The notes below the pieces were generated by a model. The model was given only the letters and a program-made list of their open reading frames with translations, had not been told where the DNA came from and did no database searches. Of a DNA stretch of 64,000 nucleotides, positions 1 through 64,000 are shown piece by piece; positions within the stretch are counted from its first letter, which is position 1, and every line of letters starts with the position of its first letter. The stretch covers positions 185,001-249,000 of the forward strand of contig JAPJBO010000182.1 of the NCBI GenBank assembly GCA_030068145.1. The letters run 5' to 3'. The translations under genes were made by a program, and so were the position numbers. Origin of the DNA: Diplonema papillatum (lineage: Eukaryota; Euglenozoa; Diplonemea; Diplonemida; Diplonemidae).

Positions 1-179
1 AAATGCCACCTCACCAGACCGCTGGCCTGCATGTGGAAGACCCTGGCTCACCCGAGCCAGCAAGAGTGCACCAGCAGACCACCAGGGCAAAAAAACACAA
101 ACCTCCAGAGCAAAAAAACAGCAAAAAAACAAAAAAACAAAAAAACAAAAAAACAAAAAAACAGGTAGGGTGCCAACAT

Positions 180-372
180 TGGGGGGGGGACAGGGTCTTT
201 ATTAGCGGCCCAGGGTCTTTATCCGCGGAAAAAAAGTCTTTATTCGCGCCCAAAAAGTCTTTATTCGCGCCCAAAAAGTCTTTATTCGCGCAAAAGTGGC
301 TTTTTACGCGGAAAAAGCGCTCTTTTCGCGGGAAAAAAGTCTCTATTAGCGCTCGCTAATAGAGACTTTTTC
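180..372. repeat. short tandem array with terminal hairpin
   Basis: A run of about seven degenerate 20-22 bp units of the form AAAAAGTCTTTATTCGCGCC, drifting to variants with TCTCTATTAGCG. The last unit folds back on itself: CTCTATTAGCG is followed by CGCTAATAGAG, a near-perfect hairpin at about 341-369. A related array in the same orientation lies at 2820-2915. Upstream (1-180) is mainly an A-rich tract with AAAAAAC units. No coding signal was seen. Confidence 0.75.
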
Positions 373-469
373 CGAAGTTTCAGAAAAATTTGCACGGCGG
401 TCAAAAATTTCGTCAAATTTTTGGGCTAAATTTTTGGGTCTCAAATACCCCGAGATGGACAACCGACTC

Positions 470-860
470 CAGATACACAAACTCTTTCGAACGCTGCACA
501 CGGGTATCCTTCAAGTGACCTCTAACTATCATGTTGCATAAGGCGTTATCCGGATCTGAAAGCCGAAGACTTTGTAACACTTTACCGCAACCGAGGTCGC
601 GAACCGGGTTCGGCTTGCACTGCAAAAGCAGCATAATTGTGTCTTGCGCACGAGCGCGGAAATCCGCCACCCGCCATTCGGCTAGATATTGCAAGAACAC
701 AATTGCGAAGCGTACTGCAAACGGATAGTGTTACGAAGGCGAACGAATCATGCGGGAACCTATGGAGGGGCCCCTCGACAGCTTTCAGAACACGGCAGAG
801 TGAGCCACGATACGGATAAGCGTGTGCACATTCTACTTCCGGTTGATCTGCATTTCCCGA
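470..860. repeat. direct repeat, left copy (partner at 1428-1785)
   Basis: About 310 bp from CAGATACACAAACTC to CTCGACAGCTTTC recurs at 1428-1739 with few differences. After a roughly 30-bp gap the match resumes over GGATAAGCGTGTGCACATTC. Spacing between copies is about 957 bp. Neither copy has clear LTR hallmarks (no TG...CA ends, no primer-binding site seen), so this is called a duplicated dispersed repeat. Confidence 0.8.
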
Positions 861-1427
861 ACGCAAGCGAAGGACGGTGGGCTAACAACCCAAATGGCCA
901 CAGACGGAGTCTGAGGCTCTCCACATTACATCACGCAAGAATGGCTGATTCCTTCCTGAAGTCATCGGCTGTCTTTGTGCCCACAGGAAGCGCGAACTGA
1001 ACGCAAGGACCTTCCAGACGTGGAACACTGTACGGAGAGAAGACCACGCAACGGAGCAGGCGCCCACAAGTAGTTTCTAACAGGACTAATCCCTCACACC
1101 GAAGTGATCATGAGTTGCCTTAACGAAACGAACCTTGTGGAGCTGAACTCAGGCTGATAGGTGGGCCGTCTACAACTTAGCACCGGTCAGCAAGTAAACG
1201 TATCCGACCCCTGGCACAGAAGGCACGCGGTGGCTATCGGTAAACTGCATCGCGCACTCAGACAGAATTGACAGCATGTACTTGGAACCCCTTCTCACGA
1301 TCAGTAACCTGGACGACAATTACGCCGGAAGAAAGAAAGGACTGACGAATATCCTCGGGCTGCTTCGAAAATCTTCACACAAAATACATGGGTCAAAAGG
1401 GATTCCCCCCCAGAAAAAAAAGACACC
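861..1427. other. no gene seen between the two direct repeats
   Basis: Unique-looking sequence with only short unconvincing open frames on either strand. A C-run followed by an A-rich stretch lies at about 1407-1425. Nothing recognisable. Confidence 0.5.
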
Positions 1428-1785
1428 AGATACGCAAACTCTTTCGAACGCTGCACACGGGTATCCTTCAAGTGACCTCTAACTATCTGTTGCATACGCG
1501 TATCCGGATCTGAAAGCCGAAGACTTTGTAACACTTTACCGCAACCGAAGTCGCGAACCGGGTTCGGCTTGCACTGCAAAAGCAGCATAATTGTGTCTTG
1601 CGCCCGAGCGCGGAAATCCGCCACCCGCCATTCGGCTAGAGTGCAAGAACACAATTGCGAAGCGTACTACAAACGGATAGTGTTACAAAGGCGAACGAAT
1701 CATGCGAGAACCTATGGAGGGGCCCCTCGACAGCTTTCGGATAAGCGTGTGCACATTCTACTCCCGTTTGATCTGCATTTTCCAC
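1428..1785. repeat. direct repeat, right copy (partner at 470-860)
   Basis: Second copy of the duplicated block. Relative to the left copy it lacks about 30 bp after CAGCTTTC and has small indels (for example CTATCTGTTGCATACG against CTATCATGTTGCATAAGG). Confidence 0.8.
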
Positions 1786-1839
1786 CTTTGCCCCCCTTTC
1801 TTTGATCTGCGGTGTGTATTTGCAAAACAGCTCCGGCAC

Positions 1840-2272
1840 GGCGGGTTTGCGGCGTTTGCGGGTTATGGTATGCGGGTTTGCGGGGTTTGCGGGTTAGGGT
1901 ACGCGGGTTTGCGGGGTTTGCGGGTTAGGGTAAGCGGGTTTGCGGGTTTGCGGGTTAGGGTATGCGGGTTTGCGGGTCTCGGTATGCGGGTATTAGGGTT
2001 GGCGGGTTTCGGGTATGCGGGTTGCGGGATTTGCGGGTTAGGGTATGCGGGTTTTGCGGGTTGCGGGTTAGGGTATGCGGGTTGCGGGTTTGCGGGGTTT
2101 GCGGGTTAGGGTACGCGGGTTTGCGGGTTAGGGTAAGCGGGTTTGCGGGTCTCGGTATGCGGGTATTAGGGTTGGCGGGTTCGGGTATGCGGGTTTGCGG
2201 GGTTTGCGGGTTAGGGTATGCGGGTTTGCGGGGTTTGCGGGTTAGGGTATGCGGGTTTGCGGGTCTGGGTAT
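1840..2272. repeat. GCGGGTTTGCGGGTTAGGGT minisatellite, telomere-like
   Basis: A G-rich, strongly strand-asymmetric array built from GCGGGTTT, GCGGGTTAGGGTAT and GGGTCTCGGTATGCGGGT pieces. GTTAGGGT, which contains the TTAGGG telomere hexamer, occurs about ten times. Larger blocks also repeat, for example the GGGTATTAGGGTTGGCGGG segment near 1988 and again near 2160. Long open frames on both strands here are by-products of the repeat. Confidence 0.85.
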
Positions 2273-2699
2273 GCCAGCCTCCAGTGATAAGAGGCGCTCT
2301 GCTGTGGCGGCCCTAACTCCGCGACTGTGCCGGGGTGTCGTATCGTCATCGGGCACGATGGTCGCTGGAGCTTGGGGGCTTCTGGTGGAAGTGGCGCAGG
2401 GTGTAGGGCTGCAGCCTGACGGTTTGGAGGTTGTTGATCGGGGGGATGGGAAGCTGGTTTGGAAGTGGCGGTGCAGGTGGCATGGTGGCGAACCCCCTCC
2501 CGCAAGATCTCGAGCTTGGGAAGTAGAAACTCGCTATCGGTTAGTCGTGATGAAAGAGTATAGTGTACAAAGCAATTTACGTGTACAGCAAAGCGATTTA
2601 CAATAGTTGCGTTGATCAAAGCAGCTTGAGGATCCGGGATTCAAGGGTCGTATCTGTGGTTATCAGGGTGTGTGTTTATCAATGGGGGTTGGTCTGTGT

Positions 2700-2925
2700 T
2701 CTGGGTTTGGGCAATTTTTTGACCAGAAAATTTCGACCAAAAATTTTGACCAAAATTTTTGACCAAAAATTTCGACCATAAAATTTTGGCCAAAAATTTT
2801 CGACCCAACTTTCACAACTTTTTCCGCGGGAAAAAGTCTCTATCCGCGGGAAAAAAGTCTCTATTCGCGCCGAAAAAGTCTTTATTCGCGCCGAAAAAGT
2901 CTTTATTCGCGCCCAAAAAAAAGGG
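2700..2925. repeat. GACCAAAAATTT array followed by a TCTTTATTCGCGCC array
   Basis: At 2715-2805 a 14-16 bp unit GACCAAAAATTTC(G) is repeated about six times. At 2818-2915 the same 20-22 bp unit as in 180-372 returns, ending in a poly-G run. The region 372-425 next to the left array carries related GGTCAAAAATTT sequence, so the two arrays frame the first 2.9 kb. Confidence 0.7.
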
Positions 2926-3950
2926 GGGGGGGGTAGGTATACTATAGGTACTAATCTTAGCACCAACAACCGTATCATTATCAGCACACAAAAAAAACCC
3001 TTGCACTCTAAAGAAAACCGTACACCGCGAGAGTAGGAGAAAGTAGCAAAAGGGAAAACTAGAGTTTTCGTTGACCGCACTACCCTGAGCCCAAATCCCG
3101 GACGTGGTTTCAAGCGGCAAATCGGCAAATGATCATGATCGGAAGGTCCTACTTTGGGCGGTTCAGTTTGGTTAGGTTGAATTGGCTTCACACTTTCCCT
3201 TTGATGTCATGCGTGTTGTGCCTCAGCATTTGGTGAAATCCGACCAACCAAAGCAAAGGACAAGGATAGTTCGTGACAATTCGTTTGCAGGTTACTGAGG
3301 GAATTGGCACAGCGGATTGTTCGACGTGCTTGATAACAAATCATCAGCAGGCCGCAGTTAGTGATAAAGGATAAAGCAATTTCGCACCCTCCCTTGCCCC
3401 CGTGATCGCCTTGGTGGGCGTTGATACGCCCAAACCATTCCTTTCATCCCGTTTGCAAGTTCGTTAGTTGTTAGGTTGAATTGGCTTCACACTTTCCCTT
3501 TGATGTCATGCGTGTTGTGCCTCAGCATTTGGTGCAATCCGACCAACCAAGCAAAGAACAAGAGGAGAGTTCGTGACAATTCCCTCGATCATTGCGTGTG
3601 GTTAGAAAAAACCCCGTGGCAAAATCGAACCGTCAATTGTGCTCCCCTTCTTCACACCTCGGACCTGCGTGCTTATACACGAGGTCTGCCGGCGGAAGGG
3701 AAGGAATGTGCTTCCACATTCGTGCCCTTCATGCACAAGGGGGAAAATCGCAAAACGTATTTATATGGGTGGAGGCTCATTGGAATGGGTTCTGGTTTTG
3801 AGGAATAAGGGAGGAGCAAGGTTTTTGCGGTGGTTTCCGTCGGGTAGATTGTGCTACCTCCGTTCTATAGGGATGGGTAAGAGGGGTAGTATTAAGGGTC
3901 GGGTAGTTCCGGCCTTGAGGTTCCAAAGACGTAACAGACTTGGAAGTTGA
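2926..3950. other. dispersed and duplicated sequence, no convincing gene
   Basis: Contains a duplicated block: the GAATTGGCTTCACACTTTCC to CCGACCAACCAA segment at about 3178-3252 recurs at about 3477-3548. The stretch at 3105-3170 (GGCAAATGATCATGATC, then GGTCCTACTTTGGGCGGTTC) is a dispersed repeat also seen at 52395-52465 and, more diverged, at 25590-25630. Open frames of about 110 codons exist but resemble nothing known. Confidence 0.6.
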
Positions 3951-4084
3951 ATAGGCGCCGAAGGAGGGCGCTCTGGCGGCCGAGATCTTTGTCGCGTTTA
4001 ACCTTTTTTTTTCTGTTTCCGACGACGATTTTTTTTTTTTTTTTCATTCTTCTTCTTCTAAGACACCCCGCCCATGACACTTTT

Positions 4085-4410
4085 GGTACCAGGGAAAGCC
4101 TGCTACACGGGAGCCAAGCTTCACGTGTTCGGCGGTACTGCAGAGCCACGGGCCTACGGGTCAAGTGGCTACCGATTTCCCAAACTAAAGCATCAAGGCT
4201 TGGCGCACCTTGGGGCTTGGCGCTTGCGCTGAACACAAGCTCGTCGAGACGGTCAGCCACAGGGCAGAGCGGACGGGGTTGTGGCACTGTGCTGCCTCCG
4301 ACTCAAGCTTTGCAAGCTGTGGTTGACCGTCACGTTCCTGGACCGGGAGCGGCCTTTTTCTTTTTTTTTTTTTTTTTTTTTTTCTTCTTCTTTCTTCTTC
4401 TTCTTCTAAG
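4085..4410 (+). mobile_element. SINE-like element, full-length copy
   Basis: Core of about 270 bp beginning GGTACCAGGGAAAGCCTGC and ending GGGAGCGGCC, followed by a long pyrimidine tail (T-run then TTCTTC). The same core occurs at 11249, 12075, 18158, 21952, 40350 and inverted at 39688; 5'-truncated copies lie at 16747 and 21706. This copy has TTCTTCTTCTAAG on both sides, but because the tail itself is TTC-rich the duplication is not decisive here. I could not convincingly assign tRNA-type A and B boxes. Confidence 0.85.
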
Positions 4411-4667
4411 TCGGGGGGACTCTAGCACTTTGTCTGACCAAGCAAAAAAGCCGGTTTCAGCCAAAAACCCGGTTTTGGGGCTCTGCGGTGCCTGTGGGTG
4501 TCTGAGTGCCTGGAACCGTCGCCCCGCACACGCAAACAACGAAGGGGCGTGCTGGGATATAGGCTTGCGGTGGCGGTGTGCACGTCTATCAAACTACGGA
4601 GGTGGTGAGTAAATAGCTTCGAATGGCAGTGGCGCGCCGTGACGCGCCACGTAACTGCAGTGCTGTA

Positions 4668-4719
4668 CACTGAAGGGCAACCCGCAAGATTTGTTAGTAC
4701 GAAAATTTAAAAAAAAAAA
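4668..4719. repeat. short conserved segment flanking the retrotransposon
   Basis: ACACTGAAGGGCAACCCGCA followed by AGATTTGTTAGTACGAAAAT matches 60853-60890 closely. It sits immediately before the left end of the YR retrotransposon, which appears to have inserted next to it after a short A-run. Function unknown. Confidence 0.5.
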
Positions 4720-4858
4720 GAAGACTTTAAGTTCGTACTGAATGCGAATGACAGAGAACTAAATAGTCTTTTATTTTCGATTAGTCAACCTCGGCGACCG
4801 CGCAGGAAACGTCTTCGAAGAAGAAGTCTCACGTACACTACGTACAGAGAAAAGTTTC
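4720..4858 (+). repeat. split direct repeat A1 of YR retrotransposon
   Basis: 139 bp from GAAGACTTTAAGTTCG to GAGAAAAGTTTC, identical by eye to A2 at 9400-9538. Marks the left end of the element. Confidence 0.92.
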
Positions 4859-4865
4859 GACAGGG

Positions 4866-5036
4866 CAGGCAACCCGTAAGTCCCTCAATCTGGGCAGGGA
4901 AAGTAAGTCCCTAAGTCCCGTAAACTGGGCAGGCAACACGAGTCCCTAAGTCCCCTGATCTGGGTAGGCAACACAAGTCCCTAGATTCCTCAGTCGGGGC
5001 AGGCACACACAAGTCCTTAAAGTCCTTGATCTGTCA
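4866..5036 (+). repeat. leader tandem repeat upstream of gag
   Basis: Four degenerate units of about 40-48 bp, each with GGGCAGGCAACAC...AAGTCCCTAAG...TGATCTG. They lie between A1 and the gag ATG, so they belong to the 5' untranslated leader. They may serve in RNA packaging, translation or transcription; nothing in the sequence decides which. Confidence 0.7.
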
Positions 5037-5126
5037 GATCAACACCAAGGCCACGTCAAGGAGATCCACATCCTTCAGGTTGAACTACCATAGTCACCAA
5101 AGGAAAGAGGCTCACACAAAGCGAAC

Positions 5127-6353
5127 ATGGACCGTGTATCCTTTGTCCTCGCCAACAAGGCCGACGTGCGTGAAGCCGCCACGGTGAAAAACGCGTTGCC
5201 CGGAGCAGTAGAAGCAGGAATTAGTCAGCACGCAAGCGACCTGTACGACGAATTCGTCCGGTCAGCCGACGCGGAGCAGGACCCTGTGAAGAGAGCGTCA
5301 CTCGCGGTGGTCAGTCTCGAGCTGTGCGCGTTAAAAACGCAGATGAACCCCCCGTCGGTAGAGGAGGTGAAAGAACTGATGGCCGACCTCCATAAATGGA
5401 ACATGCCAGACATGGAAAGCATGGCCAGGATAGACGTACCGGTTGCCGACTTAAAAAGAGAGCGAATGAGTCTGGCAAACATAGGTAGTATCCGTGAGAT
5501 CGGGACGAAGTTGAAGGTACAAGACGAAGGCGGAAAAACGAAGGGTGACCCGCGAAAAACGGTCAACATCGACCAAAGGCTGAAACAGCTGAACCTGCAC
5601 GACATACCGAGCGTGTTAAAACCGGATGGACCCCTCGTGAAGGCGATCCTCCTCCAGATGGAATCCGGTGTCAGGTTGCCGCTAGACTTCTCACCGAAGA
5701 AGGCTCCTCTTTTCCCGACGAGGGCGGCAGATGCTTTCAACATCACTTTTTCGCCGATACCAGCAAAGGTAGACGAGGCAGTGTACGAAGAAGCGAAGAA
5801 GCAAGTAGGACAGGCGGCTGACACAGCGCACAAAAACATCCTGCTCGAAGTATCGTCGAAGATGGATAAAGAGATGATGCCCAGCACTACGCATATACTG
5901 ATGCGGATTCGGCACGCGATAGCACTGCTGGTGTGTGAGGCGGTTCCTCAAAAGGAGCAGCTTAGGCTGATCGTCATGGTAGCCAGCCAAATCCCGCTGG
6001 TGGCATCACACACAAGTGCTAACAACTGCTACATGGCGGCGGTAAAGTACGAGGAATACGCCATGAAGAGAGCGACGGACCTATCTCGCGACGTTTCGGT
6101 AGAGGAGACGATGCACACTCTCGTCAGGGTGGAGTCCGACACGGTCAAGGCGTTTAAGGAAAAGGTGGAGCTCCAACGCGAGCACGCAAAAATCACGAAG
6201 CAGACCGTGGCCGCCACGAAGCCGACTCTGGTCACCAAGAATCGCAACGTGACACACCCAGACTCGCAAAGGTACGAGCCATACGGCAAGACCTCTGGGA
6301 AAGGTGGATTGAACAAGCCGGGACACAAAGGCAGATATCAGCAAAGAAACTGA
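5127..6353 (+). CDS. Gag-like protein of YR retrotransposon
   Basis: A 408-residue protein from the first ATG after the leader repeats (context GCGAACATGG), ending in TGA. It is expected to form or bind the cytoplasmic ribonucleoprotein of the element. Most of the chain looks helical and charged. The C-terminal 30 residues are basic and rich in Gly, Lys, Arg and Gln, as expected for nucleic-acid binding; no CCHC zinc knuckle is present. Assignment as Gag rests on position (first gene after A1, directly before RT) and the basic tail, not on a recognised domain. The downstream RT frame is in the same phase and no other stop separates them: after the TGA at 6351-6353 the frame stays open into the polymerase. 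Codon use looks like that of the RT gene, consistent with one transcription unit. Confidence 0.85.
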   Translation: MDRVSFVLANKADVREAATVKNALPGAVEAGISQHASDLYDEFVRSADAEQDPVKRASLAVVSLELCALKTQMNPPSVEEVKELMADLHKWNMPDMESMARIDVPVADLKRERMSLANIGSIREIGTKLKVQDEGGKTKGDPRKTVNIDQRLKQLNLHDIPSVLKPDGPLVKAILLQMESGVRLPLDFSPKKAPLFPTRAADAFNITFSPIPAKVDEAVYEEAKKQVGQAADTAHKNILLEVSSKMDKEMMPSTTHILMRIRHAIALLVCEAVPQKEQLRLIVMVASQIPLVASHTSANNCYMAAVKYEEYAMKRATDLSRDVSVEETMHTLVRVESDTVKAFKEKVELQREHAKITKQTVAATKPTLVTKNRNVTHPDSQRYEPYGKTSGKGGLNKPGHKGRYQQRN

Positions 6354-6578
6354 CTCACCGTCTCAGAGACCACACGATCCAACGTCGCACAAACACCTAT
6401 CCTCTTTCATCCAGCCCTTCAGACGTCTTCTTCACCACCACGCGGCTCAAGCCATAAGCTGTGGCTTCGGTGTGAAGGCCCGTCGCAGAAGAACCAAGGG
6501 TCGCCTTTCCGTTCCGTCAACGATCATGATCCTCTGCAGAAACAGAAGGGCGTGTTTTACTCGTTCCAGGCAAGTTCG

Positions 6579-8591
6579 ATGGAAGAACACGCTGCGATGA
6601 CGGCAACAATTAAGTCGCACACATTTATGGCATCGCAGCTGGATCCTGATCTTCAACAGTGCATCCGTGTATACGCTTACAACACGACAGCAGAGAACCG
6701 GAACTTTCGAGCATGCCGCATCCTGTATTGGGCGGATAGGGCAGAGAAGAACAGAGCAGATAAAGCACGTTTCGACTCGTTCTTCGACACGAACCACCCG
6801 GCATATGCCATCGCGAGCAGGATCAACGTACCTGTCGTTGAAGAAGTTCTCGAGCTGATTGGTGCCGCAAAACCGGGAGTAAAGAACGAGTTCGTCCGAA
6901 GGTTAGGATTCGGTTTCCCGGTGGTGGACGATTTATGCGAAGAAGGAGTGTTTGATATCAACCCGGAGAACAGGAGTGCAAGGAAAAAATATATCTCAAC
7001 GAAGAAGGCACTGCAGAACAACCAGCAGCTTCTACTGGCGTCCCTGAGGCAACAAAGCCTACGTGACGGGAACCTGCACGAGATCTCCGCCCAGCTGAAG
7101 ATGGAAGTTGAGAAAGGATGGCTGGAAGGTCCGTTCTCGACAGAAACCCTCCCCGTGGAGCAGTTCATCCCGATACGGAGATTTATCGTCATCCAAGGCG
7201 ACAAGCACCGTGGTTGTGACAACGGTCGAGCAACGAACCGAATAACCAGGGTGCACTCTCCTATAACCTTGTTAGGAGTTGACAACGTGGTGGCAACGTC
7301 CGTCGCATTGTTCCAACATGGGGTCGAGCAGCAGTCACAGGCGGTCCTGGACCAGTCGGATGCCTACAAATCGTTAATAGCTGACAAGACTCAACGAAAG
7401 TATGCTGTCATCGTCGCGATGAATGCAGAAACTAAGCAGCTGGAACTCTACCTGAGTAATGTTCTATGTTTCGGGACAGAGTCTGCAGTTCTCGACTACA
7501 ACTGTTTATCAAGATTCATCACAGCGGCGGCGCGACGAATCATGGGGATCCCAGCGTCAGGATATTTCGATGACTTCCACATGCTTGGAAGAGAAGACGA
7601 CATCGCACAAATGGCGAACGACTTCCAGGAGTTTTTCTCGATGATCATCGGACTAATCTTCAAGGAGAAGAAAAAGAGGATAGGACAGCGGACGCAGTAT
7701 CTGGGCGTTTGCATCGACGTCTCTTCTCCCGGAACACTGTCGCTGTCGATAACGAGCGAACGGGCAGAGAAGCTGAGAAGAACGCTGCAAGAGTGCTTGC
7801 GCGAAGACGCATTGTCCCCGCAAATGGCGGGCAAGCTAGTTGGACAGCTGAGTTTCGTGCAACAACACATGACAGGCGCAGTGGGGAGAGCGCTCCTCCA
7901 TCCAATCCGGTCACGACAATACACCAAGGTGAACGTAACGAAACTGGGTGGACGACTGCGGGCTGCGCTCGGCTGGTGGGTTCAGGCGTTGTCCCACTCC
8001 CGTTTTCAGCGTCGAATCGACCTGAAGACCATCTCCACGCCTCGGACGCCCATCGTCGTTTACACAGATGCAACCTTGGGCCAGCTAGGCTTCTGCATCG
8101 CGTATAAGGAGTACCGATACTACGGAAACGCGTACTCAGCAGTGACGCCGGCGAATCACAACCGACACATCGTGGAACAGAACGACACGGAGAACATACA
8201 GCTGTATGAAACTGAAGTCGTAGTCGCGATACAGTGCTTCATGAACGATAATCATGAAACCCTGTTTCCCTCGTCGGTCCTTGAGGATGATTTCAGGAAC
8301 ATCCCGAAGTATTACTTTGTTGACAACGTGTGCTCTCAGGCCACATTAGTCAAGGGGTTCTCGAAGAACCCGCTGTTCAACCACTTAGTCCAAAACTTTT
8401 GGTTCGAAGCAGTATCCTCAGGGTCTATGGAAGTGTGGCTTGAGAGAGTTGAATCGGCTCATAATCTGGCCGACCTTCCTTCGCGGCAGATGGGCCGAAT
8501 CAAGTTCCTCGAGGAAATGGGATATAAATACATCCCACACTTTGAAAGCGTCCTGTTCACAGAAAGGATGAAGAACCTAAGCACCTCGTAG
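6579..8591 (+). CDS. reverse transcriptase-RNase H of YR retrotransposon
   Basis: Copies the element RNA into DNA and degrades the RNA strand. From the first ATG (6579) the protein has about 670 residues; the frame is open from 6354, right after the gag stop. A linker of roughly 160 residues precedes the RT fingers (FIVIQGDKHRGCDNG, near 7177-7221, the DIRS-type motif around the first catalytic Asp). The palm motif is GYFDDFHML (about 7558-7584), an F-DD form of YxDD, followed by a KKKRIGQRTQYLGV thumb-side segment. RNase H follows with its acidic residues in order: YTDAT (about 8059), ETEVVVAI (about 8208), FVDN (about 8320) and NLADLPSR (about 8463). No methyltransferase-like domain follows, unlike Dictyostelium DIRS-1. 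The frame ends with TAG. All catalytic residues are present, so it may be functional. Confidence 0.95.
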   Translation: MEEHAAMTATIKSHTFMASQLDPDLQQCIRVYAYNTTAENRNFRACRILYWADRAEKNRADKARFDSFFDTNHPAYAIASRINVPVVEEVLELIGAAKPGVKNEFVRRLGFGFPVVDDLCEEGVFDINPENRSARKKYISTKKALQNNQQLLLASLRQQSLRDGNLHEISAQLKMEVEKGWLEGPFSTETLPVEQFIPIRRFIVIQGDKHRGCDNGRATNRITRVHSPITLLGVDNVVATSVALFQHGVEQQSQAVLDQSDAYKSLIADKTQRKYAVIVAMNAETKQLELYLSNVLCFGTESAVLDYNCLSRFITAAARRIMGIPASGYFDDFHMLGREDDIAQMANDFQEFFSMIIGLIFKEKKKRIGQRTQYLGVCIDVSSPGTLSLSITSERAEKLRRTLQECLREDALSPQMAGKLVGQLSFVQQHMTGAVGRALLHPIRSRQYTKVNVTKLGGRLRAALGWWVQALSHSRFQRRIDLKTISTPRTPIVVYTDATLGQLGFCIAYKEYRYYGNAYSAVTPANHNRHIVEQNDTENIQLYETEVVVAIQCFMNDNHETLFPSSVLEDDFRNIPKYYFVDNVCSQATLVKGFSKNPLFNHLVQNFWFEAVSSGSMEVWLERVESAHNLADLPSRQMGRIKFLEEMGYKYIPHFESVLFTERMKNLSTS

Positions 8592-8629
8592 TGGTTCTGA
8601 TAACGTCGTTTCCGTCCTAGTGGGGGGCA

Positions 8630-8995
8630 ACACAACCTGGCATCGCATGAAAGTCAGGTCGCCCGCTGAACACGTCAACGTTTCTTCCTCCCACCGGCGC
8701 ATAGAGTCTGGCATAGCATAAATGTCAGTTCTTCATCTTCTGCCCTGACATCGCATAAATGTCAGTTCTTCGTCTTCTTCTTCTGAAACATGTCTGCGAC
8801 TGTTCCACACAACTCGAAAAGTTGCCTAGACATGATTGTCAGGTAGTCAACAAATGCCAACGTGCAGTCCTCTCCCCTTGAGCATCGCAACTTGAGACTA
8901 GCTTGAATAAAACTTCCTATTCTGCAACACGTCTATGACAACGCATCCCAACTCGAAAAGAGACAACCCAGGCATCGCATAAATGTCTTCAAGGT
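8630..8995 (+). repeat. hairpin-forming repeats between RT and B1
   Basis: Five or so degenerate copies of a short unit around GGCATCGCATAAATGTCAG. In the best copies TGACAT and ATGTCA pair around CGCATAA (for example 8749-8767). They follow the RT stop codon and precede B1. Spacing is irregular (60-120 bp). Probably an RNA structure in the untranslated region; role unknown. Confidence 0.6.
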
Positions 8996-9161
8996 AGTGG
9001 CATAACCATCAGCTAACGTAGCGAACCCGAAAACACTCGGAAAGAAGCGCAGATGAGTCGAGAAGCTTTCAGCAACCTTCCCTTTGCTGTTCCCGGTCAC
9101 AGAGCTAAGATCAACACATCTCTCTTTCTGCGATGGGACCAGGTGGACAGAGATCTGCGAA

Positions 9162-9399
9162 GGGGGTGGAAACATCTCTGTCGAAGACCTGGATTCCTCA
9201 GTTTCGGAGCGTACCAGATGCAGATCTTACTCGGAGTGGCTCTGCGTATCGTCCGAACTTACCCATCGCAGACGAGTCGTCCAGGAAGAAAGACTCGCCA
9301 AAAGATAGTATGAAGATGTTATGTCTTGTAACACAGGGAGCTGCGCAGGGCTTGCGCCATCACTGCCGTCTGAGACGAAGAGTTGACCGCGAAAATAAA
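9162..9399 (+). repeat. split direct repeat B1 of YR retrotransposon
   Basis: 238 bp from GGGGGTGGAAACATCTC to CGCGAAAATAAA, repeated at 10706-10943 with one visible substitution (GCCATCAC against GCCAACAC). It abuts A2 without spacer. Confidence 0.92.
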
Positions 9400-9538
9400 G
9401 AAGACTTTAAGTTCGTACTGAATGCGAATGACAGAGAACTAAATAGTCTTTTATTTTCGATTAGTCAACCTCGGCGACCGCGCAGGAAACGTCTTCGAAG
9501 AAGAAGTCTCACGTACACTACGTACAGAGAAAAGTTTC
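9400..9538 (+). repeat. split direct repeat A2 of YR retrotransposon
   Basis: Identical by eye to A1 (4720-4858). It lies directly upstream of the recombinase ATG at 9559. Confidence 0.92.
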
Positions 9539-9558
9539 CCCTCCCACCCACCCAGAGA

Positions 9559-10698
9559 ATGCCTCAACGGAATTACCCGACTGGACCGGAAGTCATCCGC
9601 ATGTTGAAAGCTGAAATGGACCGTGAACCGCAGGCAGAATCCGTGATGACAGACCTGACGGTAAGCCGGAAAAGGAAGCTGGAGCACCTTTCGACACTGT
9701 GTCCGCTTGCAGCACGGTCTAGCGTTGAACGGGCTGCTCAGTCGCTCACGACTTCCTCGGTCGAAGCAGGGACCTGGCAGCAGTACTTCGTTGCTGTACG
9801 GTCCTGGACCAACTTTGCGGACGCAATCAACTGTCGCCACTTTCCCATAGGGTCGGAAGAGTTGAGGCTATTCGTGACTACGCATACGAACGCCGGCTCT
9901 GCCGAGAGCACGATTTCTGCCTTGGAAAAAGTGCAACGATTCCTCGGAATCAACGAGCCGCTCCGAAACCCCCTCGTGAAGGATGTCCTCCAAGGGGTGA
10001 GGAGGAAACAGAAAGGAAAAAGGAAGATGGATGCCATCACGTCGAAGCTTCTCGACAAGATCGTAGACGATACCTCCCCTATCACGGGCCCCAGCAGCTC
10101 CCTACGGGAGTTTCGACACCTGGCTGTCTTGTCGTACGTGTTTCTGCTGCGCATGCAAGACGAGGCGATTCCGCTTCGCAGAGGGCTCGAAAGCGACTCA
10201 CCGGCGAAGGCGCTACAAGACGTCAGGGCTTCGAATCGACACAGCGCAGTCTTCAAATATAAACAAGAATTGCATATCGTGTTTAAAAAGCGAAAGAACA
10301 TCCGTCAAGGGGAAATGTTGATACGGGGCTGCATGTGCAGAACTAGAGAAGTTGTCGTTGGATGGCGGGCAATTTGCCCAGTACATCAAATATGGCCGTA
10401 CATCCGGGACAATGTTGCTCACGGTGCAGCAATATTCGGCATGAAGTACCCCGACATGCTGGAAGCGGTAAAAAGAAAAGCCGCGATATTTCAGCAGCCT
10501 GTGATCGGATGGGGAACACACAGTTTCCGCAGGGGTGCTGCTCAGGATGTGAACGAGGATAACCCCGAGTTGGCTGTCCTTCTGAAGGCAGGAAGTTGGA
10601 ACTCGAAAACCTTCGGGGAGTACCTAGACTGGTGTAAGATCCAGAAAAAAGGCATGGAAATGGTAGCCCAGCGCGATCAAGATACGGAGAGCGAGTGA
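9559..10698 (+). CDS. tyrosine recombinase of YR retrotransposon
   Basis: Integrates the circular cDNA by site-specific recombination, in place of a DDE integrase. A 379-residue protein from the ATG at 9559, just after A2; the frame is open further upstream through B1-A2 (to an ATG at 9133), but that part duplicates the terminal repeats and is probably not coding. An N-terminal SAM-like DNA-binding half (about residues 55-165) precedes the catalytic domain. Catalytic residues seen: Arg in VFLLRMQDEA (about 10138-10167), HxxR in THSFRRGAA (about 10516), then a GSWNSKTFGEYLDW segment with the nucleophile Tyr (about 10621). The His/Lys between boxes is less certain. Ends in TGA eight bases before B2. 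Length and motif order fit the phage-integrase family as found in DIRS-order elements. Confidence 0.93.
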   Translation: MPQRNYPTGPEVIRMLKAEMDREPQAESVMTDLTVSRKRKLEHLSTLCPLAARSSVERAAQSLTTSSVEAGTWQQYFVAVRSWTNFADAINCRHFPIGSEELRLFVTTHTNAGSAESTISALEKVQRFLGINEPLRNPLVKDVLQGVRRKQKGKRKMDAITSKLLDKIVDDTSPITGPSSSLREFRHLAVLSYVFLLRMQDEAIPLRRGLESDSPAKALQDVRASNRHSAVFKYKQELHIVFKKRKNIRQGEMLIRGCMCRTREVVVGWRAICPVHQIWPYIRDNVAHGAAIFGMKYPDMLEAVKRKAAIFQQPVIGWGTHSFRRGAAQDVNEDNPELAVLLKAGSWNSKTFGEYLDWCKIQKKGMEMVAQRDQDTESE

Positions 10699-10705
10699 AT
10701 CGACT

Positions 10706-10943
10706 GGGGGTGGAAACATCTCTGTCGAAGACCTGGATTCCTCAGTTTCGGAGCGTACCAGATGCAGATCTTACTCGGAGTGGCTCTGCGTATCGTCCGA
10801 ACTTACCCATCGCAGACGAGTCGTCCAGGAAGAAAGACTCGCCAAAAGATAGTATGAAGATGTTATGTCTTGTAACACAGGGAGCTGCGCAGGGCTTGCG
10901 CCAACACTGCCGTCTGAGACGAAGAGTTGACCGCGAAAATAAA
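10706..10943 (+). repeat. split direct repeat B2, right end of YR retrotransposon
   Basis: Second copy of B1. The element ends near 10943 (CGCGAAAATAAA, then AGAGAATAAAATC). No target-site duplication is visible, as expected for recombinase-mediated insertion. Confidence 0.9.
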
Positions 10944-11229
10944 AGAGAATAAAATCGCGAGACCGTTTTTTCTAGCGTTATTTGTGGATGAGAAGGTCGG
11001 TATTTTAAAATCCGCAGAGGCTTTCCTTCCCCCATCGCGGCAACGAAAACTCTGTCAGCTGTCGAAATTCGCCAAGATATAGATCCCCCTGCTAATCAGC
11101 TAACCTGGTGTCTTCTCTCGTTGCTTGTTTCTTTGGCTAGCCAAGCTCAGGGTCGCTTTGGACACCAAAGGTTCGGGGGTGTTCGGGTGTTGTTTTCCTC
11201 TACCGACCCCGAGAGCTAATTTTATTTTT

Positions 11230-11570
11230 CCTTCGTTCGCAGACAGTAGGTACCAGGGAAAGCCTGCTACACGGGAGCCAAGCTTCACGTGCTCGGCGGT
11301 ACTGCAGATCCACGGCCTACAGCGGGTCAACGGGACGTCAAGTGGCTACCGACTTCCCAAACTAAAGCACTAAGGCGTGGCGCACCTTGGGGCTTGGCGC
11401 TCGCGCTGAACGCAAGCTCGTCGAGACGGTCAGCCACAGGGCAGAGTGGACGGGGTTGTAGCACTGCGCTGCCTCCGACTCAAGCTTTGCAAGCTGTGGT
11501 TGACCGTCGCGTTCCTGGACCAGGAGGGGCCTTTTTTATTTTTCCTTTCTTCTTTCTTCCTTTCGTTCGC
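11230..11570 (+). mobile_element. SINE-like element with target-site duplication
   Basis: Core 11249-11531 (GGTACCAGGG to GGCC) with a T/C-rich tail to about 11558. The flanks CCTTCGTTCGC (11230-11240) and CCTTTCGTTCGC (11559-11570) are a near-perfect target duplication, placing the tail at the insertion's 3' end. A small insertion is present near GATCCACGGCCTACAGC compared with other copies. Confidence 0.88.
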
Positions 11571-11732
11571 CCCTGCTCCCCCCACCCGATTCGTGCTGGT
11601 GCTTCAGTCTAAAAATAATCAAAGAGAATTGGACAAGCAACGGTGCGACAGGATCGAACTGGCTCGGACACTTGCCGTACCGTCGTGTGTTGTGTGGGAT
11701 AGGTTTGGAGGTCGGTTGTGTAGTGAGAGAGG

Positions 11733-11901
11733 GATGACAGCAGGGCTTACGCTTTCGGCCTCAGAGAAAATACGTGTGGTCCACATGTGGGCGCTTAAGG
11801 TTCGAGTTTTATTTCCCTTCACTGGGCCCGCTAGCAGCGACGGACCTCGCTTCGTGGTGCCAGCACGAGGGAGAACTTGGAGCGTAAGCCCTGGATGACA
11901 G
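11733..11901. mobile_element. hAT-like MITE with 8-bp target duplication
   Basis: Terminal inverted repeats CAGGGCTTACGCT (11741-11753) and AGCGTAAGCCCTG (11881-11893), flanked on both sides by GATGACAG (11733-11740 and 11894-11901). CAGGG termini with an 8-bp duplication are the signature of the hAT superfamily. At about 153 bp it is too short to code. Its interior CCCGCTAGCAGCGACGGACC to GAACTTGGAG recurs at 20370-20440 without intact ends, and its left part recurs at 17350 and 21125-21184. Confidence 0.88.
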
Positions 11902-12060
11902 GGGAGGAAGGGGGACGGGGGATTTCTAGTTGCTTGCTTGAGCGTGTATGGCGCTGCCTGTCTCCACAAGACGTGGGACGCCAGAAAAAAAGGGCGGGGG
12001 ACCTTCTCCACCCACCGCTTCTTTGAGTTTTCTTTTTTTGCTGTTTTTTTTTTTTTTTTT

Positions 12061-12374
12061 TAGCTGTTGTGCTAGGTACCAGGGAAAGCCTGCTACACGG
12101 GAGCCAAGCTTCACGTGTTCGGCGGTACTGCAGAGCCACGGGCCTACGGGTCAAGTGGCTACCGATTTCCCAGACTAAAGCATCAAGGCTTGGCGCACCT
12201 TGGGGCTTGGCGCTCGCGCTGAAAGCAAGCTCGTCGAGACGGTCAGCCGCAGGGCAGAGCGGACGGGGTTGTGGCACTGTGCTGCCTCCGACTCAAGCTT
12301 CGCAAGCTGTGGTTGACCGTCACGTTCCTGGACCAGGAGCGGCCTTTTTCTTCTTCTTCTTCTAGCTGTTGTGC
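12061..12374 (+). mobile_element. SINE-like element with 12-bp target duplication
   Basis: Core 12075-12344 with a CTTCTTCTTCT tail. TAGCTGTTGTGC occurs exactly at 12061-12072 and 12363-12374, immediately outside the element. The 5' duplication follows a long T-run, so the target was T-rich on this strand. Confidence 0.93.
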
Positions 12375-13550
12375 GTGTCACTTTTGTGGTTGGTTGCATA
12401 CCGTCGGGGGGACCGTACACAGCCAGGACCACCCGTGCTACTGGAGCACAAGGCGAATCCGTCACGGGTAGGGGGGGACGGGGGGGAAATTATATTGCTT
12501 TGTTTGTGCAAGCATCCGTACACAGTTTGAAACCTGCGGTCAACTCAGCCGTCAACGGGTCTGCTCCATAGGGAGGCGAAGCTACTACTCTTAGGAGATG
12601 GTCTGGCGGTACCTCCTTTTTTCCCCTCAACGGATAAAGGGGGGACCCCCCCCCTTTACAGCTTGCAACATTATGAGAGAGAGAGAGACGAGTTAGAGTG
12701 CAGGGACCATCTCTCCGAGGAGTATCCGGTCGCCCCACTACTATCCCGTACTACTACGGCGGGCGCAAGTCGTTGCGCCGTGGGCGCGGAGCGAGCCGTG
12801 GCCCTGTCAAAGATGATTGTTGCACCGATGGTGGCGCAGCCGGGGGCGTTCTGACTGGCGGACGAGACCGCCTGGCAGGCGTGTGTTGACACGTTGTTTC
12901 GCGGGCTCTCCTCCTTTTGGCAATATCATGATGCAGTCGGGTAGTTTGAGGTCGCTTGATGGGTTACCCACGTGCAGCATTCGACAATGCTTGCGTCTAT
13001 CTGGGGCTGGCTTCAATTTCCGATGCAGCCCAGGAATACTCGGGTGTTTCGTGTGGGCTACAGCACGTTTACCTCCTTCGAGATTTTTGGAATATAGCGA
13101 TAGTGGGAAGTCATCGGCATGCCGATGAGTACCACACATATCGGTTCCTTTGGAATTTCGCAACCAATAGTCTCTCAAGTATTTCCTGCAAAACGTGTGC
13201 TTCTACAAAAGAGTTTTGTCTTCGTCCAGCCGTCCACTCGAGCCCAAGACCGAGAGAAGGGTATCCAAGTACATACTACCATCTCTGCCTACTGCGCGCG
13301 GTTTCCCGATACCACCGCTCGCCTTCGGTCGAATACGTTTACTTACTGACCTTGTTGAACGTTGCAGAAGCCCCGCGTCAGACCAGCCCCACCCGAAGGT
13401 GGTTGATTCTCTTCAGGCAGGGTTTTCTCTGCCAGCGGAAGTTGCTTGGGTTTGCGTTTTCTTTTTTATTTTCCTTTTTTAGTATAGGCGAAACTCCGGG
13501 AGTGCTCCGGGTGACCTGTCGGAAATAGGGATAGTATTATCCTTTAATAA
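12375..13550. other. dispersed-repeat fragments, no convincing gene
   Basis: 12375-12950 shows GC-rich sequence with G- and C-runs and no supported frame. 13020-13215 is a diverged copy of a dispersed repeat (GTGGGCTACAGCACGTTTACC ... AAGTATTTCCTGC) also seen at 22945-23080, 25075-25150 (inverted), 26497-26575, 26962-27050 and 51228-51310. CATCGGCATGCCGATG at 13111-13126 is a perfect short palindrome. A 190-codon frame over 12956-13528 mixes this repeat with unique sequence and is not believed. Confidence 0.5.
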
Positions 13551-13619
13551 GCAGCGCGTGCCTTGAAGGGTGAATGGTTACACGGCTTCTTTTTTGTTGA
13601 TTTGTTTGCGTTTGTTTGT

Positions 13620-14270
13620 TTGCAGCTTTCGTTTTTAGAGTTGTAGTTCGCTTGAGATTTTTGCAAGGTGGAACAGTCACGCTTACCAAAGATTCCAACT
13701 CCGGAAGAGAAGATCTGAGAGGCGACTGGAAAGAAATATGAAGACGGGTTTTTGCCCAGGAGCTTTTCGTGTTATTCTAGCGTTTATTGTGGTTTAGAGG
13801 TTCGGTGCTTTAGGGTCTCCGGTTGACCATTGAGGCTGCGAGGCGGGTGTGTGCCGTTGTTGCCTACTGCCGACGATTCGACTTATTTTAGAGTGCAAGT
13901 TCACTTAGGGATCCGGGGTTTTATAGTCTCCGGGTGACCATTGTCGTAAAGGTTCCTTTAAGGTATCGTATCTTAGTGTGCGTATCGTGTCTGCGGTAGG
14001 GGCAGCACGTGTGCTTGTGCGTGTGTCTTTGCTGTCTATTCCCAACCATTCGACTTATTTTAGCGCGCTCTCATTTCGTATGGGTCTCGTAATCTCCGGT
14101 GTTCTTGCAACCGACACCGAGTTCACGTTCGGTAGGAATGCGTTCTCGGCCCTCCCCACGTTCCTCACGTTTTCACAGATTGGAAACTGAGAGGTTTTTA
14201 TAGAGTTATAGTTCGCTTGAGAAACCGGGATTTTAGAGTCTCCGGGTGACCTTCGTCGAATGGGTTCTTT
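13620..14270. repeat. repeats of TAGAGTT-AGTTCGCTTGAGA-TCTCCGGGTGACC
   Basis: Three to four degenerate copies, near 13632, 13890 and 14200, of a 60-90 bp unit combining TTTTAGAGTTRTAGTTCGC with GTCTCCGGGTGACC and a following GGTTCTTTTAA. Better copies lie at 15567-15650, 16023-16110 and 21610-21702, and related pieces at 19240-19290, 22377-22415 and 31020-31070. No TIRs or coding capacity seen. Confidence 0.65.
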
Positions 14271-14312
14271 TAAAGCTAATACGGACTGGGTGGGTTTGGG
14301 GGGGCATGTTTT

Positions 14313-14536
14313 CGTGTACCATGCAGGGTCAAAACCTTGTGTCTTTTTGAAAATGGCAAAAAAAAAATTCCGAAAAAAAAATGGGTTTTTTGAATTTTAA
14401 AAGTTTGGAACAAACTCTGCAGTAATTTTTGAGGAAGTTGAGCAAGATTTTTTTTTTCCAAAAATTTTTTTAGGGCTCTATCGGCCCCGCGGGAGCGTTT
14501 TAAAAAGACACAAGGTTTTGACCCTGCATGGTACAC
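14313..14536. mobile_element. fold-back MITE (family A), copy 1
   Basis: About 224 bp with long inverted ends: GTGTACCATGCAGGGTCAAA ... CTTGTGTCTTTTT at the left and the exact complement AAAAAGACACAAG ... ATGGTACAC at the right (about 35 bp each). The interior is A/T-run rich. Two more copies are at 16576-17010 (interrupted) and 19311-19526. Confidence 0.9.
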
Positions 14537-14676
14537 TTTATTTGCTCGCTTTGGCGAGTCAGGTTCGAAACAATTTGTGACCGACGTCGTCGTTTATGTC
14601 AGCTAAGTCCGACCAAAGCCTTCGTGGGCTTCGCAATCGACACAAACCGGCGTAATTCTCCGTGGGAGTGCGTCGT

Positions 14677-14842
14677 AAAGGGGGGGGTCGATTAATAACA
14701 CTGTGTTATTATTCGATTTGTCGAATAATAAAAAAGTTCCGGGTTGCCACAAACAGTAGCAGGATCAAATAGTGGTAGTGTTTTTAGACAACCAGACGTG
14801 TGTCAAATAACTGTTATTATTCGACCCCCCCCCCCCCCCTTT
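14677..14842. mobile_element. fold-back MITE with poly-G/poly-C ends
   Basis: AAAGGGGGGGGTCGATTAATAA at the left and TTATTATTCGACCCCCC...TTT at the right form inverted ends. An extra hairpin, TTATTCGATTTGTCGAATAA, lies near the left end at about 14709. Total about 166 bp, no coding capacity. Only one copy is in the window. Confidence 0.6.
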
Positions 14843-14989
14843 AAAACACAGGTTAAATTGTCGATGAGCCCCACAATGAGAAAGTTAACTGAGGATGTAC
14901 ACACGGCGACGAAAGATATCAAAAAAGGTACGCACGAGGCACGCGCCCAAGACCCGTGCACGGCTACCGTAGCAACCTCCATGTTTCGG

Positions 14990-16570
14990 ATGCTACGGCC
15001 GGGAAGAGGGGCTTCTATGTAGTTGGGAAAATACGTTCCCCTTCCCCGCATTCTGCGTGTGGGGTTACCACAGGGCACCTGCCGCAGCGCGTATCTGCGG
15101 CTGTGCGTGCTCCGCCCTTGGCTTTCTTGCGCTAGTGCGGAGTATTTAGTAAGTCACTTTTTGAGGTGCGTCATCTTTTCTGAAGGACTGGCCTTTAGTG
15201 GCCTGTGAGCCAACTTTCCTGTTCAAACAGAACCCTGTCCCGCATGCACGTTTGATGCTAGCACCAAGTCTTCAAAGAGATGTGATACGAACCCATTCTG
15301 TGACTGGACTGTCAAGCGACACTCAACTGCTGGTGGGCATGCTGGGGATCTAAATCGGAGTTGCCAACCTCCGTGATCCCCGTCCACGAGCGCAAGCACG
15401 GCTAATGGCAACACGTGCACAGGGCGCTGTTCGGGGTAGTGAACCTCGTCCTCAGCACACCGAACACGGGCTCATTTACCTGGTTCGCTCTTGAACGCAT
15501 GGGGGGAGTGAATTTTGTTCGCGTATGCCTGTGTTTGATCGTACCCCCGGGGGCCAACGGGGAGTTTTTTGGAGTTAAACTTCGCTTGAAATTCCGGGGG
15601 TTTTAGGGTCTCCGTGTAACCGTTCATGAATGGGTTCTCTTAGAGCAAGAAACGACTATATATGGTTACGGGTTGTATATTTGGTGCACGCTTTCGTTAT
15701 GGGTTATGGCTAGCCATGTCCGGGACTGTTTGTGACCGGCACCAAGTACATTCCTTCGTGGAGTGTAGTCTTGGGCCGCCCACGTTCTACAAGTTGAGCA
15801 GGGGTCTTTTGCTCGGCCAGACAAAGTGCTAAAGTCCGATGCATTGTTAACACAAAAAAAAATAGTCTGCTCAAAACGAAAAACGACTGCGTCCCGGATG
15901 TCGTTGACTGGGAGGCCAGACTGAAGGGATCCGGAGAACGTGGCCGCAGCGGCAACTACACGGGCCATATAGCACGGCACACACAGGAAAAAATTCAGTC
16001 ACAGCGAATGAGGCACAAGGCTTTTTTTAGAGTTAAAGTTCGCTTGAAATTCAGGGGTTTTAGGGTCTCCGTGTGACCGTTCATGAATGGGTTCTCTTAG
16101 AGCAAGAAAGGGCTATGTGGTTACGGGTTGTATATTTTTCTTTTTTTTTTTTCACCAGAATGTGACATGAGAGGCATCTTCGCCAGGGAAATCTTCTGTC
16201 ACAGTCGCGAATGTGACGTGAGACATTTTCACCAGGAAGACCTGTCGCAAATTGAGGTATAAAGAAACAGAACGTAAGGCTCCTTGTCTTTTCCCCCTCT
16301 TGTTAGAACTCCGCGGTACATGTCTTCGTTGGCTTCTCGAAAACGCTTCCTAGCGAGCACGCGGAGCCTGGCATCGTGAAAATACTCACAGTTGGCGGGA
16401 TCGGGGGGTGGGTGTCTTTTTTCTTTTCCCTTTTTAAAAGCTCGCACGGCATGTTCATAGGCTTCAGGACGACGTCCCTTCCAGGTTTGAAGCTTCAAAA
16501 GAATCGCGAAAAGACTTGGAAGACTTTCAAAAAGGGCATGTGCAACAGTGGACATTACTTCACTCTCAAG
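14990..16570. other. non-coding stretch with two good dispersed-repeat copies
   Basis: 15000-15560 shows no supported gene. At 15567-15650 and 16023-16110 lie two well-matched copies of TTAGAGTTAAAGTTCGCTTG ... TTTTAGGGTCTCCGTGTRACC ... ATGGGTTCTCTTAGAGCAAG. Short open frames in 15660-16570 look accidental. Confidence 0.55.
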
Positions 16571-16575
16571 AAGAA

Positions 16576-17010
16576 TACCATGCAGGGTCAAAAACCTTGT
16601 GTCTTTTTGGCTAAATGGCCACCAATTTCTTTCCGGAAAAAAATTGGGGTTTTTAAATTTTAAAATTTTGGAACAAACACTGCAGTAATTTTTGATGAAG
16701 TTGAGCAAAAGAAAAGTTTTCCAAAACTTTTTTCTTGGGGCCATCGACTTAGACTAAAGCATCAAGGCTTGGCGCACCTTGGGGCTTGGCGCTCGCGCTG
16801 AACGCAAGCTCGTCGAGACGGTCAGCCGCAGGGCAGAGCGGACGGGGTTGTGGCACTGTGCTGCCTCCGACTCAAGCGTCGCAAGCTGTGGTTGACCGTC
16901 ACGTTCCTGGACCAGGTGCGGCCTTTTTCTTTTTCTTTTTCTTCGTTCTTGGGGCCATCGGCCCCGCGGCAGCGTTTAAAAAAGACACAAGGTTTTGACC
17001 CTGCATGATA
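16576..17010. mobile_element. fold-back MITE (family A), copy 2, interrupted
   Basis: Ends TACCATGCAGGGTCAAAAAC and GGTTTTGACCCTGCATG match copy 1. The element is split by a SINE-like insertion: TTCTTGGGGCCATCG occurs at 16732-16746 and again at 16946-16960, around the insertion. Confidence 0.9.
16747..16945 (+). mobile_element. 5'-truncated SINE-like copy nested in MITE
   Basis: Starts within the element at ACTAAAGCATCAAGGC and runs to GGCC (16923) plus a CTTTTTCTTTTTCTTCG tail. The 15-bp duplication TTCTTGGGGCCATCG on both sides shows it inserted into the MITE. 5' truncation plus variable target duplication is typical of LINE-mediated target-primed insertion. Confidence 0.92.
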
Positions 17011-17349
17011 CGCAGGGGGCGGGGGACCGCCCCACTGCGCAGGGGTACCTGTAACCCGGGGCCCGGGCCCCGGAAAGTTTTCCAGGATTTTTGGCCGTGA
17101 ACGATTGCCAAAGGAAAAACTCTCTGGGTTGAGAAAAGTGAGAGGGTGCCGCTAGAACCTTGTGAACCCAAACGCGTTCAGGGGGTGTTTGGGATTGGGT
17201 AGGTAGGGTGTGGTCGTTCTGCTGCGGCGTGAAAAGCCAGGAAGTTTCTTCCGAAGTATTTGTGTCAGATCTTTCCGACAACTTGGCCTCTCACCCGCGA
17301 ACTTGAAACCCCGTGACCTTTCTTGAAGTAACAACCACAATCGTGGCAT

Positions 17350-18060
17350 CAGGGCTTACGCTCCGTTTTCGGCCTCAGAGAAAATACGTGTGGCAGGGCT
17401 TACGCAGCTCTTTTGTCTTGGAACTAAATACCTACTGAAAATCAGCACGTAGGGTAAAGAAACAGAGCATAGTGCCAGTGCTGCATGTCTTTGCCTCTGC
17501 CTCCTGTCCGGCCTCAACCCTCCAGTGTCGCGGTGGTAAGCAACAGCAGGATCTGCCGACCGGCAGAGAATATAGTACGTGTACAAAAAGAAATGCATAG
17601 TTTTGCTTTTTTCTTTTGAAACTAAGAAACTTAACGTGCTGGAATCAGTACGTTCAGCATGCTGAACGTAAGGCCTGACGTGTGGTCCATATGTGAGCGC
17701 TTAAGGTTCGAGGGGAAAAAAACTTTTCCCCCTATGTGCGGCGGGCAAAAGAAAATAGCCTCACACTACTGGACTTGGCGACACCTGGCTGTGCGGCCTT
17801 GGCGACTTGTGAGCCTAGACTCGGCTGCATGTGGACCAACACCTGTGGCAAGCACGTGTGGGGGAAAAAACACATCAAAATCCACATGTGGTACCTGTGG
17901 ATGCACACGTGGAAGCACGCGGTGGGGGGAAAATCTTAGTTTCGTGTTCAGGCTACTTGCCTCTCATGTGGGGGGGGGAATCCTAAAAAAAGATTAACGT
18001 GTGGAAATCCACACGTTCCACACGTGGACGCGTAAGTCCTGCGTGGCAGTTCGTCCGGAA
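17350..18060. repeat. diverged hAT-like MITE sequence (inverse of 20875-21184)
   Basis: 17350-17395 carries CAGGGCTTACGCTCCGTTTTC. 17680-18030 matches 20875-21184 in inverse orientation, including TGGACTTGGCGACACCTGGC and AAAATCCACATGTGGTACCT. CACATGTG and ACACGTGG palindromes are frequent. The ends of this copy are eroded. Between the two parts, 17400-17680 shows nothing. Confidence 0.65.
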
Positions 18061-18157
18061 ATGGTTAAAAGTTTCAGGATCTCTCTGGGGACTGCTTATG
18101 CGCCCCAGCTGGACCAATTTCCCTTTACTTTTTTTTACCCATGCGCCACACACAGTT

Positions 18158-18425
18158 GGTACCAGGGAAAGCCTGCTACACGGGAGCCAAGCTTCACGTG
18201 TTCGGCGGTACTGCAGAGCCACGGCTTACGGGTCAAGTGGCTACCGATTTCCCAAACTATAGCATCAAGGCTTGGCGCACCTTGGGCAAGCTCGTCGAGA
18301 CGGTCAGCCACAGGGCAGAGCGGACGGGGTTGTGGCACTGTGCTGAAGCTTTGCAAGCTGTGGTTGACCGTCACGTTCCTCGACCAGGAGCGGCCTCTAT
18401 TTCTTTTTTTCTTTCTTCTTCTACC
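18158..18425 (+). mobile_element. SINE-like copy with internal deletions
   Basis: Core 18158-18395, shortened by two internal deletions: the GGGCTTGGCGCTCGCGCTGAA segment and CTGCCTCCGACTC are absent. A pyrimidine tail follows. The flanks TTTACCC and TCTACCC may be remnants of a target duplication. Confidence 0.85.
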
Positions 18426-18738
18426 CGGGCCCTCTTTTTTTGCGTTTCCGGCGAATATCGCGCTTTTTTTTTTTCCGGGTGACGAATTTTCAATTCAATT
18501 TTGATCAACCCCTCCAACCCACACGCTGCGTCTACGTCTTGTTTGCCCCGGCACAATGCATTGTAGGGCAAAGCCGCAAGACTGTGCAGTAGTGGGAATA
18601 AAGCGGGGCCCCTAGGACAGATGGGTCGGACTGACCGCTGCTTATTTTTTCATACATTTCTCTTCGCTTTTTTTCCTTTCTCCTTTTTTTCTTTTTTTTT
18701 TTTTTGGTGTAATTTCCTTATATCCCAACACTTGAAAC

Positions 18739-18806
18739 TTTGTTCCCTTATATCCCAATGGGATTGCCTTGGGCAAGGCAATCCCATTGGGATATAAGGG
18801 AACAAA
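18739..18806. repeat. perfect 32-bp-arm palindrome
   Basis: TTTGTTCCCTTATATCCCAA and the 12 following bases pair perfectly with 18775-18806, leaving a GGGC loop (18771-18774). The arm sequence GGGATATAAGGGAACAAAAT recurs twice more just downstream (18819-18835, 18851-18871), and a relative lies at 61368-61442. As RNA it would be a very stable hairpin. Confidence 0.92.
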
Positions 18807-18927
18807 ATTTGTTGGTTGGGATATAAGGGAACAAAATTTGTTGTCCCATTGGGATATAAGGGAACAAAATTAGTTGACCACAGAACCTGACCAGACAGTC
18901 AGTCCGACCAGCCGGACTGATCAGACA

Positions 18928-19003
18928 GCCTGGACAGCCTGGACAGCCTGGACAGCCTGGACAGCCTGGACAGCCTGGACAGCCTGGACAGCCTGGACAG
19001 CCT
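18928..19003. repeat. (GACAGCCTG)n 9-bp tandem repeat
   Basis: About eight perfect copies of the 9-mer GACAGCCTG, preceded by related CAGTCAGTCCGACCAGCC sequence. The minus strand would read a Pro-Gly-Cys run, with no support as a gene. Confidence 0.9.
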
Positions 19004-19310
19004 AGACACATTTTTTTCTTAGCGTTATTTTCTTCTTTGGACTCATTTTCTTGTGCGTTGTGGACCCGTGTGGGCATATTTGGTTGACTTCTGGTGTGTA
19101 ATACTGTCGCTAGCTGGTCAAATGGGTGAGGTTGGGGCGGTTATCCGAAGCAGGAGGGGTCTCGGTTATTGGTCGCGGTCACGGTATTATCCTGTGACCC
19201 GCTTGCAAAGATCTTCACCGAGCTATGGTTTCTCGCGTTTATTGTGGTTTAGAGGTTCGGTGCTTTAGGGTCTCAGGTTGACCACTGAGGAGTCGGGTAG
19301 TGCGAGGGAT

Positions 19311-19526
19311 GTAGCATGCAGGGTCGAAACCTTGTGTCTTTTTGGAAATGGCCAAAAAGAAATCCGGAAAAAAAATGGGTTTTTTGAACTTTAAAATTTT
19401 GGAACAAACTCTGCGGCAATTTTTGAGGAAGTTGAGCATAATTTTTTTTTTTTTCCCAAAAGTTTTTTTTTGGGGACCATCGGCCCCGCGGGAGCGTTTT
19501 AAAAAGACACAAGGTTTGACCATGGT
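19311..19526. mobile_element. fold-back MITE (family A), copy 3
   Basis: Left end ATGCAGGGTCGAAACCTTGT, right end AAAAAGACACAAGGTTTGACC with a small deletion, so the right terminus is eroded. The interior matches copies 1 and 2 (TTGGAACAAACTCTGCGG, TCGGCCCCGCGGGAGCG). Confidence 0.88.
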
Positions 19527-19689
19527 AGGCACAGTTACGTCGATTCATCGTGGGAACGCTAAGCGCGTAACGAACCGCTAACCAGGAAGGTGCTGGGCAC
19601 CGGATTCCAAAGGAATCGGCAAATAAAAACGTTCGCGCACCGTAGATTTCTTCCCTTCAAGCGTTCATTGCATTCGGTCAGTCAAGATC

Positions 19690-19976
19690 GTCAACGAGTT
19701 GAAGCGCACAAAGCATTCCACACTTTAACTACGGCTAGCCAAGTTTGTAACGATTGCCACCGACGCCAATCGGAAATGCTTTGAGTTCGTTTCTCCTTCG
19801 TGCTTTCGACGATGAACGTCCGCGTGTTGCCTTTTCGGCCATTATTTTTGGTTCCACGAACGAATAGCTGCGCAATGGCAAACCATCTCTTTGTGCGTGA
19901 GTACAAGTCTTCTTTGCGAAGGTGTTCCTGAGCGGTCGTAGAGGTTGACTAATCGATAATAAAAGAATCTTCATTT
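19690..19976 (-). pseudogene. remnant of a second YR retrotransposon (A2/YR start region)
   Basis: The minus strand carries TTTTATTATCGATTAGTCAA and downstream sequence that aligns with repeat A of the 4.7-10.9 kb element (TTTTATTTTCGATTAGTCAA). The encoded peptide LLSISQPLRPLRNTF parallels LFSISQPRRPRRKRL there. About 80 codons remain open; nothing of the catalytic domain follows. Probably a solo terminal-repeat fragment of a related subfamily. Confidence 0.65.
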
Positions 19977-20874
19977 TCTTTTCACTTGCTGGAACAGTTA
20001 GTGTGGGAAAATGAAGACCTTCTTTATTGCTGTTTGCTTACACGTGTGAACGGAGGAAAACTGGACTTGTTGGGTGTGTTGACACTTTTTTGAGGACAAG
20101 GGCAGGAAGCCGTCCCCCCCGATTGGGGGAGTGGATGCGGGAGTGAAAAAGTGCGGCGGTGTAAGCATGTTTGTGTCTAACGAATGAAACTTGTCAAAAC
20201 CCGATCCATGCAGCGTACTATCCTCACTTCCGCTCGTTGAAGAAAACAGGTTGAAGGAAGTGCGCTACACGGCGAGGCCGAGCCTCGGACGCTGGAGTTA
20301 AAATAGGGTGTGCTCCGAGTCATACCCCGAAAAGCGGTGTGCCAGCTTTTTTTAAACTCGCATTTTACTTCCCTTCTCTGGGCCCGCTAGCAGCGACGGA
20401 CCTCGCTTCGTGGTGCCAGCACGAGGGGAGAACTTGGAGATACAGAGAAAGAAGAAAAACAGAGGGTTGGATGGAGAGGACGCAGGCGTGCGTCGGGGCC
20501 CGTGAGGAAGCACCGGCCACCTTGCAAGATGAGAATACCTGCCCTGGAAAGAAGCACCCTTTTACTCGCGGGGGTAAGCACCCTTGCGGGGGAGCTCTTC
20601 CGTGTGCCTCCATGCGGAAGGACACTGGACCTTTTAAGAAAGCCGCGGAAATCGGCTGAGCCGGGAGCTACCGGAGAAGGTGTGTATGTGCGTAGGTATT
20701 ACAACCTGGTTCGATTGCGGGATAATAAAACCTCGGGGATAAAAGACTGCGTGTTTTTCCCGATCAAGCTTCTTGAGGCTGGACTCTACCGTGCAGGTGA
20801 CGATTTCGGCAATGCCGGGATTTCTAGCGTTTATTGTGGTTTAGATGGTTTCGTTGTTGATTCTCCTACATTCG

Positions 20875-21184
20875 CAGTGCTTACGCTCCACGTGTGGAAC
20901 GGACTTTTCTTCCCCGCGTGTGGATCCACAGGTACCACATGTGGATTTTGACTTATTCGCCCCCTCCCCCCACATATGCTCGCCCCAGGTTGGCCGCATG
21001 CAGGAGAGTCTAGGCCCACTAGTGGCCAAGGCCGCACAGCCAGGTGTCGCCCAAGTCCAGTAGCGAGACTATTTTCTTTGCCCGCACGTAAGGGGGAAGG
21101 TTTTTTTTTTCCCCTCGAACCTGAAGCGCCCACATGTGGACCACACGTATTTTCTCTGAGACCGAAAACGGAGCGTAAGCCCTG
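20875..21184. mobile_element. hAT-like MITE, 310 bp
   Basis: Ends CAGTGCTTACGCTCC (20875-20889) and GGAGCGTAAGCCCTG (21170-21184) are inverted repeats with one mismatch, the same termini as the 11.7-kb element. The 8-bp flanks (TACATTCG, ATTTGCAC) do not match, so the target duplication is lost or the ends differ. Interior CACATGTGG palindromes match 17680-18030 in inverse orientation. Confidence 0.8.
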
Positions 21185-21369
21185 ATTTGCACGTCATTTC
21201 TGAACATCGACCCTTTTAACTCCAGGTTCTGAGGCAGGACACCACCGTGCGGGTGATGATTCCGGCAATGCTGGGACTTCGTTGTTGATTGATTCTCACA
21301 TTGGCACGTCATTTCTGAGCATCGACCCCTATCCCTGATCAAAGTAATGCGTAGTTTGGTTTCATTTCT

Positions 21370-21555
21370 GTATTTGTTTGTTGTCGACAACATATTGTGG
21401 TTGAGGTGTCATTCAGATGTAGATCTAAAGCCGCCCACGTCAAATTTTGTTAAGCATTGAGTTCTTTTAAGTACATGAACCACATGGATTAGCATGCACG
21501 ACACTTGTTAAGCAGCGGCTGACAAGACTTGCCGTGACACCTATTTGATGCAAGG
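21370..21555. repeat. TIR-bearing dispersed repeat (family D), copy 1
   Basis: TTGAGGTGTCATTCAGATGT to CTTGCCGTGACACCTA: AGGTGTCA and TGACACCT form short inverted ends at 21404-21411 and 21535-21542. Copy 2 at 27165-27352 is about 95% alike and shares flanking GTCGACAAC; a partial copy lies at 40995-41055. No ORF. Confidence 0.75.
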
Positions 21556-21609
21556 TAAAGGGGATTCTGCAGATGCGCTATTGAGCTAAATTTGCGCCTG
21601 TGTTTTCAG

Positions 21610-22400
21610 AGTTAAAGCTTTTAGAGTTAAAGTTCGCTTGAAATTCCGGGGTTTTGACGTCTCCGTGTGACCGTTGTTAAATGGGTTCTCTTAGAGCAAG
21701 AAAGGTCTGCGACTCAAGCTTTGCAAGCTGCGGTTGACCGTCACGTTCCTGGACCAGGAGCGGCCTTTTTCTTCTCTTTCTTCTCTTTCTTATTCAGCCG
21801 GTTTTCGGCTCTTCTTCCCTGCTTTGCTTGTTTTGTGGACTTTGCTGTTGCGGGGTGCCTCTCCTTCTTCCTGAGGTGCGACTTGCTTGTTTTGCTTGCG
21901 TTATTTAGCTCCATTTGTTAGACTGTTTCTTCTTTTTTCTTTCACGGAGCAGGTACCAGGGAAAGCCTGCTACACGGGAGCCAAGCTTCACGTGTTCGGC
22001 GGTACTGCAGAGCCACGGGCCTACGGGTCAAGTTGCTACCAATTTCCCAAACTATCCAACCATCAAGGCGTGGCGCACCTTGGGGCTTGCCACTCGTGCT
22101 GAACCCAAGCTCGTCGAGACGGTCAGCCACAGGGCAGAGCGGACGGGGTTGTAGCACTGCGCTGCCTCCGACTCAAGCTTTGCAAGCTGCGGTTGGGCCG
22201 TCGCGTTCCTGGACCAGGAGCGGCCGTTTTCTCGCTTTCTTCTCTTTCTTCTTTAGCCAGTTATCTGCTCTTCTTCCCTGCCTTGCTTGTTTTGTGGACT
22301 TTGCTGTTGCGGTGTGCCTCTCCTTCTTCCTGAGGTTCGGCTTGCTTGTTTTGCTTGCGTTATTTAGACTGTTTCTTGTAGTGAGCGGCCGGGGTTTGAA
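21610..22400 (+). repeat. duplicated SINE-plus-flank block
   Basis: 21706-21930 (3' part of the SINE-like element, GGCC at 21762, then GCTCTTCTTCCCTGCTTTGC ... TTGCGTTATTTAG) is repeated at 22175-22375 with about 90% identity. Between them sits a full SINE-like copy (21952-22225). This looks like a segmental tandem duplication of an insertion plus downstream flank. 21610-21702 is another copy of the TTAGAGTTAAAGTTCGCTTG repeat. Confidence 0.8.
21952..22250 (+). mobile_element. SINE-like element, full-length copy
   Basis: Core 21952-22225 beginning GGTACCAGGG and ending GGCC, with TTCTCTTTCTTC tail. It ends in the duplicated downstream flank described for 21610-22400, so its original target duplication is obscured. 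Confidence 0.9.
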
Positions 22401-22539
22401 GTCTCCGTTTGACTTGTGAGGCGGGGGGGCAATGGGGGCTTTCCTTTTGTGATGTTAGAGCAGGGCCTGGGCAGTGTGTTTTCATTCCTTTTTCGTACTT
22501 TGTGTGTATGTGTTAGACCGTTTCTTGTAGGCATTTCTT

Positions 22540-22720
22540 TTTTGCTTTCACGGAGCGGCCTGGGCCTTGTATATAAAAAGTCCTTCCACGTAACTGTCCA
22601 TAAGTTGCTCGGAGTTACTAAAAATCCCAGTTGCGGCACGTGCAGGTGTGGTAGCACCACTGCAAGAATTGCCATGGCCGCTTCACGGAGCGGCCTGGGC
22701 CTTATATATAAGAGTGAAAT
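22540..22720 (+). promoter_or_regulatory. duplicated TATA-like segment
   Basis: TTCACGGAGCGGCCTGGGCC is followed by TTGTATATAAAAAG at 22568 and again by TTATATATAAGAGTG at 22702. The two 35-bp copies are 135 bp apart, with distinct downstream sequence. They resemble core promoters with TATA boxes, but no supported gene starts downstream. Confidence 0.4.
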
Positions 22721-23540
22721 GTCGTACATGTCCATGTGGAGCTGAATTCGTGGTCCCCCTACCAGAACTGCAGGTGCACACAGACTCGTTGTATCCATCA
22801 GTTTCTTCTTTACGCCATCAATCTGTGCCTTTTTAGCGTCGGAAGTTCCACCGACGCCCGCTTTCATCCCAAGTACACAACGAACGGTCCTTCGTTCCGT
22901 GTCGAACAGACACGCCCACAGTCGAGACTATGAGGCCGCGACTGATGCGATAGTGGGGAGTCATCGGCATGCCGATTGAATACCACACTATGTACCTTTG
23001 AGATTGGAATATTGATGCGATTTGAGATTTCGCACCTGGCAGCCTCCTCTAGTATTTCTTACAACGCGGGTGCTTTAAAATTATGCCTTCGCTCTTTCGC
23101 TATCCTTTCAAAAACTGTTGCGTTGACGCATCCACACAGAGACCCCTGTTTTCTTGTGTTACCGTCGATCCCGAAGGACGATCAGTTTGGTGTCTTGCGT
23201 CCTTTGTTTGTTTTTATTTTTCCTTTTTTGTATAAGGGTAGATAAACTCCAGACTTTGTTTCTTAGTTTTTGCCTTGCTGCCGGAGCGAACGCACGCGCG
23301 CAAAAGAGAAAAGAAAAGACACAAAGAAAAGATTGGATGTGCACATGCACACGAAGGCTGTAAGGCGCCCCCGCCATGCGAAAACGCCCAACCTGTGTGT
23401 GCCACTGGCATCCGTGACGCTTCTGGACACAAAAAACGCTAAAAACCCTCGGGCACGGACCGAGAATGTAAAACTAGCTTGTTACGATACAAAACCATAC
23501 GCTCGCAAACTCGCCAGCTCTAGTGACCGAAAGGTGTTTG
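22721..23540. other. no convincing gene; one dispersed repeat copy
   Basis: 22945-23080 is a copy of the dispersed repeat with CATCGGCATGCCGAT and CGCACCTGGCAGCCTCCTCT. The rest shows short frames without recognisable features. Confidence 0.5.
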
Positions 23541-23544
23541 GGTC

Positions 23545-24933
23545 TTACGGGTTCTTCGGGGGGAACATGGTCGCTATGGGGGTGAGACTCGGTGCCCTTG
23601 AAGTCGACCTGCGTGCGGATAGCGACCGAGCTCTTTGCGACGCTTCTTGACCTTGGACAGCAGCTGCTGTCTTTTGCGCTGGGGGTGCTTTTACCGCAAC
23701 CTTTTCTGCTTTTTTCGCAGCTGCTGACCGGCTAGCAAGAAGGGCTTGGTTGCGTTCACGATACCGAATTTCTTCGCAACCCTTGGCCTTGCAAGCTTCG
23801 CACAGAGGCTGAAAGCTTTGAAACCTGGCCTTGCTTTCAGCAGAGATGTCGAGCAGCTTCTGCCTTGAACCGCAGTGTCCGCAAATGTCGGCCTCGCGGA
23901 GCTCGGCTCGCCGGGATGCAAGCAGCCACTCGACATGGTCCTTGCACGACACTGCCCTGCGGACATAGCAAGCATTCGCCAGGACGGAGCCCTCCGGAGG
24001 AAATGCATCACCACACGTGTAGCATTCCTCCTTTCGCAAGGCTTTCACCTTGTCAATGCAGGTGTCCTTCCCACCATAGACCGCACGAGGCTTCCCGCAT
24101 ACCCCACACGTGACCGTGACGGCCTTGGCGGTTGCACCTTTCTCGACCAAGATGAACCCCTTTAGGAGGTTCAACCCCGGCGGGAGGTGTTCTTTGCCGT
24201 CTCTGCGCAACGAGGGGCGCCACTCATCCTTGAAGCTTTCCCGTTCCAAAGCCTCCGCAAAAGATGCCCACCGCTCTGGATCCTCCTGCTTGGGGCACGC
24301 GTCCAGAGGGTTCCGGCGGGTTCCGGCGGGTTGGAAGTGCCATTCGGAGGGTTCCGGCGGGTTCCGGCGGGTTGGCGATGCCATTCGGAGGGTTCCGGCG
24401 GGTTCCGGCGGGTTGGAAGTGCCATTCGGAGGGTTCCGGCGGGTTCCGGCGGGTTGGCGATGCCATTCGGAGGGTTCCGGCGGGTTCCGGCGGGTTGGAA
24501 GTGCCATTCGGAGGGTTCCGGCGGGTTCCGGCGGGTTGGAGGGTTCGGAGGGTTCCGGCGGGTTCATTCGGAGGGTTCCGGCGGGTTCCGGCGGGTTGGA
24601 AGTGCCATTCAGAGGGTTCCGGCGGGTTCCGGCGGGTTGGAATGCCATTCGGAGGGTTCCGGCGGGTTCCGGCGGGTTGGAAGTGCCATTCGGAGGGTTC
24701 CGGCGGGTTCCGGCGGGTTGGAATGCCATTCGGAGGGTTCCGGCGGGTTCCGGCGGGTTGGAGATGCCATTCGGAGGGTTCCGGCGGGTTCCGGCGGGTT
24801 GGAATGCCATTCGGAGGGTTCCGGCGGGTTCCGGCGGGTTGGAAGTGCCATTCGGAGGGTTCCGGCGGGTTCCGGCGGGTTGGAAGTGCCATTCAGAGGG
24901 TTCCGGCGGGTTCCGGCGGGTTGGAAATGCCAT
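23545..24933 (-). CDS. Cys-rich zinc-binding protein with repeat-encoded N-terminus
   Basis: The unique part (about 24300 down to 23545) encodes roughly 250 residues with regularly spaced Cys pairs: CGVCGKPRAVYG, CYTCGD, CGHCGS and CEACKAKGC, likely two or three structural zinc sites. It ends in a Lys/Ala/Ser/Arg-rich basic tail and TAA. The CxxCxKPRxxY pattern reminds me of uncharacterised Cys-rich proteins that recur in invertebrate and protist genomes and are often linked to mobile elements; I cannot name the family. The N-terminal half (24310-24933) is translated minisatellite (Pro-Pro-Glu-Pro-Ala-Gly-Thr), so the ATG at 24933 is only the first available and the true start is uncertain; the repeat may be an intron or upstream sequence. 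Confidence 0.6.
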   Translation of the reverse strand: MAFPTRRNPPEPSEWHFQPAGTRRNPPNGTSNPPEPAGTLRMAFQPAGTRRNPPNGISNPPEPAGTLRMAFQPAGTRRNPPNGTSNPPEPAGTLRMAFQPAGTRRNPLNGTSNPPEPAGTLRMNPPEPSEPSNPPEPAGTLRMALPTRRNPPEPSEWHRQPAGTRRNPPNGTSNPPEPAGTLRMASPTRRNPPEPSEWHFQPAGTRRNPLDACPKQEDPERWASFAEALERESFKDEWRPSLRRDGKEHLPPGLNLLKGFILVEKGATAKAVTVTCGVCGKPRAVYGGKDTCIDKVKALRKEECYTCGDAFPPEGSVLANACYVRRAVSCKDHVEWLLASRRAELREADICGHCGSRQKLLDISAESKARFQSFQPLCEACKAKGCEEIRYRERNQALLASRSAAAKKAEKVAVKAPPAQKTAAAVQGQEASQRARSLSARRSTSRAPSLTPIATMFPPKNP

Positions 24934-24985
24934 TCAGAGGGTTCCGGCGGGTTGGTAGTGCCATTCAGAGGGTTCCGGCGGGTTG
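24305..24985. repeat. 41-bp GGTTCCGGCGGGTTGGA minisatellite
   Basis: About 17 copies of GGAGGGTTCCGGCGGGTTCC plus GGCGGGTTGGAAGTGCCATTC, with unit variants GGCGATGCC, GGAATGCC and GGAGATGCC that change length by one or two bases and so shift frame between units. One deleted copy near 24540 reads GGAGGGTTCGGAGGG. Plus- and minus-strand frames here are shadows of the repeat. Confidence 0.95.
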
Positions 24986-24989
24986 CGGC

Positions 24990-27420
24990 GGGCCGACCAA
25001 CCAACCAAGATCAAAAAATTTCGAACGCGCGCAACGAAGAAACAAAGTTTGGAGTTTATCTACCCTAAGCACCTGCTTTGTAGGAAACGGTTGAGGAGAC
25101 TGCCAGTTGCGATAGATCAAACGAGGTAAATGTGCTGTAGCCCACACGAAACACAGGTAAATCTGGGTTTAGTGGCGGGCGTAAGCGTTCAACAAAAGGC
25201 CGAGTTTGGGCCCTCCCTGTCTTCAGGTTGTTCTTCTTCTTTTTCACCTGGTATGTCTTGAGTTAGGGATCTCCATGTGAAGCACGGACATGTAAACTGT
25301 GACAGTGACAGGATCTACAGTTTGGCGTTGGTTCGCTCATTGCTCAGGCTTGCGTTTCTGGAACACATTGCAATGTCTCGAAGAAGAAGAAAGAAAAAAA
25401 CAGAAAAAGGCGGGTGGCAAACCCGCTTTTTTTTCGGGTGTACAGTTTCGCACGCGCTCGCTTGCCGGGTGCAGCAACACCCGCTCTTTTCGGCGCGCCG
25501 CGCCAGGAGTGTGCCGTTTGCGTTCATTCAACGGAGGAAAAACCGGAGTTGGACCGCACTATCCGGAACTCAAATCCTGGAAGCGGTTTCAACGTGGCAA
25601 ATGGCCGTAGGGATCAGAGGGTCCTACTAGGGGGGGAGAGGGGGGTCAGCCTTCCTCACACATGGCATGTGGTTGGTAGTAGCGGTGAATAGCTGTCATC
25701 CCCGGCAGATACGGGAGCAAAACGGAGCAGTGACAACACTCAAACGATTCGAAGGCAGTGGCGGCAGGAGAATTGTCGAGCCGGGACAGCATTTGGCTGC
25801 AATGTGGCTGTGGCTGAGTAGTAGTAGTAGTATGTGTCATCCTAATCCGGGAACAAGTCAGGGAGAAGAACGAAGCAATCTTTACAAACGAACGAGTGAC
25901 ATAAGGTGGCCGCTCGGGCGGCGCCAATCCGAGCGCACACAGCAGCAGTGACGCGTCGGCAGTATTTGCACTCCAGAATGGGGCTGCCGTCATGAGCGTC
26001 GACGGCTAGCGAGTGTCGGCAGAGGGTGCAGTGGTCGGAGCAAGCTTGAACGTGGCAGGTCGGTGCCGCACAAATGAGTTGGTCGATGTACTTCAGCGCA
26101 TTAACCTTGCGCATGCGCCGCGCAGCCTGCGAGATCACGCGCTTCCGGGAGGGGGTCGTCCAGATCCGGCTGTGGCTGAAAGAAAAAATAAGACGCGTCA
26201 CTGGCTAACCACGGTTGAAACCGGAAAATGATGAGGGGAGGGAATTGTTTTTCGTTGAACGCTTTGCCCTGGACGTTTGTTTCTTGGTACAGGGCGCAAG
26301 GAAACGCCGTGGAAGGCCTGTGACGCGTTCTTATTTCCTCCAACATTGCATGTTTGGTAAAAAGAAAATACTCGAGGGGCTGCCTTGTGCTTACTTCGAA
26401 GGAGGCTAGAGGGGGAGAAACAATACAACTACACAGTGGGTCTTTTTTGTTGAACGCTTACGCCCGCCACTAAACCCAGATTCACCTGTGTTTCGTGTGG
26501 GCTACAGCACATTTACCTCCTTTGATCTATCGCAACTGGCAGTCTCCTCAAGCATTTCCTACAAAGCAGGTGCTTATACAAAAAAAAAAGACGCGTCACT
26601 GGCTAACCACGGTTGAAACCGGGAAAATGATGAGGGGAGGGAATTGTTTTTTCGTTGAACGCTTTGCCCTGGACGTTTGTTTCTTGGTACAGGGCGCAAG
26701 GAAAGCGGATGGCCTGCGACGCGTTCTTATTTCCTCCAACATTGCATGTTTGGCAAAATAAAAAAAAGACGAGAAAAAGACAGGCGCTCCGCGGTGCTTG
26801 TGCGTGCCGAATTGAATCGGTTCCCCACTTGTCTTTTACCCGGCTTCATTTCTCGGGTTAGGAACCCCCGATCCCACTACCAAAAAACACTCGACGTAGC
26901 TGCTTTGACTCCTTGTCTTGTAGGGGTAGACCCGCATGACCTCACGTCCGTTCAACACGTGGTTCGGTAGCTACAGCACTTGGGATCCCTTCGGTTCTTT
27001 GCCTGGCAGCTATTGTCGAGCACTTCCTTCCAAGCTGGCGCTTTATGTGAAAAATAAAAAGAAATGTTTCAGGAATATTTCACTCTTGTGGTATATTTTG
27101 TCTTGCCCCGTTCTCGGTGCCGCTTTTGTGGCGCTTCGAAAGAAATGCGTAGTTTTGTTTTATTCTTTTACTTGTTAGTTGTCGACAACTTGTTTTTGTG
27201 TTGAGGTGTCATTCAGATGTAAATCTAAAGCCGCCCACGTCAAATTTTGTTAAGCATTGAGTTCTTTTAAGTACATGAACCACATGGATTAGCATGCACT
27301 GTTGTTAAGCAGCGGCTGCCAAAACTTGCCGTGACACCTATGATCAAAGTAAAGTGGAGAAGAGAATAGAAGGTTGTCTAAAAAAGAAAGGGGGGGGTAG
27401 TGAATATTTTTTGACCCTCG
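24990..27420. other. dispersed repeat mosaic without a supported gene
   Basis: Contains: an inverted copy (25070-25155) and direct copies (26490-26580, 26960-27055) of the GGCTACAGCACATTTACC repeat; the GTCTTGAGTTAGGGATCTCC repeat at 25255-25385 (partner 51990-52110); the GATCAGAGGGTCCTACTAGG repeat at 25590-25670; a duplication of GACGCGTCACTGGCTAACCA at 26193-26350 and 26590-26755; and family D copy 2 at 27165-27352. Several copies end in A-rich tails. Frames of 60-119 codons have no recognisable features. Confidence 0.6.
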
Positions 27421-27683
27421 TAGCTCGCTGGGTCAGGCGCGCCAGGCAGGTGCTGGGCTAATTTCGGTCTGGGCTTGGACTTTGCAGTCCTCCCATATTC
27501 CTTTCGCAAGTCCTTTCGTGTACACCCACTCCAAACACGTTTGCGAACGGGTTGCCGGACCTTGTTGTTGTAACACCACAAAAAACGCCTGCCTGCGACT
27601 TTTTAGCCCGCCCCAACAACATCGTGGGGCAAATCCCGTGAATTCTTTTTGGTGATACGTAAAAAAGAGCATGCGCCGGCGGG

Positions 27684-28211
27684 TTACAATTCGTTGCCGC
27701 TCTGTCCGACGACAGGGGACATGACTGTTCTCCGCCGGTGGTACTGCGGTGTGACGAAAGCGTTGCCTGGCGAAAGGCCTGGGGAAGGGGAGACCGTGGG
27801 TGTCCGGACGGGAGGTGTAACGTCGCGGCAGAGCGGCGTGTCTACGGTGATAGGGTTGCCGCTGCGCCGGAGGGAGGCGCGGCTGGTGATGGGCAGGGCG
27901 GAAGTGAGGCTGACCGCGGTCATTTGCGCGCACTCCTGGTGCAGGGACGGGGGCGCTTTCACCCGCGCGCCGGTGCTCGGGATGAGGAGCTGAGAGCTGG
28001 CGGCCCACGGGCTGCCCCTGACCGACGTCCGCCGGTCGCTCTCGTCGCCCAGCGACTCGCAGAAGGGCCACGACCCGCGGCGGGTCGACGCGCTCTTGCC
28101 GTCGGCTTCGTCGAAGCTGGATCCGTGGTCCTTCGGTGTGGCGAGGAGCGGACGCGAGAACGGCAGCCTCGGAGATCGAACCGTGCACCGATCGTCAAAA
28201 GTCTCGTCCAT
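27684..28211 (-). CDS. possible exon, Ser/Pro/Arg-rich protein
   Basis: A 175-residue frame from ATG at 28211 to TAA, rich in Ser, Pro, Arg and Thr, with segments such as SPSPGLSPG and RRRTVMSPVVG that look like phosphorylation-prone, disordered sequence. Immediately upstream on the minus strand the TATG-type microsatellite ends in ATATACAG before GGATGGACG, a plausible 3' splice site, so this could be a terminal exon. GC content is higher than in the flanks. No family recognised; a spurious frame remains possible. Confidence 0.4.
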   Translation of the reverse strand: MDETFDDRCTVRSPRLPFSRPLLATPKDHGSSFDEADGKSASTRRGSWPFCESLGDESDRRTSVRGSPWAASSQLLIPSTGARVKAPPSLHQECAQMTAVSLTSALPITSRASLRRSGNPITVDTPLCRDVTPPVRTPTVSPSPGLSPGNAFVTPQYHRRRTVMSPVVGQSGNEL

Positions 28212-28214
28212 CCC

Positions 28215-28667
<453 letters not shown>

Positions 28668-29080
28668 TGGACCTGATAGACCACGGTGGACCGTGGCTCA
28701 CTGTGATAAACAGCAGCAGGCACTTCGATGCAGTTTCAAGAGATAAGGACGGACCGGCTCACAGTCGAAGAAGACGAACGGACATTCACAGAAGACAACA
28801 CGGTCATCGCCCAAGCGCCGTGAAGAAGCAGCTATCGAGGCGCTCCTTCGCGTATTGCAGTATACTGAGGGAATAGGAGCAAGACGCATGGCTAGATGAG
28901 CACGACCACCTCGAATCGACACCAGGAGAATTCGGGGTGGCGCTGGCTTCTACGACAGTGTGCGTATCCCGGTAAAAGGTAGCACTCCTGAACTAGCCCG
29001 AACCAACAGGATCAAAGAATGTCAGCCACACCTTCCCTATTATTTCTACGACAGGCTGCTCAGTTCTCCCACCTAGTCCA
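28668..29080. other. no gene seen
   Basis: Sequence between the hexanucleotide array and the GGGGAGTTTC array. No supported frame or repeat. Confidence 0.4.
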
Positions 29081-29087
29081 GACGAAA

Positions 29088-29208
29088 ATATCGGGGAGTA
29101 TCGGGGAGTATCGGGGAGTTTCGGGGAGTTTCGGGGAGTTTCGGAGAGTTTCGGGGAGCTTCGGGGAGTTTCGGGGAAATTCGGGGAGTTTCGGGGTATT
29201 TCCTTTGT
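29088..29208. repeat. (CGGGGAGTTT)n decanucleotide repeat
   Basis: About eleven copies of the 10-mer CGGGGAGTTT with CGGGGAGTAT, CGGAGAGTTT and CGGGGAAATT variants. Confidence 0.9.
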
Positions 29209-30480
29209 GGCGCCCACTTTCCCTGCAGCCGGCCTTGGCGAAGGTGGGGAGGGGGCTACGCTATTATGGCCCTACCTTGCGCAAAGCGGTCCCGTGTTTG
29301 GCTATGCCCCGAAGACGAAGATAGAGGCTGAGAAGGAAGGACAGACTGGGAGGTACAGGTTGACACGGTTTGACACAGGTAGCGACAGGATCCGCGGCAA
29401 GGAGAGCAGGAACCGTTCCACCAGAGGTCGTGCGGGTACAGAGACGATGCTCGTGCTCGAGTCGCAGCTGGGACGAACATGCACGCCTTCAATGATGAGG
29501 TCTGGGGGATGGACGTATTTTCCACGTGGGGAGGAAAGGATTGGACGTGCTGGTGGGACGCCTTCGAAGACGGCACCTCCGGCAAGAAGGGGCAGAAGAG
29601 GGTAAATTTAGTGGGCGGCGGAGACCCAGCGCATGGAGGTAGGCGCCCAGGCCACCACCACGGATGCCTGCAGCACGATATGCCGATGTGCGGAGTCGGC
29701 GGCGAAGAGACAGAAGCGCGGGCCTTCGCCCCCGGGGACGCCCGAAGCGACACCGAAGTCGAGACGCAAGCTGCGACCATCGGCCCAAAAGCGCCACAAG
29801 GGAAGCGGCGGATTGTGCGCCAACACCGCCATCGAGAACACCGCAGAAGGCGACGACACTAGGACGGCCGCTGGCAACGAAGCGGCGGCGTAAGGACTCG
29901 CCATCATCGAAGACAGAGACGTGCACTCCGCGGCGGGCAGAGGTGCAAGATAAAGTGCCAGTGACGAAGAGAGGTAGCACGAAGAGGTCACGAAAGAGAG
30001 CAGATGCAGATTATCGCCACAGGCTCTTTGCATGCTAACCCTAACCACCAGGACCAGGGGCAGTTACGGTCGAAGACGGCAATTCGGGCGAGTAAGGTTG
30101 ATAACCAAAATGAGAGGCACGATGGCCATCCTGAAAGCAGGGTTGCAGGATGATGCTTGGCCGAGGATAAGGTTGCTATGGCGACTGGGACAGAGAGATA
30201 ACGCAAGATAGAGAGTCCTCCTTATGGGGTGGTCGCGCCTTCGCAGTCCCGTGGCCTCCACCCACCTGCATACGGTCGTCGACTGACCTTTCCCGGGACG
30301 AGCTGGAATGCGGGTACCATCTTTCCGGAGTTTCCGGTTCCTCCCGTACTCTACAACTCCCCACATAAGTGAACGTGGACTCCGAAGTGGACACTCCTTT
30401 CAACCGGGTGCACGAATTCAAAATTCCGGGACGGGTTGACCCACTGTTTCCGATGCGGCTTCCAATCATTGAAGGCTAAA
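29209..30480. other. GC-rich stretch with conflicting frames, undecided
   Basis: Overlapping frames of 120-175 codons occur on both strands (for example plus 29479-29862, minus 29256-29780 and 29489-29980). None has a recognisable domain and their boundaries disagree. Arg/Ala/Ser-rich composition on both strands is what GC-rich non-coding DNA gives. A spliced gene cannot be excluded. Confidence 0.35.
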
Positions 30481-30593
30481 CTCGGGTGCAGGAGCGGTGC
30501 TCGTCGTTCGGGACCAGATGGGACGACTGGGTCTGCCCGGTTTACACGTGACTGCTGCAGCGTTGTCAGATGGCGGGCGCGAATACTTCTTGC

Positions 30594-30634
<41 letters not shown>

Positions 30635-30815
30635 TTACCCTACTGATGGAGAGAGAGCCCATCGGGCCAGCGCATTCCGACAGCAATACGGGGTAGTACG
30701 AGAGGAACTCCCTATCTTTCTAGTCCCTGGTATCTACGGTTGTTCGATCGGACAGTACCGTGATGCTACCACTGGATGGATTATGGCTGAACGCCTCTAA
30801 GCCAGAACCCAGTCT
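30594..30815 (+). rRNA. LSU (28S) rRNA 3'-end fragment
   Basis: Begins GAACGTGAGCTGGGTTTAGA, continues CCGTCGTGAGACAGGTTGG and TTTTACCCTACTGATGG, contains the sarcin-ricin loop AGTACGAGAGGAAC (30695-30708), and ends TATGGCTGAACGCCTCTAAG. These are among the most conserved LSU stretches. The upstream 30480-30590 may hold a little more LSU sequence (GTTGTCAGATGGCGGG), but the intervening domain V and VI sequence is missing, so this is an isolated piece rather than an rDNA unit. It may be a pseudogene fragment, or one piece of a fragmented LSU rRNA, which is known in Euglenozoa. Confidence 0.9.
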
Positions 30816-30899
30816 AGAGGAATGCGTGGGGTAAGGTGAAACAAGAAGAATCCCGGTCGCATAGAGATACCAGAGTGGAAGAAACAGGAAACAGCGGTA

Positions 30900-31650
30900 T
30901 GTTGCTGGGCTGGCGGAAGGCCTCCGTCGGGCTGTGGCCGCTGGCCCTGCCAACCAGCAGAGCCTGCTGGCCAGCAGCAGCCGCCGCCGTGGAAAGCACC
31001 GCCACAGTTCTAGACTCTTTCTTGTAGTAAGCGGTCGGTTTTCTGAAGTCTCCGTTTGACTTCAGTTATTTTAGGGTCCTTCTGCGAATAGGGTCCTTGT
31101 AGAGTCCTTTTTAGGAACCGCGCCCTCTCTGCGGTTGCAAAAGGACACGTTTTGGGTGTAGGCTTTAGGATTGCAGGGTCTATGGGTTAGCAAGAGTGTG
31201 AGAAAGAAGTTCGGTACTACAGTATGCAATAAGTACTAAATTTGGTCGACGAAAAGAATTGAGTGCTAGAAGACTTGATAGAAACGCAAAGAGCAGGATT
31301 TCCCCCCCTACCTGTGACAGCGTTGAATAATCCCGATCCAAGACGTTCTGTCATTCTGCGGTTGATGTCGCCGGAGTCCCTTTTCTGGTCCTTCGGCCAC
31401 AGGTTGGACAGGGCGCGGCGGCCCGCGTGGCGGACCGTCCTCCTGCCGTCGGCGATCTCGTTCGCGCCCGCCGAGTCGCGGCCCTGCCCCACCCACCCCT
31501 TGCCGCGCGCCCTGCCAACCAGCGGCGCCTGCTCCGACGCCAGCAGCAGCCGCCGCGGGGAAAGCACAGAGAATGAGTCGCACGGCCCGCCGCCGCCGTC
31601 GAAGAAGCCGCCGTCGTACAGCTTGGGATCCCACGGGAGAAGGACCCAGC
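30900..31650 (-). pseudogene. duplicated 3' end of the mucin-like gene
   Basis: 31262-31640 matches the last coding part of the large gene (31855-32240) at about 90%, including the CACAG/GTAGG splice-donor-like site. The non-coding stretch 31070-31260 matches 31651-31855 (GTGAGAGAAGTTCGGTAC, CAGTATGCAATAA). A third, eroded copy is seen at 30915-31010 (GGCCCTGCCAACCAGC, AGCAGCAGCCGCCGCC). So the region is a stepwise tandem duplication of about 590 bp. The second copy keeps an open frame of about 230 codons and could act as an alternative exon. Confidence 0.7.
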
Positions 31651-31838
31651 AGAGAGTTCTTTTAAGGATCTTGGCCCTCTCTGCAGTTGCTAAAGGACAC
31701 TTCTGGGCCTGGGCTTTAGAATCGTCGCCAGGGTGCTTAGGACGAAGGGTAAGCAAGAGTGTGAGAGAAGTTCGGTACAACAGTATGCAATAAATACAAA
31801 ATTCAGTCGATGAGTAAAAATGTGCTAAGGATCGAGTG

Positions 31839-33813
31839 TTATAAGACTTGATAAAAACACGAAAGAGCAGAATTTCCCCCCTTACCTGTGACAGCGTTGA
31901 AGGATCCCGATCCAAGACGTTCTGTCATCCTGCGGTTGATGTCGCCGGAGTCTGAGACCGAGCTTTGGTCCCTTTTCTGGTCCTTCGGCCACAGGTTGGA
32001 CAGGGCGCGGCGGCCCGCGTGGCGGACCGTCCTCCTGCCGTCGGCGATCTCGTTCGCGCCCGCCGAGTCGCGGCCCTGCCCCACCCACCCCTTGCCGCGC
32101 GCCCTGCCGACCAGCGGCGCCTGCTCCGACGCCAGCAGCAGCCGCCGAGGGGAAAGCACAGAGAATGAGTCGCACGGCCCGCCGCCGCCGTCGAAGAAGC
32201 CGTCGTCGTGCACCTTCGGATCCCGCGGGAGAAGGACCGAATGCGCTCGAGTCTGCGCACCGGTCACCCGGAACTCAGGAGTGCGAGGCGACGTGACCGA
32301 GCCGAACTTACCTGACCCTTGGAGGATTTCAGCCATTTCCACCGGATCCGACGCCTCAGAACTCTCCCTGCCAACACCTCCCACCCCAGATGATGCCGAC
32401 GCTCGCCCGCTGCTGGCCGGGCTGGTGGTCGCTGCGAACACGCCGAAGACAGACGGCCGCCAGCGGCCGCCGGTGTGCCCAGCCGGCAGCTTCGGCGGAG
32501 GATCGTCGCGGGGGGACGGCGCGTAAAGCCGCAGCGGCGCCGTCGCGGCGCTGCCGTGGGTGTCGAGGGTCGCAGGGGTTTCGGCGGGCCGCCGGGTGCC
32601 TGGCTTCCACGTCAGTTCGTCGAGGAGGACGAAGCTTTCTTGCGGAGATACCTGCCCGCGGTGGGAGGGCCCGAAGGCTTGGTCTTGGAGGCGGTCGCGC
32701 CTGCCGTTGACCAGGACGAAGAGCTCGGTGAGGAGGTCGCAGGCGATTTTAAACGCCAGAATGCACCACGCCGCCCAGAACAACCGCTCTGCGGCGACGT
32801 GGGTCCAATGGTCCGGGTCACCGGTGTAGAACCCGGCGGCAGTGAGCACCAAGCCGGCTGCTTGGCAGAGGAGGAAGAGGAAGTCCGACACGTTGTTCCG
32901 GCCGCGGTCGTGGGGACACACCGCCAGCTCCGCCGCGAGCTGCACGAGGAAGATGAGCGCAGAGAACAGCTTCACGTGCCCGCAGGCCACCACAGACTCG
33001 ACGCGCATAGCCGCGGCGGCGCCGAGGGCGAACATCGACCCGTATTCGATGCACGCGAACCACACAGCGTCCTGCCGGTACGTCCGCACGACGCCGGCAT
33101 ACCGGTTGACCCAATGGTTCCGCCGCTTCACGCTCACCCACTCCCCGGGGCCGATCAAAAACGCCCATACCCGGCCAGAGTACCGGGCGTCCCGGAGATA
33201 CACGGCCTTGACTGGCACCGCCTTGTGCACGCGGAGCGCGACGGCGGTGGGGACGACGAGGCATAGCATGAGGGAGAGGACCCCCGCGAGGAATCCGATG
33301 ACGTGCGGAGGCTCCATGAGCAACCGCATGGTGCCGTACGCCGTGCCTTGGTACAGGACGGTGAAGAACATCAGCGGGGCTGAGGGAAGGCGGACGAAGC
33401 CTTGCGCGTCGAGAGTGTCGAGCAGGCCAGGGAACGCGCAGCGGGTCGTGGCGCGGGTGAGCTTGAGGAGGAGGTAGCAGAGGGTCGAGAAAACGACAAT
33501 CAGCGCGAGGTTCCCGAGCACCATCCCGAGCGGCACGCTGCCGTCGACCGAGACGTCGGTCGGGTGGAAGGCCCGCGGCAGCTCGTGTTCGCGGCCCATC
33601 GCGTGGCAGCCGGCCGTCGTCAGCAGCAGCCGCGACGCTGTGCCGCCGGTCGTCCCGGCCGAGGACACTGCGCTCGCTGCAATCACTCCCGGGTAGCCAC
33701 GCGCCGCCGCCTCGGTCACCTGCACCGCCGGAGACTTCTCGTACATGATCGCGAGCGCCCGGTCGCGGTCCGTCTGGTTCTGCCCACCCCCACCACCACC
33801 CCCCCCCGCCGGG

Positions 33814-33854
<41 letters not shown>

Positions 33855-36800
33855 GGCCGTGGTGGGCGGCGCCACGACGGCGGGCGGAGCCGTCGCGGCG
33901 GCGGGCGCAAACGTCAGCGGCGGGGTTGCCGTCGCCGGTGCGAAGGTTCGCGGGGCGGCGCTGCTGGGGGTAGCCGTCGCGGGGGCGGCGGTCTGCGGGG
34001 CGCCGCTTGTTGCAACGGGTGCGGGGGCTTGGGGTGTGTCGCTGGGTGTGATAGTCTGTGGAGCGTCGCTCGGTGTGGCAGTCTGTGGAGCGTCGCTGGG
34101 TGTGATAGTCTGTGGAGCGTCGCTCGGTGTGGCAGTCTGTGGAGCGTCGCTCGGTGTGGCAGTCTGTGGAGCGTCGCTCGGTGTGGCAGTCTGTGGAGCG
34201 TCGCTCGGTGTGGCAGTCTGTGGAGCGTCGCTCGGTGTGGCAGTCTGTGGAGCGTCGCTCGGTGTGGCAGTCTGTGGAGCGTCGCTCGGTGTGGCAGTCT
34301 GTGGAGCGTCGCTCGGTGTGGCAGTCTGTGGAGCGTCGCTGGGTGTGATAGTCTGTGGAGCGTCGCTGGGTGTGATAGTCTGTGGAGCGTCGCTCGGTGT
34401 GGCAGTCTGTGGAGCGTCGCTCGGTGTGGCAGTCTGTGGAGCGTCGCTCGGTGTGGCAGTCTGTGGAGCGTCGCTGGGTGTGATAGTCTGTGGAGCGTCG
34501 CTCGGTGTGGCAGTCTGTGGAGCGTCGCTGGGTGTGATAGTCTGTGGAGCGTCGCTGGGTGTGGCAGTCTGTGGAGCGTCGCTCGGTGTGGCAGTCTGTG
34601 GAGCGTCGCTCGGTGTGGCAGTCTGTGGAGCGTCGCTCGGTGTGGCAGTCTGTGGAGCGTCGCTCGGTGTGGCAGTCTGTGGAGCGTCGCTCGGTGTGGC
34701 AGTCTGTGGAGCGTCGCTGGGTGTGATAGTCTGTGGAGCGTCGCTCGGTGTGGCAGTCTGTGGAGCGTCGCTGGGTGTGATAGTCTGTGGAGCGTCGCTC
34801 GGTGTGGCAGTCTGTGGAGCGTCGCTCGGTGTGGCAGTCTGTGGAGCGTCGCTCGGTGTGGCAGTCTGTGGAGCGTCGCTGGGTGTGATAGTCTGTGGAG
34901 CGTCGCTCGGTGTGGCAGTCTGTGGAGCGTCGCTGGGTGTGATAGTCTGTGGAGCGTCGCTGGGTGTGGCAGTCTGTGGAGCGTCGCTCGGTGTGGCAGT
35001 CTGTGGAGCGTCGCTCGGTGTGGCAGTCTGTGGAGCGTCGCTCGGTGTGGCAGTCTGTGGAGCGTCGCTCGGTGTGGCAGTCTGTGGAGCGTCGCTGGGT
35101 GTGATAGTCTGTGGAGCGTCGCTCGGTGTGGCAGTCTGTGGAGCGTCGCTGGGTGTGATAGTCTGTGGAGCGTCGCTCGGTGTGGCAGTCTGTGGAGCGT
35201 CGCTCGGTGTGGCAGTTGACGGTGCGACGGTCAGAGGTGAACTGGAAAGTGGCGCAACTGTCAACGGCGAGCCGGTAGCTGGTGAAGCAGTTGAAGGTGA
35301 ACTTGTGGGTGGTGCAACAGACACAGGTGCCTCAGTCGATGGTGAATTGGTTTGCGGTACGAAGGTTGACGGCGCAACTGTCATAGGCGAACTGGTTGCT
35401 GGTGTAGCAGACACAGGTGAAATAGTCAATGGTGAATCGGTTTGTGGTACGAATGTCAAAGGCGCACTGGTCGACGGTGCAGCAGTCGCAGGTGAACTGG
35501 TTGCGGGTACCTCAGTCGATGGTGCAACTGTCAAAGGCGAACTGGTAGCTGGTGCAACCGTCACAGGTGCAATAGAAACTGGTGAAACAGTCAACGGCGA
35601 ACTGGTTGACGGTACGAAGGTCAAAGGTGCACCGGTTGACGGTGCGACAGTCACAGGTGAACTGGAAGCTGGTGCAGCAGTTGAAGGTGAACTGGTGAGT
35701 GGTGAAACAGTCACAGGTGCGCTGGTTGACGGTACAAGAGTCACAGGTGCGCCGGTTGTTGGTGTCGCAGGAACCTCAGTCGGTGGTGAACTGGTTTGCG
35801 GTACGAAGGTCAACGGTGCAACAGTCACCGGTGCACTGGTTGCCGGAGCATCCGTGGACGGTGCATCGGTTGATGGGGCACTCGTAGACGGTGCATCAGT
35901 TGCTGGGGCACTCGTAGACGGTGCGTCAGTTGCCGGAGCATTCGTAGACGGTGCATCAGTCGGCGGAGAACTTGTAGCCGGTGCATCGGTCGCCGGAGCA
36001 TTCGTAGCCGGTGCATCAGTCGCTGGGGCACTCGTAGACGGTGCATCAGTTGCTGGGGCACTCGTAGACGGTGCATCAGTTGCTGGGGCACTCGTAGACG
36101 GTGCGTCAGTCGGGGCACTCGTAGCCGGCGCATTAGTTGCCGGAGCATTCGTAGCCGGTGCATCGGTCGCCGGAGCATTCGTAGCCGGTGCATCAGTCGC
36201 TGGGGCACTCGTAGCCGGCGCATTAGTTGCCGGAGCATTCGTAGCCGGCGCATTAGTTGCCGGAGCATTCGTAGCCGGTGCATCGGTCGCCGGAGCATTC
36301 GTAGCCGGTGCATCAGTCGCTGGGGCACTCGTAGCCGGCGCATCGGTCGCCGGAGCATTCGTAGCCGGTGCATCAGTCAGCGGAGAACTTGTAGCCGGTG
36401 CATCAGTTGCCGGAGCATTCGTAGCCGGCGCATCAGTTGCTGGGGCACTCGTAGACGGTGCGTCAGTTGCCGGAGCATTCGTAGACGGTGCATCAGTTGC
36501 TGGGGCACTCGTAGACGGTGCGTCAGTTGCCGGAGCATTCGTAGACGGTGCATCAGTCGGCGGAGAACTTGTAGCCGGTGCATCGGTCGCCGGAGCATTC
36601 GTAGCCGGTGCATCAGTCGCTGGGGCACTCGTAGACGGCGCGTCAGTCGGGGCACTCGTAGCCGGTGCATCAGTTGCCGGAGCATTCGTAGCCGGTGCAT
36701 CAGTCGCTGGGGCACTCGTAGACGGCGCGTCAGTCGGGGCACTCGTAGCCGGTGCATCAGTTGCCGGAGCATTCGTAGCCGGTGCATCGGTCGCCGGAGC

Positions 36801-38060
36801 ATTCGTAGCCGGTGCATCAGTCACTGGGGCACTCGTAGCTGGCGCATCGGTTGCCGGAGCATTCGTAGCCGGTGCATCAGTCGCTGGGGCACTCGTAGCC
36901 GGCGCATCGGTTGCCGGAGCATTCGTAGCCGGCGCAGCACTCGGAGAGCTCGTAGCCGGCGCATCACTCGGAGAGCTCGTAGCCGGCGCATCACTCGGAG
37001 AGCTCGTAGCCGGTGCGTCGGTTGCTGGGGGGGGTGCACTGGTGGCCGGCGCATCAGTCGGCGGAGCTGCCGTATCCGGTGCGAGCGTGCTGGTCGCGCC
37101 GAAGACGGCGACGCCGCTGCCTTCGCACGCGTGCAGCCTGTCCGCGACGTAGAACAACCCTTCCGACGCGACCGACAGCGCGGCCAACCAGCTGCCGACA
37201 GGCGCCCCCGCGGCCACGCTCGCCAGTGTCACCTCCTGCACGGCGGCACCGGACGAATAGTAATACAGCTGCCGGTCCGGATCGTACTCCACCGCCGTCA
37301 CCTTCTGCGCCGTCACCAGAGGCGTCAAGCGGACGAGTGCCTCTGGGTCTGCCGCGTCGTAGAAGTCGATTCCGTCGTCGTTCGCCACTGCGAGAATGCC
37401 CCTGTCCCCGCTGATAGCCAGGTCGTAGGTGGCGGTGGTCGCGGTGGTGCCGATGAATTTCAGCTTCTTCGGCTGGAAGACGTCGAAGACGTCGAACCCG
37501 ACGCCGAGGCCGACGAAGAGGTAGTCCGTGATGAAGAGCAGGCTCGTCGGGTTGGCCGACGAGCACGGCCAGGTGCCGAGGATATTCGGCAGGTTGTTCG
37601 ACTGCACCCCTATGTTCTCGCACGCGAAGAACTGGTACTGCTTGTCGCCTTTCACGGCCGCCGGGCATCTGGCCCCCACTGTGTCCGTCCGGGCCTGCGC
37701 TTCGTTGCCGCCCCACCGGTACCTGACTTGCCCTGTGTCCGTCCCGAAGAACAGCACCGGGTACGGCCGGCTGTCAACGTCCGTCACAGCCAGAGCTTGC
37801 TCCGAGTTCTCGAATGTCGTCGACGGCAGGTCGACGCAAGCCGCCCCCGTGCAGGTCATCCGGGTCACACCGCTGGTCGCGGCGGCGACCACGTCCCCAG
37901 TGGCAGCATCCGCCCAGATGTCCAAGCACGGCCCCACGGCCGCCACCCGGTGGATCTCGACCAAAACAGCGTCCGCTGCGCGCAGCTGCAGCAGCGGCAG
38001 CAGCAGCGGCAGCAAAAGCAGCTGCCGCAGCGAGTAAGAAAAGAAGTGTTCGCGTAGCAT
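31839..38060 (-). CDS. mucin-like polytopic membrane protein
   Basis: About 2070 residues from the ATG at 38060, chosen because it starts a clear signal peptide (MLREHFF then a Leu-rich core). N-terminal ectodomain of roughly 330 residues has beta-propeller-like strands (for example TYDLAISGDRGILAVANDDG). A stalk of more than 1000 residues follows: TDAPATNAPATSAP-type repeats, a mixed Thr/Ser/Pro section, then 44 copies of the 9-residue unit TPSDAPQTA/I. A poly-Pro/poly-Gly hinge leads to a C-terminal region with about six or seven hydrophobic segments (for example around 33520, 33330, 33260, 33010, 32950, 32860, 32770) and a long Ser/Arg-rich cytoplasmic tail. The stalk would be heavily O-glycosylated. 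Likely a surface receptor or adhesin; family not recognised. The 3' end probably splices at CACAG/GTAAGG (exon end 31886), so the listed last 15 codons may be intron. Confidence 0.85.
33788..33858. repeat. C-run/GGC-run encoding Pro-Gly hinge
   Basis: CCACC/CCCCCC followed by (GGC)n, read on the minus strand as about 16 Pro then 8 Gly. Strand composition flips in the middle. Confidence 0.85.
34033..35214 (-). repeat. 27-bp coding minisatellite with higher-order structure
   Basis: Forty-four 27-bp units (GTCTGTGGAGCGTCGCTCGG + TGTGGCA on the plus strand), each encoding nine residues. Two main types differ at two sites, CTCGG...GGCA (Ala) and CTGGG...GATA (Ile). In protein order the pattern is AA, IAIAAAAA, IAIAAA, IAIAAAAAA, IAIAAA, IIAAAAAAAA, IAI. 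A hybrid unit CTGGGTGTGGCA occurs at about 34554 and 34959, exactly 15 units apart. Confidence 0.93.
35830..37035 (-). repeat. coding repeat for Thr-Asp/Asn/Ser-Ala-Pro stalk
   Basis: 12- to 15-bp steps with a 30-36 bp supra-unit (GGTGCATCAGTTGCCGGAGC + ATTCGTAGCC on the plus strand). On the minus strand it encodes alternating TDAPATNAP and TDAPATSAP. More diverged than the 27-bp array, so older or under different constraint. Confidence 0.9.
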
Positions 38061-38238
38061 TTTTGAGTGGCTTCCCCCCCCCTTCTTCCCCCTTCTCAAA
38101 GACACGCTCTCTCGCCCATGCCCGGGAGGGGGGCGGTAGGAACCTGGCGTTGGTGCGGTGGCGAGTAGTCGTATACACGGCACTATAGTAAGTAAGTAGC
38201 ATGTTAAATTCTCTTGAGAGGCTCATGTCAATTTAAGG

Positions 38239-38547
38239 TTACTTTATGACGTCGTCACCTGCCATTGCGTCGTCCGGCGTTTCTCGTTGTACGCCCACCT
38301 GGGTGGGTGAGAGGGGTCTCTTCTTCTTTTTGCTGTGCCCGGGGGTTGCCGGGGCGTTCGGTTCGTTGGGTTGGTGGTGGCCGCGGAGGCAGCACGCTGC
38401 CGGTCTCCTCGGCGTCAACGTAGGGAGCCTCCTGCATTCTTGGCAGGCTCCTCTGCCATGCGTGCGGCAGGCATGATGCCCGCTGCGGCAGCACGCCGCC
38501 GCCGTCTTGCACTCGCCGCATTTCGTCGTGCTGTGCTCTGTGCACAC
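38239..38547 (-). pseudogene. Cys/His-rich segment, probable LINE tail fragment
   Basis: Open frame of 102 codons with CTEHSTTKCGECKTAAACC and CRTHGRGACQEC, a dense Cys/His cluster, then a Pro/Lys-rich end. It lies 50 bp downstream of the LINE ORF2 remnant on the same strand and may be its frameshifted C-terminal part; the Cys spacing resembles treble-clef zinc sites. Alternatively an independent small gene. No start is decisive. Confidence 0.45.
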
Positions 38548-38597
38548 CGCGATCGGCTGCCCATCGTCAGCGTGGTGATGGTGCCGACATCACATCT

Positions 38598-39680
38598 CTA
38601 CCGTGGGTACGTCCCTTCGGACGACGCCTCACACTTCCCTTTGTGATGGGTCGCGCACGTGACGAGTGCTTTCTCTACTCCGACACCCGGCATATGCACG
38701 GGGTCGGGGTGCAGCTGTGGTGGGGCAGGCAGGGCCCACCTCGCCGCTCTCTCGGCCGTCCAGTCCGGGTACGTCGGGCACTGCGTCCCTACATCGCTTC
38801 CCTTCACCTGCTCTTCGAGGATCGTCCCCGTGTGTGCCTCGCGAAAGCGGGGCCTGGGCCGCACCCCCGATATCCCCGTGATGCCCATGAACGACAGCGA
38901 CGTCGTCGGGCATACTCTCTCGCCTCGCTCGCAACTCCCCAGCCCTTGCTGTGTCGCCAGCTTGTCCAACGCGCTGATCATGCAGCGCAGGACGTTTCCT
39001 CGCTCCCTCACCCCCTTCGGTGCATTCTCGTGCAGCGGTATGCTGAGGCCTGAAAAGAGTTCAAAGTCGATGGCAAGCTCTAGCATTGACGCCTGCCCGT
39101 TCTCGGTCCACTCCATGTCTGACAGCCACGCTACCAACGCATAAAACGTCGGTAGCCCCCAGGCCTTGTTCCGCTCCCACGCCCATGCCGGGGCAATCCG
39201 CGCAAAGGGGTGGTCAAGCTTCTCGGCAGGCATCGCATCCGCTCTCGACCAGGGGGTCGTGGGGTTCCTGGCTACCCAGCCACGTGCTTCGAGCCCTGCC
39301 CGTTCCGCAAGAATTTCAGCCATCATCTCCTGGAGCCGCCTCGAGAAGTGGGCATTCTCGGGTACTACCACACCGTGTTCCAGCGTGCACCTGGGCCAGT
39401 CGGCCCGGTTGGCTGCCATCAGCTCGGCATGTGCCTCTCGTCGCCGTATGTGCGAGTACGCTCCGCAGTCCCAGAATACGTGTTTCTCGTCCTCGGTGTC
39501 GCCGCTTCCACAGTGCTTGCAGCTGGGCGCCTGCGGCTCAGCTCCGGCCTGCCTCATCCGCGAACTCAGCCGTGCAGCAGCGGCTGCCAAGCATCCCGTG
39601 TCACCGCGCCAGGTGGTACAACACTCTTTTTTTCTTTTCGATTGCTCTTGATGGGGCAAGCAGGCCTGAAATGCAAAAGA
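38598..39680 (-). pseudogene. LINE ORF2 C-terminal remnant
   Basis: About 360 codons open. The N-terminal part holds CKHCGSGDTEDEKHVFWDC followed by SHIRRR, the CCHC-like zinc motif found after the RT domain of many LINEs (CxxC...H....C). The RT and endonuclease are missing: upstream the frame runs into an inverted SINE-like element (39688-39935), where it has no ATG. The 270 residues after the zinc motif are rich in Trp and charged residues and could be the LINE's long C-terminal domain. Likely a 5'-truncated insertion with the SINE next to or within it. Confidence 0.75.
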
Positions 39681-39687
39681 AGAAACA

Positions 39688-39935
39688 GGCCGCTCCTGGT
39701 CCAGGAACGTGACGGTCAACCACACGGAGGCAGCACAGTGCTACAACCCCGTCCGCTCTGCCCTGTGGCTGACCGTCTCGACGAGCTTGAATTCAGCGCA
39801 AGCGCCAAGCCCCAAGGTGCGCCACGCCTTGATGCTTTAGTTTGGGAAATCGGTAGCCACTTGACCCGTAGGCCCGTGGCTCTGCAGTACCGCCGAACAC
39901 GTGAAGCTTGGCTCCCGTATAGCAGGCTTTCCCTG
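39688..39935 (-). mobile_element. SINE-like element, inverted copy
   Basis: GGCCGCTCCTGGTCCAGGAA at the left to GCTTTCCCTG at the right is the complement of the core described at 4085, lacking about six terminal bases (GGTACC). Tail region AGAAGAAACA adjoins the LINE remnant. No clean target duplication. Confidence 0.88.
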
Positions 39936-40311
39936 AGATTCTGATGCTTCGAGCTATCGTTGCTCTCTGCTTTCATTCGTCTTCTTAACCATGGTTAAAT
40001 GCGCAAAAGATTCGCTGGGAGCTGAGCAAGATTCGATCAGCCTGCTAGATCCAGGGGCTGATACCGTGCAAAGATGAGGCGTGACTGGGATAACAGTGAT
40101 GGCGACCATACTTCTTCAGCCCCTCTTCTGACAGCACGTGATGGATGAGGGTGCTCAATCCCTCTAAAGCAGTGTGATTCAATCCCACCAGCAGCCGCGT
40201 CCTCTGGTCTGTTCCGGTGTATCGATGGAACAGGGGTACTTCCCGTTTGATTCGCTGGTGAAGACTTGTCTCTTGTCATTCTCCGCGAAGATTACAATTC
40301 CTTTTTTTTTT
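39936..40311. other. no gene seen
   Basis: A short segment (TCGTCTTCTTA, AACCATGGTTAAATGCGC, near 39978-40008) has a relative at 40927-40960 (TCGTCTTCTTAGCCATAATT). Otherwise unremarkable. Confidence 0.4.
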
Positions 40312-40643
40312 TTCGGATTACGACAGGTAAGGTACCAGGGAGACGGTCAGGTACCAGGGAAAGCCTGCTACACGGGAGCCAAGCTTCACGTGTTCGGCGG
40401 TACTGCAGAGTCACGGGCCTGCGGGCCCGTGGCTACCGATTTCCCAAACTAAAGCATCAAGGCTTGGCGCACCTTGGGGCTTGGCGCTCGTGCTGAACGC
40501 AAGCTCGTCGAGACGGTCAGCCACAGGGCAGAGCGGACGGGGATGTAGCACAGCGCTGCCTCCGACTCAAGCTTTGCAAGCTGTGGTTGACCGTCACGTT
40601 CCTGGACCAGGAGCGGCCTTCTTCTTCTTTCTTCGGATTACGA
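40312..40643 (+). mobile_element. SINE-like element with 12-bp target duplication
   Basis: Core 40350-40618; the first bases GGTACCAGGGA are duplicated in tandem at 40331. TTCGGATTACGA flanks the insertion exactly at 40312-40323 and 40632-40643. The 3' tail is CTTCTTCTTTC. Confidence 0.92.
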
Positions 40644-42405
40644 ACTTGTCAGTAACTTCCAACAACAGTTGCAACCGACGCGGTGTTCCTATGTGTCCAA
40701 GACAGCGAAAGCCAGGAAACACTTCCCGAGGTGCCGAAACAGAGGTAAAAGAGTAACGGTTCGGTACTGTGGGTGGGATCCAAACTGGACTTGCTTCCAA
40801 GAGCCAAAAGTGGCGCTTTATAACGCAGAAACGAGAGAATCAGAAGAAATGTGAAAACGGGTTTTTGCCTAGAGGCTTTTCGTGTTATTCTGCAAATGCT
40901 TAGAGCTATCTTTGTGTCTGTGCGTTCAGTCGTCTTCTTAGCCATAATTAAGTGCGCAAATGGTGTCAGCCGAAGCCCCACGGTATGTTTGTTTATCATT
41001 GAGTTCTTTTAAGTACATGAACCACATGGATTAGCATGCACTGTTTAGCAGCGGCGGAAAAAACACGAAGTGGCGGTGTGGTACTCAGTTGCATGTGAAT
41101 GACTCCCCACTAACGCAACAAGAAGGATACGACCATACTCTGGTGGAGGCGGGAACATGGTCCGGACTCAACAAAAGGCCACAAGTGGCGAGCCGGCAGG
41201 CGTTTGAAGCCGTGATGCGCGCCTACGAAGCCGCCGCACGAGAGCAGACGGCGAAGAAGGCCGGCGACAAGGTGCGAGCCGTACCGCTGGCGAGGACGCT
41301 GCAGACGTTCATGGCTGGACAGCGACCTCTATTTTGGGTCTGATGGAGTGACTTTTGCAGTACCCCACTCAGGGAATTTGCGTACAGAGGAGGTGCGGAA
41401 GTGCACGTACGAACAACACAGGTAGTGGGCTGTTTCTCCTAGCTATCCGTCGGAAAGTTGCCCTACCCTCCCTTTCCCCCAGAGTGACTTCACCGGGTTG
41501 TTTCTCCAACCTTGTTGAGACCTTTTCTTCCATCTCGCAAGCTACCATGTATTCGGCTGATTCATGTATGACTACTGAACGAGTTTTCCCTTCTTTTATG
41601 CGTGCTACGTGAGCAACGATCCCACAGCAAATTAATTCTCTCACGCATGGTGGCTCTCTTGGGGGATCGTACGTTAGATCCTTGGATTCCCCCTTTTGTA
41701 TATTCCAGTGAAAACTGCAGTAGCAGCACTCTCCCAATGCCATGAGTAGCCGACGGAGGATTCATCTGCCAGGTAGGGCAGGCAGGTAGGGACCCTGCCC
41801 TACGTAAACTTTTCGTAGTGTTCTGGGAGCGGCTGGAGAGACCCAGAGCGACCTCTAACCTCTATTTTGGGTCTGGTGGAGGGACTTGAGACGAGACCGA
41901 GCTGAGTGCAAAAGCCCGGGATTGTGCTCAACTAGGTACACGCAATCTACTGGGGACAACCGGACTCATGTGCGGGTGATGGGGGGCAACTGATTGCCGG
42001 CTGGGAGTGCTTGTGCCAATATCGCCTTCGACGAGTGTTGCCGGCTCAGTATAGAACGGGATGTCGATGTTTCGAACAACGATGGTAAGGTAACGACAGC
42101 GGGAATCGCGTGGGTCCATTTTTGCGCATCTCCAATCGAAGACAAGGCGCGTTGGGCTGGACTTTAAGAGAGGCATGCAAGGTTGAATGCAGAACGATAG
42201 GCCCGAATGAACCCAAGAACGTGCTTGGAATGTCAAGTGCACGGCACCGTGCACTACCTGAGCCGCGCTTCGGCTCTTCAAACCTCGAACACCTACACGC
42301 GATGGATCCGTCTCTTCACAAAAAACGATAAAGCCTCTGAGGTCGTTGTTTTCTTCGTCAAGCTTCTTCTACGTCTCTGCTCGCATTGTGTCGTTGTTCT
42401 CGTCT
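40644..42405. other. no convincing gene; family D fragment and ANK-flank repeats
   Basis: 40995-41055 is a partial copy of the TIR repeat at 21370. A plus-strand frame of 84 codons at 41089-41343 (Ala/Arg/Lys-rich, QAFEAVMRAYEAAAREQ) could be a helical exon but lacks support. 41930-42310 holds the 3'-flank repeat shared by the ankyrin genes (GAACCCAAGAACGTGCTTGG, GATCCGTCTCTTCAC), also at 44870-45190. Confidence 0.45.
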
Positions 42406-42408
42406 GGA

Positions 42409-42939
42409 TCACTCCTGCCCCGTTTCCGCCGGGGCTGCCTTCAAAAGGAGTTTCACAACAGGTTCCCAGCCACACTTACGGGCAAACGAGAGCGCAGTTT
42501 CACCGTCGTAGTCTACAGCATTCACGCTGGCACCGGCCGAGAGCAACTCTTGCACAATGATTGTGTTGTTACCCGCTAGCATGAGTGCAGTTCGACCGTT
42601 CATTAAGCTTGCAGTATCCGCATAGGCGCCGGCCGATAGCAGTTCTTTCACGGTGATTTCGTGGCCAGACGCACTGGCTGCCATGAGTGCACTGTGACCA
42701 AAATGTATGCTTGCAATATTCACATTGGCACCGGCCGTCAACAACTGTTTCACAACCCACACGTGTCCTGCTCTACTAGCAACGACGAGCGCAGTCTCGC
42801 CAAATCTGTTCACTAAATCGATGGCACAGCCTGCCCGCAGCAGCCGGTTCACGGTGTCTGCATGCCCTTGAGTGCTTGCGAGGATGAGGCCCGTGGCTCC
42901 TGCTCTGATGTGGTTCGGAATATCAATGATGCTGAACAT
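42409..42939 (-). CDS. ankyrin-repeat protein 1
   Basis: 176 residues made of five ankyrin repeats, with typical GETALVVASRAGHVWVVKQL and LLSAGA turns, so a protein-binding scaffold. Start ATG in context GGTTATG, conserved in the two paralogs; ends TGA after APAETGQE. The first repeat (GATGLILASTQGHADTVNRL) is complete and the last is a shortened cap. No signal peptide, membrane segment or effector domain. Upstream about 330 bp (to 43260) is conserved with the paralogs and includes CAGGTGCCGGTAG, possibly a splice donor or leader. Closest in sequence to the 45.5-kb copy. Confidence 0.85.
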   Translation of the reverse strand: MFSIIDIPNHIRAGATGLILASTQGHADTVNRLLRAGCAIDLVNRFGETALVVASRAGHVWVVKQLLTAGANVNIASIHFGHSALMAASASGHEITVKELLSAGAYADTASLMNGRTALMLAGNNTIIVQELLSAGASVNAVDYDGETALSFARKCGWEPVVKLLLKAAPAETGQE

Positions 42940-43237
42940 AACCTCTCAGTTCCCCGCTCTACCGGCACCTGGTCTTGTTGGGTTGAGCCTCGTACGTCTA
43001 TTTTTTTCGTGTCGGTAGGGTCCTGACGGTTAATCTTGAAGCTTGATGGTGTCTGCAGGCAACTGACGAAAGCGAACGCGCCACCAAGTAGGGATGGCAT
43101 CGACCCATCCTGCAAGAGGGCGCAAGGCAGGAAGTACAGAAGACGCAGGGGGAAAGTGACATCGCTGAGAGCGACCGGAGAATCTCGGACACACGGACTC
43201 TGAATGCGACATGCCTCCCAACCGGGCAGTGTTGTCG

Positions 43238-43486
43238 CTAGGTTTCAGCTCCCGACGTAATTAGGTACGGCGCAGGTACGGCACCGGCCGATAACCGTTG
43301 TAAATTCGTTGCATTAGTGTCACGTGAGCCTTTGAAGCGTGGATGACGCCTCTCGCGCTGCTTCCCTTGAGGTTCCTGGCTCATGCCAAACGCGCCGCCG
43401 CCCGGGTTAAGGGGTTGCGACATCAGGCGTGGGCCAGGGCCAGGGAGGCTGTTCGGAGGGGTCACCACCCACCCAATCTGTTGCAT
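43238..43486 (-). pseudogene. in-frame extension after the TGA of ankyrin gene 2
   Basis: 82 codons directly following the TGA, Pro/Gly/Arg-rich with an ankyrin-like NATNLQRLSAGA piece near its end, then TAG. Neither paralog has a matching extension: gene 3 has a second TGA immediately and gene 1 stops after about 20 codons. Confidence 0.4.
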
Positions 43487-44119
43487 TCAATGATCCGTGT
43501 GTTTGTCAGCTCGTTGACTACCCTGAGCCGAGACTAATACTTTCAGAATGTTTTCATTGCCACGGGCCAGCGTGAGAGCAGTTTCACCGGTTATTAAGGT
43601 TGCAGTATTTACATTAGAACCGGCTGATAACAGTTCTTTAACGATGATTTCGTGGCGATTCACACTGGCCAGCATGAGCGCAGTTTCACCGTTTAAGTTG
43701 GTAGTGGTCACATTGGCGCCGGCCGATAACAGTTCTTTAACAATGTCCGAGTTGCCATTCGAACTGGCCATCATGAGTGCAGTTTGACAGGCTTTGTTTG
43801 TAGCATCTACATCGGCACCGGCCGATAACAAATATTTCACGATGTTGGTTTTGTTGCGATAGCAACTGGCGCGAATGAGTGGAGTGCCACCGGTCTTGTC
43901 TGCAGTATTCACATTCGCACCGGCCGTCAACAACTCTTTCACAACCCACACGTGTCCTGCTCTACTAGCAACGGCGAGCGCAGTCTCCCAAAGAACGTTC
44001 GTTATATCGACGGCACAGCCTGCCCGCAGCAGTCGTTTCACGATGTCTGCATGCCCTTCATGGCTTGCGAGGATGAGGCCCGTGGCTCCTTGTTTGACGC
44101 GGTACGGAACGCCGAACAT
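43487..44119 (-). CDS. ankyrin-repeat protein 2
   Basis: 210 residues with six ankyrin repeats, one more than the neighbours (extra TGGTPLIRASCYRNKTNIVK repeat). Same GGTTATG start and conserved upstream leader (44120-44440). The stop is TGA at 43487-43489, and the frame stays open for another 82 codons (to 43238), ending in DTNATNLQRLSAGAVP, which itself resembles an ankyrin turn. So either the protein was once longer and gained a stop, or the TGA is sometimes read through. Binding partner unknown. Confidence 0.85.
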   Translation of the reverse strand: MFGVPYRVKQGATGLILASHEGHADIVKRLLRAGCAVDITNVLWETALAVASRAGHVWVVKELLTAGANVNTADKTGGTPLIRASCYRNKTNIVKYLLSAGADVDATNKACQTALMMASSNGNSDIVKELLSAGANVTTTNLNGETALMLASVNRHEIIVKELLSAGSNVNTATLITGETALTLARGNENILKVLVSAQGSQRADKHTDH

Positions 44120-44449
44120 AACCTTTCGGTCCCCCGCTTTACCGGCACCTAACTTTGTTGGGTTGAGCCTCGTACGTCTACTTTTTCCGTATCGGTAGGG
44201 TTCTGACGGTCATTCTGAATGCAGGCAACTGACGAAAGCGAACGCGCCATCAACGACCCCGTACGCCCATAGGGAAACAGGAGATGGCATCGACCCATGC
44301 TGCAAGAGGGCACAAGGCAGGAAGTACAGAGGACGCAGGGGGACCAAGTGACATCGCCGAAGAATCTCGGACACGCGGACTCTGAATGTGACATGCCTCC
44401 CAACCGGGCAGTGTTGTCGCTGGGTTTCTGCTCCGGACGTAATTCCAAC

Positions 44450-45400
44450 TACTACTACTACTACGCCCAACCTAAACGTTTCGTAGTGTTCAAGAACCAG
44501 AGAAAACCCGAGATTGTGCTCAACTCGGTACACGCAGTGAACTACGGGGAGCAGCAGGCACACTTTTGTCCGGGTGACAGGGTGGCAACTGATTGCAGGC
44601 TGGGCGTGTTTGTGCCCAGTTTCGCCTTGGTGAGTCGCAACGGCTCCAGAAAGGGACGTTGCTAGTTCCAACAACTGCTGCGCCCTATGACGCACTACCC
44701 GTGATGCACGAGCACAGCGGACTGGGCACAGAGCCACCGGGCGGACCTCTGCTGCAAGTGCAAGGCTGAGTGGGCGGGTGCGCGTTGAGTTGGAATAAAC
44801 CCGGGAACAGGCTTGGAATGAATTTGCGCCCAACACCGTGCACACTCCGGATGCAGCGCCGACTGATTGCCAGCTGGACGTGCTTGGCCCAATATTCGCC
44901 TTCGACGAGTTTTGGCGGCTCAAAATGGAAAGGGGTGTCGATGTTTCAAACAACGATAGCAAGGTAAGGACAGAGGGAATCGCATGGGTCGACTATTGCG
45001 CATCTCCAATCGAAGACAAGGCACGATGGGCTGGCTCTATGAGAGGCACGCAAGGTTGAGTGGACGGCATCACGATGGGCTCGAATGAACCCAAGAACGT
45101 GCACGTGCTTGGAATGTCAAGTGCACGGCACCGTACACCCGCGCTTCGGCTCTTCAACCCTCGGACACCCGCTATGGATCCGTCTCTTCAGTAGTAGTAG
45201 TAGTAGTATGTCGTCTGCCGAAGCAGCCGGAGACAGCAGGCGCAGGGGGCAGGTCTTGCTTTACAATTCTCTTCTTCGCCGCACAACATGGCTACAACAC
45301 GAGGATGCAGCCCTGCTTAGGTGTGCACTCAGCCATCACAGGGCCCCAGATCTCGCTACTTGACCTGACACAGCTGCCACCCAGAAGGCCGCTATGGGTC
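44450..45400. repeat. inter-ankyrin spacer with shared repeats
   Basis: 44510-44610 (CTCAACTCGGTACACGCAGT, GGTGACAGGGTGGCAACTG) recurs at 51430-51520. 44756-44965 (GTGCAAGGCTGAGTGGGCGG, CCAGCTGGACGTGCTTGG) recurs at 51628, 52200, 52555 and 52800. 45085-45190 matches 42205-42315. These mark the 3' flanks of the ankyrin genes. No gene of its own. Confidence 0.6.
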
Positions 45401-45504
45401 CGTCTCTTCACAAAAACGATAAAGTCTCTGAGGTCGTTCTTTCTTCGTCAAGCTTCTTGTACGCACCTCTGCTCGCATTGTGTCGTGCTTCCGCTGCTTG
45501 GTCA

Positions 45505-46044
45505 TCAGGACCACTCCTGTCCCGTTTCCGCCGGAGCGTTGGCGGGGCTGTCTCCAGAAGGAGTTTCACAACAGGTTCTACGGGCCAGCGTGAGCGCAGT
45601 TTCACCGTCGTAGTTTACAGCATTCACGTTGGCACCGGCCAAGACGAGGTCTTGCGTAATGGTTTCGTTTCCACGGGCCATCATGAGTGCAGTTTGACCG
45701 TTTGCTACACTTGCATTATTCACATTGGCGCCGGCCGATAGCAGTTCTTTCACGGTGAGACTGTGGCCAGACACAGTGGCTGCCATGAGTGCAGTGTGAC
45801 CAAAACATGAGCTTGCACCGGTATTCGCATTGGCACCAGCCCTCAACAACTCCTTCACAACCCACGCGTGTCCTGCTCTACTAGCAACGACGAGCGCGGT
45901 CTCGCCAAACGTGGTCGCTAAATCGACTGCACAGCCTGCCCGCAGCAGTCGTTTCACGGTGTCTGCATGCCCTTGATGGCTTGCGAGGATGAGGCCCGTG
46001 GCTTCTTTTCTGATGTGGCGCGGAATATCATCGATGCCGACCAT
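45505..46044 (-). CDS. ankyrin-repeat protein 3
   Basis: 179 residues with five ankyrin repeats, close paralog of the gene at 42.4 kb (same IPRHIRKEATGLILASHQGH opening, NAVNYDGETALTLARR ending and APAETGQE tail). Start ATG in GGTTATG; ends with tandem TGA TGA. The upstream leader (46045-46260) is conserved with the other two. Repeats 2-4 carry the usual LLxAGANxN turn. All three genes are co-oriented and 1.2 and 1.9 kb apart, so a tandem expansion. Confidence 0.85.
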   Translation of the reverse strand: MVGIDDIPRHIRKEATGLILASHQGHADTVKRLLRAGCAVDLATTFGETALVVASRAGHAWVVKELLRAGANANTGASSCFGHTALMAATVSGHSLTVKELLSAGANVNNASVANGQTALMMARGNETITQDLVLAGANVNAVNYDGETALTLARRTCCETPSGDSPANAPAETGQEWS

Positions 46045-46513
46045 AACCTCTCAGTTTCCCACTCTACCGGGCGCCTGATTTTGTTAGGTTTGAGCCTCGC
46101 ACGTCTGTTTACCGTATCGGTAGGGTCCTGACGGTTTTCTTGAAGCCTGATGGTGAGTGAAGGCAGCTGACGAGAGCGACCCCGTACGCCGTAGGGAAAC
46201 GGGAGATGGCATCAACCCATGCTGCACGAGGGCACAAGGCAGCAGCAGCTGTTGGCCCCGGTAGGCCAGTCACCGAGCGAGTTCACTCCGTCGGAAACCG
46301 AGCACAATGAAGAGCATCGAAGTACCCTTCGGAACGAAGAGCCATGCGTGTCCTGACTGCTGCAAGACCCGCAGCCCAACACGCAGAAGACGCGGGTGGG
46401 CAGGGTTTCCTTGCCCAGGTAGGGCAGGCAGGTAGGACGCCTGCTCAATCAAAAATTTCCGCAAAGTGAATTCTCCAACAAGTTCAGCGCCCCAATCCAA
46501 GCAATGTTTCTCA

Positions 46514-46564
46514 GCTAGAGGAAGCAAAAGTCGTAACAAGGTTGCTGTAGGTGAACCTGCAGCC
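46514..46564 (+). rRNA. SSU (18S) rRNA 3'-terminal fragment
   Basis: CTAGAGGAAGCAAAAGTCGT, AACAAGGTTGCTGTAGG, TGAACCTGCAGC: the universally conserved 3' end including the last hairpin (GTAGGTGAACCTGC). The flanking GCT/AGC pair matches, as I recall, kinetoplastid-type SSU ends; most eukaryotes have TTC/GAA. The fragment stops exactly where the SSU 3' end would be reached and a 21-bp satellite begins. Some preceding bases (GTGAATTCTCCAAC at 46468) may be a diverged continuation. A fragment, not a gene. Confidence 0.85.
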
Positions 46565-47490
46565 ACACTGGATTTGCGGGTGTGGCACACTCGATTTGCG
46601 GGTGTGACACACTGGATTTGCGGGTGTGGCACACTGGATTTGCGGGTGTGACACACTGGATTTGCGGGTGTGACACACTGGATTTGCGGGTGTGACACAC
46701 TGGATTTGCGGGTGTGCCACACTGGATTTGCGGGTGTGGCACACTGGATGTGCGGGTGTGCCACACTCGATTTGCGGGTGTGACACACTGGATTTGCGGG
46801 TGTGGCACACTGGATTTGCGGGTGTGGCACACTGGATTTGCGGGTGTGACACACTGGATGTGCGGGTGTGCCACACTGGATCTGCGGGTGTGACACACTG
46901 GATTTGCGGGTGTGGCACACTGGATTTGCGGGTGTGACACACTGGATTTGCGGGTGTGACACACTGGATTTGCGGGTGTGACACACTGGATTTGCGGGTG
47001 TGCCACACTGGATTTGCGGGTGTGCCACTCTGGATTTGCGGGTGTGCCACACTGGATTTGCGGGTGTGCCACACTGGATTTGCGGGTGTGCCACACTGGA
47101 TTTGCGGGTGTGGCACACTGGATTTGCGGGTGTGCCACACTGGATTTGCGGGTGTGACACACTGGATTTGCGGGTGTGCCACACTGGATTTGCGGGTGTG
47201 GCACACTCGATTTGCGGGTGTGACACACTGGATTTGCGGGTGTGCCACACTGGATTTGCGGGTGTGCCACACTGGATTTGCGGGTGTGGCACACTCGATT
47301 TGCGGGTGTGCCACACTGGATTTGCGGGTGTGGCACACTCGATTTGCGGGTGTGCCACACTGGATTTGCGGGTGTGCCACACTCGATTTGCGGGTGTGAC
47401 ACACTGGATTTGCGGGTGTGCCACACTGGATTTGCGGGTGTGCCACACTGGATTTGCGGGTGCGCCACACTGGATTTGCGGGTGTACCCA
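46565..47490. repeat. 21-bp CACACTGGATTTGCGGGTGTG satellite
   Basis: About 44 copies of CACACTGGATTTGCGGGTGT with G(A/G/C)(C) variants at the junction (GTGGCACAC, GTGACACAC, GTGCCACAC) and CTCGATT/CTGGATT variants. It joins the SSU rRNA fragment at the left and unique sequence (CACCCGCCATTTCGACC) at the right. All long frames here are repeat shadows. Confidence 0.97.
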
Positions 47491-48345
47491 CACCCGCCAT
47501 TTCGACCGCACAGTTCACTCCCCCGTCGGGTGCTGGAGCACACGGTGGCCTATACGTGGATTCCGCCCCTGCCGACGCTTGCCCGAAATTAGCCGATATT
47601 AGACCTCCACTTGATTAGGCAGGGCCGCTGCCCTGTTTGGCTGGCTGCCCTGGCACGACAACAATGCAACCGGGCGGGCTCCCCTACTGATGATACTCGA
47701 GCCACGAGAGCAGGGTCTGGATCATCTCGGGCGTTCAGCATAGCATAGCCTGATAGGTCAAAGAGAACTTGGAGGATGGACACCTTGCCCGCTCTCAGCG
47801 TTCGAAGAGGTAGCCCCCCCTGAATAGCTTGTACAGACTTTCGCCAGCGTTATTTTGGTTTGCATTTTATCCTCGAGCATATCAGGCCTCGCAGCTAGTC
47901 AGCAACCACGCTGAACTCAATGCTTCGAGCTCCGTACGACGCGAACGTCGGCGGGTGAGGAAGGCAACACTTGCCGGGGGGCTAGTATCTTTCTGTGCAC
48001 GCCCAAGGAGAATCAGATGAAAGCCCTTTCTTGTCTCTGGTGGGTCCCTACACATCTTTGTGTCCGACGTGAATTGGGTATCAATTTACAAACGCTACAT
48101 TCGCACATTCCTCGATTGTTTGCGTTTGATAAATCTTGCCAAGTTTAAGTTTGCAAACGTTTGCATAACAGCACTGCCTGGCCCTTTCGACGCGGGTAGA
48201 GTAGCCGCAAGAGCCGTGAACCAAGAAGAAACGGGCTGAAAAACAAACGGAGCCTTGCGGAGAAGATAAAGTAGCAAATGCAGGAAGTTAGGCCCGAAAA
48301 GCGGGTGTCTCCCGCTTTTTTTTTTTTTTTTTTTTTGAACTCCAG
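47491..48345. other. no gene seen
   Basis: No frame longer than about 67 codons has support. Ends with a long T-run at about 48317-48335. Confidence 0.5.
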
Positions 48346-50555
48346 CACAGGGATTTATATAGCTTTTCCTCCTCTGTAGAAAAGTCCTTTTCGCCCTCGG
48401 GGTCCTGTGTGGGATCCAAAATTAATTAGAATTGGTAGTCAAGCACTACCATGCCAGCCCAGCCCAACACAACCCAATCTCAGTGTTGGTAATAAGAATC
48501 AGACAAAATGGTTAAGCTAATTTGTAAGAGAGGGGGGGTCTGGGGGGCAGCGCCCCCCAGCGCACGGTACGATACAGCGAAGAATTTCCGCACCAGTATT
48601 GATTCCAAATTCAATTAGAACCGGTAGTCAACGTCTGATGCCAAACCCCAAATGTAATTAGAACTGGTAGTCAACGTCCAATTTCGAATTCCAAATTTAA
48701 TTAGAATAGGTAGTCAACGTTCAATTTTGGATCCAGATTTAATTAGAATTGGTAGTCAACGTCCAATTTCCGATCCCAAATTTAATTAGAATTGGTAGTC
48801 AACGTCCAATTTTGAATCCAAATTTAATTAGAATTGGTAGTCAACGTTCAATTTTGGATCCAGATTTAATTAGAATTGGTAGTCAACGTCCAATTTTGAA
48901 TCCAAATTTAATTAGAATTGGTAGTCAACGTTCAATTTTGGATCCAAATTTAGTTAGACTTGGTAGTCAACGTCTCGCCTCCCACCACCCCCTTTGGCCC
49001 TCCCCTCCTGCCTCCTCTTTCCCCGCCTCCTTTTTACTCTTCCTGCCCCCATGGCTTCGCCATGGCTCCGTCATGGCTTTCGCCATGGCTTCGTCCCTCC
49101 CCTGTGGCTCACCCCCGCTGATCCCGGTTGGTAGTGCCCGGCCCTACCCCAACCCCCAGCCCAAAATTAATTCAATTTTTTTTTTTTCGCGCTCGGGGTG
49201 GCCCCGAGCCCCAGACCCATATATAAATCACTGCTCCAGCAGGGATTTATATAGCTTTTCCTCCTCTGCAGAAAAGTCCTTTTCGCCCTCGGGGTCCTGT
49301 GGTGGATCCAAAATTAATTAGAATTGGTAGTCAAGAGGCAAGCACTACCAGGCCAGCCCAGGCTAACCCACCCAACCTCAGTGTTGGAACAAGAATCAGA
49401 CGAAATGGTTAAGCTAATTTGTAAGAGAGGGGGGTCTGGGGGGCAGCGCCCCCCAGCGCACGGTACGGTACAGCGAAGAATTTCCGCACCGGTCAACTTC
49501 TAGTATTGAATCCAAATTCAGTTAGAACCGGTAGTCAACGTCTGATGCCGAACCCCAAATCTAATTAGAATCGGTACTCAACGTCCAATTTCCGATTCCA
49601 AATTTAAATAGAATTGGTAGTCAACGTTCAGGGTTGGCTCCAAATTTAATTAAAATTGGTAGGCAACGTCTGATGCCAAATCCAAAAATTAATTAGAATT
49701 GATAGGCAACGTCCAGTTTCGGATCCCAAATTTAACTACAATTGGTAGTCAACGTCCAGTTTCGGATTCCAAATTTAATTACAATCGGTAGTCAACGTCT
49801 GATGCCAAATCCAAAATTTAATTAGAATTGGTAGTCAACTTCCAATTTCGGATTCCAAATTTAATTACAATCGGTAGTCAACGTCTGATGTCGTATCCAA
49901 ATTTAATTAGAAGTGGCAGTGAACGTCTATTGTCGGATCCAAAATTAATTAGAATTGGTAGTCAACATCCAATTTCGGATCTCAAATTTAATTAGAATTG
50001 GTAGTCAACGTTCAATTTTGAATCCAAATTTAATTAGAATTGGTAGTCAACGTCCAATTTCCGATCTCAAATTTAATTAGAATTGGTAGTCAACGTTCAA
50101 TTTTGAATCCAAATTTAATTAGAATTGGTAGTCAACGTTCAATTTTGAATCCAAATTTAATTAGAATTGGTAGTCAACGTCCAATTTCCGATCCCAAATT
50201 TAATTAGAATTGGTAGTCAACGTTCAATTTCCGATCCCAAATTTAATTAGACTTGGTAGTCAACGTCTCGCCTCCCACCACCCCCTTTGGCCCTCCGCCC
50301 CTGGCCCTCCTGCCTCCTCTTTCCCCGCCTCCGTTTTACTCTTCCTGCCCCCATGGCTTCGCCATGGCTTTCGCCATGGCTTTCGCCATGACTTCGCCAT
50401 GGCTTCGTCCCTCACCCCCGCTGATCCCGGTTGGTATTGACCCGGCCCTACCCCAACCCCCAGCCCAAAATTAAGGCAAATTTTTTTTTTTTTCGCGCTC
50501 GGGGTGGCCCCGAGCCCCAGACCCATATATAAATCACTGACTCCAGCTTCTGTGC
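48346..50555. repeat. duplicated satellite module (43-bp AATTAGAATTGGTAGTCAACG units)
   Basis: Two modules (48346-49240 and 49240-50555) share the order: GGATTTATATAGCTTTTCCT head; GGGGGTCTGGGGGGCAGC/GCCCCCCAGCGC hairpin; array of AATTTAATTAGAATTGGTAG + TCAACGTCCAATTTCGGATCC units (about 8 in the first, 18 in the second); a pyrimidine-rich block with GCCATGGCTTCGCCATGGC palindromes; a GCTCGGGGTGGCCCCGAGC hairpin; and CCCATATATAAATCACTG. The TATATAAA stretch could be a promoter or part of an element end; no supported gene follows. Confidence 0.85.
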
Positions 50556-51780
50556 CTGGACTCCATCGTGTAGGAAAACGTGTTCTATCATGAAGGGGGG
50601 GTCGTTTGAATCCGAAGCAGGGTTTCTGAATCGCTGCAAGGCTGGTACTCCGGAGGACGGATCTGGCCGGTGAACAGCGACCGACCCACAAAATGCGCAA
50701 AGCGGCGGGACTCGGCGACTTCCGTTTCAGCCATCCTCCTCTTTCTGCGAACACAAAGTGTGCTAAGGTTTTTTTTTTAAGAAAGCTTGTTGCACGGAGG
50801 TGAAGCTTCCAACCATTGATTGCGTTGGGCCTCATTACAAATAGTACTCATATTATTACAAAGTAGTTGGTTCGCTAGTTTGTTAGAATACCGGTGTTTT
50901 TTTTGTTTCCTTCGAGAGACATCGCGAAAGAATTCTCACCCACCTCAGCACACAAGTGTGCTGTATCAAGATATCAAGCTGATAAGAACCGATAATACAC
51001 GACGCTTCTGCTTCGAGTTTGGCGCACAAAACATAAAATACTCGGCGTAGCTGCTTCGACTCCGAATGGAAGGGAGGAAATATAGGGTAAGGGGCAAATA
51101 CAATCTGATTTGTGTTCTTCGCTTACACCACCGTGTGTTGTCTTCTCACTCGGGACTTTGACCTGTTGTGTTTGTGTGACTTGTCGTGTAGGGGTAGACC
51201 CGCATGGTCTCACATCCGTTCAACACGTGGTTCGGTAGCAACAGCACTTGATCCCTTCTGTTCTTTGTCGGGCAGCATCGTCGAGCATTTCCTTTCAAGC
51301 TGGCGCTTATGTAAAAATATTTTCGCTGGCGACCACTCAGCGTTAGATCCTGCTTCGGATAAAGAGAGAGGAAGTGTTTTGGGATTGGTTGAGGGACTTG
51401 AGAACGAGCTGAGTGTAAAACCCCGGTGGTTGTGTTCAACTCGGTACACGCAATGTACTACTGGGGAGCAGGACACTGTTGTCCGGGTGACAGGGTGGCA
51501 ACTGATTGTAGGCTGGCGTGTTTGTGCATATTTACGCCTTCGGTGAGTCGCGCTGGCTCCAGAAAAGGGAGCGTTGCTAGTTCCAACAACTACTACGCCC
51601 TGCGACGTACTACCCGACCTGTGCTGCAGGTGCAAGGCTGAGTGGGCGGGTGCGCGTTGGGTTTGAATAAACCCGGGAACGGGCTTGAAATGGTATGCGC
51701 CCTGCGTTTACCTCCAAAATGAGGTTTCAATTTCTCAAATTTCATTGCCACTTCGGCCCTTGTGGCCATGCGGCCAGTGG
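50556..51780. other. dispersed repeats, no convincing gene
   Basis: 51228-51310 is a copy of the GTTCGGTAGCAACAGCACTT repeat (partner 26962). 51420-51530 matches 44505-44605. 51625-51690 is the GTGCAAGGCTGAGTGGGCGG repeat. Frames of 140 codons on each strand conflict and cross repeat boundaries. Confidence 0.5.
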
Positions 51781-51782
51781 AA

Positions 51783-51821
51783 GAGGAAGCGACCGTCGTA
51801 ACAAGATTGGCAGCAGGATCA
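51783..51821 (+). rRNA. possible eroded SSU rRNA 3'-end fragment
   Basis: GAGGAAGCGACCGTCGTAAC then AAGATTGGCAGCAGGATCA. It reads like the SSU end seen at 46514 with the terminal hairpin (CTGTAGGTGAACCT) removed: GTCGTAACAAG-TTG joined directly to GCAGCAGGATCA. Short and diverged, so tentative. Confidence 0.4.
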
Positions 51822-51984
51822 GCACCAGCAATTTCTATGCTGGAAGCAGTCAGCCCATGTTTAGCACTGCCCTCGGTTGCGCTGCAGCTTCTTACATATT
51901 TGCACACTTGGGGGGCAGCAGGACACTCTATCCGGGTAATAGAGCGCCGCGCCGGCTGGGCGTGCTTGTGCTAATATTCGTCTT

Positions 51985-52870
51985 CGACGTGTCTTGAGTT
52001 AGGGACATCCATGTGAAGCACGGACATGTAAACTGTGACAGTGACATGATCTTCAGTTTGGTGTTGGTTCGCTCATAGCTCAGGCTTACATTTTTGGAAC
52101 ACATTGCAGTGTCTCAAAAAAAAGGGGGGGAAGGGATGATGCTGTTTCAAACGAGAAACTACGCCGGCAGAAGTGGCAGGGCAGAGAGGGACGCCTGCTG
52201 CAGGTGCAAGGCTGAGTGGGCCGTGAGCGCTGGGTTTGAATAAACCCGAGAACGTGCTTGGAATCAACACCGTGCACGCTTCGGATGCAGCAGAATACAT
52301 CGTCAACTGATTGCCAGCTGGGCGTGCTTGTGCCAACAATCGTCTTCGACGAGTTTCGGCGGTTCAGCAAACCGTGAGCCCAAATCCTGGACGTGGTTTC
52401 AGGTGGCAAATTTGGCAAATGATCATGATCAGAAGGTCCTACTTGGGCGGTTCAGTTTCCTCACACATTGCATGTGGCTAAAAAATAAGGGGGAATGTCG
52501 TTTCACACGACAACTACGCCGGCAGAAGTGGCAGGGCAGAGAGGGACGCCTGCTGCAGGTGCAAGGCTGAGTGGGCCGTGAGCGCTGGGTTTGAATAAAC
52601 CCGAGAACGTGCTTGGAATCAACACCGTGCACGCTTCGGATGCAGCAGAATACATCGTCAACTGATTGCCAGCTGGGCGTGCTTGTGCCACCAATCGTCT
52701 TCGACGAGTTTCGGCGGTTCAGCAAAAAAAGGGGGTAATGTCGTTTCACACGACAACTACGCCGGCAGAAAGGGCACAGAGCCACCCGGCGGTCTTTTGT
52801 TGCAGGTAGAAGGCTGAGTGGGCGGGAGCGCGCTGCGTTTGAGACGAGAACAGGCTTGGAATCAACACCG
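51985..52870. repeat. tandemly duplicated dispersed repeat
   Basis: 52150-52375 and 52495-52725 are near-identical 225-bp copies (CTACGCCGGCAGAAGTGGCA ... ATCGTCTTCGACGAGTTTCG); a third, partial and more diverged copy starts at 52750. 51990-52110 is the GTCTTGAGTTAGGGACATCC repeat (partner 25255). 52395-52475 is the GGCAAATGATCATGATCAG repeat (partners 3105, 25590). None codes for a recognisable protein. Confidence 0.75.
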
Positions 52871-53345
52871 GTCGAGTTCCCGCCAAACGCCAGGTGGCAG
52901 GACATTCGAAAACGCGAACAAATGCAATCAAGCACGAAAACTGATCGATGGCAGCGCGCTATCCTCACTCCCGTTAGATGAACTAAACAGGTCTGAAGGA
53001 AGTGCGCACAAACGCAAGGGACGTAAGTGAAAATGACTGCCGTTCATCGCAACGACCGCGTGCACGCGACCGGGATCGCATCTCAATCGGCATCGTTGAG
53101 GTCCATGTCCTCACGTGATGGTACAGCCGGCATTTTTGTTTGTGCGTATGCGCTATCACCTGTATGGTAATTTCCACAGTACGCTGCCAACCGTCACTTT
53201 TTGATAATGACAACCGCGGTTGTTACCATAAAAAAATCGTCAACGAGTTGCTGGTTGGACGTGCTTGCGCCAGTATTCGTCGTCGACCGGTTTTAACCCA
53301 AACTTAGAAGGGATGTTGATGCGGCCATACATCCGTATCCAGTAA
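52871..53345. other. no gene seen
   Basis: 53240-53300 carries one more diverged TTGCTGGTTGGACGTGCTTG repeat piece. The rest shows nothing recognisable. Confidence 0.45.
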
Positions 53346-53353
53346 AAAACGTT

Positions 53354-53769
53354 GGGAGACACTGGTCAACCTTTGGCTGGGGAGGCACATCTACACACAT
53401 TAGCGCTTAGCCGTTCTAAGACAAGCTCCGCGGGAATGAAAAATCCCGCGTGGGCCCTACACACCTTGGACATCCGCTATATATTCGTCTCCAGCAGCAA
53501 AACGGCGAACCCTCGTTTGGAGGCACCAGTTTGGCTGGGGCGGCACATCTGCCGCTGGCACATTAACGCTTAGGTGTTCTAAAGCAAGCTCCGCGGGAAT
53601 GAAAGATCCCGCGTGGGCCCTTCACACCCCGGACATCCGCTATATATCCGTCTCCAGCGGCAAAACGGCGAATCCTCACCAGTTTGGCTGGGGCGGCACA
53701 TCTGCCGCTGGCACATTACGCTTGGGAGTCCTAAGGCAAGCTCCGCGGGAATGAAAGATCCCGCGTGGG
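53354..53769 (+). rRNA. three tandem LSU rRNA domain V fragments
   Basis: Three copies (53354-53454, 53526-53617, 53681-53769) of AGTTTGGCTGGGGCGGCACA ... AGGTGTTCTAAAGCAAGCTC ... GAAAGATCCCGCGTGG. This matches the conserved LSU stretch near the peptidyl-transferase centre (TTTGACTGGGGCGGTACA ... GTCCTAAGGCGAGCTCA). Copy 1 also keeps GAGACACTGGTCA, the preceding conserved segment. Between copies is about 60 bp of non-rRNA sequence (CACCCCGGACATCCGCTATA, GTCTCCAGCGGCAAAACGGC), itself repeated. Copies differ by a few percent. Fragment status is clear; whether it is transcribed is not. Confidence 0.85.
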
Positions 53770-53773
53770 CCCT

Positions 53774-60541
<6,768 letters not shown>

Positions 60542-60942
60542 CTGGTAAGGGGAAGCCGTGTACCCATTCTCCCGAAGCGTCTGTGTTGTTGTTGGGCGAC
60601 TGGGGCGAGTGCATATTCACGTCCAGCCTCAAAGACAATCCGAGGAAGGCTATTGGTCGAGGACTGCCCCTTTCAAAGCATGAATGGAATGCTTAAAGCA
60701 CCAATCGAAGCTTGACGCGAAACAATCTCAGAATCTTATAGATACTGGAGTTAAAGCCTGGTATGGAGAAGCCGTGTCCCCCTTTCAGGTAAGGATTTCC
60801 AATCCAGATCAACCACCAAAACATGCAGCCTACGTCTTTTTAGCCTGCGCAATACATTGAAGGGCAACCCGCAAGAGTGTTCGTTCGAAAAAATGAAGGA
60901 CACCCCCTCTTGTCGCGTAACAAAGATTCCCCTTACACAAAC
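60542..60942 (-). other. inferred intron of the giant gene
   Basis: On the minus strand: GAG/GTTTGTG at 60943/60942 and CCTTACCAG at 60542. Removing the 401 bp joins two phase-0 exons without a stop. It contains the ACATTGAAGGGCAACCCGCA segment shared with 4668. Confidence 0.5.
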
Positions 60943-61209
60943 CTCGTATGTACTTTCGTAAGCTGAGTATCTCCCGCACATCAGTTCGAAGTGACGCCTG
61001 TCGGGCGTGCCGGCGTAGGGCTCGTACGGGCTCTTCCACGACGAGCAGAACGCCCTTGTAAACTGCGCGGAACCACCGCCCGCTAGCTTCGCGCCGTTGC
61101 TCTCTTCCGCCGCGTCGTCGGCCTCTTGTTCTTCCTGCCTCGCTTCCCACGAGCGGAGCTCGTGCAGCGTCCCGAATGGTGCTTGCCCGTCAATCGCGGC
61201 GTTCAATAC
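60943..61209 (-). CDS. inferred upstream exon of the giant gene
   Basis: Frame of 89 codons, exactly divisible by three, beginning after a textbook polypyrimidine tract (complement of GGGGAGGCGGGGGGGGGGAA) and ACACAG. The peptide VLNAAIDGQAPFGTLHELRS, then an acidic EEQEADDAAEE stretch and SSWKSPYEPYAGTPDRRHFE, is less repetitive than the main exon and looks like genuine coding sequence. Joining to 60541 keeps phase. The donor could instead lie a few bases later (GTGTAAGG). More exons would lie upstream, beyond or within the LINE on the other strand. Confidence 0.55.
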
Positions 61210-61359
61210 CTGTGTGTCGGAAAGGCCGGGGAGGCGGGGGGGGGGGAAGGTGGCAGGAAGACTTGTTTATGCGTAGTTTTAATCTGCCCTGGGTGTCCCA
61301 GGTTTTACCCGGTTCGGCATTTATTTTTCGGGGCTTGCGTACTTTGCAGACTAATATTA

Positions 61360-61450
61360 GGTAAATTTCCCTTATATCCCACCCCAAACAAATTTGTGCC
61401 CTTATATCCCACTTCAAACAAATTTTGTGCCCTTGTATCCCAATCGTATC
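61360..61450. repeat. TTATATCCCA repeat shared with 18.7 kb
   Basis: Three copies of CCCTTATATCCCA(C/A)...CAAACAAATTTTGTG at about 25-30 bp spacing. The complement GGGATATAAGGGAACAAAAT is the unit of the palindrome region at 18739-18880. It may mark the 5' end or insertion site of the LINE that follows. Confidence 0.75.
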
Positions 61451-61553
61451 GAAGCGCCTCCTCGTGCGTGTGCGCGGTGCCGGCGGGCTGGAACAGGTGC
61501 GCGCCGCGGCGGGGAAGCACGCCGCGGCGCCGCTCGTTCTGGCGCCTCGGTTC

Positions 61554-62228
61554 ATGGTGACCGGGGCCAAGCCGCGTGAGCACGAGGCAGACGTCGTGGC
61601 GGACCTGAGACGGGCCGGTTGGGCTGTGGAGCCCGTCTCGGCGTTCGTCCGCGGCGGTAGCAGGACGTGCGTGGTGGCGACGATTGAGCCGCCGCCGTTC
61701 CGGGTGCTGGAGCGGGGGAACGCGCCGCCGCTCGTCGTGAACGACTACGACAGGAGCGAGCTGCCGCGGGAGGCCCGCAAGAAGCTGGCCGGCGGGGGGC
61801 CTGCCAAGACGCGCCGCGTGAAACTGCCGGCGGCTGAAGCGGGCGCAGGCCCAGCGACTTCGCCCCCGGCTACACAAGGCACGAAGCGGAAGGGGCGAGA
61901 GCCTGAGGAGCCCGCCAAGGCGGCGACCGTGGAGCCCGGTATCCTCCAGCGGGTCGTTGAAGGAGTGGTGAACGCCCTCTCCCCGCCCCGCCAGCGCCTG
62001 CGCGTGTCTGGGGAGGACGAAGAGATGACGGGGGGACCGGCCATCGATGCGACCGCGGGCGGGCAGGAGCAGGGCGGCCACCGTCACTCCTTCGACGCGA
62101 GCCGCGTAAGCAAACCGAAAAACGGCTTCACTTGCGCCATCTGCAAGGAGGAGAAGCTACCGAAGCAGGTGCGGAGGGCGTGCAAAGGCTGCGACATCTT
62201 CGCATGCCAACTGTGCAGCAAGTGTTGA
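61554..62228 (+). CDS. LINE ORF1, zinc-finger protein
   Basis: 224 residues from the first ATG; the frame is open about 40 codons further upstream without an ATG. A mixed N-terminal region is followed by a basic Ala/Pro/Lys linker (KRKGREPEEPAKAA) and a compact C-terminal zinc domain FTCAICKEEKLPKQVRRACK then GCDIFACQLCSKC (CxxC, CxxC, CxxC), RING- or treble-clef-like. Placement before an endonuclease ORF suggests an RNA-binding ORF1. It ends in TGA (62226-62228), but the same frame continues into a 2A-like motif at 62280-62318 and stays open to 62453. GC-rich codon use matches ORF2. Confidence 0.75.
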   Translation: MVTGAKPREHEADVVADLRRAGWAVEPVSAFVRGGSRTCVVATIEPPPFRVLERGNAPPLVVNDYDRSELPREARKKLAGGGPAKTRRVKLPAAEAGAGPATSPPATQGTKRKGREPEEPAKAATVEPGILQRVVEGVVNALSPPRQRLRVSGEDEEMTGGPAIDATAGGQEQGGHRHSFDASRVSKPKNGFTCAICKEEKLPKQVRRACKGCDIFACQLCSKC

Positions 62229-62279
62229 CTGCCATCGCACCACGACGCCAGTGCCGGCGGGGATGCCGCCAATCTGCAC

Positions 62280-62318
62280 CTTCTGAGGTGCGGGGACGTC
62301 CACCCCAACCCAGGGCCG
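62280..62318 (+). other. 2A-like motif, first copy
   Basis: LLRCGDVHPNPGP in the ORF1 frame, after the ORF1 TGA. It fits the DxExNPGP ribosome-skipping signature except for His in place of Glu. Similar peptides occur at the N-terminus of trypanosome L1Tc/ingi and of CR1-like LINE proteins. Confidence 0.7.
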
Positions 62319-62398
62319 GCCCGCGCCGTCTGCCGCGGGCGACGGATTTCGCCGCGAGGCCAAGGGCCCCCGACGTCGTCGCACTTTGCGCTTGTTGA

Positions 62399-64000
62399 TC
62401 TTCCTCTTGCTGCCTTCGCGCCACAGTGCCCGTACTGCGAGCGGTCCGTCTGAGAAGGTGCGGGGATGTGCACCCCAACCCGGGGCCCGCTCCGATGATC
62501 TCTCTTGCGGTGATCAACACCACCGCCTTCCCGAACCACGTTGATGAGGTGCGTAGCCTCATCCCTGCGGACGTCATCGGCATCCTGGAGACGGCGATGT
62601 CGAAGAAGCAGCAGGGCGAGATGTCGAGGTACCTGGCGGAGCCATGCCCCGCCGACTCTGGAAGATGGGGATCGCTGTGGGGGCCCCCGCGACCTCCCAG
62701 GGGTGGTAACCCCAACTTCGGAACGATGGGCGGAGGTATTGGCGCCATCAACCGGCGGCCGGGGGTCGTACATGCGGTGCACAACGGCGCCATCGCGGGA
62801 TCATCCGAACGGGTCCTGCACATGATGGTGGCGCTAGGAGCAGGAAAGACTTTCCTACACTGCTTCGTGGTGTACGCCCCCTGCGGCCCGAATACGATGG
62901 CAGCCAGGGAACGCCTGCTCCAGGCGGTCCTCTTCGACGCGCAGGCAATGGTGGGAGGGGCCCCGGCTGTCGTCCTCGGGGACCTGAACACGGACACGGA
63001 CAGGTCTCCGGCGCTGCGGAGCGCGCTCGGCAATGGCTGGGTCGATGCCGCGCAACTGCAGGCGCAGCACGACGGCGCGGTGCGGCCTCCTCCGACTTAT
63101 ACGACGTCGAAGGCGGAGACGCGCATCGACTATGCGCTGATGAACAGGTCTGCGGCCCTTGCATTTGCCGGGTGCAGCACCTTCAATGTTGGTAGCGTCG
63201 GTAGCCACCGCTGCGTCTGCGTGCAGCTGTCGCTACCGGCGTTCAACCAAATGACGCTGCGTTACTCCGTGCCACGTGCGCTCCCTCCGGTGAGCAAGCC
63301 CGACGCCCCTGTGCCTTCGCTGGAGGCGTTCGAGGGGGCACTGGCAGACGGGGACGTAGAGCTGGCTTGGGGTGAGCTTTCGGCGGCATGCGAGCAGCAT
63401 CTCCTCGACAGGTGCGATGTGCCGGCGGCAAAGGCACGCCCGTATGTAGGCCGTGGCCTCGCGAGGGAGCCGAGGCGGGTCCGGGCGGTTGCCCGGAGCT
63501 GCCCGGGGAAGGGCGTTACGTGCGAGGCCGAGCTGAAATACGGCAAGGCCATCACACGGCTGATGCACTACGTGCACGCACGAAGCCGCCTGGAGGTGTC
63601 CGGGCCGTTCGTCGTGCCGCAGGATCTGCGCGCTTGTTGGGCGCGGTGCATCCCGGTGCTGACGTGTGAAGGGGAACCTCCGCCGCCGGCTGAACCTCCG
63701 CCTGCCGAGGCCGCCCGGGCTATGCTGCATCGAGTCAGAGCCCGGAGCGCCCAGCACAATGCGGCGGCCAGGCAGAGCCGCGAACGGCAAGCCCGCCAGG
63801 GGCTCCGAGAGAGGTATGCCACGGACCGCAGATCGCTGGTTTCCATGCTGAGGGGTGACACCAAGCCCTCGGCGGACACTCTCAGAGCTGATGGCGGCCG
63901 CCTTACGGCGAACCTCGACGAGATGGATGATGTCCTCCAGCAAGCTTGGGGCCCCATCCTGAGGCTGTACTCGCCGGAGACCCCCGAGCCCAGCTACGAC
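62399..64000 (+). CDS. LINE ORF2, APE-type endonuclease (runs off window)
   Basis: Open frame of 534 codons from the TGA at 62396 to the window end, with no stop. It begins with a second 2A-like motif, LRRCGDVHPNPGP (62450-62488), just before the first ATG (62495). The endonuclease/exonuclease/phosphatase fold is seen through VVYAPCGPN (about 62867), VVLGDLNTDTD (about 62970), RIDYALMN (about 63122) and SVGSHRCV (about 63198), the usual order of the NxxxP, GDxN, DY and S(D)H motifs. The N-terminal part of the nuclease (QExK-type motif) is not obvious and may be divergent or lost. The following 260 residues are an Ala/Arg-rich linker leading toward the RT, which must lie beyond 64000. The enzyme would nick target DNA for target-primed reverse transcription. 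Confidence 0.85.

Follow-up and report, generated by a model that had tools for sequence, protein, structure and literature searches.

How two-ORF LINEs make the right small amount of ORF2 protein (ORF2p) is a long-standing question. It is raised by the element at the 3' end of the window (the whole 64,000-nucleotide stretch of Diplonema papillatum DNA analysed here), in which a TGA separates ORF1 from two 2A-like (StopGo) motifs and ORF2. The window's final 2.5 kb is a LINE of family A on the + strand, with the following features:

61450..62225, + strand: 3' part of LINE ORF1, about 260 aa (translation; siblings match at 98-99%, n=8, from 61450)
62226..62228, + strand: TGA of the ORF1/ORF2 junction, with CTG next; proposed programmed readthrough stop (sequence; family rows)
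62229..62318, + strand: 2A unit 1, 30 codons LPSHHDASAGGDAANLHLLRCGDVHPNPGP, in the ORF1 frame across the TGA (sequence, unit alignment)
62319..62406, + strand: linker joining the two 2A units, damaged by the loss of 155 bp near 62340 relative to siblings (sibling alignment)
62407..62488, + strand: 2A unit 2 with a leading TTG, the counterpart of unit 1's TGA (sequence, sibling alignment)
62489..64000, + strand: start of ORF2, whose APE-type endonuclease domain adjoins 2A unit 2 (PF03372, E 7.6e-10)

ORF1 gave no match in a Pfam search, and its C-terminal end is a Cys-rich finger named by eye (CAIC...CKGC....CQLCSKC). A zinc finger straddling the UGA, considered on account of HH soon after it in families A and E, was rejected; family B has SH and locus L073 shows no such match. 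Past the TGA the ORF1 frame stays open for 74 further codons, which include LLRCGDVHPNPGP (GDVHPNPGP, 62292-62318). A second motif, RRCGDVHPNPGP (GDVHPNPGP, 62462-62488), lies 170 bp downstream in a different frame, just before the first ATG of that frame (62495-62497). Both the in-frame continuation past the TGA and the position of the second motif had been described in an earlier note on this DNA, and the sequence bears them out. ORF2 extends past the window end through a reverse transcriptase to a TAG stop; its window part matches PF03372 (Exo_endo_phos), and L014 (family A) and L025 (family B) each match both PF03372 and PF00078 (E 1.9e-22 in L014). With endonuclease then reverse transcriptase in ORF2, the element and its relatives are APE-type non-LTR retrotransposons. 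Truncation at the 5' end varies among copies, as sibling matches to the window begin at 61450, 61551, 61592, 61808, 61907 or 61933, and the window copy is itself truncated at about 61450.

Two long open frames were also observed on the - strand of the window. The frame at 53774-60616 (2,280 codons) is rich in poly-Gln (CAG/CTG tract) and in imperfect repeats, and may be repeat-driven, the antisense frames being open too. The frame at 31842-38222 (2,127 codons) contains long Ser/Thr/Pro/Ala repeats of the SDAPQTATP and ATDAPATNAP types, with an extensin-like match below the Pfam cut-off.

The GDVHPNPGP motif is not a chance occurrence, since its DNA pattern has 224 matches in the 271-Mb genome and 0 for a reversed control. 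In family A the two motifs share a frame and are spaced by 336 bp in 12 of 14 loci examined, the remaining two being L010, with motif 2 only, and the window copy itself (L016). In family B they lie in one frame, 252 bp apart, in six of the eight places read; at C16:69149 the first motif reads NPSP, and at C16:141258 the second was not found. Relative to its siblings, the window copy lacks 155 bp of the linker and, after 62444, 11 bp of 2A unit 2; this second deletion leaves the upstream part of the unit out of frame with its own motif. The frame change therefore follows from the loss of 166 bp in total, and the different motif frames are, on the aligned sequences, damage to one copy and not design. 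The ATG at 62495-62497 is likewise an ACG-to-ATG change, absent in all three family-A siblings aligned. Sibling alignment, which had been proposed as the check on the TGA, the motifs and the frame change, thus shows the first two to be conserved and the frame change, with its two deletions, to be confined to the window copy. The siblings did not give the alternative outcome, a single motif with one continuous ORF2 start; the TGA and two in-frame motifs occur in 12 of 14 family-A loci. The window LINE is best explained as a 5'-truncated, frame-broken member of a young family whose layout appears intact in other members.

Conservation of the TGA was read by hand in alignment rows crossing the junction, leaving out C430 and rows with unit 2 only. 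Among the matches listed (150 of 438 candidates), all 28 rows of family A have it, as do 74 of the 76 rows of family B. The two family-B exceptions have a sense codon at the junction: L060 (row C669, AGA), a single copy with an open frame of 319 codons, and the decayed L063 (row C1663). Locus entries found with the junction pattern, some of which count one place twice, have TGA in 55 of 56 cases and AGA in one. Family D, a single decayed copy (C18), retains the TGA with a degenerate motif, DVHPNTGP. The four family-A copies with a complete ORF2 (L011, L014, L015 and L020, of which L011 and L020 are 5'-truncated within ORF1) differ by 1-6 nt over the 5,484 nt from the TGA on, and all have the TGA followed by 1,827 open codons ending in TAG. 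Since these young copies and the diverged family B carry the TGA and motifs, neither the TGA nor the two motifs are damage, unlike the frame change.

The sequence past the TGA is under protein-level selection, which was computed for families A and B only. Their ORF2s (L014 and L025) are identical at 903 of 1,640 aa (55%) with pS 0.64, and synonymous sites are near saturation. The 30 codons past the TGA are the best conserved stretch, with 24 of 30 aa identical, pS 0.775 and pN 0.161, compared with 79 of 175 identical in the last 175 aligned ORF1 codons. Changes in these 30 codons number 7, 4 and 18 by codon position, so that 18 of 29 fall in third positions (P 0.0014). This bias and the low pN indicate that the stretch is translated in the ORF1 frame. 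The two families have no in-frame AUG in common ahead of the endonuclease; A has its first at codon 179 after the TGA, past both motifs, and those of B are codons 19, 62 and 138.

The conserved stretch coincides with the first of two duplicated 2A units. A 30-residue unit is alignable in five sequences with pairwise identities of 19-27 of 30, and units 1 and 2 share 20 of 30 residues in A and 23 of 30 in B. The codon leading unit 1 is TGA in A, B and D, and that leading unit 2 is TTG in A and TGG in B. Both families carry two units, and the duplication is an old one. Unit 1 adjoins the UGA and unit 2 adjoins the endonuclease domain, separated by a linker of 82 codons in A and 54 in B. A and B align poorly over this linker (17 of 40 codons), which makes a conserved accessory protein there unlikely. 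The 2A core in both families is DVHPNPGP, with His at p14, in place of the canonical D(V/I)ExNPGP, and canonical cores (DIEENPGP, DVEQNPGP) occur in other LINE families of this genome. His at p14 is described in the available part of one report as a rare variant that occurs naturally and retains over 95% activity when assayed in reticulocyte lysate (PMC12846837). According to the accessible text of another, 2A activity is confined to about 25 residues (PMC11512398), which fit inside the 30-residue unit past the UGA. The earlier note had offered two readings of the duplicated motifs. Decay of one copy does not hold, as neither motif is decaying across the family. The reading that fits best is an unusual expression route, since the duplicated motifs, the first reachable only via the TGA, are kept in siblings and in the diverged family B.

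A single in-frame TGA at the ORF1/ORF2 junction also occurs in several other 2A-LINE families of this genome. A looser DNA pattern, D(V/I/M)xxNPGP with middle A in the third codon, gives 889 genome matches and one in the control, and the genome is strikingly 2A-rich for a eukaryote. Among 11 further 2A loci sampled, three (L073, L074 and L076) have an ORF1-like frame that leads across an in-frame TGA to the 2A. In six (L066-L068 and L070-L072) the upstream frame is open along the whole stretch read or almost so, L067 having two stops far upstream, and two show apparent decay (L069 and L075). For family E (DIEENPGP), among the matches listed (150 of 482 candidates), all 23 rows that cross the junction with 89% identity or more have the TGA; the weaker rows C629 and C32 have the TGA plus other stops or a second TGA. 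A related group, among the same matches listed (150 of 482 candidates), has the TGA in nine of nine rows passing the junction (C7, C21, C35, C205, C359, C472, C602, C817 and C825), and row C662 (20-78), which ends at the junction, has no stop. The junctions of C7, C21 and C35 lie 1.36 kb before DVEQNPGP motifs, the intervening DNA being unread. Families F, F2, F3/F4 and C391, which have a different ORF1, have the TGA in 26 of 26 rows across the junction among the matches listed (150 of 295). Family C has one 2A in a continuous frame without a stop in two of three loci (L026 and L027), the third (L028) being broken. In rows whose letters were not read, the stop type refers to the match only, and protein queries that span a junction favour junctions in frame. 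No relatives outside this genome were found among the viral contigs scanned.

Further 2A-bearing elements were observed in the same sampling. DVEQNPGP is the core of locus L067, and in both L066 and L067 an AlkB-like 2OG-Fe(II) oxygenase domain (PF13532) closely precedes a canonical 2A (DIEQNPGP/DVEQNPGP), after which comes an endonuclease-like start; they are apparent LINE families. Tandem 2A-like units also characterise a separate family, loci L065, L068, L070 and L071; in L065 about 37 codons separate them, and they have the form GRGGDDPC..GDV-xR-N/H-PGP and then GRGGDDLC.DGDIHPNPGP. The first unit of L065 is the canonical DVERNPGP, and in L068, L070 and L071 His replaces Asn.

A TGA between structural and enzyme frames is also present in a DIRS-like retrotransposon of the window, identified by eye and by one sub-threshold RVT_1 match:

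5094-10698, + strand: DIRS-like retrotransposon
5094-6353, + strand: gag-like ORF
6354-8591, + strand: reverse transcriptase ORF in the gag frame, after TGA CTC
9109-10698, + strand: putative tyrosine recombinase ORF, ending in TGA

Among the matches listed (150 of 213 candidates), 59 rows cross the gag/pol junction with 40% identity or more, and 57 of them have TGA; C1762 has two TAA, and C694 has no stop. Below 40% identity, no stop lies in the aligned part of 11 rows of a 36% group or of C1903, five others have TGA, and the alignments of a large 38% group lie wholly beyond the junction. No 2A was noticed in these DIRS-like elements.

Fifteen junctions were read, with the following contexts:

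LINEs: A, B and D, TGA CTG; E, TGA CTA; L073 and C35, TGA CTC; F, TGA CGT; F2, TGA AAG; F4, TGA CCC
DIRS-like elements: window, C103 and C116, TGA CTC; C433 and C94, TGA CTA G; C482, TGA CTA

C follows the TGA in 14 of 15 junctions and CT in 12 of 15, F2 being the lone non-C. When the junctions are collapsed by hand to 10 groups, C follows in nine and CT in seven, compared with 28% and 6.4% after TGAs of the window (P 7.6e-5 for C and 4.3e-7 for CT); counted as three lineages only, CT follows in two of three (P 0.012). The published motif for high readthrough is UGA CUA G, and a C in the position next to UGA favours readthrough, according to the available part of that work (PMC12233894). No stable RNA fold was detected after the UGA in a shuffle test of pseudoknot-free folds (z 0.07 and 1.21 for A and B, -0.23 for the DIRS-like element), and single-sequence folds of the A, B and D junctions showed nothing notable. 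The marks of stop readthrough found here are a conserved stop with a selected in-frame segment in A and B, and a leaky context, UGA C; a stimulatory RNA structure downstream, which many but by no means all readthrough sites have, was not detected.

These observations of anatomy, conservation, coding constraint past the UGA, duplication and context bias probably reflect a mechanism in which UGA readthrough sets the ORF1:ORF2 ratio and tandem 2A units free the ORF1 protein (ORF1p) and ORF2p; readthrough itself, at whatever rate and with whatever inserted residue, and skipping by both His-variant 2As in the host are inferred from them. The intact layout is ORF1, UGA, 2A unit 1, linker, 2A unit 2 and endonuclease/reverse transcriptase in one frame. 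Most ribosomes would terminate at the UGA and release ORF1p, and a minority would decode it, in the context UGA CUG, as an amino acid. After 29 further codons, unit 1 would free ORF1p bearing a short tail, and unit 2 would then free the linker, so that ORF2p begins with Pro right at the endonuclease domain. The UGA would thereby determine the ORF1p:ORF2p ratio, like the gag stop readthrough of some LTR elements, with 2A in the protease's place, and either 2A unit could cover for the other. Comparative support for this combination of readthrough and 2A, as read from sequence, is strong. Against it stand the lack of a stable fold past the UGA, the TGA-AAG context of F2, the sense-codon copies L060 and L063 of family B, and the 2A loci, family C and DIRS-like rows in which the junction TGA is missing.

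The best surviving alternative, still an unlikely one, is termination at the UGA followed by reinitiation at the adjacent CUG or another non-AUG codon, which would make ORF2 a separate cistron and leave unit 1 to remove only a 29-residue leader. Stop-restart coupling is known in the LINE SART1, according to the accessible part of PMC5972666, and CTG follows the TGA in A, B and D. However, no AUG overlaps or directly follows the stop at the junctions read, and the next codon varies (CTG, CTA, CTC, CGT, AAG, CCC) with no conserved start codon. Reinitiation also needs no common frame of ORF1 and ORF2, yet all 15 junctions are in frame, a count that protein queries spanning the junction favour.

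Full decoding of UGA in this host, by a code change or as selenocysteine, would turn the element into one long ORF and is very improbable. tRNA-Sec genes are present, two of them above the cut-off, and TAG is the stop of the complete LINE ORF2s seen and of two histone H3-like genes. Against this, the 2,462 codons of L014 contain 31 TGG and a single TGA, sited at the junction, no SECIS-type Rfam match was found at E up to 1 in L014, L016 and L025 (only L016 having a long 3' region), and the DIRS-like element of the window uses TGA as the stop of its putative recombinase ORF. The H3-like genes (L077 and L078, contig C511) end in ...RRIRGDLL-TAG, the usual histone H3 end being ...RRIRGERA, and a genome-wide search with histone C-terminus patterns recovered no true gene end (one H4 match, ending in TGG, and none for H3).

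Least probable of all is that the UGA is a fixed inactivating mutation in copies spread by the ORF2p of UGA-less sources: trans-mobilised non-autonomous elements are generally common and sense-codon family-B copies exist (L060 and L063), but L060 is one copy, the same stop occupies the same junction in diverged LINE families and DIRS-like elements with a +4 C bias, and coding constraint between A and B continues past the UGA.

The components of the readthrough and 2A mechanism are already known, each singly: LINEs with 2A, picornaviruses with several 2As, and retroelements that use stop readthrough. The 2A-like sequences of non-LTR retrotransposons are reportedly the subject of work by Heras (2006) and Odon (2013). 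As cited in the available text of PMC4981915, 2A-like sequences occur in APE-type LINEs including L1Tc of Trypanosoma cruzi, those of sea urchin and others. As far as those descriptions go, families A and B resemble L1Tc-type LINEs in having a 2A-like motif and an enzyme ORF with endonuclease and reverse transcriptase, and differ in the His at p14, the in-frame duplication and access only through an in-frame UGA. The candidate case of Candida Tca2 (gag-UGA-pol) shares the single in-frame stop between structural and enzyme ORFs, according to the accessible part of PMC2194720, whereas the element here is a LINE and not an LTR element, no downstream RNA structure was detected, and StopGo would replace the protease. 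The same source gives no readthrough for Tca2 in S. cerevisiae, which counts against readthrough here. Picornaviruses with multiple 2A-NPGP units, as described in the part of PMC11512398 available, likewise have at least two units in frame with each other, spaced by tracts of about 50-150 aa, but in a polyprotein without an internal stop, whereas here a UGA lies 29 codons before the first skip site. The cardiovirus StopGo near a frameshift site also places two recoding events together (PMC5009743, available text); there the frameshift comes after StopGo, and here stop readthrough would come before it. No LINE that pairs UGA readthrough in series with tandem StopGo was found in the literature searched, most subscription journals lying outside it.

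This single genome holds a series of arrangements, from a continuous ORF with one 2A (C), through UGA with one 2A (E and F), to UGA with two (A and B), alongside DIRS-like elements with UGA and no 2A noticed. A broader proposal, tentative and somewhat less probable than its opposite, is that the host reads UGA-CUN leakily and that unrelated retroelements, among them several LINE lineages and the DIRS-like elements, have converged on a genome-wide UGA checkpoint between the structural and enzyme ORFs. In LINEs this checkpoint would be coupled to one or two StopGo sites, and A and B would make three products (ORF1p, linker peptide and ORF2p) in a ratio set by readthrough alone. With young copies so nearly identical, a direct reporter test would be easy. 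If true, these LINEs would carry a serial recoding cassette, in which readthrough is followed by peptide-bond skipping twice, and the leaky termination of the host would shape its mobile elements.
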